Position numbers and translations under genes: made by a program
DNA from: Longimicrobiales bacterium
GTDB taxonomy: Bacteria > Gemmatimonadota > Gemmatimonadetes > Longimicrobiales > Gaopeijiaceae
Direction of reading: 5' to 3'
DNA: 64,000 bases
Assembly (NCBI GenBank): GCA_029245345.1
Contig: JAQWPM010000021.1
Location: 496,001 to 560,000 of the forward strand
Shown: one piece after another, positions 1 through 64,000 of the stretch
Numbering within the stretch: position 1 is the stretch's first letter
Layout: every line of letters starts with the position of its first letter
The notes under the pieces: generated by a model
The model's input: the letters and a program-made list of their open reading frames with translations, nothing else
Databases searched by the model: none
Told to the model about the DNA's origin: nothing

Positions 1-333
1 CTCGGACGATCGGTTACCGCGTCGATGTGGGCCGCGCACATGGTCAACGACTACTTCTCGGTCTCCGGACGCATCCAGTGGCAGAACTGGGCAGGGATCG
101 AAGGTGGAGATCCGGATCTCGATCCGGTGCGTGACCCCGGCAACGACGGGTTCTTCCTGGAGGGTGAGCGCATCGACCTTCCGATCGGCGTGAACTTCTA
201 CCTGCCGGAAGGCTCCCGCTTCGCTGGCCATCGTCTCTCGGTGGAAGCGATCTTTCCGATCTCGCATGAGTACACCGGTCCGCAGCTCGGACTGGACTGG
301 GGCATGGTCCTGGGTTGGCAGGTCGTCTTCTAA
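1..333 (+). CDS. C-terminal part of outer-membrane transporter-like beta-barrel protein (5' truncated by window)
   Basis: The reading frame is open from base 1, so this is the last 110 codons of a longer gene. The visible part has alternating polar and aromatic residues, a Gly/Asp-rich loop (GGDPDLDP), then LPIGVNFYLPEG, GHRLSVEAIFPI and a terminal stretch ending VVF. A final aromatic residue is typical of outer-membrane barrels. From memory, the ending resembles 'transporter' proteins of the phenol-MetA-degradation/porin-like group, whose genes often end GPQLxxDWxxxLGWQ. That assignment is from family resemblance, not a search. The gene is followed by a strong terminator, so it ends its own transcript. 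The substrate cannot be read from this fragment. Confidence 0.6.
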   Translation, partial: LGRSVTASMWAAHMVNDYFSVSGRIQWQNWAGIEGGDPDLDPVRDPGNDGFFLEGERIDLPIGVNFYLPEGSRFAGHRLSVEAIFPISHEYTGPQLGLDWGMVLGWQVVF

Positions 334-361
334 GCCATTTCTAGAATTCCGATGCGGCCAA

Positions 362-403
362 ACGGGGCCGGCGGGTCGTACAGACCTGCCGGCCCCGTTT
401 TTT
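362..403 (+). terminator. Strong rho-independent terminator
   Basis: A 15-bp stem (362-376 with 384-398, one G-T wobble) closes a 7-nt loop and runs directly into a T-tract at 398-403. It lies 28 bases after the stop of the outer-membrane protein gene and between it and the convergent tyrS, so it probably also stops leftward transcripts, although the T-run on that side is weak. Confidence 0.9.
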
Positions 404-441
404 GGGCCGTTCGTTATTGGCTCGGATGCCCCGAGATCCGT

Positions 442-1722
442 TCAGCCTTGGAGCGCTATCAGGTGGTAGTTCTTCTTGCCCTTCCGAATCACGAGGAAGC
501 GGCCGTCGATGGCTTTGGACACCTCGACCGAGAACTCGACATCCTGAATTCGAACGTTGTTGAGGTAGACCCCTCCACCTTCGATGGAGCGCCGGGCGTC
601 CCCCTTCGACGAGGCAACAGCTGACTCGACCAATAGGTCGATGAACGAAACTCCCTCGCCGCTCAGGCGATCACGCACGATCTCAGAGGACGGCACATCC
701 GCGAATACATCTTGGATGTCCTCCGCTGAGAGGCCTGACAGATCCCCCCCAAACAACGCGGCCGTGGCCTGCACGGCCTTCGCCAAACCCGTCTCACCAT
801 GAACACGTCTTGTGACGTCTTCAGCGAGGGCTTTTTGTGCGGCTCTACGATGAGCTTCCACTTGGGTGGCCTGATCGAGTTCGGAGATCTCATCCTGCGA
901 GAGCAGCGAGAAGTACTTGAGATACTTCACGACGTCCGCGTCCTCGGTGTTCACCCAAAACTGGTAGAACTGATACGCCGACGTCAGTTCGGGGTCGAGC
1001 CAGATATTACCGGCCTCACTCTTCCCGAACTTCTTGCCCGCGGAGTTCGTCACGAGTGGTGACACGACGCCGAACGCCTTACCGCCATCGACACGACGAA
1101 TGAGATCCGTCCCGGTGGTGATGTTGCCCCACTGGTCACTGCCACCCATCTGAATGGTGCAGCCATCCCGGCGGTACAGCTCGAGGAAGTCGTAGGATTG
1201 GAGCAGGGCGTATGCGAACTCGGTAAACGACAGGCCACTGTCTTCTTGAGCCAGTCGGCGCTTCACCGATTCCTTGGCCAGCATTTGATTCACTGAGAAG
1301 TGCTTTCCGATGTCGCGTAGAAAGTCCACCAGGGCCAATCCGCCGAGCCAGTCCAAGTTGTTGCGCATGACCGCGGCGTTCGATTTTACGTCGAAGTCCA
1401 GGAAATGGTCGAGCTGAGCACGAATGCCCTCGGCATTCTCAGCCGCTTTTTCCTTGGTGATCAGCTGTCGCTCGACTTCCTTCCCGGACGGGTCGCCGAT
1501 CAGCCCTGTCCCACCACCTACGAGGGCGATCGGAGTGTGGCCATGTCGCTGGAGGTGGACGAGATCCATGATGACCAACAGGCTCCCGACATGGAGACTC
1601 GAAGCCGTGGGGTCGAATCCGATGTACGCCGACCGGGGGGCCTCCGCCAAGTGTTCGGCGGCGCCCTCGGTGGCGTCCTGTAACAGTCCGCGCCAGCGGA
1701 GTTCTTCGATCAAGGCACTCAT
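442..1722 (-). CDS. tyrS: Tyrosyl-tRNA synthetase
   Basis: Charges tRNA-Tyr with tyrosine in the cytoplasm. At 426 residues it has the usual length of bacterial TyrRS. The class I signatures are present: the HIGH box is HVGS at residues 44-47, just after YIGFDPTASSL, and the KMSKS loop is KFGKS at 231-235, the form seen in the E. coli-type (TyrRS1) branch. The tyrosine/ATP pocket motif QMGGSDQWGN occupies 191-200. The last ~70 residues look like the S4 RNA-binding domain. The start gives MSALIEELRWRGLLQD, the normal family beginning. It stands alone, convergent with the upstream terminator, and looks intact. Confidence 0.97.
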   Translation of the reverse strand: MSALIEELRWRGLLQDATEGAAEHLAEAPRSAYIGFDPTASSLHVGSLLVIMDLVHLQRHGHTPIALVGGGTGLIGDPSGKEVERQLITKEKAAENAEGIRAQLDHFLDFDVKSNAAVMRNNLDWLGGLALVDFLRDIGKHFSVNQMLAKESVKRRLAQEDSGLSFTEFAYALLQSYDFLELYRRDGCTIQMGGSDQWGNITTGTDLIRRVDGGKAFGVVSPLVTNSAGKKFGKSEAGNIWLDPELTSAYQFYQFWVNTEDADVVKYLKYFSLLSQDEISELDQATQVEAHRRAAQKALAEDVTRRVHGETGLAKAVQATAALFGGDLSGLSAEDIQDVFADVPSSEIVRDRLSGEGVSFIDLLVESAVASSKGDARRSIEGGGVYLNNVRIQDVEFSVEVSKAIDGRFLVIRKGKKNYHLIALQG

Positions 1723-1884
1723 GGGCCGAAGGGTAGCCGAGCCATGGGAATGCGTCCACCCGGCGACCGGTCGGAATCAGCCTCCGTTTGAAATTTGAGA
1801 TTCTTGTGGACGCCCCGTACGATGCCAGGCCTCAGAATGAGCCGTATGCCCCCCGTCACCTCCGCATCGACCGGAGAAAAACGC

Positions 1885-2199
1885 ATGGCCTATGTAGATC
1901 CTTGTGACGTCTCACCCCACTACTACAAGAAGCTCTTTGAAAACGAGAAGCTCCGTGTGGTGGAAATGACGCTCCCGCCGGGGCACAAAGACACGCAGCA
2001 TTCCCACCCCGACGAGACCGTGTATTTCATCAGTGGCGGAAAGGCACGCATCTACGTTGGCGATGACGCCATGGAAGTCGATATCCCGGACGGCCACGTG
2101 ATGCATCACGAGTCGTGGACGCACACGGTTGAGAACATCGGCGACACGACGATCAACGCCGTCATCTTCGAGCCGCATATGGACACGTCGCACCTGTAG
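1885..2199 (+). CDS. Small cupin-fold protein
   Basis: A 104-residue single-domain cupin. The first cupin motif is visible as HSHPDETVYFISGGKARIYVG (residues 39-59) and the second as HVMHHESWTHTVENIG (71-86), with His39/His41/Glu44 and a late His as likely metal ligands. No signal peptide, so it is cytosolic. The start at 1885 is chosen because GGAG lies 8 nt upstream and the protein then begins close to the cupin core; an in-frame start at 1837 would add 16 residues of no obvious domain. It is monocistronic and ends in a bidirectional terminator. The substrate is unknown; small stand-alone cupins range from isomerases to sensors. Confidence 0.8.
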   Translation: MAYVDPCDVSPHYYKKLFENEKLRVVEMTLPPGHKDTQHSHPDETVYFISGGKARIYVGDDAMEVDIPDGHVMHHESWTHTVENIGDTTINAVIFEPHMDTSHL

Positions 2200-2213
2200 C
2201 ATGTCCTGAAGCA

Positions 2214-2254
2214 AAATATGCGGCACGCCAGCTCGATTGGCGGGCCGCATATTT
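2214..2254. terminator. Bidirectional terminator between convergent cupin and DinB-like genes
   Basis: A 17-bp inverted repeat (2214-2230 with 2238-2254, one A-G mismatch, 7-nt loop) has A residues on the left flank and T residues on the right, so it can work as an intrinsic terminator in both directions. It sits between the stops of the cupin gene (2199) and the leftward DinB-like gene (2272). Confidence 0.85.
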
Positions 2255-2271
2255 GTTCTCCAAGGGATCCA

Positions 2272-2820
2272 CTACCAGCCCATCCGATCCCGCAGCGCAG
2301 TGATGTGCCCCTCGTGATGCGGGCAGTGCCATCCGTAGATCTCGAGTAGCTGGTCGGCGCTGATGTCCCCCACCTCGGGATGATCCAGGAGTTTCTCGAA
2401 GTCACTTCCCTCCATATCTCTCAGCATCATGACCCAGCGGACGTGCAGCGCCTCGAGAAGTGCCAATGATACCTCAACCGGTGCCGCCTTCGCCTCGGGC
2501 AATTCCGCCCACGCGGCTTGGTCGTAGGTGCGGATCGTGGGCTTGTCCTCGGTCAGGGCCAGCTTGAAGCGCTGATACGAGTTGAGGTGCGAGTCGACCA
2601 CATGATGGACGACCTGGCGAACAGTCCATCCATCGTCGCGATACGGCGTGTCCAGTTGCTCGTCATTCAACTCCGCGACCGCTGCTCGCATGTTCGCCGG
2701 GTGTGCCGCAATCGCTTCGATCATCGCCGTCCGTTCTTCGGCAGTGAGCGCGCTGCCCTTGAACTCGAGCGGGCCGCTCGGGAAACGGGGGTCTGTCATC
2801 TGTCGTCGGTCCTGGTTCAT
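2272..2820 (-). CDS. DinB/YfiT-family putative metal-dependent transferase or hydrolase
   Basis: A cytosolic four-helix-bundle protein of up to 182 residues. The DinB/YfiT pattern is clear: DGWTVRQVVHHVVDSH in the first half and YGWHCPHHEGHI near the end, supplying the three His that bind Zn or Ni in this superfamily. The start of the domain (RFPSGPLEFKG) matches YfiT-type proteins, some of which are bacillithiol S-transferases. A thiol-transferase role is possible but not shown here. An alternative start at 2799 (MTDPRFPSG) gives a tighter N-terminus, with AGGA 10 nt upstream. Convergent with the cupin gene. Confidence 0.8.
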   Translation of the reverse strand: MNQDRRQMTDPRFPSGPLEFKGSALTAEERTAMIEAIAAHPANMRAAVAELNDEQLDTPYRDDGWTVRQVVHHVVDSHLNSYQRFKLALTEDKPTIRTYDQAAWAELPEAKAAPVEVSLALLEALHVRWVMMLRDMEGSDFEKLLDHPEVGDISADQLLEIYGWHCPHHEGHITALRDRMGW

Positions 2821-2910
2821 GAGTCAGGTGATCGATGCTTGGTGATGGTCGTCATGTTCGGCGACGACCGTATTGCGTCGGGGCCGTGCCCTCCCCAGGC
2901 TCGTGGCACC

Positions 2911-3216
2911 ATGGCTACCTACGAACAGTACTACGCTGTCGTACGACAGATCCCAAGGGGTCGCGTTACGACCTACGGAACCGTCGCCACCGTGGCAGGT
3001 CTTCCAGGTCGCGCGCGCCAGGTGGGATATGCCATGGCCGCCATTCCCGAAGGTACCGACGTGCCGTGGCAACGCGTGATCAACGCCAAGGGCGAGATAA
3101 GCGAGCGAAAGGGCGGCACGGCGTTCGAGAACATTCAGCGAGTCTTGCTCGAAGCCGAAGGCGTGGAGTTCAATGCCCAGCGACGCGTGGACCTCGAGCG
3201 ATTCGGTTGGCCCTGA
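2911..3216 (+). CDS. Alkyltransferase-like protein (ATL), MGMT-family DNA-lesion binder
   Basis: At 101 residues it covers only the DNA-binding C-terminal half of O6-alkylguanine-DNA alkyltransferase. The helix-turn-helix is at about residues 20-42 (TTYGTVATVAGLPGRARQVG). The active-site PCHRV motif is replaced by PWQRV at 52-56: Trp stands where the alkyl-accepting Cys would be. That is the diagnostic ATL substitution; known ATL proteins bind alkylated guanine and hand it to nucleotide-excision repair instead of reversing it. The 2911 start is preferred over the 5' extension from 2518 because homology begins at MATYEQYY. Confidence 0.88.
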   Translation: MATYEQYYAVVRQIPRGRVTTYGTVATVAGLPGRARQVGYAMAAIPEGTDVPWQRVINAKGEISERKGGTAFENIQRVLLEAEGVEFNAQRRVDLERFGWP

Positions 3217-3228
3217 TGGGGCACCTCG

Positions 3229-4176
3229 CTAGAGTCCGCCCCTCAATAAGAATGCTCCGAGGACCGCAATGAAGTACGGCCTCGGCGCTTCGAGAAACGC
3301 AGCATGATCGCCACCCGGCACAACGACCCAAGCCTTGTCGCTCGTGCCGAGACCTTCCACGAGCGCCGCCTGCGCGGCCATTGGAGCGAGAGGATCGTGT
3401 TCACCGTGGATAACCAGCGTGGGGGTCGTCACCTCCGCTGGGTCTAGGTCATTCCATTGATGACCGGAGGTCCAATCAGACCGGACCGGGTCAGCATCCA
3501 ACGCCGCTTCGACATAAGCCTGGATGGCGTGTGCGCTGATGGAGCCTTCCACAAGGAAGTCGCTCGCCGCTGCTTCGGCGGTCGTCGCCCGTGCTGGCGG
3601 ACCAGCAGACGGCTCCTGGAACGGCTGCTCCGCCCCCGGTCGAGTCGGATATCCGAACAGCACCAAACGATCGATCAGGTCCGGATGACGTTGGGCGGTG
3701 AGTTGGGACACCATTGAGCCCAATGACCAACCGAACAAATGCACCGGCTGATCAGGATGCCGCTCGCGGATCCACCGAAGTACACTCGCGACATCAGCAA
3801 CCGCGCGATTTGGAGTGTTCCAACCGGTGTCGTCACGGTCGGTCTCTCCATATCCCCTCAGATCGACCCCGTACGTGGAGATGTTCTCCTCGTTGAGTCC
3901 ATCCATGAGGGAAAGTGACTCGCCCGGCACCTGCAGGTCGAAGTCCGGGAGGGTGCTCCAGGTTCGGCCATGTACCAGAAGAATGGCCGCGTCCGCTCCG
4001 GCGACGCTTTTCTCCCACACGGCCAAGGCGTGCCCATCCGCAGACACCCAGTGGAGGGTCGGGGCCTGTGCGACCGCTGAAATCGGGCTCCAAACAGCGA
4101 AAGCGGTCACCAAAAGGGCCAGCGCGACCGTCTCGGCCGCCCTGAATGCCCGCTGTGCTCCAATGGTGCGTCTCAT
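3229..4176 (-). CDS. Secreted alpha/beta hydrolase
   Basis: A 315-residue protein with an N-terminal signal-like hydrophobic stretch (AAETVALALLVTAFAVW) ending near AVAQA. The alpha/beta-hydrolase core follows: LLVHGRTWS, then the nucleophile elbow GWSLGS with Ser152, the acid in GEHDPLAP and the His in PGGDHAAF close to the C-terminus. The start at 4176 is chosen because GGAGG lies 9 nt upstream (4186-4190); the upstream ATG at 4194 has no Shine-Dalgarno. Substrate unknown; members include esterases and lysophospholipases. It diverges from the CGNR gene at 4379. Confidence 0.82.
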   Translation of the reverse strand: MRRTIGAQRAFRAAETVALALLVTAFAVWSPISAVAQAPTLHWVSADGHALAVWEKSVAGADAAILLVHGRTWSTLPDFDLQVPGESLSLMDGLNEENISTYGVDLRGYGETDRDDTGWNTPNRAVADVASVLRWIRERHPDQPVHLFGWSLGSMVSQLTAQRHPDLIDRLVLFGYPTRPGAEQPFQEPSAGPPARATTAEAAASDFLVEGSISAHAIQAYVEAALDADPVRSDWTSGHQWNDLDPAEVTTPTLVIHGEHDPLAPMAAQAALVEGLGTSDKAWVVVPGGDHAAFLEAPRPYFIAVLGAFLLRGGL

Positions 4177-4333
4177 CTCGTGCCGCCTCCGCATGGGTCA
4201 GGAAGAATGATACATCGCACCTCCGTCAGCTCGAAGGGGCTTTGGACAAGCGACGTCGTCGCCCTTCTCGTGTTACACCGCCTGGACAATCACTCCCCAA
4301 TCCATTGTAGCCAACCCCCTTAATCTTATTTTG

Positions 4334-4379
4334 TAGGTTAATATTGTAAAAAACCGGTCAAATAATATATTATAGGTTA
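4334..4379 (+). promoter_or_regulatory. AT-rich promoter with leaderless start and TAGGTTA direct repeats
   Basis: About 60 very AT-rich bases (4320-4380) stand out against GC-rich surroundings. A -35-like TTGTAA (4344-4349), a 16-nt spacer and a -10-like TATATT (4366-4371) put the expected transcription start at about 4377-4379, on or next to the ATG of the CGNR gene. There is no usable Shine-Dalgarno. The 7-mer TAGGTTA occurs at 4334-4340 and again at 4373-4379, flanking the promoter, so it could be an operator pair. All of this is pattern-based. Confidence 0.55.
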
Positions 4380-5032
4380 TGACTGATGACTCAGAAGTTT
4401 TCATTTGGGACTCCGGAGCCCTGTCCCTCGACTTTTTGAACACACGCCGTTTCGACCAAGGGCGGGGACATGAGGGGATCAGCACCCCAAGGCGACTGGA
4501 AATGTGGCTCGCCCAATGTGGAGCCCTGCCCTCTGGAGGTTCCTCGTTCACCGCCTCACCTCCCGCAGCCCGAACGCTTCTTTTAGAAGGCACGCGACTT
4601 CGCGACGAAATCCAACAAGCGATGCATGCGTTCACCTCAGAAGCCCCAATCCCCCTCTCGAGTCTCCACACAATCAATCGGGTGCTCGACTCCAGTCGGG
4701 TCTCACTCCGGCTGGTGAGCGAGGACGGCACCTCGAGCCTCTCGGAACACGAGACCGGGTCGGAGCTCCTTACTCTATTGGCCCCGATCGCGACTTCAGC
4801 CGCCGAACTGTTGGCTGGTGCCGACCCACACCGCGTTCGTCAATGCGCTTCGAACACCTGTGTGACCTGGTTCCTCGATTCGAGCAAGAACGGCCGGCGC
4901 AGGTGGTGTTCGATGGCTCGTTGCGGCAACCGGGCCAAGGCGAAGAAGCACTGGGACAAACAGAGAGCCGCAGATGCAGCAGATGCAGCAGATGCAGCAG
5001 AACGGGTCGAAGCTAGAGCTGCTCAGCCCTAG
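4379..5032 (+). CDS. CGNR zinc-finger (ABATE-type) putative transcriptional regulator
   Basis: 217 residues. The N-terminal part (FIWDSGALSLDFLNTR) matches the ABATE, putative stress-induced regulator, domain. The C-terminal zinc finger has Cys156, Cys161, Cys177 and Cys182, the last within the naming motif CGNR (182-185). No signal peptide; cytosolic DNA binding is likely. The tail carries a tandem 9-bp repeat giving Ala-Asp-Ala steps. The gene is probably translated from a leaderless mRNA because the promoter lies directly against the ATG. Its target is unknown; the divergent alpha/beta hydrolase at 3229-4176 and the gene itself are candidates. Confidence 0.87.
   Translation: MTDDSEVFIWDSGALSLDFLNTRRFDQGRGHEGISTPRRLEMWLAQCGALPSGGSSFTASPPAARTLLLEGTRLRDEIQQAMHAFTSEAPIPLSSLHTINRVLDSSRVSLRLVSEDGTSSLSEHETGSELLTLLAPIATSAAELLAGADPHRVRQCASNTCVTWFLDSSKNGRRRWCSMARCGNRAKAKKHWDKQRAADAADAADAAERVEARAAQP
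4970..5000 (+). repeat. 9-bp tandem repeat in CGNR gene tail
   Basis: Three perfect copies of GCAGATGCA (4970-4978, 4979-4987, 4988-4996) and a partial fourth lie in frame and encode repeated Ala-Asp-Ala in the C-terminal tail after the zinc finger. In-frame units can expand or shrink by slippage without breaking the frame. Confidence 0.9.
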
Positions 5033-5056
5033 AGCGCACCTACCGGAGCGTCCAAC

Positions 5057-6037
5057 CTAGTTGGACACCGCACCTTCAGAACCGGCACCGTTCGTCACGC
5101 TGGCCAGAAATGCGGTCGTGATCGTGGCAAAGGCCTCAGGGTCCTCCATGTGCGGGAAGTGTCCAACACCCGGCAACACGACCAACTCCGACGCAGGTAG
5201 GACAGAGCGCAACATCTCGTGAGCGCTGAGCGGGAACACGCTGCGGTCCCCAGTGAGGATCAGCGTAGGAACTTCGATCCCCTCCAGCTCTGAGAAAATA
5301 TCCCAGTCGCCGAGCGACTCCCGCATCACAAGCGCAGTAGCAGGGAAGTTCCCGTATACACCTTGGGCCAGCCCCAAGCGCAGCCGCACGGACGGCTCTC
5401 GATTCCCGAAATAAGCTTGGAACTGCGCCAAATAGTAGTTCTCCACCTGTACTGGGTCCGTCTCCCAGCCTTCCGCCGATGAGATCGCGGCCATCAGCAT
5501 CCGATCGCTCTCGGTGAGCCGTGCCTCGACGAGCTCCTCATGGCGAGACCACAGCGCCCGGCTTGCAGGATCCGGATCTATCAGGATCATCGCCGCGAGA
5601 TGCTCTCGGTATTTGACGGCATAGTGCATCGCCAACAAGCCACCAAAGGAATGTCCCATCAACGCGATTCGGTCCTGGCCACTCGCCACGCGCATCGCTT
5701 CAAGGTCTTCGACAAATCGATCCATATTGATCTGAGAGGGGTCTTCGGCCCCCGTGGAGCGGCCACTTCCGCGCTGATCGTATGCGACCCACCTCAGGCC
5801 TTCTGGCGGGAAGCCAGGCGCGTCCAACTCAGACAGCAGATACCCGATACCGATGCCAGGGCCCCCATGGAGTATCATGACCGGAGGACCGTTCCCAACC
5901 GTCCAATAGCGGAGCTGTGCTCCATCCACTGGAAGTGTGCCTTCGGCCCCTAGATTCACTGAGGGCTGCTGCTTCTCCGCGCACCCAGCTAGAAGGAGCG
6001 CACTCAACAACACCGTGGCAGGAAGCCGTCTCTTCAT
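5057..6037 (-). CDS. Proline-iminopeptidase-like alpha/beta hydrolase lipoprotein
   Basis: Starting at 6037 gives MKRRLPATVLLSALLLAGC, a lipoprotein signal with lipobox LAGC (Cys19), so the enzyme is membrane-anchored outside the cytoplasm; the 20 residues encoded upstream to 6097 are not part of a signal. Family S33 marks are present: HGGPG (57-61), DQRGSGRS (87-94), nucleophile GHSFGG with Ser130, and a terminal GVGHFPHMEDP supplying the His. Length (326 aa) fits the family. It probably releases N-terminal residues from small peptides, but alpha/beta hydrolases with HGGPG also include other amidases. Convergent with the CGNR gene. Confidence 0.83.
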   Translation of the reverse strand: MKRRLPATVLLSALLLAGCAEKQQPSVNLGAEGTLPVDGAQLRYWTVGNGPPVMILHGGPGIGIGYLLSELDAPGFPPEGLRWVAYDQRGSGRSTGAEDPSQINMDRFVEDLEAMRVASGQDRIALMGHSFGGLLAMHYAVKYREHLAAMILIDPDPASRALWSRHEELVEARLTESDRMLMAAISSAEGWETDPVQVENYYLAQFQAYFGNREPSVRLRLGLAQGVYGNFPATALVMRESLGDWDIFSELEGIEVPTLILTGDRSVFPLSAHEMLRSVLPASELVVLPGVGHFPHMEDPEAFATITTAFLASVTNGAGSEGAVSN

Positions 6038-6177
6038 CGATATCATGGTGGAAAATGTAATCGTGTCCGCTTGCTCGTACGCCAGAGTCAATTCCATGTT
6101 GCGTCAACCGATCCCACGTTGATGGCTCACACATTGCATCATCGGATCGTTGTCCCGCGCCTACTGCTGACCTCCTA

Positions 6178-6627
6178 ATGTCAAAACTCTACGCCGCTTT
6201 GTTTGTGATGCTCCTGGGGATGAGCCCGAGCCCCGTTCAAGGCCAATCCGCGCTCGAACTGCTACAGAGCATTAGGCAAGGTGGCAGCTGGGTACGTATC
6301 CCGGTCGAACGGGGCGAGGGCACATTGCTTACCCCGTTAATTCCTACGTTGGGTGTGACGCTCGCCGGATGCGCTCAGGTCTACCCAGGGCTGTCAGGGC
6401 GCTGGGACATCGAGGTGCGAGATCCCCTCGGAGACGGGCTCATTGAGGAGTCCGTCCAAGGTGGTGAACCGGTCACCTTCAACTACACGACGGGCGCTCA
6501 AGCTCAACTCAGCCTGAAGGCTCAGTGGAGTGAGGCACGCGACACCACGCTGCTTCTTTGGGTCGGACTGGCACTGCCCGGGCGGGAGCAGGAGGCGTGC
6601 GAGCCGGTGTACGGATCGGGTCCTTGA
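6178..6627 (+). CDS. Secreted protein of unknown function
   Basis: 149 residues with a clear Sec signal (SKLYAALFVMLLGMSPSPV, cleavage near VQGQSA). The mature part has no motif I recognise; it contains two Cys (CAQVYP, EACEPVYG) that could pair, and a beta-rich composition. No Shine-Dalgarno precedes the ATG (the upstream bases are CCTCCT), so expression is uncertain. It sits alone between the divergent lipoprotein hydrolase and a stretch of pseudogene fragments. The ORF and the signal peptide are seen; the function is unknown. Confidence 0.5.
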   Translation: MSKLYAALFVMLLGMSPSPVQGQSALELLQSIRQGGSWVRIPVERGEGTLLTPLIPTLGVTLAGCAQVYPGLSGRWDIEVRDPLGDGLIEESVQGGEPVTFNYTTGAQAQLSLKAQWSEARDTTLLLWVGLALPGREQEACEPVYGSGP

Positions 6628-6635
6628 GCGTTCAC

Positions 6636-6752
6636 CGCGACCCCGACAATCTCAAACGGTCGTCCGTTCAGTATCGTCTCACGCCCGACGACTCCCGGAT
6701 CTCCACCGAACGCGCGCACCCCGTACGAGTGGCTGATGACGGCGCTCCGCAC
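6636..6752 (-). pseudogene. Fragment of MacB/ADOP-type ABC permease periplasmic domain
   Basis: On the minus strand about 39 codons read VISHSYGVRAFGGDP, then GVVGRETILNGRPFEIVGVA. This is the conserved block of the MacB-like periplasmic domain in large acidobacterial-type duplicated orphan permeases (family consensus: VISHxLWxRxFGGDP, VxGxxLxLNGxPxxVVGV). The frame stops a few codons upstream (TGA at 6768-6770) and homology ends after EIVGVA, so only a relic of an ~800-residue protein remains. A second relic, the family's C-terminus, lies at 17456-17844. Confidence 0.75.
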
Positions 6753-6883
6753 ACCGGATTTTGGGATTCACAAAGCAAGTGCAACACAGGACAAGCCGTG
6801 GTCCCCTAGACAAGAGGAGGCGAGCTGGCGACCGCAGAACTTTCCTGAACCGACAAGAACAGGGAGAGACTCACGAGGCGACG

Positions 6884-7024
6884 TACCGCCAGCTCACCTC
6901 CGGAGACCGGAGAGAGGTATGCACGGTCTGCGCTGCTCCAACTCAAGGATGCTCTCAGGCCAAGACCTCTCAATCACTCGGTCGGAGTCCGAGTACGATC
7001 ATCCGCGAGGTGCGCCGCAACTCG
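6884..7024 (+). pseudogene. N-terminal remnant of IS30-family transposase
   Basis: The plus frame contains YRQLTSGDR, then a degenerate stretch, then CSQAKTSQSLGRSPSTIIREVRRNS. That is the IS30 N-terminal helix-turn-helix signature (xTxxxR...GxSxxxIAxxLGRSxSTISREixRN). The middle (EVCTVCAAPTQ) is damaged and no DDE catalytic domain follows before the next gene at 7113. This is a relic of an insertion, not an active element. No matching inverted repeats of an intact IS could be delimited. Confidence 0.72.
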
Positions 7025-7036
7025 AAGGATCGAGCG

Positions 7037-7109
7037 GGTCGGGTCTGCCGGCCCGACCTCTCACGTGGCCCGCACCTTTGCGCACCGGCCATCCCGGTCC
7101 TAAGGTGCG
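7037..7109 (+). promoter_or_regulatory. Two consecutive hairpins, the second enclosing the ribosome-binding site
   Basis: Stem 1 is GGTCGGG (7037-7043) with CCCGACC (7052-7058). Stem 2 is CGCACCTT (7071-7078) with AAGGTGCG (7102-7109), with an inner stem ACCGG/CCGGT (7084-7088, 7094-7098). The right arm of stem 2 contains AAGG, the only Shine-Dalgarno-like bases for the ATG at 7113. This fold would hide the ribosome-binding site. It could be a translational switch or only IS debris. Confidence 0.5.
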
Positions 7110-7112
7110 CTC

Positions 7113-8369
7113 ATGACTACCCAAAAGATCCTCCCGACCCTCGCCGTCGCAGCCTTGATCGCGACCTCTAACCTCCACGCCCAAGCGGTCGCCTACGTCG
7201 GAGCGACCGTCTGGGACGGCACAGGAGCCCCGGCCTCTTCGGCCACGCTCGTTGTTGAAGACGGTCGGTTTACGACAGTCTCGCCTGACGGCCAGATCCC
7301 AGAAGGCGCCGAGATCGTCTTCCTCGAGGGCAAGTACGTCATCCCTGGACTCGTGAACACCCATGGACACGTAAGCGGCCTGTGGGCCCCCGACGATGTC
7401 CGAAGCGAAGCAGATCGCATCCGCAGTGACCTCGAGTTGTTCGCCAAATACGGTGTGACCACCGTGAATAGCCTGGGTGACTCCGAGGAGGTTCTCGCAG
7501 TCCGGGACGCGGCAGCCTGGGACGACCCGCGTGCTCGGCTTCTCGCCGCAGGGCCCGTCATTGCAGCGACGAGCGCCGAAGGGGCCCGTGCTGCTGCGGA
7601 AGCCAACGCGGACGCGGGGGCCGACTGGCTGAAGGTCCGAGTTGATGACAACCTGGGCACCGCACAGAAGATGCCATGGGAGGCGGTTCAGGCCGTCTTT
7701 GATGTAGCCGGAGAGCGCGGGCTGAGCGTCGCGACGCATCTCTTCTACCTCGACGACGCCAAACGACTGCTCGAAATGGGTACGGGCCTCGTCGCCCATT
7801 CCGTTCGCGACACCGATGTGGACGAGGAATTCATCACCACACTGACCGAGAGCGGGGTCTGCTACGTCCCCACACTCACCCGCGAGGTCAGCACCTTCAT
7901 CTACGCTAGCCGCCCAGGGTACTTCGACGACGACTTCTTCTTGGAATACGCCGACTCGTCAGAGATCGAGCGCGTCAGCCAGCCGGATTTCATGGAGCGG
8001 ACCCGCGAGAGTTCCACGGCGGCCGGGTACCGGATCGCTCTGATTCAGGCGTTAGGTAACCTGAAGGCGCTGATCGACGCGGGCGCACCCGTAGCGTTCG
8101 GCACCGACGCAGGGCCGGCGGGACGATTCCCCGGGTACTTCGAACACATGGAGCTGGCGCTGATGGTCGGCGCAGGCATCACCCCCGAGCAGGCGCTACG
8201 TGCGGCCACCGGCGTGGCGGCCGACTGCTTGGGGTTGGACGACATGGGAACAATCCAAGCGGGCCGGCGGGCGGATTTCATTGTCCTGGACGCGGATCCG
8301 CTGAAGGACATCACCAACTCGCAGATGATTTCGCAGGTGTACGTCGCCGGACAACCGATGCGCGAATAA
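7113..8369 (+). CDS. Secreted amidohydrolase
   Basis: 418 residues with a Sec signal (QKILPTLAVAALIATSNLHA, cleavage near AQA). The amidohydrolase-superfamily TIM barrel is recognisable: VIPGLVNTHGHVSG holds the first two metal ligands (His84, His86), DWLKVRVDD the candidate bridging Lys, ATHLFYL and VAHSVRD the next two His, and FGTDAG the catalytic Asp. The C-terminus ADFIVLDADPLKDI is the usual return to the small beta domain. It belongs to the imidazolonepropionase/prolidase-like group of extracytoplasmic hydrolases, so amide or cyclic-amide substrates are likely. Translation may be affected by the hairpin just upstream. Confidence 0.88.
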   Translation: MTTQKILPTLAVAALIATSNLHAQAVAYVGATVWDGTGAPASSATLVVEDGRFTTVSPDGQIPEGAEIVFLEGKYVIPGLVNTHGHVSGLWAPDDVRSEADRIRSDLELFAKYGVTTVNSLGDSEEVLAVRDAAAWDDPRARLLAAGPVIAATSAEGARAAAEANADAGADWLKVRVDDNLGTAQKMPWEAVQAVFDVAGERGLSVATHLFYLDDAKRLLEMGTGLVAHSVRDTDVDEEFITTLTESGVCYVPTLTREVSTFIYASRPGYFDDDFFLEYADSSEIERVSQPDFMERTRESSTAAGYRIALIQALGNLKALIDAGAPVAFGTDAGPAGRFPGYFEHMELALMVGAGITPEQALRAATGVAADCLGLDDMGTIQAGRRADFIVLDADPLKDITNSQMISQVYVAGQPMRE

Positions 8370-8424
8370 GGAGCGTCGACCGCATTGGCCGACGCCCCTC
8401 TCCGTCATAACGACCACCTGTGTA

Positions 8425-9603
8425 TCAGGTCACGGGCAGTGTATACCGCTCGAGATAGCTCAGGTCGAACTGGTCGAACGACACCACGTAGATGGACGCT
8501 TCGCCAAAGCCGACAATGCGTTTTCCATGTTCGAACGACACGGTTCGGACATGCTGTCCCTGGCGGTCGAAGACGTCGTACGTGGACGGGTCACCCGCGT
8601 CCACATGACGGCGCACCCAGACTCTGCTCTGGCCGTCGATGCTCAGACGCCCGCTATAGAACGGCGGCTTCCGGTCCGGCCACTCGTACTGATCGATTTC
8701 CTGTGGGCCGCCCATCCCACCGCGGGAGAAGTTCATCTGTACGGCACCGTCGCTGATATCCACGCTGATGCCGATGCCCCCCCCGGCCCGCCCTCGGTCG
8801 GCAACGTACTCTTCCTTCTCAGCGGTCCCGATGCGAACCGCATCGAACGGGATCGCCGGACCTCTCGCGATCGTGCCATCAATCCCGATCCAGTCGACGT
8901 GGTAGTCTCCGGCGCGCGCGATGGCGATAGATCCGTCCGGGCCGACGCCCCAAGCGTCCTCTGGTGACAGCGGAACCTGGGTGATCGAGACGTTCTGGTT
9001 CCCTGCACTGCCCGACTCAATCCGCTTTCGTTCCTGGAGCTTGAAGCTGGCGACCTCGTCGATCACCGAGGTTGCACGGTTGATTCGTAGGATCGCAGCC
9101 GAATCCTCCATCATGGCACCGGGACCACCCATGGCCCGGGCATACACGTTCCCGCGACCGTCAACTCCCTGCGGAAGCGCCAGCGTCAGGTTGCTCCTCG
9201 GGTCGCCCAAGCTGATGGGCGAGGTCGGACCAAAGCCGAGGCCTGGGCCCAGCGCGACGAGACGCCCATTGCCGAGATCCACCAGCAGGGTGGAGTCACC
9301 TGGGAGCGGCCACACGGCATCAGGCTGGAGGTATTCCTCCGGGCCCTGCCCTTCAGATCCGACCACGGTCCGCGTACCCGCGTCCATGTCGACCATATAA
9401 AGAGCTTTGCCGAGAGGGTCCGCGACCAGGATCCGACCGTCCGGCATTTCACGCACGGTTTGGATTGTCCCAAAGTCTTCTGGAAACGTGGCGTTAGGCG
9501 CTCCAAGGGGCGCCTGGGCGAACAGTTGGCCAGGTAACATCACGGCCAAGACGAGAAGGAGTGGTGCGGCGCTAAGGCGCATAGGTGACCGACGTTGTAA
9601 CAT
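8425..9603 (-). CDS. Secreted 6-bladed beta-propeller protein
   Basis: About 392 residues from the chosen start at 9603 (MLQRRSPMRLSAAP...), which has GGAG 10 nt upstream and a Sec signal ending AQAPLG; the further upstream ORF is Cys/His-rich non-coding translation. The mature protein repeats the pattern DGRILVADPLGKALYMVD, GDSTLLVDLGNGRLVALG and SRVWVRRHV, as in the TolB-like/6-bladed propeller lipoproteins common in Gemmatimonadota and Bacteroidota. A ligand- or partner-binding role in the periplasm is likely; no catalytic residues are evident. Its stop converges with the amidohydrolase gene. Confidence 0.78.
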   Translation of the reverse strand: MLQRRSPMRLSAAPLLLVLAVMLPGQLFAQAPLGAPNATFPEDFGTIQTVREMPDGRILVADPLGKALYMVDMDAGTRTVVGSEGQGPEEYLQPDAVWPLPGDSTLLVDLGNGRLVALGPGLGFGPTSPISLGDPRSNLTLALPQGVDGRGNVYARAMGGPGAMMEDSAAILRINRATSVIDEVASFKLQERKRIESGSAGNQNVSITQVPLSPEDAWGVGPDGSIAIARAGDYHVDWIGIDGTIARGPAIPFDAVRIGTAEKEEYVADRGRAGGGIGISVDISDGAVQMNFSRGGMGGPQEIDQYEWPDRKPPFYSGRLSIDGQSRVWVRRHVDAGDPSTYDVFDRQGQHVRTVSFEHGKRIVGFGEASIYVVSFDQFDLSYLERYTLPVT

Positions 9604-9729
9604 CCGTGTATCGCTCCGACGGAAGGGGCGCTGATTGTAAACTACACCCGTAGATGCAATGTCCGCCCCGTAGGGTTGTCCTGCGGGTCGATAAAAGTAG
9701 CCGACCCTCCACGCAGGAGCCGGACACGC

Positions 9730-10377
9730 ATGGTCCGCTATGTGACAGAACTCATCGGTACCTTCTTTCTCGTCTTCACCATCGGCATGACCGCAGTCGC
9801 CGGTGTGGGTCTCGCACCCATCGCGATTGGCGCAACACTCATTGCCATAGTTTACATGGGCGTGCACGTATCCGGTGCGCACTACAACCCCTCGATCAGC
9901 ATCGCGCTCTACCTACGCGGAGCGCTCGACGCCAAGCACCTGGCACCGTACATCGCGGCCCAGCTCTTAGGAGCGTGCTTGGCTGCCTGCGCGGTGCTCA
10001 TGATTACAGGCGGGACCTTCGCACCGGCTCCGGGCGAGGGCTACGGGACTCTGTCGGTGCTCCTGGCTGAGATGCTCATGACGTTCGCTCTCGCACTCGT
10101 GATCATGAACGTGGCGACATCGAAGGCGACCGAAGGGAACTCCTACTACGGCCTGGCGATCGGCTTCACCGTCATGGGCGGGGCCTTCGCGGTCGGGGGG
10201 GTATCAGGTGGCGTGTTCAACCCGGCAGTCGGGTTCGGGCCGATCCTCGTGGACATGCTGGCCGGCGACGGCGGCTTCGGGAACCTTTGGTTCTACACGG
10301 TCGGGCCGATCGTGGGCGCAGCGGCCGCGGTGCCCGTATTCAAGATGCAGGAAGGGGCAGGCGACGCCGAGGCGTAA
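9730..10377 (+). CDS. Aquaporin / MIP-family channel with altered motifs
   Basis: 215 residues, six membrane segments and two half-helices. The first signature is HYNPSISI (NPS at 53-55 instead of NPA), the second VFNPAVGFGP (NPA at 164-166). The Arg that normally follows the second NPA and forms the selectivity filter is Val here. The start at 9730 (MVRYVTELIGTFFLVF) matches the family N-terminus and has AGGAG upstream. The missing filter Arg suggests a wider or less selective pore, so glycerol or other small neutral solutes are possible as well as water. A hairpin follows the stop. Confidence 0.9.
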   Translation: MVRYVTELIGTFFLVFTIGMTAVAGVGLAPIAIGATLIAIVYMGVHVSGAHYNPSISIALYLRGALDAKHLAPYIAAQLLGACLAACAVLMITGGTFAPAPGEGYGTLSVLLAEMLMTFALALVIMNVATSKATEGNSYYGLAIGFTVMGGAFAVGGVSGGVFNPAVGFGPILVDMLAGDGGFGNLWFYTVGPIVGAAAAVPVFKMQEGAGDAEA

Positions 10378-10390
10378 GCGCTGAGCAGAT

Positions 10391-10415
10391 GGCGGACCGG
10401 GTTACCCGGTCCGCC
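10391..10415. terminator. Hairpin between convergent aquaporin and META-lipoprotein genes
   Basis: A perfect 11-bp stem (10391-10401 with 10405-10415) with a 3-nt loop fills the gap between two convergent stops. No clear T-tract follows in either direction, so it is a candidate terminator or an RNA 3'-end stabiliser. Confidence 0.6.
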
Positions 10416-10928
10416 TCACTCTTCGTTCCGAGCGATGTAACTCGCGACCGAGCCCGTCTCCGACATCAGTTCTAGGACGTCTCGTCCAACCCTGAACGAC
10501 CCGGTCGTTCGGAACGCCTCGAGGAGATCCACTTCGACTCGGTCAAAGCCCGACGGGCACGCGAGGCGGGTCAGCCCGAAGCCGCTGAGCTGCAATCGTG
10601 TCCCCATCAGTTCATACACCCCCGTGAACGCGTTGCAGCCTGTGTGCCCGTCGACCCTCTCCACTTCTCGGTCGAAGCTCAGGGTAGCCTGTGACCCCAC
10701 AGGTACGGGCTGGCCGAAAATCGACTCGAGGACCCATTCAGTCCCTTCGAGCGGCTGGTCGACCGAATCAGGATGCAACACCAACTCTTCGAATGGCTCG
10801 ACGAGCACGTCCAACTTTTGCTCGTTGGTGTCCTGATCCACGAACGACTCGGGCTCAGGCTCGTCCGCCGCGCACGCGGAAAGAGCTACTACCAGAACGA
10901 CCGCCACCCACACCTTCAAGACGCTCAC
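10416..10928 (-). CDS. META-domain lipoprotein (HslJ-like)
   Basis: 170 residues from a GTG start. The signal MSVLKVWVAVVLVVALSAC ends in lipobox LSAC. The META domain follows: GTEWVLESIFGQPV, LSFD, then DGHTGCNAFTGVYEL and TRLACP, with the two conserved Cys of the HslJ type. The domain is known from HslJ and Leishmania META1, but its role is unclear. It is the last gene of the operon running left from 17401: the symporter stop (10931-10933) is only 2 nt from the GTG. It may be a periplasmic accessory protein for that operon. Confidence 0.83.
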   Translation of the reverse strand: MSVLKVWVAVVLVVALSACAADEPEPESFVDQDTNEQKLDVLVEPFEELVLHPDSVDQPLEGTEWVLESIFGQPVPVGSQATLSFDREVERVDGHTGCNAFTGVYELMGTRLQLSGFGLTRLACPSGFDRVEVDLLEAFRTTGSFRVGRDVLELMSETGSVASYIARNEE

Positions 10929-10930
10929 AC

Positions 10931-12634
10931 CTATGCGCTGATCTCGTGTGCCTCGCCGGCACCTCGCGGCACACGAATTGAGTCCACCAACGCCTGCACT
11001 TCGGCGGGCGGTGCCGGTGTGAACCTCGACACGACGATCGTCACCGCAAAGTTAAGGAGCATGCCCAGTGTACCGATGCCCTCCGGACTGATGCCGAACC
11101 ACCAATGCTCCGCAGAGTTCATCTCAGGATGCACGAACTTGAACCAGACGATGTACGCTGCTGTGAAGGTGATCCCGACTACCATACCCAGGATCGCTCC
11201 TTCACGAGTGGTGCGCTTCGAGAAGATTCCCAGGATGATGACTGGGAAGAACGAGGAGGCCGCCAATCCGAAGGCGAACGCCACAACTTCTGCGACGAAG
11301 CCGGGCGGATGAATCCCTAAGTAGCCAGCGACCACGACGGCGGCTCCGGCCGCGAGTCGTGCCGCGATCAACTCGTTTCGTTCGGTGATTTCAGGCCATA
11401 ACGATCGCTTAAGGAGATCGTGACTGACCGCAGAGGACACGACGAGTAGGAGCCCGGCCGCGGTCGACAAAGCAGCGGCCAAGCCACCCGCAGCTACGAG
11501 GCCGACTACCCAAGGAGGCAGGCCTGAGATTTCCGGGTTCGCGAGCACCATGATATCGCGGTCCACGGTGAGTTCGTTAGCAATCGGAGAGTCCGGGCCG
11601 GTGTACTGAATCAGCCCGTCACCGTTCAGATCGTTGTGCGCCAGCAGCCCCGTTGCCTCCCAATTTGTGAACCAAGCAGGCGCCTCTGAGTAAGGGAGCT
11701 CAGACACGCTGTGGAGAAGATTGGTTCGGGCGAATACCGCGATAGCGGGTGCCGTGGTGTAGAGCAAGGCAATGAAGATCAGCGCCCACCCGACCGAGAT
11801 TCGAGCGTCCCTCACCCTCGGCACGGTGTAGAATCGGATAATCACGTGCGGGAGGCCTGCGGTCCCCACCATAAGCGCAGCCGTAATGAAGAATACGTCC
11901 AGCGTCGACTTGGTCCCCGAGGTATAAGCCGCGAACCCAAGCTGTTCATGGAGTCCGTTCAGTCCCTCCAGTAACGCCACCCCAGTCTCGGGATCGACGC
12001 CACCGAAGCCCAGCTGCGGGATCGGGTTCCCGGTGATCATTATCGACAAGTAGATCGCCGGAACCATGTAGGCAAAGATCAGCACACAGTACTGAGCCAC
12101 CTGCGTGTACGTGATCCCCTTCATGCCCCCGAGCACGGCATAGAAGAAGACGATGGCCATACCGATGTACACCCCGACTTCCACGTCCACTTCCAAGAAA
12201 CGCGAAAAGACGATTCCGACGCCTCGCATTTGCCCCGACACATAGGTGAACGAGACGAAAATGGCGCAGATCACCGCCACGATGCGCGCGGTCTGCGAGT
12301 AGTATCGATCGCCTACGAAGTCCGGCACGGTGAATGCACCGAACTTCCTCAGGTACGGAGCGAGCAGAAGCGCCAAAAGCACGTATCCACCGGTCCACCC
12401 CATGAGGTATACCGAGCCGTCGTACCCCATGAACGAGATCAAGCCCGCCATCGAAATGAAGGAAGCTGCACTCATCCAGTCAGCGGCCGTGGCCATGCCG
12501 TTCGCGAGCGGCGACACCCCACCACCTGCGACATAGAACTCCTTCGTCGAGCCCGCACGCGTCCAGATGGCGATCCCGATGTAGAGCGCGAACGATGCGG
12601 CGACCAGCAAGAAGGTCCAGGACTGAACCGTCAT
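10931..12634 (-). CDS. Sodium:solute symporter, ActP/VC_2705-like large subunit
   Basis: 567 residues with about 13 membrane segments. The SSF hallmarks are seen: YVAGGGVSPLANGMATAADWMSAASF near the N-terminus, YDGSVYLMGWTGGY, FTVPDFVGDRY, and the helical core ending SHDLLKRSLWPE. The form belongs to the acetate-permease-like group that pairs with a DUF4212 small subunit. The partner gene is directly upstream and overlaps it by 4 nt (ATGA). Such pairs import small carboxylates or amino acids with Na+; the substrate is not shown. The insertion YTGPDSPIANELTVDRDIM is a periplasmic loop. Part of the 17401-10416 operon. Confidence 0.9.
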   Translation of the reverse strand: MTVQSWTFLLVAASFALYIGIAIWTRAGSTKEFYVAGGGVSPLANGMATAADWMSAASFISMAGLISFMGYDGSVYLMGWTGGYVLLALLLAPYLRKFGAFTVPDFVGDRYYSQTARIVAVICAIFVSFTYVSGQMRGVGIVFSRFLEVDVEVGVYIGMAIVFFYAVLGGMKGITYTQVAQYCVLIFAYMVPAIYLSIMITGNPIPQLGFGGVDPETGVALLEGLNGLHEQLGFAAYTSGTKSTLDVFFITAALMVGTAGLPHVIIRFYTVPRVRDARISVGWALIFIALLYTTAPAIAVFARTNLLHSVSELPYSEAPAWFTNWEATGLLAHNDLNGDGLIQYTGPDSPIANELTVDRDIMVLANPEISGLPPWVVGLVAAGGLAAALSTAAGLLLVVSSAVSHDLLKRSLWPEITERNELIAARLAAGAAVVVAGYLGIHPPGFVAEVVAFAFGLAASSFFPVIILGIFSKRTTREGAILGMVVGITFTAAYIVWFKFVHPEMNSAEHWWFGISPEGIGTLGMLLNFAVTIVVSRFTPAPPAEVQALVDSIRVPRGAGEAHEISA

Positions 12635-12951
12635 GCTTCACCCCCTTCATCTACACCGAACTCGACATCCAAGTCGTTCATGATCTTCACGTAGACGAAG
12701 ATCAAGACAACGAAGACGTAGATGGACCCCTGTTGGGCGAACCAGAAGCCAAGCGGGAAGCCCGTGCCCGGGATCGTGAAGTTGTTCAGAGGCTCCGCGA
12801 GGACGATCCCAAAGCCGAACGAGGCCACGAACCACACGACCAGGAGTCCGGCGAGGTAACGGAGATTACGCCGCCAATACTCAGCGTGGCGCTCCTGGGT
12901 TTCCGGATCGGTAACGGACGGACGTGCAGAGGGGTCGTTTGAGTCGGCCAT
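12631..12951 (-). CDS. DUF4212 symporter small subunit
   Basis: 106 residues from the 12951 start (MADSNDPSARPS). It has two membrane segments: YLAGLLVVWFVASFGFGIVL and the strongly conserved FPLGFWFAQQGSIYVFVVL. This is the DUF4212 family, the fixed companion of VC_2705-type sodium/solute symporters. The stop overlaps the symporter start (ATGA), implying coupled translation and a 1:1 complex. It begins 2 nt after the DUF1684 stop. Confidence 0.92.
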   Translation of the reverse strand: MADSNDPSARPSVTDPETQERHAEYWRRNLRYLAGLLVVWFVASFGFGIVLAEPLNNFTIPGTGFPLGFWFAQQGSIYVFVVLIFVYVKIMNDLDVEFGVDEGGEA

Positions 12952-12953
12952 GG

Positions 12954-13928
12954 CTAGCGCTTCCATTCCATTTCACCCGCTTCGACGGCTGTAGCCAACC
13001 GGTTGTCCCGAGACGGCAGCGGGCAAGTCGCGAACGGCGTCCATACGCACGGAGGGTTATACGCCAAGTTGAAGTCCAGAACAGTTCTGCCTGCCTCGTC
13101 CGGCGCCGACACCCAGACGTAGCGGCCGCCGCCGTAGCTCGTGGATCCACTGGTCTCGTCGGCGAAGACGAGCATGAAGCGCTCGGCGTCCGGATCTCCC
13201 GTAACGTCGAGCGTGTGCTTTTCCCCATCAAGCCAAAACGCCACGTGCGCGGGAGACTCCCGCTCTGACACGGTGCCGACCACGTTAGGCACGGCAACGG
13301 TCTTCTTATGGGGAACCCACTGAGCCGTGACCCGCCAGTCCCTGGTGATCGGATAACGATCGATGCCGGTAAAGGCTTCGTACACTGCATTGCTGTTATC
13401 CCGAACCCGAAGCGCGAACTGGCCGTTTCTGCGCACTTGGATCCAGTTGATGTCCCCATTACGAAGCACCTTGGACTTCCCAGGACCTGCCGAGCCCATT
13501 TCCGCCGAAGTGACGACGGGATCTCCCGAGATGTCAGGTGGGAAGGCTCCGGAGCCGGCCGGGAGGTTGAGCGTCGAGTCTACGCCCTGGGTAACGGTCA
13601 CTCCCTCCGCAACCACGAAGGTCAGCACATCGTCCTGCACGACGGCCGTACCTACGAACGGTGCGGCCTTCCCTTCGGGCAATACCAGGTCGCTGGACGG
13701 GTCAGAGCCGACGGTCGTCTCGCCTTCTTCCAGCCAATGAAGCGCAATCAGAGCCAGCCATGAGTCGGGGGCTTCGAGCTCGGCCACGCGGGCGTCGTGA
13801 AAGCCCTGCACGGATGCAGTGTGTTCCTCCTCCTCGACGGCGATGTGCTCGGGCGGGCCCTCGCAGGCCGCGAGCAAAAGCGCGCCCATCATCATTCCCG
13901 CCCGACTTGGCTTCAAGGACCTCATCAT
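12954..13928 (-). CDS. DUF1684 lipoprotein
   Basis: 324 residues from 13928 (MMRSLKPSRAGMMMGALLLAACEG; lipobox LAAC). The DUF1684 domain is clear from GSTSYGGGRYVWV and the very conserved TVLDFNLAYNPPCVWTPFATCPLP. An FHA-like N-terminal half (SWLALIALHWLEEGETTVGSD...) is normal for the family. The function is unknown; many homologues are exported. The ATG overlaps the stop of the upstream TerB-like gene (ATGATGA), so translation is coupled. It could be a periplasmic binding or scaffolding component of the operon. Confidence 0.9.
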   Translation of the reverse strand: MMRSLKPSRAGMMMGALLLAACEGPPEHIAVEEEEHTASVQGFHDARVAELEAPDSWLALIALHWLEEGETTVGSDPSSDLVLPEGKAAPFVGTAVVQDDVLTFVVAEGVTVTQGVDSTLNLPAGSGAFPPDISGDPVVTSAEMGSAGPGKSKVLRNGDINWIQVRRNGQFALRVRDNSNAVYEAFTGIDRYPITRDWRVTAQWVPHKKTVAVPNVVGTVSERESPAHVAFWLDGEKHTLDVTGDPDAERFMLVFADETSGSTSYGGGRYVWVSAPDEAGRTVLDFNLAYNPPCVWTPFATCPLPSRDNRLATAVEAGEMEWKR

Positions 13929-14329
13929 CCGTCTACCCTCGCTGTAAAGAGGCCGAGCGGGATGTATTTGTCCCACACAGCCTCAGCGTACCGCGTTGAA
14001 AAGAACCGTCCAGCAGAAAAGACCATGCCGCCCCTCGCTTCCTTTGCGACAACGCCCGGAAGGCTGGACTCCACAGCGTATAGCTGATCATCACTCTGAG
14101 GTACGATCACGATCTCCAACATCTCGTGCTCGCCGACCTCGCCCGTCACATACTGAGTAATCATCCCCGTCAGCTCTTCCAGGACGACTTCCTCTTCCGG
14201 CGAGACCTTTGAATCCGCTTGGACAACGAGGTGGAGGACATCGAGCAGCTCCTCAGCCTGCTCCGCCGGCGGCTTGATCGCGAGATAATCCTCGGCGCTG
14301 AAGCGCAGCATGACAACATCACCGGGCAC
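13925..14329 (-). CDS. TerB-like helical protein
   Basis: 134 residues from a GTG at 14329 (an ATG at 14311 is an alternative). Residues around 28-58 read LLDVLHLVVQADSKVSPEEEVVLEELTGMI, the acidic helix-loop-helix of TerB/co-chaperone-like domains. The C-terminal half (FFSTRYAEAVWDKYIPLGLFTARV) has no motif I know. No signal peptide. It overlaps the upstream gene, which also carries a TerB-like helix, by 11 bp and the downstream DUF1684 gene by 4 bp, so the two TerB-like proteins are probably partners. Annotation by motif only. Confidence 0.6.
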   Translation of the reverse strand: MPGDVVMLRFSAEDYLAIKPPAEQAEELLDVLHLVVQADSKVSPEEEVVLEELTGMITQYVTGEVGEHEMLEIVIVPQSDDQLYAVESSLPGVVAKEARGGMVFSAGRFFSTRYAEAVWDKYIPLGLFTARVDG

Positions 14330-14741
14330 ATCTTAGCTCCCCTTCCTTCAACGAAGGCGGCTCGACCCGCCACCGCGCCGCGAACTCCTCGATCATCTCG
14401 ATCTCACGGGCGACGATGTGTTTGTCCAAGGACGCCATCGCTTCGAAGACCTTGATCAGCTCCTTGGCACCGGTGGGCTGCGCCAGAGACTTCACGAGAT
14501 CACCGGACTCCTTCCCTCCCAGGCTCAATGCCCGCGCAAACAACTTGAGAAATCCCTCGCCACGGTTCTCAGTGACCCACAGCCCCGAACCAACCAAAAT
14601 GAAGACGATTCCGGTCAGGATCCCGATGGCGACCTTGCTCGCCGCCGCCCAATTCTGGTTTACCAGAGCGAACTCGACGAAGAACGAAAAGCCGGTGGCA
14701 AGCCCGAGCAGCCACTCATTCAGTGTGAGGAAGGTCTCCAT
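14319..14741 (-). CDS. Membrane protein with C-terminal TerB-like segment
   Basis: 140 residues. Two hydrophobic segments (LNEWLLGLATGFSFFVEFALV and KVAIGILTGIVFILVGSGLWV) are followed by a soluble helical tail with VFEAMASLDKHIVAREIEMIEEFAARW, which has the spacing of the TerB helix pair. It may anchor the TerB-like protein encoded next to it. The gene begins 11 nt after the S51 peptidase stop and overlaps the following gene. I do not recognise a named family. Confidence 0.6.
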   Translation of the reverse strand: METFLTLNEWLLGLATGFSFFVEFALVNQNWAAASKVAIGILTGIVFILVGSGLWVTENRGEGFLKLFARALSLGGKESGDLVKSLAQPTGAKELIKVFEAMASLDKHIVAREIEMIEEFAARWRVEPPSLKEGELRCAR

Positions 14742-14752
14742 GTCAGGCTAAC

Positions 14753-15661
14753 TCAGTTCCCCCAGGGTTTCTTTTCGACGCCCGGCCCCGGGCGCAGTGT
14801 CTGCGCTCCGCGCGTCCACTGACGAGTCGCCAGGTTGAAGCGGTCGCCCGACTTCATGAAGTAAAACTTCCCGTTGTCGCCGGTCGTCATCTGGTTGTCG
14901 TAGATCAATACCTGTGACGCTCCGATAACCTGGAAGTTGTCGCCCTGTACGATGATCGCTGTGTTCTCGTCGATTCCGATACCGAGCAGTTCCGGACGGG
15001 CCTCGATGAGCTCAATGATGTCGAACTGCCTGTTGCGGGCCAGGACGTGCTGGTCAATGCCTACGTTGCGTAGGTATCCGAAACCTTCCTCGTGGTCGCC
15101 CATCATGATCTCGCTCGTTCGGGTGTCGCCCCGAACGAGATACGAACCTTGAATAGACGCGCCAGCGGACGAACCCCCGATCACGCCACCACGATCCAGG
15201 ACCGCACGGATCTCACGCTCGGTTTGTGTCCCGCCATACGCGTCCACGAGGCGCCACTGCCGTCCGCCAAAGAAGAACACGGCATCCGCGGTCTTGAGCG
15301 GAGCGACGAATTCGTCCGAATCTGCGACGGCAGGATCCGTGGTGTGGAGAACAGTCAGGTTGTGTGCGCCATTCTCTCGCCACGCGTTGAGTCCTTGGTA
15401 GTACTTGTCGTATTCCTCCGCACCACCGGCCGTTGGAATCATCACGATGTGCGCACCCGGCCCGCCAGCGAGTTGGATAAACCGCTGGAAGATCTCCGGC
15501 GAGCGCATGGCACCGCCCACGATGACCAAGGACCCGTTCTCCGGTCCCACCTGCGGCGGAGCTGGGGACTGTTGGAGCTGAGCCGACGCCGGCACAGCAG
15601 TGATTGCAAACAACAACACTGCGATCAGCTGCTGACGCACCTTCTTCGAGATCGTCTTCAT
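14753..15661 (-). CDS. Secreted cyanophycinase-like S51 peptidase
   Basis: 302 residues with a Sec signal (KVRQQLIAVLLFAITAVPASAQ). The S51/cyanophycinase fold is marked by SLVIVGGAM, FFFGGRQWRLVD, the nucleophile GGSSAGAS (Ser165) and GIDQHVLARNRQFD, the family's His-bearing strand. Cyanophycinases cut beta-Asp-Arg dipeptides from cyanophycin; relatives are isoaspartyl dipeptidases. Here the enzyme is exported, so it would act on material outside the cytoplasm. It is translationally coupled to the upstream symporter (ATGA overlap), suggesting that the symporter takes up its products. Confidence 0.88.
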   Translation of the reverse strand: MKTISKKVRQQLIAVLLFAITAVPASAQLQQSPAPPQVGPENGSLVIVGGAMRSPEIFQRFIQLAGGPGAHIVMIPTAGGAEEYDKYYQGLNAWRENGAHNLTVLHTTDPAVADSDEFVAPLKTADAVFFFGGRQWRLVDAYGGTQTEREIRAVLDRGGVIGGSSAGASIQGSYLVRGDTRTSEIMMGDHEEGFGYLRNVGIDQHVLARNRQFDIIELIEARPELLGIGIDENTAIIVQGDNFQVIGASQVLIYDNQMTTGDNGKFYFMKSGDRFNLATRQWTRGAQTLRPGPGVEKKPWGN

Positions 15662-17154
15662 TTCCCGTCTCCGTATACGAACCGCTCCACTTCACCGTGG
15701 ACGCGTTCAATGGTCTCAGGTGACGGCGCCTCGGTGAACGCCGAGACGTTCATCGCAACTGCCGTGTTCACCAGGAGTCCCCAAAGACCCCCGTGCATTC
15801 CCATGGGGTGCGGTGACACCCAAAGCGTGATGTACAGCGTGACCATCCCGGCAATGATCCCTGCCACGACGCCCACGCGTGTGAGCGTGCGCCCTCCCGG
15901 GAAACAAACCCCCAGAATCGCGGGCATGAGCTGAAGCGCACCAGCACCGGACAACGTGACGAGCACCACGAGGAAGTCCGCAGTGGTCACGGTCAGGAAG
16001 TAGCCGACGACCAGCAGTGCCACGATGATCACGCGCCCAACAGTCACGTAATGCGCCTGACTCCGGTCAGGCGCTACGTACCGCTGGTAAATGTCCCGTG
16101 TGAGGACGGTCATGTTCGCATGCAAGATCGAGTCGAGAGTCGACATCGCCGCTGCGGTGGCCCCCGCAAGAATCGCCCCGGTCAACCACGGGGAGGCGTA
16201 TTGGAAGAGCAGCTCCGGAAAGATCCGATCTGCCGCCGCGCCCTCGAGCCCTGGCATGACGATCGCACCGCCCAGGCCGACAAGCGCCGCCGGGAGGTAG
16301 AGCGTCATGAGATAGATGGGCGTGGTCGCGCCCAACAACTTGATCGTCTTAGCGTCCACTGCTGTGTAGTAACGGATCAGCATGTGCGGTTGGAACACGA
16401 TGCCGAACGAGAGCATGATCGACATGCCCACCCACATGCCCGGCGAGAAGAAGCCCTTAGGTCCCGGGAGCGTTGTGAGGTCTGGCCGTTCCGTCATCAC
16501 GGCCTGCCAAAGCTGGAGCGGACCGCCAAACAGTTCGTACGAGAGCACGATCGCGCCCACCCAAACCGCGACGTACATCCAGATGCCCTGGAGTACATCC
16601 GTCCAGTAGACCGCCCGCAATCCACCAGCCATTAAGTAGAACGCCGCCACGACCAACAGGATCAGCGTACCGAGGTTGAGGGACACCCTGCCATCGGTCG
16701 CGATATTGATGATGTACCCGAGCCCCTGCGCCTGGACTTGGATGTACAGAATAGTGAAGAGCACCGAGACGACGGCTACGGTGACCCGGACCGCCTCCGA
16801 CTCATAGAAGTCGGCAAGCATGTCAGCCGGTGTGATGTAGCCGAAGGCTTTGCCTAGCGCCCAGATGCGAGCGCCGATCACATAGGTGATCGCACCCACC
16901 AAGAGCGTCCACGTACCGGCAGCCCAAAAGCCGACTCCGTGCGTGTAGAAGAAGCCGCCGGACCCTAGGAACGCGAACGCCGAATGGAACGACGCGACCA
17001 CGGTCAGATACAGGACGACGAACCCGGCTTTGCGGCCGTAGAGGAGGAAATCCTCCATGTCCCCGCTCAGCCGCCTATTCGCGACGACCCCGAGAACGAT
17101 GGTGAACAACAGGTACAGGACGATCAATCCTGTAGCCACGACCCAAGATTCCAC
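15658..17154 (-). CDS. Sodium:solute symporter (SSF), DUF3311 partner
   Basis: 498 residues from a GTG at 17154. This start is chosen because GGGAG (17163-17167) lies 8 nt upstream; the longer ORF from 17208 overlaps the DUF3311 gene and adds charged residues before the first membrane segment. About 13 TM segments. SSF signs include DFLLYGRKAGFVVLYLTVVASFHSAFAF, FGYITPADMLADFY and the TM core LLFQYASPWLTGAILAGATAAAMSTLDS. The subgroup with a DUF3311 small partner includes pantothenate-permease-like and uncharacterised transporters. It overlaps the S51 peptidase gene by 4 nt. Confidence 0.9.
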   Translation of the reverse strand: MESWVVATGLIVLYLLFTIVLGVVANRRLSGDMEDFLLYGRKAGFVVLYLTVVASFHSAFAFLGSGGFFYTHGVGFWAAGTWTLLVGAITYVIGARIWALGKAFGYITPADMLADFYESEAVRVTVAVVSVLFTILYIQVQAQGLGYIINIATDGRVSLNLGTLILLVVAAFYLMAGGLRAVYWTDVLQGIWMYVAVWVGAIVLSYELFGGPLQLWQAVMTERPDLTTLPGPKGFFSPGMWVGMSIMLSFGIVFQPHMLIRYYTAVDAKTIKLLGATTPIYLMTLYLPAALVGLGGAIVMPGLEGAAADRIFPELLFQYASPWLTGAILAGATAAAMSTLDSILHANMTVLTRDIYQRYVAPDRSQAHYVTVGRVIIVALLVVGYFLTVTTADFLVVLVTLSGAGALQLMPAILGVCFPGGRTLTRVGVVAGIIAGMVTLYITLWVSPHPMGMHGGLWGLLVNTAVAMNVSAFTEAPSPETIERVHGEVERFVYGDGK

Positions 17155-17162
17155 TAGGCCGT

Positions 17163-17167
17163 CTCCC
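17163..17167 (-). promoter_or_regulatory. Shine-Dalgarno deciding the GTG start of the SSF gene
   Basis: GGGAG on the minus strand, 8 nt before the GTG at 17154, within the 16-nt gap after the DUF3311 stop. It argues against the upstream ATG at 17208, which would overlap the DUF3311 gene. Confidence 0.75.
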
Positions 17168-17170
17168 TCA

Positions 17171-17401
17171 TCAGACGCCCTTCCTAAGTGCCCAGATGAG
17201 CACCCCAATCAGCGCCGTATAGATGACGAGTAAGGCGACGTACAGAAACGGGAGTCCCAGGATTGTCGGCTCGACACGATTGAGCACCGTATGCGTGACG
17301 GGAGGCATCGCGAGTAGGAAGATCGCCAGAAAAGCGATCGTCGCGATCCAGCCCTCGCGGGTACGCGGGACGAAGTGGGAAGGTCGTTTGGGTTGGTCCA
17401 T
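17171..17401 (-). CDS. DUF3311 small membrane protein
   Basis: 76 residues from 17401 (MDQPKRPSHFVPRTREG). Two membrane segments: WIATIAFLAIFLLAMPPVTHTV, and LPFLYVALLVIYTALIGVLIWAL preceded by the conserved EPTILGLPFLY. DUF3311 proteins are found next to SSF-family symporters and are treated as accessory subunits. It is the first gene of the nine-gene leftward operon. An upstream ATG at 17431 adds only ten residues and is less likely. Confidence 0.88.
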   Translation of the reverse strand: MDQPKRPSHFVPRTREGWIATIAFLAIFLLAMPPVTHTVLNRVEPTILGLPFLYVALLVIYTALIGVLIWALRKGV

Positions 17402-17455
17402 GTCAGGCGAACATGGGCGGGGCGCCCTCATCGCAGCAAGGGTGTCCCGTAAAAC

Positions 17456-17844
17456 CTATTCGGCCCTGAGCGCCTCAGCGGTATCGACCCGAACCGCACG
17501 ACGCGCCCACACGTAGCTCGCCAGCATGAGGATGGCCATGAGAAGGACGGCACCAACGCCGTATGTGAGTGGGTCCCACGGCGCCGTACTCCACAAAATG
17601 GACTCGAGCATTCCGGAGGCGAGCACCCTTCCCCCGACGCCGTCCGGAGGCCAAGTTCGCGATTCCGGTCCGCAACAGATCGGGACACACTTTCCCACCT
17701 ACCCACTGCGGCAAGGAGAACCGCAACCCAAGCAAAGACGGCGAGGGACGCCAGGATCACAGACCGTGCTCCGACGGAAACTGAGGTCAGTGTGTCCATG
17801 GTTGCTGCAAAATGGATGGGCAAAGTGGCCTCGAGCTCAGCCAA
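17456..17844 (-). pseudogene. Frameshifted C-terminus of MacB/ADOP-type ABC permease
   Basis: Reading leftward, the first part gives DTLTSVSVGARSVILASLA, AVLLAAVGRWESVSRSVADR and NRELGLRTASG, the conserved FtsX-like core that normally continues ExGIRxALGA. Homology then resumes in another frame as MLESILWSTAPWDPLTYGVG and ending VWARRAVRVDTAEALRAE, the family's C-terminus (usually ARRAARVDPxEALRxE). At least one frameshift lies near 17650-17690 and some sequence is missing. No N-terminal part adjoins. It is dead, and lies just upstream of the operon beginning at 17401. Confidence 0.82.
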
Positions 17845-17981
17845 CCAATGGACGGCCGCCAGAGGGCGTTAACCCGGGGGGACCCCCAGGCCTTTCATTC
17901 TTGGTGCGACTTTTGCAAGTTCGAATGAGAGAGCAGGTCATGATTGGCTCCTGCCATCCCCCTAATTCGGAGAAGATTTCC

Positions 17982-18488
17982 ATGCATCGCATCCTCGCAT
18001 TTGCCCTGTTGGGCTTCTTTGCGGTGGCCACAACCGAGGCAGCCGCGCAAGACCCCGGAGGCGATCCGACCTACGGCGACGTCTCCTTAGACGCCGGTTT
18101 TACTCCAGATCCATGGGAGATGGATCTCACCGCTGGCGGTTCGATTTCGGTGGACAAGGGAAGCTGCAGCTACGGTGAGGTCGCAGACGATCCTGACGTC
18201 GACCTCTATTGGGATGGCTCCGGCTCTACGCTGTACATCTACGTGATCGCGGGCGACGACACGACGCTCCTGGTGAACATGCCCAACTCAGACTGGCGTT
18301 GTGACGATGACAGTTACGGAGACGGCGACCCGATCCTCGAGATCCCGAAAGCTCCGGACGGTCTCTACGACATCTGGGTCGGCACGTATGCGGACGAGAT
18401 GATCTCGGCGACGCTCTATATCTCGGAGCTCGATCCACGCGAAAGCCCCGAACAGTTTTGGGCGACGGCGAAGAAGATCGAACGCTAG
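17982..18488 (+). CDS. Secreted PPC-like beta-sandwich protein
   Basis: 168 residues from 17982, with GGAG 8-9 nt upstream and a Sec signal (RILAFALLGFFAVATTEAAAQ). The mature protein reads GDVSLDAGFTPDP, AGGSISVDKGSCSYG, PDVDLYWDG, DTTLLVNMPNSDWRCDDDS and APDGLYDIWVGTY. This layout resembles small periplasmic proteins with a pre-peptidase C-terminal-like domain that bind an unknown ligand. Asp-rich loops suggest calcium binding. The longer reading frame from 17526 is non-coding translation of the pseudogene region. It ends in a strong terminator. Confidence 0.8.
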   Translation: MHRILAFALLGFFAVATTEAAAQDPGGDPTYGDVSLDAGFTPDPWEMDLTAGGSISVDKGSCSYGEVADDPDVDLYWDGSGSTLYIYVIAGDDTTLLVNMPNSDWRCDDDSYGDGDPILEIPKAPDGLYDIWVGTYADEMISATLYISELDPRESPEQFWATAKKIER

Positions 18489-18507
18489 AACAGCGTTCCG
18501 CGCAGGC

Positions 18508-18545
18508 ACAGCCCCGGGGCGAATCAGTCGCCTCGGGGCTGTTTT
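18508..18545 (+). terminator. Rho-independent terminator
   Basis: A 15-bp stem (18508-18522 with 18528-18542, one G-T wobble) with a 5-nt loop is followed by TTTT. It lies 19 bases after the stop of the secreted PPC-like protein. Confidence 0.92.
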
Positions 18546-18716
18546 GTGTCCCCTTCGGATGTCACCTCAGTGGGACGACAGGCCCCTCCCGAGCGGAAAT
18601 AATCCGCCGCCCAAGACACGCTAACTCGTTGTAACCAAGCTACTTACACCTCTCGGCGCAGTCGGGCACACCTTATGCTCTCTTTGGCCCCAACGAACTC
18701 ACTAGGGGAGAAGATC

Positions 18717-19454
18717 ATGAGACGCCGTGCGGTGTTGGGGATGATGCTGGTTGTCGGGCTCTTTTCGACGGCAGTCGAGGCAAGCGCGCAGCGCAGGATA
18801 CATACGCAGCCTGCTGGCCACTTCGACTTCAGCTTTCTGGTGGCGGACGCCAAAGGAGAACTCGGCTACTTCTTCGATCAGGCTTTCGGGGCGCAGATCG
18901 GTTTCGCCTTCCCGATAGACGAAGACGGCTACGTGCGCCTCAAAGTGGACGGGGGCTTACTCGTGTATGGACTCGAGCGCCAGCGCTTCTGCCATGCCCT
19001 CCCTTTTGGGTGCCGGATCAACGAGGACCTCACCACCACGAACAACATCGCCTTCGCGGGCATGGGTCCGGAAATCGTCTTGGCCCGTGGCGCGGTCGAA
19101 CCCTATGCGTTCGCCACGATGGGTCTGTCGACATTCTTCACGAGCTCCTCATTCGGTGATGACGAGTACGGCGACAGCTTCAGCACGACACATCTCGCCG
19201 ACGTCATATTCGCCTGGCGCGCCGGGGGCGGACTCAGAGTGCGAATCGCGAACGGCCACAAGCCGGTGTCGCTCGACTTCGGAGTAGAACGTCACGAGAA
19301 CGGAGTGACGGAGTTCCTAACCAAGGGCGACATCGTCGATCACCCGGACGGGAGCATCTCGCTCTTCCCGAACGTGTCCGAAGCGAACCTGCTGACATTC
19401 AGATTCGGCATCTCCATCGGATTCCCACAGCAAGGAGATCGCCGCAAGAAATAG
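18717..19454 (+). CDS. Outer-membrane beta-barrel-type exported protein
   Basis: 245 residues from 18717, with GGGGAG 8 nt upstream and a Sec signal (RRRAVLGMMLVVGLFSTAVEASAQ). The mature chain alternates short beta strands with Gly/Asp turns (GHFDFSFLVADAKGELGYFF, GAQIGFAFPIDEDGYVRLKVDGGL) and ends with strands LLTFRFGISIGF. This is typical of 8-10-strand OmpA/OmpW-like barrels, but no named family is certain. A Cys pair (FCHALPFGC) sits in a loop. The 170-bp gap upstream holds the preceding terminator and, presumably, its promoter. Confidence 0.7.
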   Translation: MRRRAVLGMMLVVGLFSTAVEASAQRRIHTQPAGHFDFSFLVADAKGELGYFFDQAFGAQIGFAFPIDEDGYVRLKVDGGLLVYGLERQRFCHALPFGCRINEDLTTTNNIAFAGMGPEIVLARGAVEPYAFATMGLSTFFTSSSFGDDEYGDSFSTTHLADVIFAWRAGGGLRVRIANGHKPVSLDFGVERHENGVTEFLTKGDIVDHPDGSISLFPNVSEANLLTFRFGISIGFPQQGDRRKK

Positions 19455-19552
19455 AGGCTGTCGGGTGTGGGCCGTTCCTGTTCCGGACCGGTCACCAACC
19501 CCTGGATCTGGTCCATGCTCGCAGCCGTTTCCTTGTTGTGTTCGACCTCACC

Positions 19553-20890
19553 CTAGGCCTCGGCGTCGCGCAGGAGCGCAGCCACCAACAAACGATCCAC
19601 CTTCCCGTTGGCATTGAGCGGGAGCTCGTGATCGATCAGCCAACGACGGGGCCGCTTCGCATCGCTCAGCGCCGACCTGGCATGCTCGTCCACTGCATCG
19701 AGGTCGAATTCTCCCTCGACGCCAACGACGAAGGCACCAACGATCTCACCCCACTCGTCGTCCGGAATCGCGGCCACCACAGCGTCCACCACCGCGGGGT
19801 GGGCACGTAGAACCTCTTCAACTTCAATCGCATCAACGGTCACACCTCCTGAGATGATCCTCTCCCCCCGGCGGCCTGTGACCCATAGGTGTCCATCCTC
19901 GTCGATCCGCCCTAGGTCGCCCGTGTGGTACCAGCCATCGTCGCCGAGGATGCGCTCCTCATCTGCTCCCACGTACCGCTCTGCCAGCGTGGCCCCACGA
20001 ACCATGATCTCGTCGTCCGGTGCGATGTGTAGTTCTGTACCGTTCAGAGGCGCGCCCACCGTTCCTGGCTTGAGTCGGGTGAGCGCCGGGGCCGCCGTTG
20101 CCACCTGAGACGTCATCTCGGTCATTCCATACGTGAGGGCGATCGGCCAACCGAGGCGGCCGGCGCGGCCCACGAGTGCCGTTGGCGCGTGAGCTCCCCC
20201 TGTCAGAACACACCGAGCCGTCTCTGGGGCCGGTTCATCTCCCCGTTGGTCCAGGAGCTTCTTCAGTTGAATGGGCACCAACGACACGTGTGTGACCGGC
20301 CGGTTGTATCCAAGGGGCAGTCCTCTCCCCTCGAGGGCCTCGTCTAAACGCCGAGCGTCGAACGCACCCAGGACAACAAGGTCGCTCCCGAGCAGCAGGG
20401 CCCGGACGAGCAACGCCAAGCCGCCCACGTGCGCGAATGAGAGTGACGCAGCCCACACGTCGTCATCCGTGAGCAGCAACCGAGCGGCAGATGCTTCGGC
20501 ATTAGCCGACAGCCCCGCAAACGATACTTCGACCCCACGGGGGTGACCCGCCGTGCCCGAGGTCCACACGATCGCCTGTGCCTTGGAACGCACGCCAGAG
20601 AGTCCTGCCTTGGCCGCAGCAAGCTCTGCCGGGGTCAATTTGGGATTCAGCGGCGCAGGGGTCACCCCCAACTGCCACAACGCCAGTATGTCGATCACCG
20701 AGTCGGCGTCTTGGTGAACCACCAGCGGAAACACTTGGCCCTGTTCGGTCAACCCCTTCAATTCGGTGGCTTTCTGGCGAGCTGCGACCTGGAGACCTGC
20801 TAGGGTCCAACCGGTATCCGGCGACACCAGCGCGAGACTCTCCGGGTCCGCTCCCCTGTCCAGAACTGCCTGAAGGACGTCCGTCGCCAT
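19553..20890 (-). CDS. menE: o-Succinylbenzoate-CoA ligase
   Basis: 445 residues from 20890 (MATDVLQAVLDRG). It activates o-succinylbenzoate to its CoA thioester in menaquinone synthesis. The ANL adenylation motifs are visible: AIVWTSGTAGHPRGVE (P-loop-like A3), ALTYGMTEMTSQVAT (A5), WYHTGDLGRIDEDGHLWVTGR (A7-A8) and the C-terminal Lys in LNANGKVDRL (A10). Length fits MenE. The ATG overlaps the menA stop by one base. The ORF extension to 21061 runs inside menA. The small size and men context favour MenE over other acyl-CoA ligases. Confidence 0.92.
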   Translation of the reverse strand: MATDVLQAVLDRGADPESLALVSPDTGWTLAGLQVAARQKATELKGLTEQGQVFPLVVHQDADSVIDILALWQLGVTPAPLNPKLTPAELAAAKAGLSGVRSKAQAIVWTSGTAGHPRGVEVSFAGLSANAEASAARLLLTDDDVWAASLSFAHVGGLALLVRALLLGSDLVVLGAFDARRLDEALEGRGLPLGYNRPVTHVSLVPIQLKKLLDQRGDEPAPETARCVLTGGAHAPTALVGRAGRLGWPIALTYGMTEMTSQVATAAPALTRLKPGTVGAPLNGTELHIAPDDEIMVRGATLAERYVGADEERILGDDGWYHTGDLGRIDEDGHLWVTGRRGERIISGGVTVDAIEVEEVLRAHPAVVDAVVAAIPDDEWGEIVGAFVVGVEGEFDLDAVDEHARSALSDAKRPRRWLIDHELPLNANGKVDRLLVAALLRDAEA

Positions 20891-21789
20891 CAGCCGAACG
20901 CGAGCCCCGCTCCGAGAAGCACGCCATAAATCGCTACGATCCGTGCCGTCTCGCCCAGGGCAGGAAGCAGCTCTCGCGGATCCGCAAAGCCCAACACCTT
21001 CTTCAAGGGCGCGACGGCCAGAGGCGCGACAAGCAAAGCGGCGAGCGTGGCCAACGGCCATTCATACACACGCCACCCGATCACGGGCACCACGACGGCG
21101 ACGAGCAACATCAAGACGTACTGGATCTTGGTACCCGTAGCTCCCAAGCGGACCGCGAGCGTCCGCTTGCCGGCTAAGGTGTCGGTATCGACATCGCGCA
21201 AATTGTTCACCACCAAGATCGCGGTGTTCAGAGTGCCAAGCGCGGCACCAGCAATCCAAACGTCGGGTGGCCAATAGAGACCCTGAACGAAAAAGGTCCC
21301 GCTCACGGCCACAAGCCCGAAAAAGACAAACACGAAGACGTCGCCGAGCCCGTGGTACGCCAGCGGAAACGGCCCGCCCGTGTATAACACCGCACACGCC
21401 ACCGAGCTTAGTCCGATCCAAACGATGGGCCAGCCGGCCACCCACACCAGATAGACTCCCACAAACAGCGCCGCTCCGAGAACGGCGTACATCCCTCGCT
21501 TCACCGTCGCAGGCGGAAGAATTCCTGCCTGCGTCACCCGAATGGGCCCCACCCGCGCGTCCGTGTCACCGCCGCGTACGAAGTCGTAATAGTCGTTCGC
21601 GAAGTTCGTCCCGATTTGGATAAAAACCGCGCCGATGAGCGCGGCCAACGCCGGAAGCGGCGCAAACACTCCATGGAACGCGGCCAGACCCGTTCCGGTC
21701 ACGACAGGTGCAAGAGCAGCAGTCAGCGTTTTGGGTCGCGCCGCGAGTATCCAGGCCTGAACTGGAGAGATGTCGATCAGTTCCACCAC
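20890..21789 (-). CDS. menA: 1,4-dihydroxy-2-naphthoate polyprenyltransferase
   Basis: 299 residues, about 8-9 TM helices, UbiA superfamily. It attaches the polyprenyl tail to DHNA in the membrane. The first Asp-rich motif is NFANDYYDFVRGGDTD, the second NNLRDVDTDTLAGKRTL, with the MenA-typical GPIRVTQAG between them. The start overlaps the cyclophilin gene by 13 bp and the stop overlaps the menE start, so it is embedded in the operon. Confidence 0.95.
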   Translation of the reverse strand: MVELIDISPVQAWILAARPKTLTAALAPVVTGTGLAAFHGVFAPLPALAALIGAVFIQIGTNFANDYYDFVRGGDTDARVGPIRVTQAGILPPATVKRGMYAVLGAALFVGVYLVWVAGWPIVWIGLSSVACAVLYTGGPFPLAYHGLGDVFVFVFFGLVAVSGTFFVQGLYWPPDVWIAGAALGTLNTAILVVNNLRDVDTDTLAGKRTLAVRLGATGTKIQYVLMLLVAVVVPVIGWRVYEWPLATLAALLVAPLAVAPLKKVLGFADPRELLPALGETARIVAIYGVLLGAGLAFG

Positions 21790-22436
21790 CGCACAACCCG
21801 CGTGCTCACGATTGAGTCCAGCTGCGGAAAGTGCCTCTGCAGATAGGCATTCCCTACTGCGCGGATCGAGTCCTGCCGCGGCGGACTCGGACGATACGCC
21901 GAGTAGATCCCGTCCACGACTTCGACGCCAGTATCGATGCGACCGACAGGCGGAAAGCCGACCACGCCGGAGGACGCGTAGGCGTCCAAGCGCGCGTTGT
22001 CAGCGAGATTCACGAACATTTGGATGGACCGAGTCTCCGGGCCACTGCGAGCGAAGGTGACCGTCCCCCTCGCGTTGCTCTCCACAACCGGCTCATCGGC
22101 CACCCCATTGGGGTGCCAAATCGAATCGAGGGCTGGATCTCCGGAGAAGCCCCATTGCACGACAAAGCCCGGCTCCACGCGGTAGAAGCGCGCGCCCGCG
22201 TAGTAGTCGTTCGCCATGAGAAAATGCGCTCGGTCTACGGCCAACGGGGACCATGCGCGAATCATGGTGATCTCGAACGCGCCCTCGCTCGTCACGACTT
22301 CAGCGACGAACGAATCGGGTGCCTGTGTCAGCTCAGGCATGGGACCCCGCAACGGATCGGACGCAGATGTCGCGCACCCGCTGACGCCTACCAGGGCGAC
22401 AACGACGAGTGCCCCTAACGACCGCACGATACGCAT
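21777..22436 (-). CDS. Cyclophilin-type peptidyl-prolyl isomerase lipoprotein
   Basis: 219 residues from 22436 (MRIVRSLGALVVVALVGVSGC; lipobox VSGC), so it is anchored outside the cytoplasm. The cyclophilin core follows: EVVTSEGAFEITM, DRAHFLMANDYYAGARFYRVEPGFVVQWGFSGDP, GTVTFARSGPETRSIQMFVNLADNARLD and FPPVGRID. The Arg/Phe/Gln active-site pattern (FYR, QMFVN) is kept. It sits between menB and menA, 17 nt after menB, overlapping menA. Why a folding lipoprotein is in a quinone operon is unknown; coexpression may be incidental. Confidence 0.9.
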   Translation of the reverse strand: MRIVRSLGALVVVALVGVSGCATSASDPLRGPMPELTQAPDSFVAEVVTSEGAFEITMIRAWSPLAVDRAHFLMANDYYAGARFYRVEPGFVVQWGFSGDPALDSIWHPNGVADEPVVESNARGTVTFARSGPETRSIQMFVNLADNARLDAYASSGVVGFPPVGRIDTGVEVVDGIYSAYRPSPPRQDSIRAVGNAYLQRHFPQLDSIVSTRVVRWWN

Positions 22437-22453
22437 CGACCGATCAGGCGCGT

Positions 22454-23293
22454 CTACCAAGGCAACCAAGGATACTGCCGGAAGTTCGGCTTGCGCTTCT
22501 CTAGATACGCTCGTTTTCCCTCGCTGCCCTGTTCAGTCATGTAGTAGAGCAGAGTCGCGTTGCCTGCCAACTCCTGGATCCCTGCCTGGCCATCTAGGTC
22601 GGCATTGAAGGCGCTCTTCAACAGTCGGATGGCGAGTGGGCTCATGTCCAGGATTTCCTGGGCCCACTTCCATCCCTCGGCCTCGAGGTCATCGAGCGGC
22701 ACGACCTTGTTGACCATGCCCATCTCGTACGCCTCGTCCGCGGAGTACTGACGGCAGAGGTACCAGATCTCGCGAGCCCGTTTCTGCCCAACCATACGCG
22801 CCAAATAGGACGAGCCAAAACCTCCGTCGAACGAGCCGACGATGGGGCCCGTTTGCCCGAATACCGCGTTGTCTGCAGCAAGAGTCAGGTCGCTCACGAT
22901 GTGGAGGACGTGTCCGCCGCCAATCGCGTATCCGGCGACAAGCGCGATGACCGGCTTGGGCATCGAGCGCATGTAACGCTGGAGTTCCAGGACGTTCAGG
23001 CGGGGCACTCCGCTCTTCCCCACATATCCTCCGGCGCCGCGCACTTTTTGATCACCACCAGCGCAGAACGCCCACTTTCCGTCTTCGGACGGACCATTCC
23101 CAGTGAGAAGCACCACCCCGATCTCGGGGTCTTCCCCGGCGTCCTTGAAGGCCTCCTGCATCTCCAGAAGCGTGTCCGGACGGAACGCGTTCCGCACCTC
23201 AGGACGATTAAACGCGATACGAGCCACACCATTCGATTTATGAAAGGTGATGTCCTCGTACTGCTTGACCTCTTTCCAGTCGGGCTTACTCAT
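22454..23293 (-). CDS. menB: 1,4-dihydroxy-2-naphthoyl-CoA synthase
   Basis: 279 residues from 23293 ([18 protein letters not shown]), the standard MenB N-terminus; the ORF extension upstream lies inside menD. Crotonase-fold enzyme that closes the second naphthoquinone ring. Oxyanion-hole segments FCAGGDQ and [16 protein letters not shown] and the MenB-specific [18 protein letters not shown] are present, and the C-terminus [12 protein letters not shown] is the typical MenB ending. It overlaps menD by 8 bp. Confidence 0.96.
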
Positions 23294-25067
23294 CGAGTCG
23301 TATTGGGTTGAGTGTTTGTTGGGCTGAGCCAAGCGCCTCGCGGACGGCGCGTTGGACCGCGTCTGCAACGTCGCGGCGTCGCTTGGTGCTCTCGGCGCGT
23401 TCCGTCCTTACGCGAATCACACAGCTGCCGGCTGAGTCAAGCGCTTGTCCGACCGCCTCGTCGAGCGCTTCGATATCGCAGTCACGGAAGGGAATGTTGT
23501 GCATCGCAGCCGCGTGTTGAAAGTCCAGACCGTGCGGCGTGGCGAAGAAGCGAGTGAAATCAGGCTCGTGGTCCGCAATCGGGAGCATGTGAAAGATCCC
23601 GCCGCCGTCATTGTCCACGAGCACGAACACCACCGGGGCGTCGTCTTCACGACTCCACAGCAGGCCATTCTGGTCGTGGAAGAACGCCACATCGCCAATA
23701 AGGCATACCGTGGGGCGCTCAGACGCAGCAGCAACACCAAAGGCGGTAGACACCACCCCGTCGATGCCGCTTGCCCCTCGATTCCCCAAGACGTGGAGCG
23801 CTTGCTGTCTTGGGTGCCCGAACGCGTCGAGATCCCGAACCGGCATGGAGGAAGACACGAACAGGCAGGCGCCCTCGGGGAGCATCGCACTGAGGACCCC
23901 CGCGATGTCGCCTTCGTGTTGCGGGCCTTGGTCCGCCGCCTGTGCCGCGAGCGTCGTCGCTTCTGCGACTCGCCAAGAGTTGCTCCATGTGTCTTCGGCG
24001 CTGCGATCAACCAATTCTGCGACCGCGTCGAGCGTATCCGCGGCATCGGCGTGGATGTAGTCCGTCGCACCGGCCCCATGGTCCTTCCAGCGACCACCCC
24101 CGTCGACAACGACGTGGCGGACTCCGTTGTGCTGGGCCATCCACTTCTGCAGAGCAACAGATGTGGGTGACGCCCCGACGCGCACGATCAGGGAAGGACT
24201 GACAATCCTGCGGACGTCCTCGTCTCGCAGGAACAGGTCGTACCCCGCGACGACATGCGCGTCTGATGCCGGACCATACCGGACACCCGAGAGCGGATCC
24301 GCCAGGACCGGAAAACCCGTCACGTCCGCCAATGCAAGGACTGCTGATCTGAGCCGAGCGCATCCGCGCGTTGGCCCTGCGATGATCACACCCCGCGGCG
24401 TGTCGAGTGCTCCGACTAGCGACTCGATCGCCTCGGGAGACGCCTCTCGTCGTCCTGAATCGATCCGTACGAAGGGCGCCTCGTCCGGACGACCCTGAAC
24501 CACCATAGAAGCATCCATGGCACGAGTCGGTTCGAGCGGCTTGTCGAATGGGAAATTCAGGTGGACCGGTCCTTTCCAGTCACTGGAAGCCGTGGCGACG
24601 GCACGTGCGGCGAGGCCGCGCAGGTGACTGAACGCGGGCTCGCTCGCCACAGGCGGCGCCACCTCGAAGAAGTCGCGCACAAAAGGGCCGAACAGCCGGA
24701 TCTGGTCGATCGCTTGGTTTGCGTCAGAGTCACGCAGATGATGCGGCCGATCCGCCGTCAGTACCAAGAGCGGGGTCTCGCTACCCGACGCTTCGATGAC
24801 CGCCGGAAACACATTGGCTGTCGCGGTACCCGAAGTGGTCACGATGACCGCCGGACATCCCGTAGCCTTGCCGACGCCCAATGCGAAGAAAGCTCCGGAG
24901 CGCTCATCGAGATGGACTCGACACTTGAACCGATCGTCGCCGGCGAACGCCATGACCAACGGGGTCGACCGAGAGCCCGGAGCAACGACGACCTCGCGGA
25001 CGCCACAGCGCGCAAGTTCGTCGCAAAAGGCGCTGACCCAGCTCGTTGTCGTAACGCCGCTATTCAT
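23286..25067 (-). CDS. menD: SEPHCHC synthase (2-succinyl-5-enolpyruvyl-6-hydroxy-3-cyclohexene-1-carboxylate synthase)
   Basis: 593 residues. ThDP enzyme that joins 2-oxoglutarate-derived succinic semialdehyde to isochorismate. The MenD signature [13 protein letters not shown] (27-39) and [13 protein letters not shown] with the ThDP-activating Glu55 are present, followed by [18 protein letters not shown] and [19 protein letters not shown]. The ThDP-Mg site [13 protein letters not shown] lies in the C-terminal domain. It overlaps menF by 8 bp and menB by 8 bp. Confidence 0.96.
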
Positions 25068-26478
25068 GTTTGAAAGACCCGATAGCTCCGCTCAGGCCAG
25101 CTGCTTCGTCGCTCTGCTCCAGCACCACCCCACTCTCTTCCAGCGCTCCGAGCATCGGCTCAAACTTGATGGCAGTCTCGCCCCACTCGAGCGCTGGAAC
25201 GGAGCCCTCGACGATCCCAGCCCCGGCGAATAACCGCCAGCTTCCTCCTACCGAGACACCCGTGCGCAAAGCAGGGGCGAAAATTCCGTTCTCTTCTGCA
25301 TCGAACCAACCCACGGGACCCGCATACCAGCCACGCTCGAAGGGTTCCTCCTCGGCAAGCACTTCCATGGCGGCATCACGGGGCAACCCGCACACGGCGG
25401 GGGTCGGGTGAAGAAGCCTGAGCAAGTCGAGAACGCCGACATCTCCGGGGACACTGGCTCTGATTTCGGTCTCTAAGTGTTGAATACGAGCTAGAGTCAG
25501 CACATGGGGCTGTGGGTCGGTCCGGATCTGACGGCTCACCGTCTCCAGCCGACTGACCATGTCGTCGAGCGCGATCCGCTGCTCCACTCGGTCTTTTTCA
25601 GACGCCAGTAATGTGGCAGCGAGCTCGGCCTGTTCCCGAAGCGATGCTCCACGCCGGATCGATCCGGCCACGGCAGTCGCATGGAAAACGCCATTACGGA
25701 GCGTCGCCACAGTCTCGGGAGCCGCGCCGACGAGGGCAGCACCCGGCTCGGGCTCGAACATGAAGACATGGCTGCCGCGGTTCGCCTCCCACAGGTGCGC
25801 CACAACATCGACCACATCGACGGCATCATCCAGATCGACGTCGCGGATGCGGGCCAAGACGACCTTCGCCACCCGACCCGCCCGGACCGCGGCAAGACAC
25901 TTGTCTACAGCGCCTTCCCAATTCCTGCGGTCGGTGTCGATCCGCCTCCCAATCACCTGCGCGCGGCGAGGCGGCGAAGTCTCCGCCATGCTGGCCAACT
26001 CCGCACGTAGTGCCTCGGCTCGGTGCCTGAGTCGAACGAAGACGTCCTCTTCTTCGCCCTTTTCCACGATGGCCCGAGCCGTCAGCCAGGCGTCGCCACT
26101 GGCGTCACCTTCCAGCTCGAAGAGCGGCACGTGGAAAAGCGAAGACGGGAAGGACTCCCAGACGCCTTCCGGCTTGTGGTCCGCCCGAAAGGAAAACCCT
26201 CCGTAAAACCGGATCCGCGGGGCCCTCGCCGCTCCGGCCGGCAGCACCGGCGCCATTGATATTTCCCTGGCCTGATTCGCGACCAGGTCAAACCGATCTC
26301 CGGCGTCGCCATCCGGGGCACGTAGCTCCACCGCCACACCACGGTGGGCGACCCAGTGATGCCCGCGCGCCCAGAAGCCACGAGCTTCGCCGGACGCGTG
26401 CCTGAGGAAGGCGTCCGGTCGTAGGTCGGGAGCTGGAATAGTGACGGTGGCCAGGCGCCGCATGGGCGTTCGGTTCAA
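25060..26478 (-). CDS. menF: Isochorismate synthase
   Basis: 472 residues. Converts chorismate to isochorismate, the first committed step towards menaquinone. The chorismate-binding domain is recognisable from VLARIRDVDL, FMFEPEPGAALVGAAPETV, FHATAVAGSIRRG, the long helix EKDRVEQRIALDDMV, and LLHPTPAVCGLPRDAA, then FERGWYAGPVGWFD. A TTG start at 26478 has GGAG 5 nt upstream; an ATG at 26463 is the alternative. The men context favours MenF over siderophore EntC-type enzymes. First gene of the men operon. Confidence 0.94.
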   Translation of the reverse strand: MNRTPMRRLATVTIPAPDLRPDAFLRHASGEARGFWARGHHWVAHRGVAVELRAPDGDAGDRFDLVANQAREISMAPVLPAGAARAPRIRFYGGFSFRADHKPEGVWESFPSSLFHVPLFELEGDASGDAWLTARAIVEKGEEEDVFVRLRHRAEALRAELASMAETSPPRRAQVIGRRIDTDRRNWEGAVDKCLAAVRAGRVAKVVLARIRDVDLDDAVDVVDVVAHLWEANRGSHVFMFEPEPGAALVGAAPETVATLRNGVFHATAVAGSIRRGASLREQAELAATLLASEKDRVEQRIALDDMVSRLETVSRQIRTDPQPHVLTLARIQHLETEIRASVPGDVGVLDLLRLLHPTPAVCGLPRDAAMEVLAEEEPFERGWYAGPVGWFDAEENGIFAPALRTGVSVGGSWRLFAGAGIVEGSVPALEWGETAIKFEPMLGALEESGVVLEQSDEAAGLSGAIGSFKHE

Positions 26479-26734
26479 CGGATCTCCACGCTGAAAGCAC
26501 GACGGACCGGCTTAATGGCCGGGCCACCAATATAGGTCGCCTACGGCAAGGATGAAGGTGTTTCTAGCCGACGCCGGAATCAGCCGCCGTCGGGGCCTGG
26601 TTCGACTTCTCTGCCGAATCGGCGAATGAAGACGGCATTCGAGCCTGGATTGAGCTCCCCTGCCGCCGCATCCTCAGACAATCGCATCCCGATTCGACGC
26701 GTTCCCGCGAAGTCGAGACCCGTCTCGCAGCTCC
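26479..26734. other. Gene-free stretch upstream of menF
   Basis: 256 bases between menF and the DUF6174 lipoprotein gene. It must hold the men promoter, but I see no confident -10/-35 pair, no hairpin terminator for the DUF6174 gene, and no coding remnant I can identify. Confidence 0.5.
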
Positions 26735-27256
26735 CTATCTGGCGAAAGCCGGCTGCACCGATTCCGTCACGATGAAGCCAAGTTCTTCATCTGCCATGTT
26801 TTCCGAATAGTCGATCCAAAAATCGATGGGCACACCGTTGACGGGATTGTAGGTCACGCGGATCTCGTGGGCTCCCTCGTTCATGGCATCGCGAAGCACG
26901 TCGAACAGACCGTCCACGTCCGGGAACCAACCCCGAGCGTCTCCCGTGACCGATGCGCCCGAGTCCACATAGATCTGAGCGACGATTTGGCCGTTGATCA
27001 CCGTGATCCGTACGGGACCGCGAGCCTCGGAAGAGCAGAAGCACTGCCGCTCGATCGCGAAAGCGTAGCTGTTCGGGCCCAGGTCGTTCCATAACGAGAC
27101 CGCATCGGCCAAGTCGTCGATGCCGGTGATCGGTCCTGTGTTCGAGCAGGCCGCGGCGAGGAGTGCCACCGCGACGAAGGCCATGCCACGCCATGCCTTC
27201 GCCCGACGCGTAGCTCTGCTCACGGTGCACGCTCGAAATTCCGAGACCGTTGCCAT
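26735..27256 (-). CDS. DUF6174 lipoprotein
   Basis: 173 residues from 27256, chosen because a run of G residues (GGGGGGG) lies 6 nt upstream. The signal region ends in lipobox AAAC (MAFVAVALLAAACSN). The mature part shows the DUF6174 pattern: NSYAFAIERQCFC, GPVRITVINGQIV, FPDVDGLFDVLRDAM, EIRVTYNPVNGVPIDFWIDY. The function is unknown; related proteins have a small cystatin-like fold. It stands alone, divergent from the operon starting at 27457. Confidence 0.8.
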   Translation of the reverse strand: MATVSEFRACTVSRATRRAKAWRGMAFVAVALLAAACSNTGPITGIDDLADAVSLWNDLGPNSYAFAIERQCFCSSEARGPVRITVINGQIVAQIYVDSGASVTGDARGWFPDVDGLFDVLRDAMNEGAHEIRVTYNPVNGVPIDFWIDYSENMADEELGFIVTESVQPAFAR

Positions 27257-27456
27257 GTACAACCCCCCCACCATCCAATGTCTATTCACCTGATCCCTCC
27301 GTTTGTCATCGCCGTCTTCATATTGGAACGCTTCTGTGGGCCTCACTGTGACATAAGGCTTCGAAAGGGGTTTCGCCGGCCTGTCCTGAACGCCCATCTT
27401 GCGGCATACCGGATCCAGACTTCGTGTCGCTCCGCCCAATTCTTAGAGAAGCACCC

Positions 27457-29412
27457 ATGAGTAACGACGAGGCCCAACCCGCAGCCTTCCAGGCCGCACC
27501 ACGCCCACTTTCTTGGCCCCCTCCGGGCTTGGAACCCCTGCAGGGCAAGCTGTGGAGAGCCATCGGCATCAGTTGGACCGGAAGTGTGATTCTCGTGCTG
27601 CCGCTGTTGTGGGCGCTCGCCGTCGAGCAACCGTTTTACAGCCTCGGCCCGTTTGAAGGCAACTGGCGAGTCGGCTTAGGCATTGCGGTCCTGGGCGGCA
27701 TCATCATTCTGTTTGCGTTCGGGACGTTTTTCGGCGTCATGAGGGCGGCAGGTCAGGCGGCCGACCTCGGGTACGGAACGATGACCATCGCAGAGGTGGT
27801 CACGGACCTATCGCGCGACGCGGGTTTCTTGATTCAGGGCAAGCGGCACTTCGGTCTTATCGATTCGGGCCGGCGTGCGGCGGTAGTGGGAGCACGCCTG
27901 CGAGGCGCAGGGCTCGTTCTCGCAGCCGCGCTTTGGTTCGTGGTGGGGTTTGGTCTCTCCGTGATGTTGGCGGCTCGTGGCTTTGTCACGCCGTCCGGGA
28001 TTTGGCTCATGACGTTGGGCCCGACCGGCTTCATGTTCGTGACTGGATCGGCGATTCTGCTCATGCAGGCTGGCACGGTGCGCACCGCACGACAGTCCTG
28101 GAACGCGCAAGAAGGGGCCGACCGGGTCGCGAGGGAGAGCGCTTCATGGGGTCAGGCGCTTGATCAGGCCGGAGACGCTGTTGTCCTAGGTTCAGGGCCC
28201 AAGGGTGAAGGTGCCAAGTTCCGCGTGGGCGCGACCGTCGTCGTCCTACTATTCATGGGTGCCTTCGTGCCCACGATGACGCTTGCGATAACGACATCCA
28301 TCGGTCCGATACTCGCGCAGATCGCCGTCCCGGCCTTCCTATCGGTTCAGGAAATGGCCGGCGGGACCGAAGTCCTTCGGCGCAATCAGGTCGATCCCGA
28401 TCCGTCGATCACTCCCTCCGTTGCCGGAGAGGCACTGCACAGCATCGCCTTCGTGGGAGGAGGGACACCAGAAGCGTGGGAGAACGCTCCTAGTTCCACA
28501 TACGAGACCGGTTGGTTCCCGACCGACTTCTTCCCTGATGCGTTCTCGGAGACCGTCGCCTCAGACCTCATGACCCGACGTCTGGACGACTTTACCGACG
28601 AGGAAAAAGCTGCCATGCGTCAGGCTGCTGCCCATCCTGCGCACGCGGAATTCCACACACTGGCTCGTGCTGCGCTCGTGGACATCGTGAGTGGTCGTTG
28701 GGTGCTGCCCTTCCCTGACACGATGACCTTCCAGGACCTGCCCTGGCCGCGCTTCCAGGCGTACCGCACTGCCGGGCTCGCGCAGATATCCAAGGCTGCC
28801 GTCGAGGTGGCAGATGGAGATTATGACGCGGCAGAGCACACCCTTGAAGAGCTGATTTCGACCGGATTCCTACTCATCGATCAGGGCCCGACGCTCATCG
28901 ACAACCTCATGGGCGTGGTTCTTGTGAATATGGGGGGCGACGCCTTGACGGCGTACTACCACCGCGTCGGTCGGGATCGTGACGGGGACGCCCTCGAATG
29001 GGCGAGAGAAGCTGCGCTGAGTGCCGCGAAGAAGGCCCGTGCCGGCGTGATTCCCGAGGACATTCATTCGTTATTACAGGGAGTCCCAGATCTGATTCAG
29101 GCAGAAGACGCGCTGCGCGGACTTCGCTGGGAGTACTTCGCGACGTTCAACATGCTGGCACCGTGCATCAACCTTCACAAAATGGTGTTCGGTCCGGACG
29201 AGACCTACGACGAATGGTCTGACGACGCGCGCGAGGCGTTGGTGCGCGTGAGGGGCGAGCGTGATCTCTACGAACTTGCAGAAAGTGGTGCACTGGGTGC
29301 TGGAGCCGTGGAAATGGACGGGTTCATGCCTCGCTTCCTGAGCCTCACGCTCGGAAGCCGCGGAGCCCCGGGCAGTTGCGCATCTCTGATTGTATCGCTG
29401 GGAGGCGGTTGA
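27457..29412 (+). CDS. Five-TM membrane protein with large soluble C-terminal region, unknown family
   Basis: 651 residues from 27457 (MSNDEAQPAAFQAAP). Hydrophobic segments at roughly 36-58, 70-95, 150-172, 183-206 and 258-285 are followed by ~350 mostly helical soluble residues (for example ADGDYDAAEHTLEELISTGF, which looks like a tetratricopeptide-type helix pair). I do not recognise the family. Its TGA overlaps the ATG of the next gene (TGATGA), so it is translationally coupled to the PD40 lipoprotein. First gene of a four-gene operon (27457-33214). Confidence 0.7.
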   Translation: MSNDEAQPAAFQAAPRPLSWPPPGLEPLQGKLWRAIGISWTGSVILVLPLLWALAVEQPFYSLGPFEGNWRVGLGIAVLGGIIILFAFGTFFGVMRAAGQAADLGYGTMTIAEVVTDLSRDAGFLIQGKRHFGLIDSGRRAAVVGARLRGAGLVLAAALWFVVGFGLSVMLAARGFVTPSGIWLMTLGPTGFMFVTGSAILLMQAGTVRTARQSWNAQEGADRVARESASWGQALDQAGDAVVLGSGPKGEGAKFRVGATVVVLLFMGAFVPTMTLAITTSIGPILAQIAVPAFLSVQEMAGGTEVLRRNQVDPDPSITPSVAGEALHSIAFVGGGTPEAWENAPSSTYETGWFPTDFFPDAFSETVASDLMTRRLDDFTDEEKAAMRQAAAHPAHAEFHTLARAALVDIVSGRWVLPFPDTMTFQDLPWPRFQAYRTAGLAQISKAAVEVADGDYDAAEHTLEELISTGFLLIDQGPTLIDNLMGVVLVNMGGDALTAYYHRVGRDRDGDALEWAREAALSAAKKARAGVIPEDIHSLLQGVPDLIQAEDALRGLRWEYFATFNMLAPCINLHKMVFGPDETYDEWSDDAREALVRVRGERDLYELAESGALGAGAVEMDGFMPRFLSLTLGSRGAPGSCASLIVSLGGG

Positions 29413-30332
29413 TGAACTACCAAAAGTGGGGCGTCCTGGCGCTGGCGGTTGTTGTGGCCGCATGCGCTGGTGGAGAAGAAGCTGAGCCCACGGTCGCGGC
29501 CGGTCCGACCCTTCCACCCGGAACGGATGTGTTCTTGGCTACACTCTCAGTGGATGCCCAAGGGATGCCGGAGATGGGGGCGCTCGACAACGCCACCAAT
29601 CGAGCCGGTTACGACAATCAGCCCTACTTCACGCCGGATGGCTCTGGCTTCTGGTATACGGTTGTGGATGACCATACCGGTCAGGCCGACATCTACCGGT
29701 ATGACATGGAGCCGGAAACGGTCGCACAAATCACGTCGACCAATCCCGAGAGCGAATACTCGGCGACCCCGCTCCCCGACGGATCGGGTCTTTCTGTGAT
29801 CCGAGTAGAAGCCGACTCGTTGCAGCGCCTGTGGCGGCTCGACGCCGACGGCTCCAACGGTGAGGTGCTTCTTCCGGAGCTCGCACCGGTCGGTTACCAC
29901 AAATGGGCGGACGATCAAACGCTGGTGATGTTCGTGCTGGGCAGCCCCGCGACCCTTCGCATGGGGAACGTGAACACGGGAGCGGTGGAGACAATCGCCG
30001 AGTCCGTCGGTCGTTCCATCCACTTAATCCCGGGCTCGGCCGACCTCAGCTTCGTGCAGCGACACGAGGATGGTTCGAGCACCATCATGAGGCTCGATCC
30101 GATGACTGGAACGGTGGAGTCGATCGTCGACGCAGTGGACGGTGGTGACTTCCATGCATGGACACCGGCCGGCGTCCTGCTGCAGGGCAACGAGACCAAG
30201 TTGTTCGCATGGACCGCAGACTCGGACGGCTGGCAAGAAGTCGCCGACTTCGCGGATCAGAGAATCGCGATCAGTCGTCTCGCGGTGAGTCCCACCGGGG
30301 GCCACATTGCCATCGTCGGAGAGGCCAACTAG
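29412..30332 (+). CDS. TolB/PD40-type beta-propeller lipoprotein
   Basis: 306 residues from 29412 (MNYQKWGVLALAVVVAAC; lipobox VAAC). WD40-like PD40 blades repeat: NQPYFTPDGSGFWYTVVD, DIYRYDMEPETVAQIT, SATPLPDGSGLSVIR, LWRLDADGSNGEVLL, SRLAVSPTGGHIAIV. It is probably outer-membrane-anchored and ligand- or partner-binding, since no catalytic residues are evident. It overlaps the preceding membrane-protein gene by one base and is followed after 23 nt by the LVIVD protein. Confidence 0.8.
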   Translation: MNYQKWGVLALAVVVAACAGGEEAEPTVAAGPTLPPGTDVFLATLSVDAQGMPEMGALDNATNRAGYDNQPYFTPDGSGFWYTVVDDHTGQADIYRYDMEPETVAQITSTNPESEYSATPLPDGSGLSVIRVEADSLQRLWRLDADGSNGEVLLPELAPVGYHKWADDQTLVMFVLGSPATLRMGNVNTGAVETIAESVGRSIHLIPGSADLSFVQRHEDGSSTIMRLDPMTGTVESIVDAVDGGDFHAWTPAGVLLQGNETKLFAWTADSDGWQEVADFADQRIAISRLAVSPTGGHIAIVGEAN

Positions 30333-30355
30333 CGAACCCGAAGGTAGGAAAACTC

Positions 30356-32401
30356 ATGTATCGTAGCATCGCCCAAGCGTTCGTCGCGTCTCTCGTACTC
30401 GTGTATTCCCCACTGGCGGCCCAACAAACCGCCGATCAGGTCACACGACTCGTCCCTAGCAGCGCCACAGTCACCGTTGCCGCTGGGGATCAGGTCCCGT
30501 TCACAGTGCAGGCTGTAGACGCGAGCGGCACGACGATCCACGTGCCGTTGCGTGTCACGGGGCCGCGGGACGCGGTAGACATCGAAGACGGCGTGGTCAC
30601 CGGTCTTGAGCCGGGCGAGTACGAAATCGTTGTCACGATGGTCGTCGAGGCAAACTCTGAGGTCGCGCCACTCACGATCCGTGTGCCGTTGGTCGTCACG
30701 TGGCCTCTGCCAAGCAGCGTCCAGGTCGTGCCGGCCGCGACGCTCTATGACGGAACGACTGTGACGCACTCGGCGTCGGTGCACCATGCGGATGGTTCAA
30801 CGCGGCCGGACCCGCAGATCTCATGGGAGACCTCGAACCCCGCGGTAGCGACGGTCGACCGATTCGGAAATGTCACGGCCCACAGTGTAGGTCGTGTGAC
30901 GATCACCGCTGATTTCGAAGGCGTCTCCTCTTCTGTGGCCCACGAGGTCGAGGCCTTCCCCGGGGTCGAGATCGAACTCATGGGTGCTCCCGACGAGCCC
31001 ACCCGGACGGGCGATGTGATTCGCTTCGAGGTAGTGGTCCGCGACGCCAACGGATCCGTGGTCGAGGATGCCCCCGTGGCTTGGTCCCACGGATACACGG
31101 CGACCGCCGGCATGTTGGGCGTGTCCGCGACCGGGCAGATGCATGGCAGCGCATTTGTGGCTGACGTCCCGGGAATTCACACCGTGAGTGCCACGGTCGG
31201 ATCGCTCCAAGCACGCGCTACGTTCGAAGCCAACCCTCGCGACGTGGTTCAAGAGGTAGAGGTCGTGGGACACGGGCTCGAAGACTGGTATCGCACGACG
31301 GACATCTGGGTGTTCGAAGGTGTAGACGGCCGTGACTACGCCATCACGGGTTCGAAACTCTCTGGAGGGTTCGCCTTCTTCTACGATGTGACCAATCCGG
31401 CCGCGATCATGAAGTACGACTCGGTCCAGGTGGACGCCCGCACCATCAACGACGTGAAGGCGTCACCAGACGGTCGGTACGCGGTCATTTCTCGTGAGGG
31501 CGCCACCAACCGCCGTGACGGATTCGTGATTCTCGACATGGCCGACCCGACGAACCCCACCGTTGCCTCGATCTTTGATGAGGGCATCACGGGCGGGGTT
31601 CACAACATGTACGCGCAAGACGACCTGCTCTTCGCACTCGCGGGTGGCGACAAGTACGTCATCATCGATATGACGGATATCTACGCTCCCAAGTACCTGT
31701 CGGAATACAACCATCCTGACAGCCGACTCCACGATGTATGGGTCAACGACGGACTCGCGTATTCGTCCGAATGGGGCACCGGCGTCGTTGTGGTAGACGT
31801 GGGCAATGGCCGTTGGGGGGGGTCTCCGAACAACCCGGTGTTCGTGAACTCTTATGCGACGCCGTCGGGCAGGACCCACGCGACCTTCCCCTATTACTCG
31901 GAATCCACCGGAAAGACGTACCTCTTCTTGGGTGACGAGATCATGAACCGTCGCGGCCTCGCCTGGGCCGGATATCCCGGCTCCATGGGTTCATACCAGC
32001 GCCAGTACGACCCGACGGACGGGACGGGCGGGATCCCGCTGGTGACCCGTGGCTACATCCAGATCGTCGACTTCACAGATCCGGAAAACCCTGAGATGGT
32101 CGCGCGCTACGAGGTCCCTGAGTTCGGGACACACAACCTGTGGGTCGAGGACGACAAGCTGTACCAGGCGTACTACGAGGGCGGGGTCCGAGTCGTCGAC
32201 GTCAGCGGTGAACTCATGGGGAACCTCTATACCCAGGGCCGTGAGATCGCAGTCTTCAAGTCCGCCTCCCCCGTTGGATATACACCTAACGCGACCATGG
32301 TGTGGGGCACGCAGCCGTTCAAGGGTCACGTCTTCTTCAGCGATACCAACTCCGGCCTCTGGTCCGTAAGGTTGTTGCCAAAGACGCGGCCTATCTCGTA
32401 A
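30356..32401 (+). CDS. Secreted Ig-like (Big_2) and LVIVD-repeat protein
   Basis: 681 residues from 30356, with a Sec signal (AQAFVASLVLVYSPLAAQ). The N-terminal third holds Ig-like domains, including a bacterial Big_2 motif (ISWETSNPAVATVDRFGNVTAHSVGRVTITA). The C-terminal half contains LVIVD-type propeller repeats: DGFVILDMADPTNPTVAS, YVIIDMTDIYAPKYLSEY, GYIQIVDFTDPENPEMVARY, GVRVVDVSGELMG. Such proteins are exported or surface-attached, and adhesion or matrix binding is the usual guess. Third gene of the operon. Confidence 0.82.
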   Translation: MYRSIAQAFVASLVLVYSPLAAQQTADQVTRLVPSSATVTVAAGDQVPFTVQAVDASGTTIHVPLRVTGPRDAVDIEDGVVTGLEPGEYEIVVTMVVEANSEVAPLTIRVPLVVTWPLPSSVQVVPAATLYDGTTVTHSASVHHADGSTRPDPQISWETSNPAVATVDRFGNVTAHSVGRVTITADFEGVSSSVAHEVEAFPGVEIELMGAPDEPTRTGDVIRFEVVVRDANGSVVEDAPVAWSHGYTATAGMLGVSATGQMHGSAFVADVPGIHTVSATVGSLQARATFEANPRDVVQEVEVVGHGLEDWYRTTDIWVFEGVDGRDYAITGSKLSGGFAFFYDVTNPAAIMKYDSVQVDARTINDVKASPDGRYAVISREGATNRRDGFVILDMADPTNPTVASIFDEGITGGVHNMYAQDDLLFALAGGDKYVIIDMTDIYAPKYLSEYNHPDSRLHDVWVNDGLAYSSEWGTGVVVVDVGNGRWGGSPNNPVFVNSYATPSGRTHATFPYYSESTGKTYLFLGDEIMNRRGLAWAGYPGSMGSYQRQYDPTDGTGGIPLVTRGYIQIVDFTDPENPEMVARYEVPEFGTHNLWVEDDKLYQAYYEGGVRVVDVSGELMGNLYTQGREIAVFKSASPVGYTPNATMVWGTQPFKGHVFFSDTNSGLWSVRLLPKTRPIS

Positions 32402-32410
32402 CCTTCTCCC

Positions 32411-33214
32411 ATGATCAAACGCCTCTTCATACTCGCCCCCACCCTACTTTTCGTCGGTGCCTGTTCGGATGCCACCGCGCCCACGCTCGAGGCGATCGAC
32501 GACCAAATCGTCGCGCAATTCGCCGAGCAAGTTGCGGAAGCAGCCGATGTCAGGCTGCCCCACCTGGGCGCGCTGATCCGGGCGTCTCGCAAAGCGATTC
32601 AAGCGAGCGACGGCGGACATGAAGAAGCAGTGCGGTTCTTTCGCCAGGCGAGGCGCCTAGCCGTCGCTGCGGAAGACTCCGCTACAGCAGGGGCAGAAGA
32701 AGCAGCACGGCGGCTGAACCAAGCGAGTTACCGCCGGACTCTCCAGGGGGTCGTTTCCTCCCTCGGCGCCGGTGCAGTGTCAGAGGCCCTCGCAGGCTCT
32801 GCCGCAGGCCTAGCACGCATCAATGACCGGCTCGCAGACCGCGAGGTCCCTGCACGTATCACGGCATATCTCGAGCGCATCGGTGCCCGCATTACTCTCG
32901 GTGAGACAAAGTTGGGCGAAGGTGAGGCTGTGGTCGCACTTCACCACGCGCTTGGCACCGCTGAGGCGATCCGGCATCTCTCACCAAACTACGTAGCCCG
33001 GAAGTGGATCGCAGAGGCGAGCCGACTCTTCCGTTCGGCTCGAGTCGCCGTTGGAGACGCACCGACAGAAGAAGAGGTGAAGGCGCTTCGACAAGCCTTC
33101 CGCCTTCTGAACGTTGCGCGAGACGCACACTCGGCTAAGGAATTCGGGCGCGCAGTCAACGCGGCGACCCGTGCCGCGACGCTCGCGGCTGGAGTACTTC
33201 AGGGCCGCAGCTAG
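32411..33214 (+). CDS. Alpha-helical lipoprotein of unknown function
   Basis: 267 residues. The signal MIKRLFILAPTLLFVGAC ends in lipobox VGAC. The mature part is Ala/Arg/Glu-rich and almost entirely helical (VRFFRQARRLAVAAEDSA, AFRLLNVARDAHSAKEFGRA), with internal similarity between a first and a second half suggesting paired helical repeats. No motif I can name. It starts 9 nt after the LVIVD gene stop, so it is the last gene of that operon. Confidence 0.75.
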   Translation: MIKRLFILAPTLLFVGACSDATAPTLEAIDDQIVAQFAEQVAEAADVRLPHLGALIRASRKAIQASDGGHEEAVRFFRQARRLAVAAEDSATAGAEEAARRLNQASYRRTLQGVVSSLGAGAVSEALAGSAAGLARINDRLADREVPARITAYLERIGARITLGETKLGEGEAVVALHHALGTAEAIRHLSPNYVARKWIAEASRLFRSARVAVGDAPTEEEVKALRQAFRLLNVARDAHSAKEFGRAVNAATRAATLAAGVLQGRS

Positions 33215-33262
33215 CGGAAGTTCACTCGCAGGAACTCTTGCGGGACTCGTCGCGTATCCCTA

Positions 33263-33307
33263 TATAAAGATCGTCGATATAAAGACTGTCGATATTTAGA
33301 GTGGCGA
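33263..33307 (+). repeat. Three tandem 15-bp imperfect repeats upstream of padR gene (operator candidate)
   Basis: Units at 33263-33277, 33278-33292 and 33293-33307 follow the pattern TAT(A/T)(A/T)AGANNGNCGA; units 1 and 2 differ at two positions, unit 3 at more. They include TATAAAG/TATTTAG elements that could also act as -10 sequences. They end 22 nt before the ATG of the PadR gene, the expected place for its autoregulatory operator. Confidence 0.65.
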
Positions 33308-33329
33308 TACGGGCCTCAGGGAGATCCGA

Positions 33330-33683
33330 ATGAGTGAAGAAGACTTCGACGTGCAAGGCTTCGCGCGGGACATCAACGAGCTGCTGGTCCTGTCTACGCT
33401 TCAAGGAGGCGCGAAGCACGGGTACCAGATCGCTCTCGACGTAGAAACAGAGAGCAACGGCTTGTTCAAGTTCCGCCACGGAACGCTCTACCCGATTCTG
33501 CATCGGCTGGAGGGTGAGGGGCTCATCAAGGGCTCCTGGTCTAAGGACGGCGGCCGCCGCCGGAAGGAGTACGGACTCACCCCTACCGGTCAGAAGCACT
33601 TTTCAGGCGAGACAGACCGCGTCGGCGATGTCGTCGCTCGGCTCATGGACGTATTGCAAGGTCCCGGGCGGTCCCTCGCTTGA
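33330..33683 (+). CDS. PadR-family transcriptional regulator
   Basis: 117 residues, AGGGAG 6 nt upstream. Winged-helix PadR domain: LLVLSTLQGGAKHGYQIALDV, then FKFRHGTLYPILHRLEGEGLIKGSW and GRRRKEYGLTPTGQKHF. The C-terminal helix is short (subfamily 2-like). It probably represses its own operon through the 15-bp repeats. The TGA overlaps the TTG start of the following membrane-protein gene, as in PadR/permease-prefix pairs found next to ADOP permeases. Confidence 0.93.
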   Translation: MSEEDFDVQGFARDINELLVLSTLQGGAKHGYQIALDVETESNGLFKFRHGTLYPILHRLEGEGLIKGSWSKDGGRRRKEYGLTPTGQKHFSGETDRVGDVVARLMDVLQGPGRSLA

Positions 33684-34459
33684 GTGCCCGGGCAGAGGTG
33701 GCCTTCGCGCCCGAACTCCAAACCCTCGGCGAAAAGCTCACTGTACCGATCCCCGATCGCGTCCGGATCCTCCGCGAGCTGTCCGGGGACTTGCACGCAC
33801 TCACCGAACGGCTCGTCGCAGACGGTGTCACTCCGGATGAAGCAAGGCGGCGGGCCACCCAGGCCCTCGTTCCCGACGAGCAGACGCTGCGAGCCCTCGA
33901 GCGCCTCCACGAGCCGCTTTACGTGCGCCTCACGCGACGCATCGATCCCTCGCGACTCCGCACATTGGAGCGCCGAGGGTTGGTCGCGGCGACCGTCTTC
34001 ATGGTGGGTGCCAGCGGCCTTGCACTCGCCAGTGTCGACGTCGTGAACGCAGTGTCACGGTTCCAGTGGCCCGTCATGATCGTCGGCGGCCTGACGTTCG
34101 CTGCGGGCCTGGCCAAGGCCTTCGAGATTTGGATCAAGGGCGACCACTCGAGGATCCGGCGTGGCCTCAGCGTAATCCTCTTCTTGTCACTATCCCAGCT
34201 CGCGATCGTGACGCTCGGCGTCATGGTCGACCTCTACGTCGCAGCATCAACGGTCGAATCGACCCCGGCGTTAGCCGAAGCGACCATGTTCGGATGGATC
34301 TTCGCTTCCTCCCTGCTCATGGCGACGGGACTCCTCTTCGCTCTAGCGGGGACGCTCGCGTGGTTCGTGATCGACCACTGGGTGACACACATCGAAAGTG
34401 CACATCGAGAAGTCCTCGGCCTGACCGGTCCGGGCTCTTACAAAAATGGAGACGCATGA
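33680..34459 (+). CDS. Membrane protein with permease-prefix/HAAS-like N-terminus
   Basis: 259 residues from a TTG overlapping the padR stop (a GTG at 33698 is an alternative). The N-terminal ~75 residues contain ELSGDLHALTERLVADGVTPDEARRRATQAL, the pattern of the HAAS/permease-prefix domain that in ADOP transporters precedes the permease. Here it is joined to four TM segments instead (LVAATVFMVGASGLALAS, WPVMIVGGLTFAAGLAKAF, LSVILFLSLSQLAIVTLGVMV, SSLLMATGLLFALAGTLAWF). Function unknown. Translationally coupled to PadR. Confidence 0.75.
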   Translation: MSARAEVAFAPELQTLGEKLTVPIPDRVRILRELSGDLHALTERLVADGVTPDEARRRATQALVPDEQTLRALERLHEPLYVRLTRRIDPSRLRTLERRGLVAATVFMVGASGLALASVDVVNAVSRFQWPVMIVGGLTFAAGLAKAFEIWIKGDHSRIRRGLSVILFLSLSQLAIVTLGVMVDLYVAASTVESTPALAEATMFGWIFASSLLMATGLLFALAGTLAWFVIDHWVTHIESAHREVLGLTGPGSYKNGDA

Positions 34460-34460
34460 T

Positions 34461-34856
34461 ATGGAAATGCTTTGGGAACAGATGGGGTTCATCCGCTGGC
34501 CGATTTCGTTCGCGGCGCTGATGATCGCAGCATTAAGCCTTTATTCGACCGCCCAAGTGTACAAGCCCGGTGCGTGGGCGAATCTGAAGACGAAGGTGTT
34601 CATTGACGGCGTACTGTTTTGGGGCGGCTTCGCAGTGGTCGCCGGCCTGCTCGGCTCGGTCCTCGGGGTCATCATTTCCTTCCAATCCATCGAACAGGCT
34701 GGCGCGGTGTCGCCTACAATCATGGCAGGCGGCATCAAGGTGGCAACGCTGAGCAGCGCAGCGGGTCTCCTCATTTTGGCCGTCGCGTCCCTGATCTGGT
34801 TCACGCTTCAGTTCCGCTGGCGCATGCTGCAGGCGAAGGAAGCGCAGGAGAACTAG
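34461..34856 (+). CDS. MotA/TolQ/ExbB-like proton-channel domain protein
   Basis: 131 residues from 34461, with GGAG 9 nt upstream (an ATG at 34446 lies inside the previous gene and has no ribosome-binding site). Three membrane segments. The segment GLLGSVLGVIISFQSIEQAG, then SPTIMAGGIKVATLSSAAGLLILAVASLIWF, resembles the MotA/TolQ/ExbB core (GLLGTVxGxxxxFxxI...ISxALxTTAxGLxVAI). No ExbD/TolR partner follows. It begins one base after the previous stop and ends in a terminator, closing a three-gene padR operon. Confidence 0.75.
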   Translation: MEMLWEQMGFIRWPISFAALMIAALSLYSTAQVYKPGAWANLKTKVFIDGVLFWGGFAVVAGLLGSVLGVIISFQSIEQAGAVSPTIMAGGIKVATLSSAAGLLILAVASLIWFTLQFRWRMLQAKEAQEN

Positions 34857-34880
34857 CGTCGGAAGAAACACCAGACGCAG

Positions 34881-34917
34881 AACGCCCCGCGAGCTATTCG
34901 GCCCGCGGGGCGTTTCC
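34881..34917 (+). terminator. Rho-independent terminator after ExbB-like gene
   Basis: A perfect 11-bp stem (34881-34891 with 34904-34914) with a 12-nt loop ends in a short T-run. It lies 24 bases after the ExbB-like stop and faces the convergent sulfatase gene. Confidence 0.82.
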
Positions 34918-34947
34918 GTTTGGATCGGGGGCGCTGAAGTCCCCCCG

Positions 34948-36447
34948 CTAGTTCCCCAATCCAAGAGCTCCGAGGACGTGCTCGCCGAGTTCAGCTCGCA
35001 ACTCAGTCCGGACTTCTGCCAGGGCAGGATCGCCTACTCGGTTCTCGACCTCATACGGATCTGACTCTAGGTCGTAAAGCTCATCCAAGTCCGGATGTCG
35101 GACCCAGTGGATGTACTTGTACCGGTCCGTGCGGATGGCGCGGTAGTCCATGTCCATGAGATGCGGGAACGGGTTTTCGTACGTGTAGAACTCCACAAAG
35201 ATCGACTCACGCCACCCCTCTGTGTCTCCGAACATCACCGGCACGAGTGACCGACCTTGGATGTGGTCCCCAATGGGGGCCCCGGCCAAATCGAGGATCG
35301 TCGGCGCCAAGTCGATCGTGCTCGAGAGGGCCTCTGGCGTCGAGCCAGCGGACGCGGCGGCCGGGTATCGGACGATGAACGGGTTACGGATCCCTTCTTC
35401 ATACGGGAGACGCCGTTCCGTGGTGAGGCCGTGTTCGTCGTAGAAAAAGCCGTTCTCGCTCGTAAAGATCACAACGGTGTTGTCGAGGATGCCCTCTTCC
35501 TCCAGCACATCCAGTACGCGACCTACCCCCTCATCCACGGCGAGCATCATCTCGGCCCGGTCGCGGATCGCCGTTTCGCCGATCTCCGGCGATGGAATCG
35601 ACGCGAAGTCGGCCTGTCGACTGCCCGTCGCGCGCCACGCAAGCGCACCCTGTATGGCGGGCTTGTCGTCCAGGTCCGCAAGCGTCTCGATCGTGTTGGG
35701 GCGCCTGGGGAACACCTCATCCGCATAACGACCTTGGTGGCGTGGGGCAGCTACATACCCCATCGGGGCACCCGGCGGCACTGACCCATCATCGAGCTGC
35801 TCCACATCCGGATGGATCGCCTTGTGGGCCATGTAGATCATAAAAGGCCCATCACGCTCCTGACGGATGAAGTCGATCGCGCGGTCGTTCAGGATGTCGG
35901 TTGTATACCCTTCCACGAGATGAACACGTCCGTCCTCATACAGCTCGGGGTCAATGGACCGCCCCTGCCCTGGCTGCCCAACCCAGTAGTCCCATCCGTC
36001 GCGTGGCGTGGGGTCGTTCCCCATGTGCCACTTCCCGAGGAAAGCCGTCTCGTAACCCACGGTTTGCAGGGCCTGCGGAAACGTCTGCAACCCGAAGCTG
36101 GTCCGCACTCGAGCCACATTGTCTACGATGCCGTGCTGGGACGGGTATTGGCCCGTGAGCAGCGAGGCCCGGTTCGGCGAACACAACGGCACGGCATGAA
36201 AGGAATTCATGAACATCGCGCCCTCCGCAGCCAACCGATCGATGTTCGGGGTCTCCAAGTAGGGATGCCCCGCGGCTCCGAACTCGTCGAAGCGTAGGTC
36301 GTCTACGACCACCACCACGAAGTTCGGGTTGTCCGGAAGATCCCGTGCCTGTGCGTTCGTCGAAGCCGCGTCATCCGTGGCTTGTGGAGCGCATGCCGTG
36401 ACGATCAGCGTGAGAACGCCGAACGCCGTTCGTGTCGATTTGTTCAT
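34948..36447 (-). CDS. Arylsulfatase-like lipoprotein
   Basis: 499 residues from 36447 (MNKSTRTAFGVLTLIVTAC; lipobox VTAC). Sulfatase family S1: NFVVVVVDDLRFDEFG supplies two metal-binding Asp. The formylglycine motif is CSPNRASLLTG with Cys89, so an FGE or anaerobic maturase is needed for activity. GKWHMG and IFTSENGFFYDEHG add further ligands and active-site residues. The C-terminus (RYKYIHWVRHPDLDELYDLESDP) is typical. The substrate, a sulfated sugar or phenol, cannot be read. The ORF extension up to 36567 overlaps the ArsC-like gene and is rejected. Confidence 0.9.
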   Translation of the reverse strand: MNKSTRTAFGVLTLIVTACAPQATDDAASTNAQARDLPDNPNFVVVVVDDLRFDEFGAAGHPYLETPNIDRLAAEGAMFMNSFHAVPLCSPNRASLLTGQYPSQHGIVDNVARVRTSFGLQTFPQALQTVGYETAFLGKWHMGNDPTPRDGWDYWVGQPGQGRSIDPELYEDGRVHLVEGYTTDILNDRAIDFIRQERDGPFMIYMAHKAIHPDVEQLDDGSVPPGAPMGYVAAPRHQGRYADEVFPRRPNTIETLADLDDKPAIQGALAWRATGSRQADFASIPSPEIGETAIRDRAEMMLAVDEGVGRVLDVLEEEGILDNTVVIFTSENGFFYDEHGLTTERRLPYEEGIRNPFIVRYPAAASAGSTPEALSSTIDLAPTILDLAGAPIGDHIQGRSLVPVMFGDTEGWRESIFVEFYTYENPFPHLMDMDYRAIRTDRYKYIHWVRHPDLDELYDLESDPYEVENRVGDPALAEVRTELRAELGEHVLGALGLGN

Positions 36448-36508
36448 GGCGCCCATTGTACGAAAGAGGCCCGGGCATCGCGACCATGATGACGAGGCCT
36501 TGAGTGCC

Positions 36509-36853
36509 CTAGCCGAGCCACTCCTTCCAGGCAGCCTCGTCCAGGCCAACGGATAGATTCTTACCACAGCGCACCAACGGGACCTTCAAAATCAACGGCT
36601 CGTCCAGCGCGATCTCGAGCCACCGCTCGTTCCCGTAGTATGCGGTCTGAAAGCCGAGCGCATGGAAGCGCTTCGCGTCCCGATCAATGAGCTTCTCTTC
36701 CCCGAACTTCTGGAAAAAACGGGTAAGCTCACCCTTGGACGGGCTACGCTGCTTGAAGTCCATGAAATGGACCTTAATGCGGCGCTCTTTGAAAAAGCGC
36801 TCAGCTTTCCGGACGTCTTTGTGGTTTTTGACGCCAAAGATTTGGACTTCCAT
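36509..36853 (-). CDS. ArsC/Spx/MgsR-family protein lacking the N-terminal catalytic Cys
   Basis: 114 residues, thioredoxin-like ArsC/Spx fold: MEVQIFGVKNHKDVRKAERFFKER, then DRDAKRFHALGF and PLILKVPLVRCGKNLSVGL. The Cys in the GxKNCxTxRKA loop is His here (VKNHKDVRKA), so classical arsenate reduction is unlikely. The conserved Arg/Pro segment near the C-terminus is kept and contains the only Cys. A related Cys-less subfamily is, from memory, common in high-GC bacteria with unknown role. No arsenic genes nearby. Confidence 0.8.
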   Translation of the reverse strand: MEVQIFGVKNHKDVRKAERFFKERRIKVHFMDFKQRSPSKGELTRFFQKFGEEKLIDRDAKRFHALGFQTAYYGNERWLEIALDEPLILKVPLVRCGKNLSVGLDEAAWKEWLG

Positions 36854-36993
36854 GCGGGCAAAATAGCTATTCCGACCGCAGTGAATCTACGCCCCGATCA
36901 CTATGAGCCCCTGCCGCAGCATCATTCGAAGCGCCTGTGGCGCACCCGAACAGCGCGGTGCGAACCTCAGGAGGAGTGCGATCAGTCCGCGTG

Positions 36994-37326
36994 TCACGCG
37001 GCCCCACCCGGGATGAGCTTCTTGTCCCGGGCTACGGCCACCAGAGCCGCGAGGCGGACTGACTCCTGTTCTGCACGGGAGCGCCCCCACCCGGTCAGCC
37101 GGTAGTACCGGCGGCGAGCGTCGTCTTCGCCAGAGGGCCGCTCGGGCGACTCAGCAATGAGATCGTCCCCTGCTATACGCTGCAGCGCGAGGTACAGAGC
37201 ACCCGTGCTCGGGGCTGCGCCGGCTCCAGAATGCTCCTCGATATCCTTGATGATTCCGTACCCGTGCCGATCTCCGTCAGCGAGCGCCAACAAGATCTGG
37301 TAGGTCAGCGGCGTCATGCCCGCCAT
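36994..37326 (-). CDS. PadR-family transcriptional regulator
   Basis: 110 residues, GGAGG 4 nt upstream. PadR winged helix: LTYQILLALADGDRHGYGIIKDIEEHSG, TGALYLALQRIAGDDLIAE, RRRYYRLTGWGRSRAEQE. It differs clearly from the PadR at 33330. Divergent from the DUF72 gene, with a 94-bp AT-rich gap holding a perfect ATGTATA/TATACAT palindrome, so it probably controls itself and perhaps the DUF72 gene. No permease follows. Confidence 0.92.
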   Translation of the reverse strand: MAGMTPLTYQILLALADGDRHGYGIIKDIEEHSGAGAAPSTGALYLALQRIAGDDLIAESPERPSGEDDARRRYYRLTGWGRSRAEQESVRLAALVAVARDKKLIPGGAA

Positions 37327-37352
37327 GGCCCCTCCATGTATCTAATCCGTAT

Positions 37353-37373
37353 ATGTATATTTCATTTATACAT
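37353..37373. promoter_or_regulatory. PadR operator candidate: ATGTATA-N7-TATACAT palindrome
   Basis: Perfect 7-bp inverted repeat (37353-37359, 37367-37373) with a 7-nt spacer, in an AT-rich intergenic region between the divergent PadR and DUF72 genes. The ATGT...ACAT ends match the pattern known for several PadR-type operators. Confidence 0.7.
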
Positions 37374-37420
37374 TTATGAAATGACTATGCGGGGTCAATG
37401 GTTGCAAGGAGATTGTCACC

Positions 37421-38413
37421 ATGGATCTCCAACTGGGACTCTTCGGCGACGAGCCAGCGACGCAGCCCATGACGCCGGTAGCCGCTGCAGAGGCGTCGCC
37501 ACACACCTTGGCAGTGGCTGAGAAGCTGCCTGCTTCGCTCCGGCTTGGGACGTCGTCTTGGAGCTTTCCAGGCTGGGATGGCATTGTGTATGATCGGCGG
37601 GTCTCACAGAGGGTCCTCGCCCAGCACGGGCTCTCTGCATACGCAAAACACCCGTTGCTACGCACCGTCGGCATGGACCGGACGTATTATCAATCGATTG
37701 GAGTCGAGGATTTTCGCGGCTACGCGGACGCGGTCCCGGACGACTTTCGCTTTCTGGTGAAGGCCGACCGACTCATCACGTCCCCCATGAAGCCGGATGG
37801 GTCGTCGGTGCGCGGGGCCAACCCGCTCTTCTTGGACCCGACCTATGCGGCCAACGAAGTCGTCGGGCCGATGATCGACGGGCTGGGCTCGAAAGCAGGG
37901 CCCCTGCTCTTCCAGTTTTCCCCCATCCCACCGAACCTGGTCGGGGGGCGCGGAAACTTCGTCGACCGGCTCTTCACATTCCTAGATGCGCTGCCCAAGG
38001 GCCCGCTGTACGCGGTCGAACTCCGGACCGCCGCCTTCCTTACCGAAGCCTACGCGGACGCGCTCCTATCTGCGGGCGTGGCTCATTGCTACACAGTGCA
38101 TCCGGCTATGGCATCTCTGGAACGCCAGCTCCAACTCGTCCAGGCATATCAGCAGCCCGCGCTCGTCATGCGCTGGATGCTGCATGCGGGCCTGCGTTAC
38201 GAAGTGGCCAAGGAAAAGTATGAGCCGTTCGACCGCATCGTGGACGAGGACAGTGACTCTCGCGAACGCATCGCGATCGCTTCACTGGATGCTCTGATCG
38301 CGGAGAAGGGGGTCTTCGTGATCGCGAACAACAAGGCGGAGGGCTCGGCACCTCTATCGATCTCCCGACTCGCCGAACGAATCGCCGACTGGGAAGCGCC
38401 TGAGCCCGCCTGA
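37421..38413 (+). CDS. DUF72 (YecE-like) protein
   Basis: 330 residues, AAGGAG 9 nt upstream. DUF72 TIM-barrel signs: LRLGTSSWSFPGWDGIVYD, HPLLRTVGMDRTYYQ, DFRFLVKADRLIT, GPLLFQFSP, YAVELRTAAFL and VIANNKAEGSAPLS. Members are cytosolic and of unknown activity; structures suggest a nuclease- or isomerase-like barrel. The N-terminal ~35 residues (LQLGLFGDEPATQP) are an extension common in this subfamily. Probably under the divergent PadR. Its stop is one base from the convergent M24 peptidase stop. Confidence 0.9.
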   Translation: MDLQLGLFGDEPATQPMTPVAAAEASPHTLAVAEKLPASLRLGTSSWSFPGWDGIVYDRRVSQRVLAQHGLSAYAKHPLLRTVGMDRTYYQSIGVEDFRGYADAVPDDFRFLVKADRLITSPMKPDGSSVRGANPLFLDPTYAANEVVGPMIDGLGSKAGPLLFQFSPIPPNLVGGRGNFVDRLFTFLDALPKGPLYAVELRTAAFLTEAYADALLSAGVAHCYTVHPAMASLERQLQLVQAYQQPALVMRWMLHAGLRYEVAKEKYEPFDRIVDEDSDSRERIAIASLDALIAEKGVFVIANNKAEGSAPLSISRLAERIADWEAPEPA

Positions 38414-38414
38414 G

Positions 38415-39722
38415 TCAGTTCCCGATCAGCCACAACTCCATCTGCGGCCCGACCAGATACTCCACGACGCCCTCATCCGTCACGCGTGCGTCCTCTTCCC
38501 GTGACATCGTGACGGTCTGGCCGCCCCACTCCGGGATCGAGCCACTCACGTTGTATTCGATGGACCAGAACTCGGTCAGTCGCACGGGCTCTTGGGGGTG
38601 CCGACCGTAACGCTCCGGCCAGTCGAAGCTCCCCCACGCGCCGACCCCATGCACCCAGTTGCCCTGGACGTGCGGATAGACGCGGCTGGTGATGCCCTCG
38701 AGCTGCCCGAGGTCCTGCGCTCGGGGAACGATATCGCGCCCCAAGACACCCGGGACGATCGTCTGGGTGATGATCTCTCCCTGGCGGACGGACTGGGCAA
38801 ACACGTGCCTTAATCCTTCCGGGGCATCCGTCTCACCCGGGCGTAGCACGTAAGCCATCTTCTGCTGGTCGGTCACGATGCCGCTCAACTTTACGCCGAA
38901 GTCGACGTGGAGCAGGTCACCCCCCTGGATGACAGGGTCATCATGATCGTCCAAAGCACCATCGAGCCCCTGGCGCTGCAAATCAAACGATCCTGGAAAG
39001 TTGAATTCCAGATCGCGCGACATCCACTCGTCCTTCACCCACCAGTAGACGTCCATCAGTGTCGTCTCACCTGGCGTGATCACCTCAGACGAGAACGCCG
39101 TGCGCAGGATGTCCCACGTTTCCTCAGCGGCCTCGATCGCGATCTCGGTCTCGGCTGCAGTGCGCGTGCTCACATAGTCGATGAACATCGGCTCTGAGCT
39201 GACGACCCGCGGACCGAACTGATCACCCAACACATTGAAGAGGTAGTCCGCGAGTTCAGCGGAAATGCCGTCCGCCATCGAGATCGAATAAGACTGATTG
39301 ATCGCGATAGCATCAGGGTTCCGCTCCATGACATAGCGGCGTAAGTGCGGTGCGAGCCCTTCTTCGCCGTAGCTCTGGATGTCGTCGTAAAAGAGCTCGA
39401 GATGGCCCGACAGATGTGTGCCAATAACCGTCGTCTCGAGGCGGGTCCCGTTGTCGTAGAACAGATAGGCGTTCCGGTGGCCATACCACCCGCTGATTCC
39501 GTACCCCCCGAACAGTGCCAGCGCCGGATCCACGTTGTTCTCCCGGCTCATGATGATCCACATGTCGACGCCGTGCTCGCGCATGGTCGGTAACAGATGG
39601 GTGCGCATCTTGTCCGCCTTCACGCGCCATTCACGGAGGTCACGATCACGAGAGTTACGCGTCTGTGCATCGAGAGGCGCGACGAGCAGTAGGGCGAGCA
39701 GGCACAGGACTAGACGACGCAT
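38415..39722 (-). CDS. Secreted M24-family aminopeptidase (Xaa-Pro aminopeptidase-like)
   Basis: 435 residues with a Sec signal (RRLVLCLLALLLVAPLDAQ). N-terminal creatinase-like domain (DMWIIMSRENNVDPALALF), then the pita-bread catalytic domain. The metal ligands appear as Asp in HVDFGVKLSG, Asp in VTDQQKMAY, His in WVHGVGAWG, Glu in SIEYNV and Glu in MSREEDA. It would remove N-terminal residues from Pro-containing peptides outside the cytoplasm. It lies 59 nt behind the PD40 gene and is probably the last gene of the operon from 46987. Confidence 0.9.
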   Translation of the reverse strand: MRRLVLCLLALLLVAPLDAQTRNSRDRDLREWRVKADKMRTHLLPTMREHGVDMWIIMSRENNVDPALALFGGYGISGWYGHRNAYLFYDNGTRLETTVIGTHLSGHLELFYDDIQSYGEEGLAPHLRRYVMERNPDAIAINQSYSISMADGISAELADYLFNVLGDQFGPRVVSSEPMFIDYVSTRTAAETEIAIEAAEETWDILRTAFSSEVITPGETTLMDVYWWVKDEWMSRDLEFNFPGSFDLQRQGLDGALDDHDDPVIQGGDLLHVDFGVKLSGIVTDQQKMAYVLRPGETDAPEGLRHVFAQSVRQGEIITQTIVPGVLGRDIVPRAQDLGQLEGITSRVYPHVQGNWVHGVGAWGSFDWPERYGRHPQEPVRLTEFWSIEYNVSGSIPEWGGQTVTMSREEDARVTDEGVVEYLVGPQMELWLIGN

Positions 39723-39781
39723 GGATTCCTCACAGTTGGGTGGTCCTACAAGATGGCGGGGTCCGGTCCGTGCGGCGAGAA

Positions 39782-40684
39782 CTACTCCCGCGTGATCGGG
39801 TGCTCAGCCCCAGTCACGAGATCTAGGGCAAACAGCGAAGAAGTCGGATATTGGCCTCGGACGAATGAGATCCACCGGCCGTCTTTCGAGGCTCGCGGTG
39901 CGGACCCGTTCGCGAGTAAGAAGCGCAGAGACCCCGTGCTCACACGCACCACCAAAACGGAGTCGTTCCGCTCCAAATAGATGTCGTCTCCATTGAAGCC
40001 CCAACTCGGGGACGCCCCACCCTTCACACGTCCCCAACCACCCCCAGGAGTCGCCACAAACACGTATTCGCCGTCGTCCATGGTCACCTGAACCGCAATG
40101 CGACCCCCTCCGGGCTCCCATTCTGGCTTCGAGTGGGCAATCCCCGGACCGCCCGACACCATCTCGACGTTGCCACCATCCGCGTCCATCAGGTGGAGGC
40201 GAGCCGCGCCGTCCGTCCGAGTGGATACGAACGCGATCCTGCGCCCGTCGGGTGAGTATGTCGGGTCGGCATCGTACGCTTCATCATTGGTGAGGCGGAC
40301 CAATCCCATACCGTCAGGCCGCATGCGATAGATCTCACTCTGTCCGTCCCGCATCGAAGCGAACGCTACCCAGTCTGCGTTCGGGGACCACGTGGCGCCG
40401 CCGTCGGGCCCGTCAGAAACACGCAGGCCCGATCCCGGCTCCTGAGCCGAGTCAGTCGTGTCAGGGCTGAGCACACCATAGAGCCGCGATCTGCCACCCT
40501 GCTCCCACGTCACCATGAGGCGATGGCCCCGAGGTGACCACACGCCCTCGTGAATGAAGTCGGCGACAACTTCATCTTGAGCTTCCGCCTCGTCCGCGGG
40601 AGGAGCTTCAGCCTGCCCGCCACATGCGGCGACTGCGGCCAACGTGCAAATCCAAGCACCGTGCTTCGCTGCAGCTCTCATCAA
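39782..40684 (-). CDS. PD40/TolB-like beta-propeller lipoprotein
   Basis: 300 residues; signal KHGAWICTLAAVAAC with lipobox VAAC. PD40 blades: GVWSPRGHRLMVTWE, GATWSPNADWVAFASMRDG, SEIYRMRPDGMGLVRLTND, DPTYSPDGRRIAFVSTR, LHLMDADGGNVEMVSGG, PEWEPGGGRIAVQVT. It overlaps the dipeptidase gene by 4 nt (ATGA). No catalytic motif; probably a binding or scaffold protein in the periplasm. Confidence 0.85.
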   Translation of the reverse strand: MMRAAAKHGAWICTLAAVAACGGQAEAPPADEAEAQDEVVADFIHEGVWSPRGHRLMVTWEQGGRSRLYGVLSPDTTDSAQEPGSGLRVSDGPDGGATWSPNADWVAFASMRDGQSEIYRMRPDGMGLVRLTNDEAYDADPTYSPDGRRIAFVSTRTDGAARLHLMDADGGNVEMVSGGPGIAHSKPEWEPGGGRIAVQVTMDDGEYVFVATPGGGWGRVKGGASPSWGFNGDDIYLERNDSVLVVRVSTGSLRFLLANGSAPRASKDGRWISFVRGQYPTSSLFALDLVTGAEHPITRE

Positions 40685-41796
40685 CCGATGACCTCTTCAT
40701 ATATGCGGTACACGTTGCCACCCATGATCTTCTCGATGGCCTCAGCCGAGTACCCTCGCTGCACCAATCCGTCCCAGACCACAGTCATCCGTGTGGGCCC
40801 GTTGAGCTCGTCGATGTAGTAGGGCAATTCGCTGCTGCTCACCTGACTGCCTTCCTCCGCGCGGAGTTCGGCTTCGTATTCAGGCGTCATCTCGATCACT
40901 CGGTGATCTCTGTCACTACCGATCCCTACATGATCCGTGCCGCAGACCTGAACGGCATGATCGATGTGGTCGAAATAGGCGTGCAGATTGTCTTGCTTCT
41001 TCTCTGTCAGGAACGGCCGGAGCTGACACACCCCTACGACGCCACCGCGTTCTGCCATGGCTCTGAGATTCGCATCGGACATGTTCCGTTCGTGCGCGTG
41101 CACCGCATCACAGCCCGTATGGGAATTGATGACCGGCATGCGCGAATGCTCGATGGTGTCTGCCATCGTCTGTTCGTTTGCATGTGCTAGATCCACCAAC
41201 ACCCCGGTCCCATTCATTCGATCGATCATCTCTCGGCCGAATTCGGTCAGCCCGCCCTCGTCTCCCTCAGCGCGGCACCCAACTCCCGCCAGGTTCCGCT
41301 CGTTGTACGTCACCTGGCAGCTCGTCAGACCGAGTTTGTGGAACATCTGGACCCGATCGAGGTCGTCGTCGAACTGGGTCGCGTTCTGGAAGAGATAGAA
41401 GACCGCCATGCGCCCGGACCGACGTGCTTCGTCGATGTCCGCGACCTTGGTCGCCTTCACGAATAGGTCTGGATGTGCCGCGAGATACCGGTCGTATTCC
41501 ATCAGGCCGTCAACCGCAGTGTCGAGGGCCTCGGCACCGACAAACTTGGGATCACACAAGGTGACGGTGATCGAGTCGGTGCCACTCTGCAGCATCTGCC
41601 GGACGAGGGGCGGCTCGTAGATGGGACGGAGCTCACCCATTGCATCGATGATGAGAGCGCGGGGGTCTCGCAATGGCCCCGGTCGGTCTCCGTTCAGAGC
41701 TGCCGCTGGAATGTGCGCGCCGCTCGCGAGCCCTGGAAGGAGCCCGGGAAGCGCTGCTGCGGCCGCCGTGCCACGAATGAATGTGCGTCTATCCAT
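40681..41796 (-). CDS. Tat-exported M19-like (membrane) dipeptidase with altered metal site
   Basis: 371 residues. A twin-arginine signal (MDRRTFIRGTAAAAALPGLLP) means folded export. The renal-dipeptidase barrel is recognisable from LTYNERNLAGVGC, LVDLAHANEQTMADTI, VINSHTGCDAVHAHERN and HVGIGSDRDH. The usual first metal pair HxD (DGHNDxP) is replaced by DAMGE at 51-55, so one ligand set is changed; the later His and Asp ligands remain. It may still hydrolyse dipeptides with one metal or have another substrate. Fifth gene of the operon. Confidence 0.83.
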   Translation of the reverse strand: MDRRTFIRGTAAAAALPGLLPGLASGAHIPAAALNGDRPGPLRDPRALIIDAMGELRPIYEPPLVRQMLQSGTDSITVTLCDPKFVGAEALDTAVDGLMEYDRYLAAHPDLFVKATKVADIDEARRSGRMAVFYLFQNATQFDDDLDRVQMFHKLGLTSCQVTYNERNLAGVGCRAEGDEGGLTEFGREMIDRMNGTGVLVDLAHANEQTMADTIEHSRMPVINSHTGCDAVHAHERNMSDANLRAMAERGGVVGVCQLRPFLTEKKQDNLHAYFDHIDHAVQVCGTDHVGIGSDRDHRVIEMTPEYEAELRAEEGSQVSSSELPYYIDELNGPTRMTVVWDGLVQRGYSAEAIEKIMGGNVYRIYEEVIG

Positions 41797-41827
41797 GGTT
41801 GATGCTCCTAAAAGACATTGGAGAGGA

Positions 41828-42994
41828 CTACCTCAGCACCGGCGCGAGCTCTTGAATCAAACTCTGAGCTGCCCGGGCTAGGTTCGTCTCGCCTTGGTTG
41901 TAGTTCCGCAGGAGTACGACTCCCACACCCGTCTCGGTGTCCACCGCCATATAGGCCGTGTACCCCGCCACGGAGCCTCCGTGGCTCACGATCTGCGACC
42001 CGCCTTCCGTCCTCTGGACTGAGAAGCCGAGGCCATATCCGCGGTCCGGATTCTCAGGTGTCTGCACGGAGATCATCTCAAGGCGGCTCTCTTCGGAGAG
42101 AATACGAAGCCCCGGCACCCCAGCTACCGCGCCAAGGAACCGTCCGAGATCGGCCACCGTCGAATACACTCCGCCGTTGGGCACTTTATAGCCCCGGCCG
42201 GAATGCTCCCGTGCCGGCATCGATCCGTCGATCGTTCCGTCTCGTCCGTTGGTATACCCGCTCGCGAGACGCGCTTCTAACTCGGTCCCCTCCACCACGA
42301 AGCTCGACCCAATCATTCCGAGGGGTGTGAAGACCTCCTCGCGGACCATCTCCATGAACGGACGCCCAGCTGCTCTCGACAGTGCCAGACCGAGCGTGCC
42401 GAAGCCGATGTTCGAGTACTGATAGCGCGCGCCCGGTACACTGTCGTATGCAGTCTCCGGCAGGGCGCTCAAGATCCTCTCCTCCCACGCTTCAAGGGGG
42501 CCAGAAACGGCCGCCGGAAGATTCCTGGGCTCGCGAATGATCCCCGCCGTGTGGCTCGCGAGGTGACGAAGCGTGACGGCATCCGCTCCCGGCCTGCGAT
42601 CTGTCAGCTGGCCAAACTCAGGCAGGTACCGTTCCACCGGCACGTCCAGATCCACCACGCCCTGATCCACGAGTCGCATCATCAGAACAGCCGTGACCGA
42701 TTTCGAGATCGACCCTGTCCGGGAGATCGCAGAGGGTTCCATCGTGGCGCGGGAAGCACGGTCCGCGAGACCGAAGCCCCTCGCCCAAACGAGATCGCCA
42801 TCGACGACCACACCCGCGGCGATCCCGCCGACCGCATCCGTGGATACTTGATCCGTGACGCTCTCGGCCCAGTTCGAGATCGCACGCTCCCAATCGGCCG
42901 ACCCGACCTGGGCGCTCGCCGGAGCGGCGAGGAACACGCCCAGGACCAGTATGGCCAACGCCGAGGTCACGATCCGACGCGCAAGACATCTCAT
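41828..42994 (-). CDS. Secreted beta-lactamase-family serine hydrolase (class C fold)
   Basis: 388 residues from 42994 (MRCLARRIVTSALAILVLGVFLAAPASAQ, a Sec signal). The SxxK nucleophile motif is SISK (Ser95, Lys98), the second motif YSN in YQYSNIGFG, and the third HGG in VSHGGSVAGY. This set is typical of serine beta-lactamase-like esterases and D-aminopeptidases, not necessarily resistance enzymes. In this operon a D-amino-acid amidase or peptidase role is plausible. The start overlaps the PLP-enzyme stop (ATGA). Confidence 0.9.
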   Translation of the reverse strand: MRCLARRIVTSALAILVLGVFLAAPASAQVGSADWERAISNWAESVTDQVSTDAVGGIAAGVVVDGDLVWARGFGLADRASRATMEPSAISRTGSISKSVTAVLMMRLVDQGVVDLDVPVERYLPEFGQLTDRRPGADAVTLRHLASHTAGIIREPRNLPAAVSGPLEAWEERILSALPETAYDSVPGARYQYSNIGFGTLGLALSRAAGRPFMEMVREEVFTPLGMIGSSFVVEGTELEARLASGYTNGRDGTIDGSMPAREHSGRGYKVPNGGVYSTVADLGRFLGAVAGVPGLRILSEESRLEMISVQTPENPDRGYGLGFSVQRTEGGSQIVSHGGSVAGYTAYMAVDTETGVGVVLLRNYNQGETNLARAAQSLIQELAPVLR

Positions 42995-44181
42995 GGTGCA
43001 TACCCTGTTTCGAGGATCCACCGATCCACCGCTTCGAGCGCGCGATCGATGTCCGACTGATTGTTGTGCATGCCAACGGAGAAGCGCAGCACGCCGCTTC
43101 GGATGGAGTGCTGAATTCCTTGCGACAACAGAGACTGGTGAAGAGAGTTCATCGCTGGATCATCCGCCGAATAATGCCGCCCACCACCGCTCTGCCCTAC
43201 TGAGACGATGTGCGCGAGATGCGGGCCCGGAGTACCGCCCGCCACAGGCAGTCCTCGCTCGATGAGCGCTTGCGCGAACCCAGCTGACAACCGGCGCAGG
43301 TGCCCCTCCACAGCGTCCATTCCCCACTCTTCCAGGAGGTCGATCGCTGCCCCAGCGGCGGCCATGCCCAAGTAGTTATAGTTCCCTAGATCGAAGCGCA
43401 GCGCGCCGGACTTGTACGTCAGTTCTCCCTCCGAGAAGGCCGTTTCGTGCGCGCCGTCCAGGTCGATGCCATATCGGGCGACGTGCACGGGGACGAGTTG
43501 GTTCGCGACCTCACGGCGGATGTAGAGAAAGCCACTGCCGTACAGACCCATCATGCACTTCTGTGTGGCCACGGTGAGCGCATCCAGTCCCAATTGCCGC
43601 ACATCCGTTTGAATCGCGCCAATGGACTGGGCGGCATCCACCATCGTGAGCGCCCCCACGCGCTTCGCGGCCTGTACGACACCTCGCACATCCGAAACGA
43701 ATCCAGGGGCGAACGAGATCGTCGGGAGTGTGACCAGACGGGTCCGATCGTCCATGGCAGCCGCCATACCCGCCACCGAGAGGTGCCCGCTTTCCGCTGC
43801 GACACTCCGCACCTCGATCCCGTGGAGCTCCTTCAGGTTGTACCACAAATAGATGTTGTTGGGATGCTCTAAGTCAGGACAGAGGACGACGTTGTCCCCG
43901 GCCTGCCAGGGCAGACTCGCACCGAAAAGATTCAGGCCTTCGGACACATTCTTCGTGATCGCGACCTCGTCGGCATCTGCGTTGATGAGCTTAGCGAAGG
44001 CTTCACGAGTTCGATTCACCATGGCCCAAAGAGTGTCTTTGTCGCCCCCCTCGAACTGCCTGACGCGCAGGTGGGCCTCGACCGCCTCACGAACCGGGTC
44101 AGGTACTAGCGAGCGCGCCGAAGTGTCCAGGTAGACGCGCTCGTCTGCGCCCGGAAACAACGCTCGAATGTCGGGGTTCAT
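42991..44181 (-). CDS. Class V aminotransferase (cysteine-desulfurase/isopenicillin-N-epimerase-like)
   Basis: 396 residues, cytosolic. Fold type I PLP enzyme: Asp182 in MVDAAQSIGAI and the Schiff-base Lys208 in ATQKCMMGLYGSG. The N-terminal YLDTSARSLVPDPV and the absence of an IscS/SufS-type Cys loop favour the epimerase/kynureninase-like class V branch over a true cysteine desulfurase. It may racemise, deaminate or desulfurate imported amino acids. Overlaps the symporter and beta-lactamase-fold genes by 4 nt each. Confidence 0.87.
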   Translation of the reverse strand: MNPDIRALFPGADERVYLDTSARSLVPDPVREAVEAHLRVRQFEGGDKDTLWAMVNRTREAFAKLINADADEVAITKNVSEGLNLFGASLPWQAGDNVVLCPDLEHPNNIYLWYNLKELHGIEVRSVAAESGHLSVAGMAAAMDDRTRLVTLPTISFAPGFVSDVRGVVQAAKRVGALTMVDAAQSIGAIQTDVRQLGLDALTVATQKCMMGLYGSGFLYIRREVANQLVPVHVARYGIDLDGAHETAFSEGELTYKSGALRFDLGNYNYLGMAAAGAAIDLLEEWGMDAVEGHLRRLSAGFAQALIERGLPVAGGTPGPHLAHIVSVGQSGGGRHYSADDPAMNSLHQSLLSQGIQHSIRSGVLRFSVGMHNNQSDIDRALEAVDRWILETGYAP

Positions 44182-45383
44182 GCCCGACCTACTTCGGACT
44201 GAGCCACCAGAGATGTGCCGACCATATCACCCATAATGTTGACAGTTGTATTTCCCATATCGACGAGCCGATAAATGCCGCCCACGATGGCGGCGATCTC
44301 GATCGGCAAATTAAAAGCCTGTACGAAAATGAGCGCGATCACAAAGCCTCCGCCTGGAATCCCGCCCGAGCCTTCGGACAAAAGCAAACCTACGAGCAGA
44401 ATCGTGACAAAGGCAGCTGGCGAGAACGACACCCCGGCAGCTTGGGCCGTGAAGATCAGTACCGCACCGAGCATCACGGCGGTGCCGTCTTTGTTGAGCT
44501 GAGCGCCCAGAGGCAGAGTGAACGAATAGATCTGGCGCGGCAGATTGATCTTCTCTGCCATCTCGAGTCCCACGGAGAGCGAAGCAAGGCTCGACGTGGT
44601 CGCGGCAGTTGTGGCCCAGAGCAGGCCGGTGTCGCGGAGGAAAGCTAGAGGCCGTCGGTCGGTGAAGACACGCAGAAGGATCATGTACCCGCAGACAACA
44701 ATGAACTGACAGGCCCAGACGCCGACGAGGAATTTGGTCATCGGTCCAATGAGCTGCGTCCCGTATCGACCGACCGTGACGGCCATGAGCGCCGCGATTC
44801 CGACTGGAGCAATCAGCAGGATCAGATCCACGAGACGTCTAAACAGCGCAGCTAAATCTTGGTACCCCTGACTCAAGCGATTCTTCACGGGGCCCCTGAG
44901 CATGAGCGTCGCGACGCCCAGAAACACCGACACGACCACCAATTGGACCACGTTCCCGGCAGCGAACGCCTCGAAGATGTTGGTGGGCACCATGCCAAGC
45001 AGTACGTCGGCGATCGCCGGCACTTCTCCCACGGTTTCGCCGACCTCCTCTGTGAGCTGCATACCCACACCTGGCTTGAGCAGCAGCATGGCGCCCATCC
45101 CCAGCGAGAGCGCGACCAGGTCGGTCACGACGAAATAGCTCATCGTCTTTGTGGCCAAACGCCCGAAGGTACGGACGTCCGACAGAGTGGTAAGGCCTGC
45201 CAACAGGTTGAAGAAAATCAACGGCACTGCGGCGAGGACGAGCAGACGAATGAACAAGTCCCCGAGGGGCTGCACGATCGTCACGCTCTCTCCAAAAACC
45301 GCACCCAGCGCACTCCCGACCATCATCCCAATCAAAATTTGGGTCCCTAACCCCCACCGCTTACGGGTGGTCGTATCGCCCAT
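44178..45383 (-). CDS. Dicarboxylate/amino acid:cation symporter (DAACS)
   Basis: 401 residues from 45383 (MGDTTTRKRWGLGTQ); the extra 30 upstream codons lie inside the S41-like gene. Eight TM segments and two hairpins. Signatures: VPLIFFNLLAGLTTL, the serine-rich hairpin ATTAATTSSLASL, LPLGAQLNKDGTAVMLG and MGNTTVNIMGD, the substrate/Na+ site with Asp and Asn. It imports glutamate, aspartate or C4-dicarboxylates with Na+ or H+. It overlaps the S41-like stop by one base and the PLP-enzyme start by four, so it is coexpressed with both. Confidence 0.93.
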   Translation of the reverse strand: MGDTTTRKRWGLGTQILIGMMVGSALGAVFGESVTIVQPLGDLFIRLLVLAAVPLIFFNLLAGLTTLSDVRTFGRLATKTMSYFVVTDLVALSLGMGAMLLLKPGVGMQLTEEVGETVGEVPAIADVLLGMVPTNIFEAFAAGNVVQLVVVSVFLGVATLMLRGPVKNRLSQGYQDLAALFRRLVDLILLIAPVGIAALMAVTVGRYGTQLIGPMTKFLVGVWACQFIVVCGYMILLRVFTDRRPLAFLRDTGLLWATTAATTSSLASLSVGLEMAEKINLPRQIYSFTLPLGAQLNKDGTAVMLGAVLIFTAQAAGVSFSPAAFVTILLVGLLLSEGSGGIPGGGFVIALIFVQAFNLPIEIAAIVGGIYRLVDMGNTTVNIMGDMVGTSLVAQSEVGRA

Positions 45384-46987
45384 CAGCGTCGCGAGTCCTC
45401 GAGGCTTCGCAGGGCGGCCTCCAGCAAGGAGGCGTAGTACGTCTGGACGTTCTCCGCAGACAACGGCACCCACACATCGATCTCAGCCGGGTTGCCCTCC
45501 GCGATCTCACCAGCGGGCGTAATCGTATGCCCCACATCCCACATGAACGCGACCACCGGCTGATCCGTGCCCGGGAAGTACAACACCTCTTCCCACTCCC
45601 AGGTGTTGGAGTAGCCGCCCGGCGGCATCCCCACTACGGGGCCCAGATCGTTGTCGATGACCTGGTGGATGAACTGGTCCAGGTGCGAGCCACCGTCCGG
45701 GCCAGAGATCACGGCGAAAGGCCCCGTGAAGTGCACCGGCGCCGGCTGAAGCACACCGTCCGAGTCCTTGGAGGCATGAGCCGACTTGAAAGGCACGCTC
45801 GTCGTGTAGGCGTCCCCTCGCTCGAGCGCCGGCATTACGTCTTCGTCGAACCACTCCATGAGCCATGAGCCGTCATCGTCCAGCTCGCGGACGCCGCCGT
45901 CCGTTGCCTGCTGGCGGCGGGCATAACCTTCGCGCCGCGCCTCGACGAACGGCTCGATGATATCGCTAATGCGCAGGTTGCCGAAGGTGGTCTTGAACGG
46001 CTTCCCTTGGAGCCGCCGAACCGCGTAAGCGCCCCGGGAGCCGCCGCCGCTCCGAGTGACATCCACAATCATCGTGTAGTCGAGGAGCCCGCGTTCCTGG
46101 GCCAACACCATGAGCGCGTCGACATCCTCCACCATCGTCTCCCGGAAGCCGGTCCAAATCAGAATCGCGATCCGACGGGAATCATCTACAAGGAGGTCGT
46201 AGGTGACGGTCTCGTGTACGACTTCGAAGCCATCGTAGGCGGGTCCTGCGGTGCCCTGCCACACCAAGGACGCCTCGGGCTGCGTCGCGAGGTCGAAGAC
46301 GGCTTCTCCACCATCATCTGATGCGACAGTCAGAAAGATCTTCTCACCCCTCATCGCGGGAGGATACGACGCGGTCGCCAGAGTCATCATGTCCGCGATC
46401 TTCCACTTGAGTCCGGCGACCGTCGAGTGACGTGTGAAGGCAGTCGCCATGGTCTCCCACTCGGCGATCGGGATTCCGTTTACCGCAACGATGCGGTCGC
46501 CGATCTGGGGGAGCTCACCCATACCAGCGAGGGGAGCCAAATCACCCACGAAGTAGGAGGGTCCGTCCACCGAATAGTCCGGGAAGACGCGCACCGGAGC
46601 TCGTCCAGGCTCGGGAGAATCTCCGTCCATAACGTCGAGGCCCGCACTGTCCACCAATTCGAGTCCGCCCTCGACGAGGTATAGGTCGAGGTGGCGGTCC
46701 CGGCGCGCGTGGCTCAACTCCGCTATGGCGTAGTAGAGGTCTTCCTCGGTCTCAGCCGCTACCACCTTGTCACGCACACCGCGCATGGCCGCTACGGGGT
46801 CGAAGCCGAGATTCTCGTTCTTCACGGGTGACCACGCTTCGCGCCGCTCTGTGCGGGCCATGATCGTGTCGAATAGGGCCGCACGCAGCTCTGGCGTGCC
46901 GACTTTTCCCGAAGGCGCCTCGCTGCAGGCACCTAGTGACGTTACCGCGACGAGGACAACGGGCCGGAACCATTTCTTAATCTTCAT
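45383..46987 (-). CDS. S41-like peptidase lipoprotein, PDZ-containing
   Basis: 534 residues from 46987 (MKIKKWFRPVVLVAVTSLGAC; lipobox LGAC, Cys21). A PDZ-like segment GELPQIGDRIVAVNGIPIAEW precedes the tail-specific-protease-like domain (RIAILIWTGF, MIVDVTRSGGGSRG). The nucleophile region reads AVISGPDGGSHLDQF instead of the usual NGGSASASE, and the Lys-bearing GxPTFGKG strand is GMPPGGYSN, so the Ser-Lys dyad is not evident. It may be an inactive binder or use other residues. First gene of the operon. Confidence 0.78.
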   Translation of the reverse strand: MKIKKWFRPVVLVAVTSLGACSEAPSGKVGTPELRAALFDTIMARTERREAWSPVKNENLGFDPVAAMRGVRDKVVAAETEEDLYYAIAELSHARRDRHLDLYLVEGGLELVDSAGLDVMDGDSPEPGRAPVRVFPDYSVDGPSYFVGDLAPLAGMGELPQIGDRIVAVNGIPIAEWETMATAFTRHSTVAGLKWKIADMMTLATASYPPAMRGEKIFLTVASDDGGEAVFDLATQPEASLVWQGTAGPAYDGFEVVHETVTYDLLVDDSRRIAILIWTGFRETMVEDVDALMVLAQERGLLDYTMIVDVTRSGGGSRGAYAVRRLQGKPFKTTFGNLRISDIIEPFVEARREGYARRQQATDGGVRELDDDGSWLMEWFDEDVMPALERGDAYTTSVPFKSAHASKDSDGVLQPAPVHFTGPFAVISGPDGGSHLDQFIHQVIDNDLGPVVGMPPGGYSNTWEWEEVLYFPGTDQPVVAFMWDVGHTITPAGEIAEGNPAEIDVWVPLSAENVQTYYASLLEAALRSLEDSRR

Positions 46988-47080
46988 TCGCGCAACTTGC
47001 GCGGCCCTCTCAGGCACGCAAGAGTGAGCTAGGCGGCCGTGGGACTCCCCGGCGGCATCGATCCACGAGGCACAAATCAA

Positions 47081-47305
47081 ATGAAGAAATTCCTCGTCGT
47101 TATGGTCGCCTTGGTCGGCGTGTGGGCATGTGGAGCTGGCGAGGGTGGCTCAGACGCCGCCGCAGCCACCGACACCCTCACACGGCGTCAGAAGGACAGC
47201 ATCGTATCCAATCTGCCCATCCCTGGCGCGCACGGTATTGCTGGGGCCATGGAGGCTGTGGACCGCGCCAACGCACGCGTGGAGCAGCACGACACGATTC
47301 GGTAG
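47081..47305 (+). CDS. Small lipoprotein
   Basis: 74 residues from 47081: MKKFLVVMVALVGVWAC (lipobox VWAC). The mature part ends LTRRQKDSIVSNLPIPGA then GIAGAMEAVDRANARVEQ. Similar short lipoproteins, with TRRQKDSIVxxLPIPGA, occur in Gemmatimonadota as I recall; function unknown. The longer ORF from 47039 adds a non-signal extension. It diverges from the S41-like gene with about 90 nt between starts, which holds both promoters. Confidence 0.72.
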   Translation: MKKFLVVMVALVGVWACGAGEGGSDAAAATDTLTRRQKDSIVSNLPIPGAHGIAGAMEAVDRANARVEQHDTIR

Positions 47306-47319
47306 GGTCGGCTGCGCGC

Positions 47320-47841
47320 TTAACGGTCTCCGCTAGTGAGCCCACCAATGATGCCGGCACCGAGGCCTGCCGCACCTTGAAGGTCATAGTTCACGCTGCC
47401 GCTCATTCCGATTATACATCCCGTGTCTACACGAAGCGATTGGCCCGGAAAGAGACCGGCCCCGAGCTTCTCCGTGAAGGCGACCTCGATCTCAACGCCT
47501 TGGACAGCGCAGTAGGAACGAGTCACGCTGGCAGATGAACTCTCTGTTCAACGCACGCAGGTTGAGCGGAATGACTTTGTCAGGAGTAGGATGCTCGGAA
47601 CGCCACCTTGCCCCGCCCCGCCCCTTTGGTAGATGAAGTTGGTGAGGAAGAACGACTCTCCGGTCACCATCCGCTCGCATCCCTTGAATATCCCACCGCC
47701 CGTGCTGGTCTGCATCTCGATGCCGGGTTGCATAAACATCATGGCACCCGCCTCGGCACGGACGCCTTCGCCCGGATCGAGCTCGATTTCAACCAACTGC
47801 ATGTCGTCGCCGTGGATGCCGTGGCCGAGAACACCTGACAT
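47320..47841 (-). pseudogene. AIM24/TIGR00266-family protein, frameshifted and internally deleted
   Basis: The N-terminal frame (47841 down to about 47600) begins MSGVLGHGIHGDDMQLVEIE and contains GVRAEAGAMMFMQPGIEM and GGGIFKGCERMVTGESFFLT. The second frame holds KVIPLNLRALNREFICQRDSF and the third CAVQGVEIEVAFTEKLGAG, LRVDTGCIIG and VNYDLQG. Together these are the TIGR00266/AIM24 beta-roll, but with two frameshifts (near 47600 and 47515) and an internal loss after LGAGLFPG. Length is ~170 codons against ~240-260 normally. No product expected. Confidence 0.88.
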
Positions 47842-47969
47842 GAGGTGTTCCTGCTTTCGCAGTCGATGAATCCTCTACAACTCTGCGTAAAACTCTTCGA
47901 TCAGATCAACCTCCAGAAGTCGGAAATCATGTATTGGGCACCTTCTCACCTCCGAGGGTATCTTCCCGC
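47842..47969. other. Intergenic stretch before amidohydrolase
   Basis: 128 bases between the pseudogene start and the amidohydrolase ATG. I see no confident promoter hexamers or hairpin; a weak GAGGG lies 11 nt before the ATG at 47970. Confidence 0.4.
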
Positions 47970-49364
47970 ATGAAGCTCAGCATCAAAGATTCGGTCGGGC
48001 TGGCGTTGGTAGCCGGCACCCTCGGTGCCTTGGTGGTCCACATCGGACCGTCGGGGCATGAGGCTCGGCATCCCACGTCCGTGGCGGATGCCGGCAGTGC
48101 GATGACAAGCGCCGCAGCGAGCACGCCCGTCGCCTTCGTGGACGTCAACGTCGTGCCCATGGAAGGCGACGCAGTGCTGCACCGGCAAGTGGTAATCGCG
48201 CAAGACGGCTTCATCCGCCAAATCGGCCCGCTCGGAGTTCTTGAGCCGCCCGCAGGCGCACTGATCGTGAACGGTGACGGCACTCGGTACCTCGTGCCCG
48301 GCCTGACCGACGCCCACGTGCACCTCCCGGACGGAGCCGAAAATTGGCTGCCCGTCTTCCTGGCGAACGGCGTGACAACCGTGTTCAATCTGCGCGGAGA
48401 AGAGCGCCATCTTGAACTCCGAGACCGCATCCGGTCCGGCGAAGTGATCGGTCCGACCGTGTATACGTCCGGCCCCTTCACGAATGAGCCCGGTGTCCAC
48501 ACCCCTGAGGACGCGGTCGATGCGGTCCAGGCCCATGTCCGTAGCGGCTACGACTTCGTGAAGATCCACGGAGATCTCTCAGCAGAGACGTACAACGCGC
48601 TCGTTCAAGCCGGCCGTGACGAGGGCATCGCGGTGCTCGGACACGCCCCGCGTAACCTCCCGTTCTCTGCGGTGATCGAGAGTGGTCAGGCGGGCGTCGC
48701 GCACGCCGAAGAGTTGATCTACACGCACTTCAATTCGCTGGACACCCGAGACCTGGACGGCGTCGCAGCCGACATGGCTCGGGCGGGTACGTGGCTCACA
48801 CCTACCCTGTCTACGTTCGGCAACATCGTGACGCAGTGGGGCTCCGCGGATGGCGTACACGCCGGGCTAGGATCGGATATGGCCCGCTACCTCCCTGAGT
48901 CCCTCCGCGAGGACTGGCTGGACGACAACCCCTACATGGGACGCGATCCCACGGGACGGGATCGGATCGAAGCCATGTACGAATTCCAGCACCCCATGAT
49001 TCGCACCTTCAACCAAGCGGGCATCCCCATGCTCACCGGCACGGATACTCCGCTGCCCGTGCTCGTGCCGGGCTTCTCGCTGCACAACGAAATCGAAGTA
49101 CTCAGAAACGCCGGACTGAGTCGATACGAGGCGCTCGCAGCTGCCACCCGGAACGCAGGCCGCTTCGTGCAGCAGCACGTGGACCCGACCGCCAGTTTTG
49201 GAACCATCACGACTGGAGCCCGCGCCGACTTGGTGTTGGTTGAAGAGGACCCGCTCGCTGACTTGGACCGACTCCGCCACCCAACCGGTGTGATGGTGCG
49301 AGGACGGTGGTTCAGCCGCGACGCGCTCGACCGAATGCTCGAGTCCGCAGTCGGGAACGATTAG
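47970..49364 (+). CDS. Exported amidohydrolase
   Basis: 464 residues from 47970 (MKLSIKDSVGLALVAGTLGALVVHIG, a signal or membrane anchor). Amidohydrolase motifs: GLTDAHVHLPD (first two His ligands), YDFVKIHGD (bridging Lys), VLGHAPRN and VAHAEEL (His ligands) and MLTGTDTPLP (catalytic Asp). The C-terminal GARADLVLVEEDPLADLDRL closes the small domain. It belongs to the imidazolonepropionase-like group and is a distant paralogue of the protein at 7113. Monocistronic; substrate unknown. Confidence 0.87.
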   Translation: MKLSIKDSVGLALVAGTLGALVVHIGPSGHEARHPTSVADAGSAMTSAAASTPVAFVDVNVVPMEGDAVLHRQVVIAQDGFIRQIGPLGVLEPPAGALIVNGDGTRYLVPGLTDAHVHLPDGAENWLPVFLANGVTTVFNLRGEERHLELRDRIRSGEVIGPTVYTSGPFTNEPGVHTPEDAVDAVQAHVRSGYDFVKIHGDLSAETYNALVQAGRDEGIAVLGHAPRNLPFSAVIESGQAGVAHAEELIYTHFNSLDTRDLDGVAADMARAGTWLTPTLSTFGNIVTQWGSADGVHAGLGSDMARYLPESLREDWLDDNPYMGRDPTGRDRIEAMYEFQHPMIRTFNQAGIPMLTGTDTPLPVLVPGFSLHNEIEVLRNAGLSRYEALAAATRNAGRFVQQHVDPTASFGTITTGARADLVLVEEDPLADLDRLRHPTGVMVRGRWFSRDALDRMLESAVGND

Positions 49365-49409
49365 GGCGAACTACCCTTCGGTTGTCTCGCCCTTCGCTCT
49401 ATCCACCCC

Positions 49410-49652
49410 TCAATGCCGCAGCTTTTCCGTAAAGTCCCGCCGCTCCTCCATCAACTGAAGCCGAGTATTCATCGTCTCCAGTAGTTCCCGCACTTGGTGC
49501 ACATCGTTCTCGATGCCTGTCGTCTTGTCACGGGCGTAGAGCTCCAACAATCCCGAGATCCGTTTCGCGATGGGCCGGATGACGAGAACTCCCCCGACGG
49601 TGAGAATGAAGACGATCGAAACGATCATCGGCGCAATAATTTCCCATTCCAT
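49410..49652 (-). CDS. Small single-pass membrane protein with coiled-coil tail
   Basis: 80 residues from 49652, with AGGA 7 nt upstream. One TM segment (IIAPMIVSIVFILTVGGVLVI), then a basic RPIAKRISGLLELYARD and a charged helical tail (ENDVHQVRELLETMNTRLQL) likely to form a coiled coil. No family recognised. Divergent from the DUF411 gene. Confidence 0.68.
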   Translation of the reverse strand: MEWEIIAPMIVSIVFILTVGGVLVIRPIAKRISGLLELYARDKTTGIENDVHQVRELLETMNTRLQLMEERRDFTEKLRH

Positions 49653-49813
49653 CGGGCGGTCCTGTTGTGTTTGGTGCTCGCATGCACCTACGAGCGGCAA
49701 CACAATCCTGCTTCATGCGCGTCCAACTGTGCACCCCTTGGCGTTGATGCCGTATATTTTAGGTGCCGGCTCCCATGGGCCGTTTACACGTCACGCTCGA
49801 AGAGGCTGCTCAG

Positions 49814-50320
49814 ATGAAGTACTCGACCACTGCCCTGACCCTTCTGACCGTCGCTCTCACGGGATGTGGCTCAGGCGATGCCGCCGAAGCCAATGCCGCG
49901 GGCGAAGCGACACCTGTCATGTTTGCAATAGCCGATGCGGATCTTCCCTCGATCCTAGTCTACAAGGCCGCGACCTGCGGATGCTGTGAGGGCTGGGTCG
50001 ACCACCTTCGTGCTGCGGGCTTCGACGTCGATGCACGTAACGTCCAGGACCTGATGGTGGTGAAAAGAGACGCGGGCGTTCCGGGAGCCGTTATGTCGTG
50101 TCACACGGCGCTCATCGACGGATACGTAGTCGAAGGCCACGTGCCAGCAGAACAAATCAAGGCGATGCTCGCCAGTCGTCCCGCGATCACCGGCATCGGA
50201 GTGCCAGGCATGCCGACTGGTTCGCCAGGCATGGAAGGCCCCGGTGCAAAGCCGTACCAGGTCATCTCATGGGACCGTCAGGGGAACGCGGCTGTCTTCG
50301 CCGACATCGACCCGCGGTAA
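49814..50320 (+). CDS. DUF411 lipoprotein (metal-binding motif)
   Basis: 168 residues from 49814 (MKYSTTALTLLTVALTGC; lipobox LTGC). DUF411 core: ILVYKAATCGCCEGWVDHL with the CxCC motif, VPGAVMSCHTALIDGYVVEGHVPAEQI, then GIGVPGMPTGSPGMEGP. In other bacteria DUF411 proteins sit in copper-resistance clusters, and the Cys and Met/His residues fit copper binding. Here no other copper gene is adjacent. The ATG at 49763 would not give a signal peptide and is rejected. Confidence 0.9.
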   Translation: MKYSTTALTLLTVALTGCGSGDAAEANAAGEATPVMFAIADADLPSILVYKAATCGCCEGWVDHLRAAGFDVDARNVQDLMVVKRDAGVPGAVMSCHTALIDGYVVEGHVPAEQIKAMLASRPAITGIGVPGMPTGSPGMEGPGAKPYQVISWDRQGNAAVFADIDPR

Positions 50321-50341
50321 GAGTCCGTTGTCAGGCGCCCT

Positions 50342-51019
50342 TTAGCTGACGATCACGGGGACTGAGATCGACTTATCCCCTACAACCAACGTGAGCGTCG
50401 CCGACCCTGCGTTCCGTCCGCGGATGCTGATCGAAGTACCTGTGACGACTTCCTGGTTTCCGACCATGATGAAGATCTGGGTGCTGGACGTCCGCCAAGA
50501 GATCCGATAACCCTCGGTAGAGACCTGTTGGCCATCCATACCGATCAGGATCGGCCGCACCGTCGTTCGCGTTCCGAAGGTGCTCGTCTGACTCAGTTCA
50601 ATGGGGCCACCACCCGGTACTGGGTCGATCCTGATCTCCCGCAACTCGAACGGCTCGACGTAGACGCGGCCCGTCCCGGTACCACGCCCAAGCGACACGC
50701 GCACGTTGGTTGAGCCGACCTTCACTGCGGTGACCGTAGCGACCCCGCCCTGCGGCTCAAGGGTCGCGATCGTCGAGTTGCTCACAATCCATTCTGTGCG
50801 CTCCGCGCGTTCCGGCAGTTCGTTGTCCCGCTGATCCAACGGCACTGAAGTGAACTGAGCCGTTTCACCTGGGATCAAGAAGATCGAATCCGGCTCAAGC
50901 TGGAGAGAGTCGACCCAGATCGGGCCGGTGACTTCCTGACACGCCACGGCCACCATGAGCGTGACTGAGGCACCAACGATCATCCGGAGTCCGAGGACTC
51001 GGTTCATGCGCTTCGTCAT
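50342..51019 (-). CDS. Ig-like domain lipoprotein, partner of TonB-dependent receptor
   Basis: 225 residues; signal MRMIVG-type stretch LRMIVGASVTLMVAVAC with lipobox VAC (start 51019, or 51007 at MNRVLGL). Two bacterial Ig-like (Big_2-type) modules: LQLEPDSIFLIPGETAQFTS, IVSNSTIATLEP, VTAVKVGSTNVRVSLG, then a second ending GSATLTLVVGDKSISVPVIV. Only one base separates it from the receptor stop, so it is co-transcribed with the receptor and probably sits on the outer membrane beside it. Confidence 0.8.
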   Translation of the reverse strand: MTKRMNRVLGLRMIVGASVTLMVAVACQEVTGPIWVDSLQLEPDSIFLIPGETAQFTSVPLDQRDNELPERAERTEWIVSNSTIATLEPQGGVATVTAVKVGSTNVRVSLGRGTGTGRVYVEPFELREIRIDPVPGGGPIELSQTSTFGTRTTVRPILIGMDGQQVSTEGYRISWRTSSTQIFIMVGNQEVVTGTSISIRGRNAGSATLTLVVGDKSISVPVIVS

Positions 51020-51020
51020 C

Positions 51021-54000
51021 TTATCGCCCTCCGCCGAACGTCACGCGAACCCCGAACTGCATCTGCCATTGGGAATCTGGTGTGATCACCGTCCACGGGT
51101 CCGGAGACGTCAGCTGACCGTCCTCGTTGCGTTGAGGGAGCACCGCCCCACCCCACCTGGCGGGAAGAGGACTCTCGCAACCGAGTTGACACAGCTCTAG
51201 CAGCGGAACGACAGGGCTGGTCGTCTCGATCTTGCCCCAGCTTCCGTTGACCATGTTGAGCACGTTGATCAGGTCACCCTCGAAGCGAATGTCGCGATCA
51301 CCCATGTGAACCGTGTGGGCCAACCTCAGATCCAACCGGTTCTCCCACGGAGCCCGACAGCCGTTCCGAGCCACAAGCGTCCCCGCGTACTTCTTGAGGC
51401 AATCGTTGTTCTTGATCGCATCCGCCAACAGAATCTGCGTCACCAGCGAGTACGGAGCGCCTTCCCCGAGCCCACTGAGCGTCGCTGGCACATGCACGAG
51501 ATCGTTGAATCGATCGAGGGCTCCACCAACGCCGGGGTAGCCGTCCCCGTTCACATCTCCGTCGTAGACGTAGGAGAACGGGAGGCCCGACTGTCCGGTG
51601 TAGAGGAGCGACAGTTCCGTATCCGGGAGAGACTCGAAGGGAGCCCCGTACATGGCCAGGACGATCTTGTGTGGACGGTCGAAATTCGAGGTCCGCAACG
51701 GCGGCTGATTCACATCGAACTCACTCGGATTGAACCCGAAGTTCGATGCCATATCCGCGAAGGTCAGGCTCGTACGGTCCCAAGAACGCGCGAAGGCATA
51801 GCCGGACTGGATTCCGATTCGGTCCGTGAGTTGGCCGCGAAGTTCCAAGCTCAGTGACGTGGCCCAGTCCTCACCCTCATTGGTGACGAGGAGGACCTGG
51901 TCGAATTCGCTTGTGATGTCTGAGTAATACTTCCGCTCGGTGCCACCCAGCTGCGAGAGCGACGTGTTGCCGCCCTCGAGGTTGCGTTCTTCGATTCCCA
52001 CCTGGTTCAGCGCTTTGTTAAACAGGAAGCCGATCGTGAAGCTCGTGCGGTCGCTCAACTCGTGATCGACCGAAGCTGAGAACTTCAAGTCCTGCGGATA
52101 CTTGAAGCCGTCTTCGAACATGACCACGCTGCTCACGCGGTTGAACGGGATCGTCCCGCCGTCTGGGTCGTAACAACCCGCGGGTTGAGAGCCGACGTTC
52201 AAGGGCGGTGCAGGACGCGCCGGCAGCGGTTCGACGTAATGCCTTCCGCTGCAGGTCAGTGTTGTCGAACGAATGCCGTTGTTGTGGAAGGCATTGGAGA
52301 GCCAGACGTAGGGCACCTGGCCGGCGAACCAGCCGAAGCCACCGCGTACCTGCGTCACACGCAGACCGTCGCTCTGCCAGTTGAAGCCGAAGCGCGGGGA
52401 GAACAAGAAATTACCGCTGGGTAGCTTAGACGTGTCGTATCCGAAGAAATCGAGTACATCGGTGTTCTGCTCCGGAGACGAGAGGACGTAAGGCGCGTCC
52501 ATTCGAATGCCGAACCGCATCGTGAGGCCCTTCCCAGCGTTCATGAGGTGCTGAACGAACGCCCCGACCTCGACGACCTCGAACTTTGCGGCTGGATCCT
52601 GGCCGGGCGCCAACTCAGCGCGTTGGTAGCGCTCCGGCGCGTTGGCCCGAAGGTCCGCCATCGACGGGAAGTAGTACTCACCGGCCGCACCGGGCAGGAA
52701 GCGATGTGCGATGTCGTAGTACGACCCCGTGATTCCGAGGGTGACGACGTCGTCACCCTCACTGCGAATATCCAGACTGTTCGTGGCCCTGATACTCGTC
52801 TGGTCCAGGCCATTGTCCTGGGCGAAGAACTGCCCCCCGACGCGTACCGGCCGATTCAGCGATACATCGCCGATCGAACTTCTCACGTCCACCTCGACCT
52901 GCGGCCAGTCCGTCGTCGGCGCAGACTCGTCAGAGCTGATCTGCACCGTCATGTCGAACTCGTTCGAGAACCGATCACCGAGCGGTGAAAAGAGCTGCAG
53001 GGACGTGATGTTGTTCATCGACGTCCGCTGGACCGTGTTGGACGACAGCTCGTACGGAAGGAAGGCCGAGCGGTTGGGTGACTCGTCGTTCGTAGCGTGT
53101 GAGAACACGTTTCGCAGTGTCAGTCGTGTCCCGTTGTCGAAATTCCAGTCGGAGCGCACAAACACGTTCGAGAGCTGTTGGCTGAGTGGGTAAGCGGCGG
53201 CATTCCCAACATCCACCCCATGATCCGTCTGCATGAGGGACGCAAACTCGTCCATCGACTCTCCGGAGATACGCACGAGTGACTCGGGATCACGGAAGAG
53301 GTTGTAACCCGACGGTGGCTGATTCCGCCGCTCGAACTCAGCCGCAACGAAGAAGTGGCCCTTGTCCAGCACGACCGGACCACCCACGGAGAACGAAAGG
53401 AGGCTCCGGTCCACGCCGGAGGCCGCTACCGGGCCGGTCGGAAGCTGAAGGTCTCCCATAAGCTGCTCGGCTCGGTGAACACCGCCGATCCGCACGCGCC
53501 AGTCGTTCGTCCCGGAACGGGTCACCGCATTCATCACACCACCGGTGAAGCCGGACAGGCGAACATCGAACGGGGCCACCAGCACTTCGTATTGAGCGAC
53601 AGCATCAATGGGGATCAGCTTTGCACCAGCCTGCCCCCCCGGCACCCCGCCTGAGGTCAGGCCGAACATGTCCTTACTGGCCAGGCCATCCACCAAGATG
53701 GCGTTGTAGCGATCGTTCTGCCCCGCTACGGAGAAACCACCGCCTTCCGTGGTCTTCACCAAAGGCGACAAGACAGCCAACTCCATCACGTCACGCGACA
53801 TGATGGGGGTCGCGTCGAGCACCCGCTCGGTCAGCCGCGTCGCCGGACCAATCTGTGTCGGCGTGAAGATCGTGGCGCGCTCGACCGCGACGTCGATCCC
53901 CTGCAGCTCCACTGCCTGCTCCTGCATGACATATTCCATGGTGAACGTCTCGCCCACGGCGAGTCGAATCCCTTCGACTCGCCCCTCAGAATACCCGAGG

Positions 54001-54260
54001 TGCTGGATGGAGACCGAGTACGGGCCCCCCGGCTGAAGGAGCAGAACAAGGAAAGCCCCGTTCGCGTTCGTCAGACCCGACCGCGACGCGCCCGTCTCGT
54101 CGTGACGGATGACGACCGTCCCACCGACGAGGATCGAACCGTCTTGAGCAGTGACGAAGCCGCGAATGGCAGACGTCGTGCGCGATTGGGCGTGAGCGGC
54201 CGAAGGAATGGCGAGCGCCAATGCCGCGACCACGGCGAAGGTGCGCAAACAGAATTGCAT
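51021..54260 (-). CDS. Oar-like TonB-dependent receptor with N-terminal carboxypeptidase-regulatory-like domain
   Basis: 1079 residues from 54260 (MQFCLRTFAVVAALALAIPSAAHAQ, Sec signal). Domains: CarboxypepD_reg-like beta sandwich at about 25-110 (AIRGFVTAQDGSILVGGTVVIRH, GLTNANGAFLVLLLQPGGPYSVSIQ), plug (ATRLTERVLDATPIMSRDVMEL, NAILVDGLASKDMF), then a long beta barrel ending MQFGVRVTFGGGR. The form matches Oar-like TonB-dependent receptors. It would take up a large or complex ligand with TonB energy. The ORF up to 54764 is an artefact overlapping the amidase. Confidence 0.9.
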   Translation of the reverse strand: MQFCLRTFAVVAALALAIPSAAHAQSRTTSAIRGFVTAQDGSILVGGTVVIRHDETGASRSGLTNANGAFLVLLLQPGGPYSVSIQHLGYSEGRVEGIRLAVGETFTMEYVMQEQAVELQGIDVAVERATIFTPTQIGPATRLTERVLDATPIMSRDVMELAVLSPLVKTTEGGGFSVAGQNDRYNAILVDGLASKDMFGLTSGGVPGGQAGAKLIPIDAVAQYEVLVAPFDVRLSGFTGGVMNAVTRSGTNDWRVRIGGVHRAEQLMGDLQLPTGPVAASGVDRSLLSFSVGGPVVLDKGHFFVAAEFERRNQPPSGYNLFRDPESLVRISGESMDEFASLMQTDHGVDVGNAAAYPLSQQLSNVFVRSDWNFDNGTRLTLRNVFSHATNDESPNRSAFLPYELSSNTVQRTSMNNITSLQLFSPLGDRFSNEFDMTVQISSDESAPTTDWPQVEVDVRSSIGDVSLNRPVRVGGQFFAQDNGLDQTSIRATNSLDIRSEGDDVVTLGITGSYYDIAHRFLPGAAGEYYFPSMADLRANAPERYQRAELAPGQDPAAKFEVVEVGAFVQHLMNAGKGLTMRFGIRMDAPYVLSSPEQNTDVLDFFGYDTSKLPSGNFLFSPRFGFNWQSDGLRVTQVRGGFGWFAGQVPYVWLSNAFHNNGIRSTTLTCSGRHYVEPLPARPAPPLNVGSQPAGCYDPDGGTIPFNRVSSVVMFEDGFKYPQDLKFSASVDHELSDRTSFTIGFLFNKALNQVGIEERNLEGGNTSLSQLGGTERKYYSDITSEFDQVLLVTNEGEDWATSLSLELRGQLTDRIGIQSGYAFARSWDRTSLTFADMASNFGFNPSEFDVNQPPLRTSNFDRPHKIVLAMYGAPFESLPDTELSLLYTGQSGLPFSYVYDGDVNGDGYPGVGGALDRFNDLVHVPATLSGLGEGAPYSLVTQILLADAIKNNDCLKKYAGTLVARNGCRAPWENRLDLRLAHTVHMGDRDIRFEGDLINVLNMVNGSWGKIETTSPVVPLLELCQLGCESPLPARWGGAVLPQRNEDGQLTSPDPWTVITPDSQWQMQFGVRVTFGGGR

Positions 54261-54412
54261 GAGACCTCGAGTGGCCGGGTGGGTCGTGGCGGACGGCGGA
54301 CCTACGGTGCTCCTGCGGATCACCGCAAGACTGTTGTAATACCTACAAACACTAAGACAAGGCAGCCCCGCAAAACGCTGGCGCGATTCACGGTTCATGG
54401 TGATGATGAGGC

Positions 54413-55837
54413 ATGAATTCGAGCGATGCGAAGGTGGCCAAAGAGCCCATCGATCAGTCCATCGAACGAGTCGCTGCGGCGCTTCGTTCAGGAAATCTTT
54501 CCGCCGTCGAACTCGCGGAATCAGCCATCGCCAGTCACGGCCAACACGGACAACGGCTCCACGCCTACAGGGCTTTCGACAGCGAGTCGGCTCGCAGGGC
54601 GGCTCGCACCGCAGACGAGCGTCTCCAGCGAGGGGATGCTCCTCCGTTCTGCGGCATCCCAGTCTCGGTGAAGGATCTATACGGGGTAAGCGGCTTCGAC
54701 ACCTTCGCCGGAAGTGCCAGAGCACTTCCAGCGCCGTGGACCCAGGACGCGTGGCTCGTCGCACGGCTGCGTGAACAGGGCGCCGTCATCATGGGGAAGA
54801 CGCATACCGTCGAGTTTGCCTACGGCGCGATTGGGGCAAACCCGCACTGGGGTGCCCCTCGGAATCCCTGGGATGCAGATGTGCACCGTATCACCGGAGG
54901 CTCCTCGTCCGGAGCGGGGGTGAGTCTCTGGGAGGGATCAGCGCTTCTGGCGCTCGGATCCGACACAGGGGGTTCCATCCGAATCCCCGCCGCGATGACC
55001 GGCACCGTGGGTCACAAGATCACGCATGCCCGATGGAGCGTTGAAGGAGTCGTGCCCCTCAGCACCACGCTCGACACGGTTGGGGGACTGACCCGGACCG
55101 TCGAAGACGCCATCTATTTTTTCGGCTCACTCGATCCTGAATGGGGAGATCCACAGCAACTCCGGCTCCAACTCGCCACCCTCCCCGCTGCCGGGCTGCG
55201 TGTCGCGATGCCGACGTGTACGATCTGGGATGACTGTCAGACAGACATCGCTGACGTCCTTCACGGAGCGATCGGAAGGCTGGGGGCCGCCGGCTGGGGT
55301 GTCGGAGCGGTAGACGGCACACTCCTCGATGAGGCCCAACACCTCTATATGAACGGCGGGATCGCGGGCGCAGAGTGCATGGCTTTTCTGAAACGGGACC
55401 TGCCGGAGTGGATCGATATTCTGGACCCGATCGTGGGATCTCGCCTTGCCCATGCTCCCGAACTGGGCGGCGATCAGTACAGATCGTCTGTGGCACGACG
55501 GGCTCAACTCATGAGCCGAACCGAGGCTCTGTTTGCCGAGGCTGACGTCCTGGCCCTTCCTGCCTCCATGGCCACACCCGCGCCGCTGGCCGAACTGGCA
55601 GATCTTGACGCCTACGGCGCAGCCAACGTCACCGCGCTCCGGCCCACCTGCCCCGCGAGCATGCTCGGCCTGTGTGCGATCACGCTCCCAGTCGGGCTCG
55701 ATGCCTCAGGCATGCCAGTCGGGCTCCAGTTCGTCGCGCCACGGGGGCACGACGAGGCGCTTTTGGGTGCGGCTCTAGCCGTGGAACGCGCCTTGGGTCC
55801 GGCGACCGACTTGCTAGGAAGACCCCCGGGCCTATAG
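54413..55837 (+). CDS. Amidase-signature hydrolase
   Basis: 474 residues, no signal peptide. Ser-cisSer-Lys triad: Lys87 in GIPVSVKDLYGV, cis-Ser in GGSSSGAG (164-166) and Ser188 in DTGGSIRIPAA. The scaffold QDAWLVARLREQGAVIMGKTHTVEFAYGA and the C-terminal CAITLPVGLDASGMPVGLQFVAP are normal for the family. Probably a general carboxamidase; the residues of GatA specific to tRNA-dependent amidation are not obvious, and no gatB or gatC is adjacent. Start has only a weak ribosome-binding site. Confidence 0.9.
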   Translation: MNSSDAKVAKEPIDQSIERVAAALRSGNLSAVELAESAIASHGQHGQRLHAYRAFDSESARRAARTADERLQRGDAPPFCGIPVSVKDLYGVSGFDTFAGSARALPAPWTQDAWLVARLREQGAVIMGKTHTVEFAYGAIGANPHWGAPRNPWDADVHRITGGSSSGAGVSLWEGSALLALGSDTGGSIRIPAAMTGTVGHKITHARWSVEGVVPLSTTLDTVGGLTRTVEDAIYFFGSLDPEWGDPQQLRLQLATLPAAGLRVAMPTCTIWDDCQTDIADVLHGAIGRLGAAGWGVGAVDGTLLDEAQHLYMNGGIAGAECMAFLKRDLPEWIDILDPIVGSRLAHAPELGGDQYRSSVARRAQLMSRTEALFAEADVLALPASMATPAPLAELADLDAYGAANVTALRPTCPASMLGLCAITLPVGLDASGMPVGLQFVAPRGHDEALLGAALAVERALGPATDLLGRPPGL

Positions 55838-55992
55838 GGATCGCCGTAGCGGCTCACGGCTCCGGCGCGCGCCAAACCCTTGCGCCGGCCCGCGCGCGCG
55901 CGGAAGCTGATCCCCTGATATCACTGCGCCGATTCGGCGTGGCGCCCTCGTTCGCGCCCGCCACGGCTGAGCCAGACTCCCCTGGAGCCGAT

Positions 55993-58900
55993 ATGTCCCG
56001 TTTGTCCCGTTCCGGCCTGTTCTTATTGGTCGCCTGTGCGGCCATCTCCCTGCCCGCGCCAGCGACCGCCCAAGACGACACCCCAGCCGTAGACCCGGCC
56101 ACGTTCCAGTCGATGGCATGGCGTTCGATCGGCCCCTATCGAGGCGGCCGTTCCGTCGCGAGTACCGGAGTCGTGGGTGACCCCCAGATGTACTACATGG
56201 GCACCGTCGGCGGCGGCATTTGGAAGACCACCGACGCCGGCATCACATGGAACAACATCTCGGACGGGCAGCTGGGCACATCGTCTGTGGGTGCGATCGC
56301 GGTCTCCGAATCGGACCCGAACGTCATCTATGTGGGCATGGGTGAGCACGCCACACGTGGTGTGATGACCTCACACGGGGACGGCGTCTATAAGTCGACG
56401 GACGCGGGCCGCACCTGGACGAACATGGGACTGCCCCGCAGTCGGCACATCTCACGGGTGCGCATCCATCCCAAAAACCCGGACCTCGTCTACGTGGCAG
56501 TCCAGGGTGCAGCATACGGGGCCAACCCCGAGCGTGGGCTCTACCGCTCCGCGGACGGCGGCGAGACGTGGGAGCATATCCTCTACGTGAGTGAGGACGC
56601 AGGTGCGTCCGATCTTTCTATGGACATGAACAACCCACGCATTCTGTACGCAGCGTTTTGGCACAACCGACGCCTTCCCTGGCAGGTCCAGAGCGGCGGA
56701 GAAGGCAGCGGGCTCTGGAAGTCCACGGACGGGGGTGACAGCTGGAACAAGTTGGAGAACGGACTGCCCGACGAGATGGGCAAGACCTCCATCGACGTGT
56801 CTCGGGCTAACTCGGACCGTGTCTTCGCGATCGTCGAAGCCGATCCCGGTGGTGGCATCTTCCGCTCGGACGACGGTGGCGCCTCGTGGGAGCTCACGAG
56901 TGACAACTGGTCGGCCCGCGCACGTGCCTGGTACTACATCGAGATCTTCGCGGACCCTCAGGACGACGAGACGGTCTACGTCCTGAACGCGCCTATGATG
57001 AAGTCGATCGATGGTGGGCGGACGTTCAACCGGGTCCAGGTTCGCCACGGTGACACCCACGATCTGTGGATCAGCCCGGACGACAACGAGACAATGATCA
57101 ACGCGAACGACGGCGGAGCACACGTCTCGTTCAACGCTGGAGACAGCTGGTCGCAGCTCGACAACCAGCCGACCTCTCAGTTCTACCGGGTGAACGTGGA
57201 CAATCGCTTCCCCTACTACATCTACGGCGGCCAGCAGGACAACAGTTCCGTGGCGATCGCGAGCGCGGGGATTGGCGGTGTGACGTGGAAAGACTGGTAC
57301 GCCGTGGGCGGTTGTGAAAGCGCCTACACAGCCTTCGATCCGGACGACCCACGCTTCGTGTATGCCGGTTGTTACATGGGCATCATCAGCGAGTACGATC
57401 ACCAGACGAAGGGCCAGCGCGACGTAGGTGTCTACCCGGTGATGCCAGCTGCGCTTCAGGGCCGCGAGATGAAGTACCGCTACAACTGGAACGCGCCCAT
57501 CATCGCCTCTCCCCACAACTACGAGAGGATCTACCACGCCTCGAATCACCTGGTCGTCACCGAGGACCGCGGCATGACGTGGCAGGAGATTAGCCCGGAT
57601 CTCACACGTGACGACGACGAGCACCAGGGCTACGGTGGCGGACCGATCACAAATGAGGGTGCCGGGGGTGAGATCTATGGCACCATCTACTACGTGGTGG
57701 AATCGGAACACGAGGCCGGGACGATCTACACAGGCTCAGACGACGGTCTTATTCATGTCACACGCGATTCAGGGCAGACCTGGACCAACGTCACGCCGGG
57801 CGACCTCGAGGAAGGCCAGATCAACTCGATGGAGGTCTCACCTCACGATCCGGCGACCGTGTACGCCGCTTATACGCGCTACAAGTTCAACGACTTCACC
57901 CCACACTTGCTGGTCAGCAACGACTACGGCGAGAACTGGGAAGACCGGACCACCGGCATCCCGGAAGAGGCTTGGGTGAAAGTCGTCCGGGAGGACCCGG
58001 TCCGGCCCGGCCTGCTCTACATGGGTACCGAGACGGGGATCTTCGCTTCGTGGGACCAAGGCGAGAACTGGCAGCCCATGCAGCTGAACCTGCCCAACAC
58101 CCCCATAAACGACCTCATCGTGCAGCGTCGCGAGAACGATCTCGTAGCCGCGACATCGGGTCGATCGTTCTGGATCTTGGACGACCTCACCCCCATGCAG
58201 AACGCAACGAACGTTGAGGGAAGCGAGAGCTACCTGCTGCCCCCCCGCCATGCGTACCGGCTGGCCAGCGGTGGCTTTGGGGGCTTCGCTGAGAATGTGG
58301 GTCAGAATCCCCCGTCGGGCGCGATCGTACAGTACTACATGGCAGAAGAACCCGCGGAGGGTGACTCCGTAACCGTCGAAATCATGTCAACGGCGGGTGA
58401 GATCATCCGCACGTACTCGACACATCCAGATGAAGACGTCAGTCCTGGGGCGCAACCCATAACTGTGGAAGCCGGGCACAATCGTCTGGCTTGGAACCTG
58501 CGCCACGAGCAGATCCCCAACATCCCGGGCGCCTACGTCTTCGGTTCACTCGCCGGTCGGCGTGTCATTCCAGGCACGTACCAGGTGCGTCTGACCGCCG
58601 GTGACTTCACGCAGACGCAGTCTCTCGAGGTCCGTAAGGATCCACGTGTTGACGCGACAATGGCGGAGTACGTCGAGCAGGATCAGTTCGTAGCCCAAGT
58701 AGCGCGCGAACTGACCGACATCCATCACGCGGCCATCGACGTCAATGATGTGGACGACCAGGTCGAGACGCTCATGGGGCGCATCGAGGGCCGTGACGGA
58801 GCCGACGTGGTTGGGGAAGCAGCCGACGCGCTCATGGAAGAGCTCACCACCGTCGCGGATTCACTCTATCAGGCACGCGTGGTGGATGGGCAGACCGTGA

Positions 58901-59145
58901 TCAACTTCCCATCTCGTCTCAAGTTCCAATACGTCGTGCTCCACGGGAACGCCGAGGGCGCCGAGACCGGTGTGTCTCGCGGCTCGGAAGACGTACTGAG
59001 TGACCTGAGAGTCCGCTGGACTAGCCACGACGCCACGGTACGTCAGTTGCTCGGGCCTCGGCTGGATGAGTTCAACCGACTCCTCGCCGAGCACGGCTTC
59101 GGGGCGATCATCCGTCCACCGGAACGCAGAAGGACCATCAGCTGA
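55993..59145 (+). CDS. Secreted VPS10/sortilin-like beta-propeller protein
   Basis: 1050 residues from 55993, GGAG 5 nt upstream, Sec signal (RSGLFLLVACAAISLPAPATAQ). The first ~700 residues are a VPS10-like 10-bladed propeller: FQSMAWRSIGPYRGGRSVAS, GTVGGGIWKTTDAGITWNN, GVYKSTDAGRTWTNM and GLWKSTDGGDSWNK, with repeated Asp-box (SxDxGxTW) motifs. The C-terminal part (LTAGDFTQTQSLEVRKDPRV) is Ig-like and helical. Databases call such proteins glycosyl hydrolases, but the Asp-boxes are structural and the substrate is unknown. The continuous frame upstream to 55672 overlaps the amidase. Confidence 0.9.
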   Translation: MSRLSRSGLFLLVACAAISLPAPATAQDDTPAVDPATFQSMAWRSIGPYRGGRSVASTGVVGDPQMYYMGTVGGGIWKTTDAGITWNNISDGQLGTSSVGAIAVSESDPNVIYVGMGEHATRGVMTSHGDGVYKSTDAGRTWTNMGLPRSRHISRVRIHPKNPDLVYVAVQGAAYGANPERGLYRSADGGETWEHILYVSEDAGASDLSMDMNNPRILYAAFWHNRRLPWQVQSGGEGSGLWKSTDGGDSWNKLENGLPDEMGKTSIDVSRANSDRVFAIVEADPGGGIFRSDDGGASWELTSDNWSARARAWYYIEIFADPQDDETVYVLNAPMMKSIDGGRTFNRVQVRHGDTHDLWISPDDNETMINANDGGAHVSFNAGDSWSQLDNQPTSQFYRVNVDNRFPYYIYGGQQDNSSVAIASAGIGGVTWKDWYAVGGCESAYTAFDPDDPRFVYAGCYMGIISEYDHQTKGQRDVGVYPVMPAALQGREMKYRYNWNAPIIASPHNYERIYHASNHLVVTEDRGMTWQEISPDLTRDDDEHQGYGGGPITNEGAGGEIYGTIYYVVESEHEAGTIYTGSDDGLIHVTRDSGQTWTNVTPGDLEEGQINSMEVSPHDPATVYAAYTRYKFNDFTPHLLVSNDYGENWEDRTTGIPEEAWVKVVREDPVRPGLLYMGTETGIFASWDQGENWQPMQLNLPNTPINDLIVQRRENDLVAATSGRSFWILDDLTPMQNATNVEGSESYLLPPRHAYRLASGGFGGFAENVGQNPPSGAIVQYYMAEEPAEGDSVTVEIMSTAGEIIRTYSTHPDEDVSPGAQPITVEAGHNRLAWNLRHEQIPNIPGAYVFGSLAGRRVIPGTYQVRLTAGDFTQTQSLEVRKDPRVDATMAEYVEQDQFVAQVARELTDIHHAAIDVNDVDDQVETLMGRIEGRDGADVVGEAADALMEELTTVADSLYQARVVDGQTVINFPSRLKFQYVVLHGNAEGAETGVSRGSEDVLSDLRVRWTSHDATVRQLLGPRLDEFNRLLAEHGFGAIIRPPERRRTIS

Positions 59146-59155
59146 GGGCCGCCCC

Positions 59156-59842
59156 GTGACGCCCCAGGAACTCGAGCGATACGATAAAATCGGGCGCAGC
59201 CTCGATGGGCTCGTGCCGGTGTGTTGGCAGAAGCGCGCGTTGGACATTCTCCTGTCCTTCGCGCTGCTTCTGCTCTTCTCGCCCCTCTTTCTGGCCATCC
59301 TCGTCGCGCTCGTGCTTGAAGGCCTCTTCATTCCGCGGCACCGGGGGCCGTTCTTCTTGACCGAAGAGCGTGGCTCGGAGGGGCGTGTCTTCCACCTCCT
59401 CAAGTTCCGCATCGTTCGCATGGATGTATTCCATGAGATCCGGGCGACTCAGAAGTACCAACACATCAAACCCATGGAACGGGATCCCGCCAACGTCACC
59501 AAGGTGGGGAAGATTCTAAAAGACTTCTATTTGGATGAGCTGCCCCAACTGTTCACAATCCTCGTGGGTGAAATGAGCTTCGTCGGCCCTCGCCCCTGGC
59601 CGCTCGAGCCGTACTACGAGGAGCTCGAGGAGGGCGTCTTTCGAAAGCGCTTGATACGGCCCGGGCTGACCGGACTAGTCCAGGCCAACAAGGGCATCAA
59701 GGACGGCCCCAGCGAGTGGCAACTCGACTTCGCCTACATCGGCTTCATGCACGACGAGCCCAGCGGGTGGAAAAAGCTCGCGTTCGATCTCCAGGTGCTG
59801 ACGCGGTCGACAAAAACGGTTTCCGAGGGGAAGGGCCTCTAG
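59156..59842 (+). CDS. Bacterial sugar transferase (undecaprenyl-phosphate glycosyl-1-phosphate transferase-like)
   Basis: 228 residues from a GTG at 59156 with GAGGG 7 nt upstream, placed 10 nt after the VPS10-like stop. One N-terminal TM segment (ALDILLSFALLLLFSPLFLAILVALV), then the PF02397 catalytic part: GSEGRVFHLLKFRIVRMD, KVGKILKDFYLDELPQLFTIL, EMSFVGPRPWP and RPGLTGLVQAN, all conserved. It would link a sugar phosphate to undecaprenyl phosphate to start polysaccharide or glycan synthesis. No other glycan genes adjoin, so its pathway is unclear. Confidence 0.88.
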   Translation: MTPQELERYDKIGRSLDGLVPVCWQKRALDILLSFALLLLFSPLFLAILVALVLEGLFIPRHRGPFFLTEERGSEGRVFHLLKFRIVRMDVFHEIRATQKYQHIKPMERDPANVTKVGKILKDFYLDELPQLFTILVGEMSFVGPRPWPLEPYYEELEEGVFRKRLIRPGLTGLVQANKGIKDGPSEWQLDFAYIGFMHDEPSGWKKLAFDLQVLTRSTKTVSEGKGL

Positions 59843-59915
59843 TCTTTTCTGGTGGGAGCCTACCATCCGGCCTACTTTCGACGGCGTAGCTCAGGGACCC
59901 CGAACGGAACTCAAT

Positions 59916-61460
59916 ATGCACACGCGTACGCGCTTAGTCCGGACCGCAGCAGCAACCTGTCTCATGTTGGTCGGCACCCTGGCTCCAACGCCCGGACCGA
60001 TTGGGGCGGAAGCGGTGGAGGCCCAAGAAGTCTACGACGTCGTACTGATGGGCGGCCGCGTCATGGACCCAGAGACGGGCCTCGATGCAATTCGTAACGT
60101 CGGCATTCGCGGGCAGACCATCGTCTCGATCAGTGAAGGGGCGCTGCGAGGCACCACCGTCATCGATGCGACGGGCCTCGTCGTGGCTCCGGGCTTCATC
60201 GACATGCACGCGCACGGGCAGACGGTGCGGGCCAACGAGTTCCAGGCCATGGACGGCGTGACCACCGCCCTCGAATTGGAGGGTGGCGTCCCCTCCATGA
60301 CGGACTTCCTGGATCCCCGTCGCGGAGGGTCAGTCCTGAACTTCGGAGCGAGCGTATCGCACGGTTCTGCGAGGATCTCGGTCATGCCCGACTTCGCGGA
60401 CCAGTACCGGCAGGTGAGGGACATTGTAGACGCCGCCGGGACAAGAGACCTGACGACGGAAGAGAACGCTCAGATCATGGAGCTCATTGGCGCGGCCGCA
60501 TATGAGCCTCTCCAAAAAGAGCAGTACGGGGCGCTCCGGGAGCGGCTGCAGTCGGAGATAACGGCGGGCGGGCTCGGAATCGGTATGCCACACCAGTACT
60601 ACCCGGGTGCCAACCGCGACGAGATCTACCGGGTCATGGAATTCGCGGGTGACAACGCGATCACGATCTACACTCATGTACGGTCCATGGGCATTGACCC
60701 GATCCAAGAAGTCATCGCGAACTCGGTCGCCACACAGGCTCCGCTGCACATCGTGCATCTCAACAGTTCGAGTCTATGGGACATCGAAACCAATCTCGAC
60801 CTCATCCGCGGTGCACGGAGGGCCGGGGTGAATGTCACGACCGAGGCGTACCCCTATACGGCGGCCTCTACCTCAATCGAGTCCGCCATCTTCGATGAAG
60901 GTTGGCAGGAGCGGCTCCAGATCTCTTACGGTGACCTGCAGTGGCAGGAAACCGGAGAGCGACTGACCGAAGCGACCTTCAACGAATACCGTGAACGAGG
61001 CGGGGTCATCATTATCCACATTATGAAGCCCGAGTGGATCACCGCCGCGATGTCGGACCCGGCGGTAATGGTTGCTTCAGACGGAATGCCTTACGACCCA
61101 GGCGCGCATCCAAGAAGCGCCGGCACCTTCGCGCGCTTCTTGGGCCGGTACGTCCGGGAAGAAGGGATTTCGAGCCTCATGGAAGGACTGAGGAAGATCA
61201 CGATCATGCCCGCTCAGCGGCTTGGCGCGGTCTCCGCTCAAATGGCTCGGAAGGGCCGCATCCAGATCGGCAGCGACGCGGACGTCACCATCTTCGATCC
61301 TTCGAAGATCATCGATACGGCAACCTTCGAGGGCACACTCTCATACTCGGAAGGCGTGCAGTTCGTGCTCGTGAACGGCGAATTCGTGGTAAAAGACGGC
61401 GCCCTCGTTGATGGCGCACGGCCAGGCCGGGCGATCGTGGGTACCCGCGTGGTCTTCTAG
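59916..61460 (+). CDS. Secreted D-aminoacylase-like amidohydrolase
   Basis: 514 residues; Sec signal MHTRTRLVRTAAATCLMLVG. N-acyl-D-amino-acid deacylase-type amidohydrolase: FIDMHAHGQT (His98, His100), TALELEGGV (usual Cys/Glu position), GGLGIGMPHQYYPGA, IYTHVRSMG, HIVHLNSS and catalytic Asp in VMVASDGMPYDPGAHPRSAGTFARFLG. The C-terminal GSDADVTIFDPSKIIDTA is the family's end. It probably releases amino acids from N-acyl or D-amino-acid substrates outside the cytoplasm. Gap of 73 nt from the sugar transferase. Confidence 0.9.
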   Translation: MHTRTRLVRTAAATCLMLVGTLAPTPGPIGAEAVEAQEVYDVVLMGGRVMDPETGLDAIRNVGIRGQTIVSISEGALRGTTVIDATGLVVAPGFIDMHAHGQTVRANEFQAMDGVTTALELEGGVPSMTDFLDPRRGGSVLNFGASVSHGSARISVMPDFADQYRQVRDIVDAAGTRDLTTEENAQIMELIGAAAYEPLQKEQYGALRERLQSEITAGGLGIGMPHQYYPGANRDEIYRVMEFAGDNAITIYTHVRSMGIDPIQEVIANSVATQAPLHIVHLNSSSLWDIETNLDLIRGARRAGVNVTTEAYPYTAASTSIESAIFDEGWQERLQISYGDLQWQETGERLTEATFNEYRERGGVIIIHIMKPEWITAAMSDPAVMVASDGMPYDPGAHPRSAGTFARFLGRYVREEGISSLMEGLRKITIMPAQRLGAVSAQMARKGRIQIGSDADVTIFDPSKIIDTATFEGTLSYSEGVQFVLVNGEFVVKDGALVDGARPGRAIVGTRVVF

Positions 61461-61478
61461 GGCCTCAGCCAGCCGAGA

Positions 61479-63275
61479 CTACCGCCCGGACAACTGCTCC
61501 CGGATCGCCGCGGCCGTGCGCTCCGCGCGAGCCTGTGAAATTTCTCGTCCGAGCTGGAGCGACTGAGCGAGATCCGAAATGTCGAAGCCGTCAATCGAGG
61601 CGTGGCCGTAGCGGACTCGGTCCCTCCACCTCACAGACTCGGGATCGGACGCCATCATGTTGAGTGTGATGGTCGGGTTGTCGTGCAACCCCTCTGTACC
61701 CTCTTGGTCCTCTCTCATGAGGCCCTTCATGACGAGAACGTTCTTGGCCGGATCGGGGCTCGCCGGGTAGTACTCCCCCGCGTGGATCGCCCGGGCTTCG
61801 CCCGCCCATTCGGCATCGAGGCGCTCGGCAACCGCGATCATACCTCGGCGGTTCCCACCGGAGTCCCCAATGAACACGATGCTCTCGAATCCATGTGTCT
61901 TGAGAGACATCGCGATGTCTGTGAGGAGCATTTGGAACGTCTCCTGTCGGAGGCTGATCGTACCCGGGTCATCGAGCGTTTCCGGATCTCCCTCCGGGAC
62001 CCACTTCACGATGGGTGCGCACAACGCGTCGCCGAGCTCACGAGCGAGCGATTCGCAGTTGGCGTCCAGCACATAGTTGTGTTTTCCGGTCGTGAGCCAA
62101 GGACCGTTCTCCTCGACTCCGCCGGTCGCGACGATCGCTGTCCGCTTCCCAGCCGCGAGGGCATCCCGCACGTCCATCCACGTCAGTTCTTCCAGCCATA
62201 CGGACTGCGCTTCTGGGAGTGGGTTCGGCGTGTCCGAACAGTTGTACGTGTTCGCACGACAGTCGCCTCCGCCCATCGTACGAGGGTCAGGGGCTGGACG
62301 CTCCCCACGGCCACCGCCACCACCGGTACGTGGCGGCTGAGGGGGCTCGGGTAACGTCCCACCGTTGCTGATGGCGGACTGGATCGCCTCCACGGCGTTC
62401 GTCGCGCGGAACTCGACCACAGCCCTGCCCCATTCGAGGGTCTGCACGCGGTTGGAAAGGTCGACGCCGTCGATCGTGGCCAGTCCGGCATCGACTCGCT
62501 CCTGCCATCGAATCGAAGATGGGTCATCCACGAACATGTTGACCGCGATATCCGGCTCGTCGTGCAAGCCATCCCGCTCACCCCATGGCATGAGGTTCTC
62601 TTCGAAGAAGTTCCTCATAGCCGTGTTGTCGTAGTACTCACCAATGTGAGCCACGACCGGACTCCCGCCCCACGCAGCAGTCAGCCGCTCCGCGACAGCT
62701 CGCTGGTGACCCTGATTCGATCCCGAGTCACCGATGAACAGGATGTTCTCGAAGCCGTGGGCTTTGTATGAAGTCGCGATATCGGTGAGAACCGCCTGGA
62801 ACGTCTCACCACTCGCGCTGATCGTACCCGGACTCAGCATGTGACTCGACGGGGGATCAATGTTCCCCTCGGGCACGTAAGGCAGAACCGGGGCGCAAAG
62901 GGCATTCCCCAGCTTTCGGGCAATCGCCTCACAGTTGGCGGTGAGCACATAGTTGTGCTTGCCCAAGACGAGCCAGGGACCGTTGGGCTCTATGCCACCG
63001 GTCGAGATGATGACCGTGGTCTTCCCTGCATCGAGGGCATCCCGAACGTCCATCCACGTCATCTCTTCTGTCCAGATGGACGTGTTGGGTGGAAGCGGGT
63101 TCGGGGTGTCTTTGCAGTTGTAGACGCTGCCCTCATTCTCAACCGGATTCAACGGATTCAAGGGTTGGGGGCCACACGAACGCCCCTGAGCGGCCGCCGG
63201 GGAAGCGGTCAGCGCGAGTCCGGCGAGCATACCGGCAAACACAACAGTCGAGGCATGGAGCTTCTTCAAGGTCAT
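61479..63275 (-). CDS. Secreted protein with two tandem creatininase-like domains
   Basis: 598 residues; Sec signal (STVVFAGMLAGLALTASPAAAQ). Two creatininase-fold copies: about 67-300 and 357-595, each preceded by the same Cys-containing segment YNCKDTPNPLP / YNCSDTPNPLP, and joined by a Pro/Gly/Arg linker (310-332). The metal signature normally GxxExHGPHLPLGTD is here TGGIEPNGPWLVLGKHN (Glu96, Asn98, His107) and TGGVEENGPWLTTGKHN (Glu388, Asn390, His399): both copies share the same changes, so they form a distinct subfamily. Substrate unknown; simple creatininase activity cannot be assumed. Confidence 0.85.
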   Translation of the reverse strand: MTLKKLHASTVVFAGMLAGLALTASPAAAQGRSCGPQPLNPLNPVENEGSVYNCKDTPNPLPPNTSIWTEEMTWMDVRDALDAGKTTVIISTGGIEPNGPWLVLGKHNYVLTANCEAIARKLGNALCAPVLPYVPEGNIDPPSSHMLSPGTISASGETFQAVLTDIATSYKAHGFENILFIGDSGSNQGHQRAVAERLTAAWGGSPVVAHIGEYYDNTAMRNFFEENLMPWGERDGLHDEPDIAVNMFVDDPSSIRWQERVDAGLATIDGVDLSNRVQTLEWGRAVVEFRATNAVEAIQSAISNGGTLPEPPQPPRTGGGGGRGERPAPDPRTMGGGDCRANTYNCSDTPNPLPEAQSVWLEELTWMDVRDALAAGKRTAIVATGGVEENGPWLTTGKHNYVLDANCESLARELGDALCAPIVKWVPEGDPETLDDPGTISLRQETFQMLLTDIAMSLKTHGFESIVFIGDSGGNRRGMIAVAERLDAEWAGEARAIHAGEYYPASPDPAKNVLVMKGLMREDQEGTEGLHDNPTITLNMMASDPESVRWRDRVRYGHASIDGFDISDLAQSLQLGREISQARAERTAAAIREQLSGR

Positions 63276-63433
63276 CTCTCCAAAAGACAGTCGCGGGGCG
63301 CTTGGGTGACCCCGTAGGCTGCTGATTATTCAGCCATCTGACGAAACCGGCAACGGGTTCGGGCAATCGACTTGCTTTACCTCCAGTCAGCGTGGGAAGC
63401 CAAAGCACGTCGAACAGAGAAACACACGGGGCG

Positions 63434-63440
63434 AGGAGGT
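63434..63440 (+). promoter_or_regulatory. Strong Shine-Dalgarno before 63446
   Basis: AGGAGGT, 5 nt before the ATG at 63446, a near-perfect match to the 16S 3' end. It supports translation of an otherwise anonymous short gene. Confidence 0.75.
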
Positions 63441-63445
63441 GACCG

Positions 63446-63757
63446 ATGGGATGGCGCGCGGAGAGTGCAGTGATGGTGTTGGGAGCGATCCTCAGTGGAT
63501 GGCGGCTCGTGGAATGTGGCTCTCTCTACGAGGTGGGCGTAGACATGTCGGACCCGACGCGCTGGTCCAAATGGGGCACGCTACAGCTCGACCTACCTCA
63601 TGCGAAACACGCCGGCTTGGAGGGTCGCTGGTTTGTTATCGGACACGAATTGCGGGTCGCTTCGGGTTCGGACGATGAAGCCCACATCGCTTTCACATAC
63701 GCGCACGCGAATCCCTCGGTCGCGCAGTGGCTCATAGACACATTTCATGGCTGCTGA
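63446..63757 (+). CDS. Small protein of unknown function
   Basis: 103 residues with a near-perfect ribosome-binding site. The start MGWRAESAVMVLGAILSGW could be a weak signal or anchor but has no clear cleavage site. The body (DPTRWSKWGTLQLDLPHA, GRWFVIGHELRVASGSDD, NPSVAQWLIDTFHGC) matches no family I know. It is flanked by the divergent creatininase-like gene and a convergent small membrane-protein gene. Confidence 0.62.
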   Translation: MGWRAESAVMVLGAILSGWRLVECGSLYEVGVDMSDPTRWSKWGTLQLDLPHAKHAGLEGRWFVIGHELRVASGSDDEAHIAFTYAHANPSVAQWLIDTFHGC

Positions 63758-63877
63758 TTATTGGGGGGCCCACGTAGCCCTCGCGGTTCCATGCCCCAAA
63801 ACGCACGCGGGGCGGCCCGCCCGAAGACGAACCGCCCCACTTGTTCACACGAGCCCCAACGAGCTCAGCGTTCTACG

Positions 63878-63979
63878 CTACTTGTCGGGCCCAGTCAGGA
63901 TCTTGTAGTAGCACCATCCTGCGAGTCCCCACACAAAGCTCAGCGAGCCAACCAGTAGAATCCATCCGCCGATCGTCAT
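63878..63979 (-). CDS. 33-residue single-pass membrane protein
   Basis: The protein is MTIGGWILLVGSLSFVWGL, then AGWCYYKILTGPDK: one TM segment with a short basic/Pro tail. A perfect Shine-Dalgarno (GGAGGT at 63985-63990) lies 5 nt upstream. Many Na+-dependent transporters and cytochrome oxidases have such micro-subunits, but no partner is visible; the upstream gene lies outside the window, so it may be the last gene of an operon. Confidence 0.72.
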   Translation of the reverse strand: MTIGGWILLVGSLSFVWGLAGWCYYKILTGPDK

Positions 63980-63984
63980 GATGC

Positions 63985-63990
63985 ACCTCC
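63985..63990 (-). promoter_or_regulatory. Shine-Dalgarno of the 33-residue membrane protein
   Basis: GGAGGT on the minus strand, 5 nt before the ATG at 63979. It is the main evidence that the very short ORF is a gene. Confidence 0.75.
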
Positions 63991-64000
63991 GCTGCTGACA

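Follow-up and report, generated by a model that had tools for sequence, protein, structure and literature searches.

A single gene in the window analysed here (the whole stretch of 64,000 nucleotides from a Longimicrobiales bacterium, contig JAQWPM010000021.1, positions 496,001 to 560,000) encodes two creatininase-fold domains in one chain, and both have had their metal site rewritten in the same way. Judged from sequence, the altered motif is the mark of a broad, mostly exported-looking clade of Gemmatimonadota, Acidobacteriota and Pseudomonadota, the majority of whose members are single-domain proteins. We tentatively understand the tandem protein as a periplasmic C-N hydrolase of creatininase fold composed of two joined, conserved domains, each of which would hold at most one metal and employ a lysine in place of the second, a reading to which we give somewhat less than an even chance.

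The reading frame (61479..63275) lies on the minus strand, no strand having been named in the sequence-only reading of the same DNA, and extends from an ATG start over 598 amino acids to a stop codon. Residues 1-30 (63186..63275) resemble a signal peptide by eye, with a lysine-rich start, a hydrophobic core and ASPAAAQ, and the protein is probably exported to the periplasm. The segments YNCKDTPNPLP (residues 52-62) and YNCSDTPNPLP (residues 344-354) stand ahead of domain 1 (residues 66-303; 62367..63080) and domain 2 (residues 358-598; 61482..62204), respectively, and a Pro/Gly-rich linker (residues 308-339; 62259..62354) lies between the domains, all on the minus strand. Searched separately, the two halves score 91.0 and 95.7 bits against PF02633 for a cut-off of 31.3 bits, which bears out the earlier proposal of a tandem of creatininase-like domains. 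Structure prediction, one of the checks suggested with that proposal, returned the creatininase fold in both halves. Domain 1, taken from the full-length model (residues 69-303), superimposes on creatininases with Z 15.2 (3a6e; rmsd 4.0, 210 aligned), and domain 2 on 3a6k with Z 17.4 (rmsd 4.1, 219 aligned), the first unrelated row being at 9.6. By profile score and by fold, both halves are members of PF02633. The AlphaFold2 model of the full chain has pLDDT 71.9 and pTM 0.48, with low confidence at the N-terminus and the linker (pLDDT below 50 at 315-363) and likewise below 50 in the site loops 97-103 and 138-150; domain 2 modelled alone reaches pLDDT 86.4 and pTM 0.86. Structural rows for dihydroxyacid dehydratase and for cutinase/esterase (Z 7-9.6) were discounted as evidence of kinship.

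Creatininase uses what we take to be the residues E34, H36, D45, H120 and E122 as ligands of its two metals, H36 and a family glutamate presumably being private to the second one; PDB titles for the enzyme name Mn, Zn-Zn and Mn-Zn forms, and an E122Q mutant has been studied. HMMER alignment to the P. putida enzyme (3a6h/1j2t) equates E34 with E96 of domain 1, H36 with N98, position 44 with K106, D45 with H107, position 119 with D183, H120 with S184, E122 with S186 and H178 with H238, while the family Glu183 is Ile243. The first site motif of domain 1 reads EPNGPWLVLGKHN at residues 96-108 (E96, N98, K106 and H107 within 62955..62990), the second comprises D183, S184 and G185 (62721..62729), and the invariant H238 is encoded at 62562..62564. 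The corresponding elements of domain 2, also read from the minus strand, are EENGPWLTTGKHN at residues 388-400 (E388, N390, K398 and H399 within 62079..62114), D471, S472 and G473 (61857..61865), and H531, the H178 equivalent (61683..61685); the site is that of domain 1, save that E122 has become Gly. Four of the five creatininase ligands are thus substituted in both halves, with E34 alone retained, and neither half carries the complete dinuclear set. The residue numbers given previously for the suspected metal positions (Glu96/Asn98/His107 and Glu388/Asn390/His399) are exact, and the replacement of HG by NG and of TD by KH occurs in both halves as had been described. The alteration is more extensive than those two motifs, however, since H120 and Glu183 are lost as well, and the conversion of the second metal motif HGG(N) into GDSG(S/G)N in both halves had been overlooked. 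E-NG...GKHN together with DSG is kept in all 28 first and all 29 second halves among non-redundant tandem homologues, site conservation being equal in the two, and the motif is therefore not a product of chance. Among solved structures, the matches to the clade profile were canonical creatininase-type entries and one unrelated weak match, none with the altered motif. As a peculiarity of the window protein, the SGHM loop (residues 427-440), which is kept in the other tandem second halves compared, is gone from domain 2, the rest of whose site is intact. H146 of the SGHM loop was considered as a substitute ligand and set aside, given SGAM or SGSM in the Gammaproteobacterial members and the loss of the loop from the window's own domain 2.

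The rules governing the site were derived from 215 domain matches, reduced to 131 distinct ones of sufficient length, to 130 after containment and to 125 after removal of near-duplicates at 98%; L102, whose N-terminal motif is absent, was excluded. The first tree set held 103 domains (89 altered, 14 canonical), and a second, unthinned set held 34, mostly from weak-matching genomes (24 altered, with H45 as their defining feature, and 10 canonical, 4 of these obtained through an IolN search); because all rows were found via the window protein, alignment A2 or the PF02633 and IolN profiles, both counts lean towards the altered clade. In the first set, E34, H45, H178 and Y215 are each present in 89/89 altered domains and position 119 is acidic in all of them (88 D, 1 E). 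The second set has E34 and H45 in 24/24, an acid at 119 in 24/24 (21 D, 3 E) and H178 in the 23 domains that cover it, row L170 ending before that residue; Y215, found in 20 of 23 covered domains there, is consequently not a strict rule. Position 36 is variable (N 76, K 7, S 4, R 2 in the first set; N 11, R 10, K 1, S 1, G 1 in the second), as is position 183, occupied by eight different residues in the first set. At position 120, the first set has S in 82 and H in 7 altered domains and the second has H in 16 of 24, giving His in 23/113 overall, and the E213 equivalent is E or D in 82 of the 88 altered rows with a residue there. A single basic residue is found at 36 or at 44, never at both, in 88/89 and 24/24 altered domains (112/113), the exception L119 having none and sitting on a long branch. 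Canonical domains of the first set retain H36, H120 and E183 in 14/14 each, and among all 24 canonical domains (14 + 10) neither an acidic residue 119 nor a base at either 36 or 44 occurs (0/24 each). Both halves of the window protein carry the full set of altered-clade residues, E96/H107/D183/H238/K106 and E388/H399/D471/H531/K398. Position 36 may be N, K, S, R or G, in contrast to the constancy of E34, H45, H178 and an acidic residue 119, and Asn98 and Asn390, which the sequence-only reading had among its metal positions, are therefore poor candidates for ligands.

Two histidines and two carboxylates, as provided by the fixed positions 34, 45, 119 and 178, are enough for one metal, and a positive charge newly placed next to the site would be in keeping with a role as stand-in for the charge of a lost metal; on these grounds the one-metal hydrolase is favoured. 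The altered site has lost His36 and the family Glu, the ligands presumably private to the second metal; His replaces Asp45, position 119 has become acidic, and position 36 or 44 carries Lys or Arg. According to this proposal, at most one metal would be held by E96/H107/D183/H238 in domain 1 and by E388/H399/D471/H531 in domain 2, with Lys106 and Lys398 supplying electrostatically what the second metal did, and the reaction would be hydrolysis of a C-N bond in an amide or cyclic amide. A new metal set, anticipated previously, would be a fair inference, with the qualification that residue 119 may be turned outwards and that position 120, S or H across the clade, might be a source of a ligand. 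Creatininase is a hexamer of single domains, and the tandem could accordingly represent a ready-made dimer unit.

The same loss of four of five creatininase ligands, taken together with a gene context that indicates neither substrate nor pathway, would suit a non-catalytic exported pseudoenzyme, a binder of some small molecule or metal that is maintained for its binding or structural role. We regard this as unlikely: E34, H45 and an acidic residue 119 occur without exception in the altered domains (113/113) and in both tandem halves, whereas a pure binder is expected to tolerate more change. A dinuclear centre that survives through a changed ligand set (such as E34, H45, D119, H120/S120, H178 and E213) and supports creatininase-like chemistry could draw on the early-splitting members, which keep H120 along with E34, H45, D119 and H178, enough for more than one metal, and on the predominantly acidic character of position 213. 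H36 and E183 are gone from the clade, however, H120 is gone from the window's part of it, and the Lys or Arg that nearly always stands beside the site disfavours two cations, making such a centre quite improbable.

The GDSG element invites a different mechanism, namely a metal-free serine hydrolase on the creatininase scaffold in which S184/S472 would be the nucleophile, H107 the base and either E96 or D183 the acid. GDSG is present in 57/57 tandem halves, and its loop, GDSGG in domain 2, which fits GxSxG, and GDSGS in domain 1, is placed between strand and helix in the models, with a predicted strand at 177-182 and a helix from 186 in domain 1. Distant, generic matches to cutinases and esterases at Z 7-9 point the same way, but values below 10 may reflect a common arrangement only. 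The serine is replaced by His in 7/89 and 16/24 altered domains, none of which departs from H45 or from an acidic residue 119. With His at 120 in 23/113 altered domains, the serine is not a catalytic group shared by the clade, and a clade-wide GDSGG triad, which had been the initial idea, was demoted for this reason. The serine mechanism is therefore considered a minor contender of low probability, though the GDSGG serine may have turned catalytic in the window's own subclade.

Phylogenetic trees, built with the motif columns omitted and supported by SH-aLRT values, clarify the order of the changes. Of the 57 tandem rows, thinning left 36 in the first tree (103 rows) and 18 in the second (119 rows), and a single branch splits altered from canonical domains in both (96*, and 92 unstarred, respectively). 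All tandem halves form one clade (95*), within which the second halves are a clade of their own (100*), and they nest inside single-domain proteins that already bear the motif, the nearest being Gemmatimonadota L013/L014 (96*) and Acidobacteria L015 (99*). From this nesting it follows that duplication and fusion occurred once in the window's lineage and after the motif change, as the sequence-only reading had supposed. The first split within the altered clade in the second tree separates members with H120 in 16/16 (support 86); H36 and D45 were thus altered before H120S arose, the latter in a single step or several. The basic residue has moved between 36 and 44 in three class changes on the tree, one of which is the row with none, and the swap rests on few independent events. 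A separate fusion occurs in Acidobacteria (L115, G150:C129, minus strand): a 924-residue open frame with a signal-like start and a Gln/Gly linker joins an EKG/EHH-type to an ENG/KHN-type domain, in a host genome that has eleven matches to alignment A2. The same two types, KG and NG, are adjacent genes in the window's genome. That fusion has happened twice independently suggests that domains of this kind may operate as pairs. As to the clade in its entirety, it is possible, if doubtful, that a two-metal centre became a one-metal or metal-free one through exchange of Asp/His for His/Asp and recruitment of Lys/Arg, at either position, for the metal, with fusion twice in separate phyla.

The distribution of these proteins extends well beyond the tandem form. 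When 84,980 species genomes were searched with the tandem as query, 19 loci emerged, two of them full-length tandems in Gemmatimonadota records (62% and 65%) and the others relatives from Gemmatimonadota, Acidobacteriota and Gammaproteobacteria that are mostly single-domain. Matches at 1e-20 or better occur in 70 of 146 relatives, with the window's genome counted among them, and in 30 of the 70 they span both halves; all 30 are the genome itself or belong to the same genus or family. Genome G065, too, has both halves within one 716-residue frame. Alignment A2 finds a match of 1e-30 or better in 119 of the 298 genomes sampled from the phylum. This count is slightly too high, for 6 of 26 inspected genomes, mostly weak ones, yielded nothing but canonical domains in the matches retrieved. 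The conserved subfamily that had been claimed does exist, but it is far wider than the tandem, consists mostly of single-domain proteins and includes plasmid relatives annotated 'creatininase family protein'. Nine open reading frames of the window's genome account for its ten PF02633 matches: six canonical ones, the tandem and an adjacent altered gene pair on contig 19. In that pair (L084, G000:C19, 6825-8475, minus), single-domain genes of NG/KHN and KG/EHK type overlap at their ends, and PSD/DUF1592-type, DUF1552-type and ankyrin genes, grouped by similarity to annotated L070 genes, lie beside it. No description of the altered clade was found in open-licence full-text literature, and it is broad and apparently uncharacterised. 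Its significance is seen partly in annotation, for proteins labelled 'creatininase family protein', as on Burkholderia and Paraburkholderia plasmids, are without residues thought essential to the family chemistry. If the rewiring is true, the clade would moreover offer a natural series of a two-metal hydrolase losing a metal, with living intermediates in which H36/D45 changed first and H120 later, and the single-domain relatives and the tandem would be material for testing lysine as a substitute for a catalytic metal.

The 3' end of a Na+:neurotransmitter-symporter-family gene (63979..64000, minus; it runs off the window and corresponds to L083:11980-13587, PF00209 173.3 bits) is found about 700 bases ahead of the tandem start on the same strand, and beyond it, in the opposite orientation, lies an M28 peptidase gene of glutamate-carboxypeptidase-like type with PA and transferrin-receptor-like (TFR_dimer) domains; the two genes together fall within L083 11980-16048. 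On the other side, an exported-looking amidohydrolase (Amidohydro_3; 59916..61460, plus) converges with the tandem gene. Further along the window, an amidase gene (54413-55837) overlaps at its 3' end with a long frame (55672-59145) for a repeat-rich, beta-propeller-like exported protein, sortilin/BNR-like by eye, whose group (cluster c1) recurs near the tandem in several relatives. In G001, G020 and G042, as in the window's genome, the symporter (c7), on the tandem's own strand, and the M28 gene accompany the tandem; the symporter was not seen beside it in the other relatives examined (20 relatives' regions plus the window's). The PSD/DUF1552/ankyrin group that flanks the contig 19 pair also lies close to the tandem in G024, G051 and G039, and its PSD member alone does so in G004. 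The gene calls in these regions come from greedy selection of the longest ORFs, a procedure prone to false antisense frames in GC-rich DNA; it left the tandem itself unmarked in six regions out of the 20 from relatives (L073, L074, L078, L080, L081 and L082), so that absent neighbours mean little. Breakdown of an amide or peptide in the periplasm coupled to uptake of the product would fit, with a context too variable for naming the substrate: across the 20 relatives' tandem regions and the window's own, no substrate or pathway is indicated, and the earlier expectation of a new substrate finds no support in a gene context so poorly conserved.

Comparison with characterised and annotated members of the family places the window protein apart from each. 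With P. putida creatininase (EC 3.5.2.10; 1j2t/3a6*, TIGR04448) it shares the fold and the residues E34, G37 and H178, and it differs in H36N, D45H, H120S, E122S/G and E183I as well as in its export-like N-terminus and two domains per chain. The best NCBIfam matches are creatininase, MftE and IolN, as would be expected of an ordinary enzyme of one of these kinds with chance motif variation. Yet the whole protein misses all three equivalog cut-offs (creatininase TIGR04448, 75.1 against 235 bits; MftE TIGR03964, 65.4 against 172; IolN NF041098, 66.2 against 245), and the export-like start and the incomplete ligand set speak further against this explanation, which is very improbable. MftE, which has the PF02633 domain in common with the window protein, is described in an excerpt of PMC10885120 as the mycofactocin peptidase, a creatininase homologue that cleaves a peptide; no mycofactocin genes occur among the annotated neighbours of the tandem. 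IolN, the 3-dehydro-scyllo-inosose hydrolase, is likewise a PF02633 superfamily member, and its cut-off is reached in 0/119 genomes of the class. The plasmid relatives from Burkholderia, Paraburkholderia and Rhizobium (L060, L061, L062 and L139) belong to the same clade and resemble the tandem in being exported-looking and in having E-SG...GKHN and D119, but they keep H120 and HAG..D and are single-domain. A YncE-like beta-propeller gene stands directly 3' of the altered gene in L062 and L139, a same-sized 'hypothetical protein' takes that place in L060, and heavy-metal genes are near the altered gene in L060 and L062. As for BrbF of Sinorhizobium meliloti (SMc02977), an excerpt of PMC9478397 describes a protein annotated as creatinine amidohydrolase that is actually a formamide hydrolase with a role in the riboflavin pathway, a case which illustrates how widely the substrates of the creatininase family differ.
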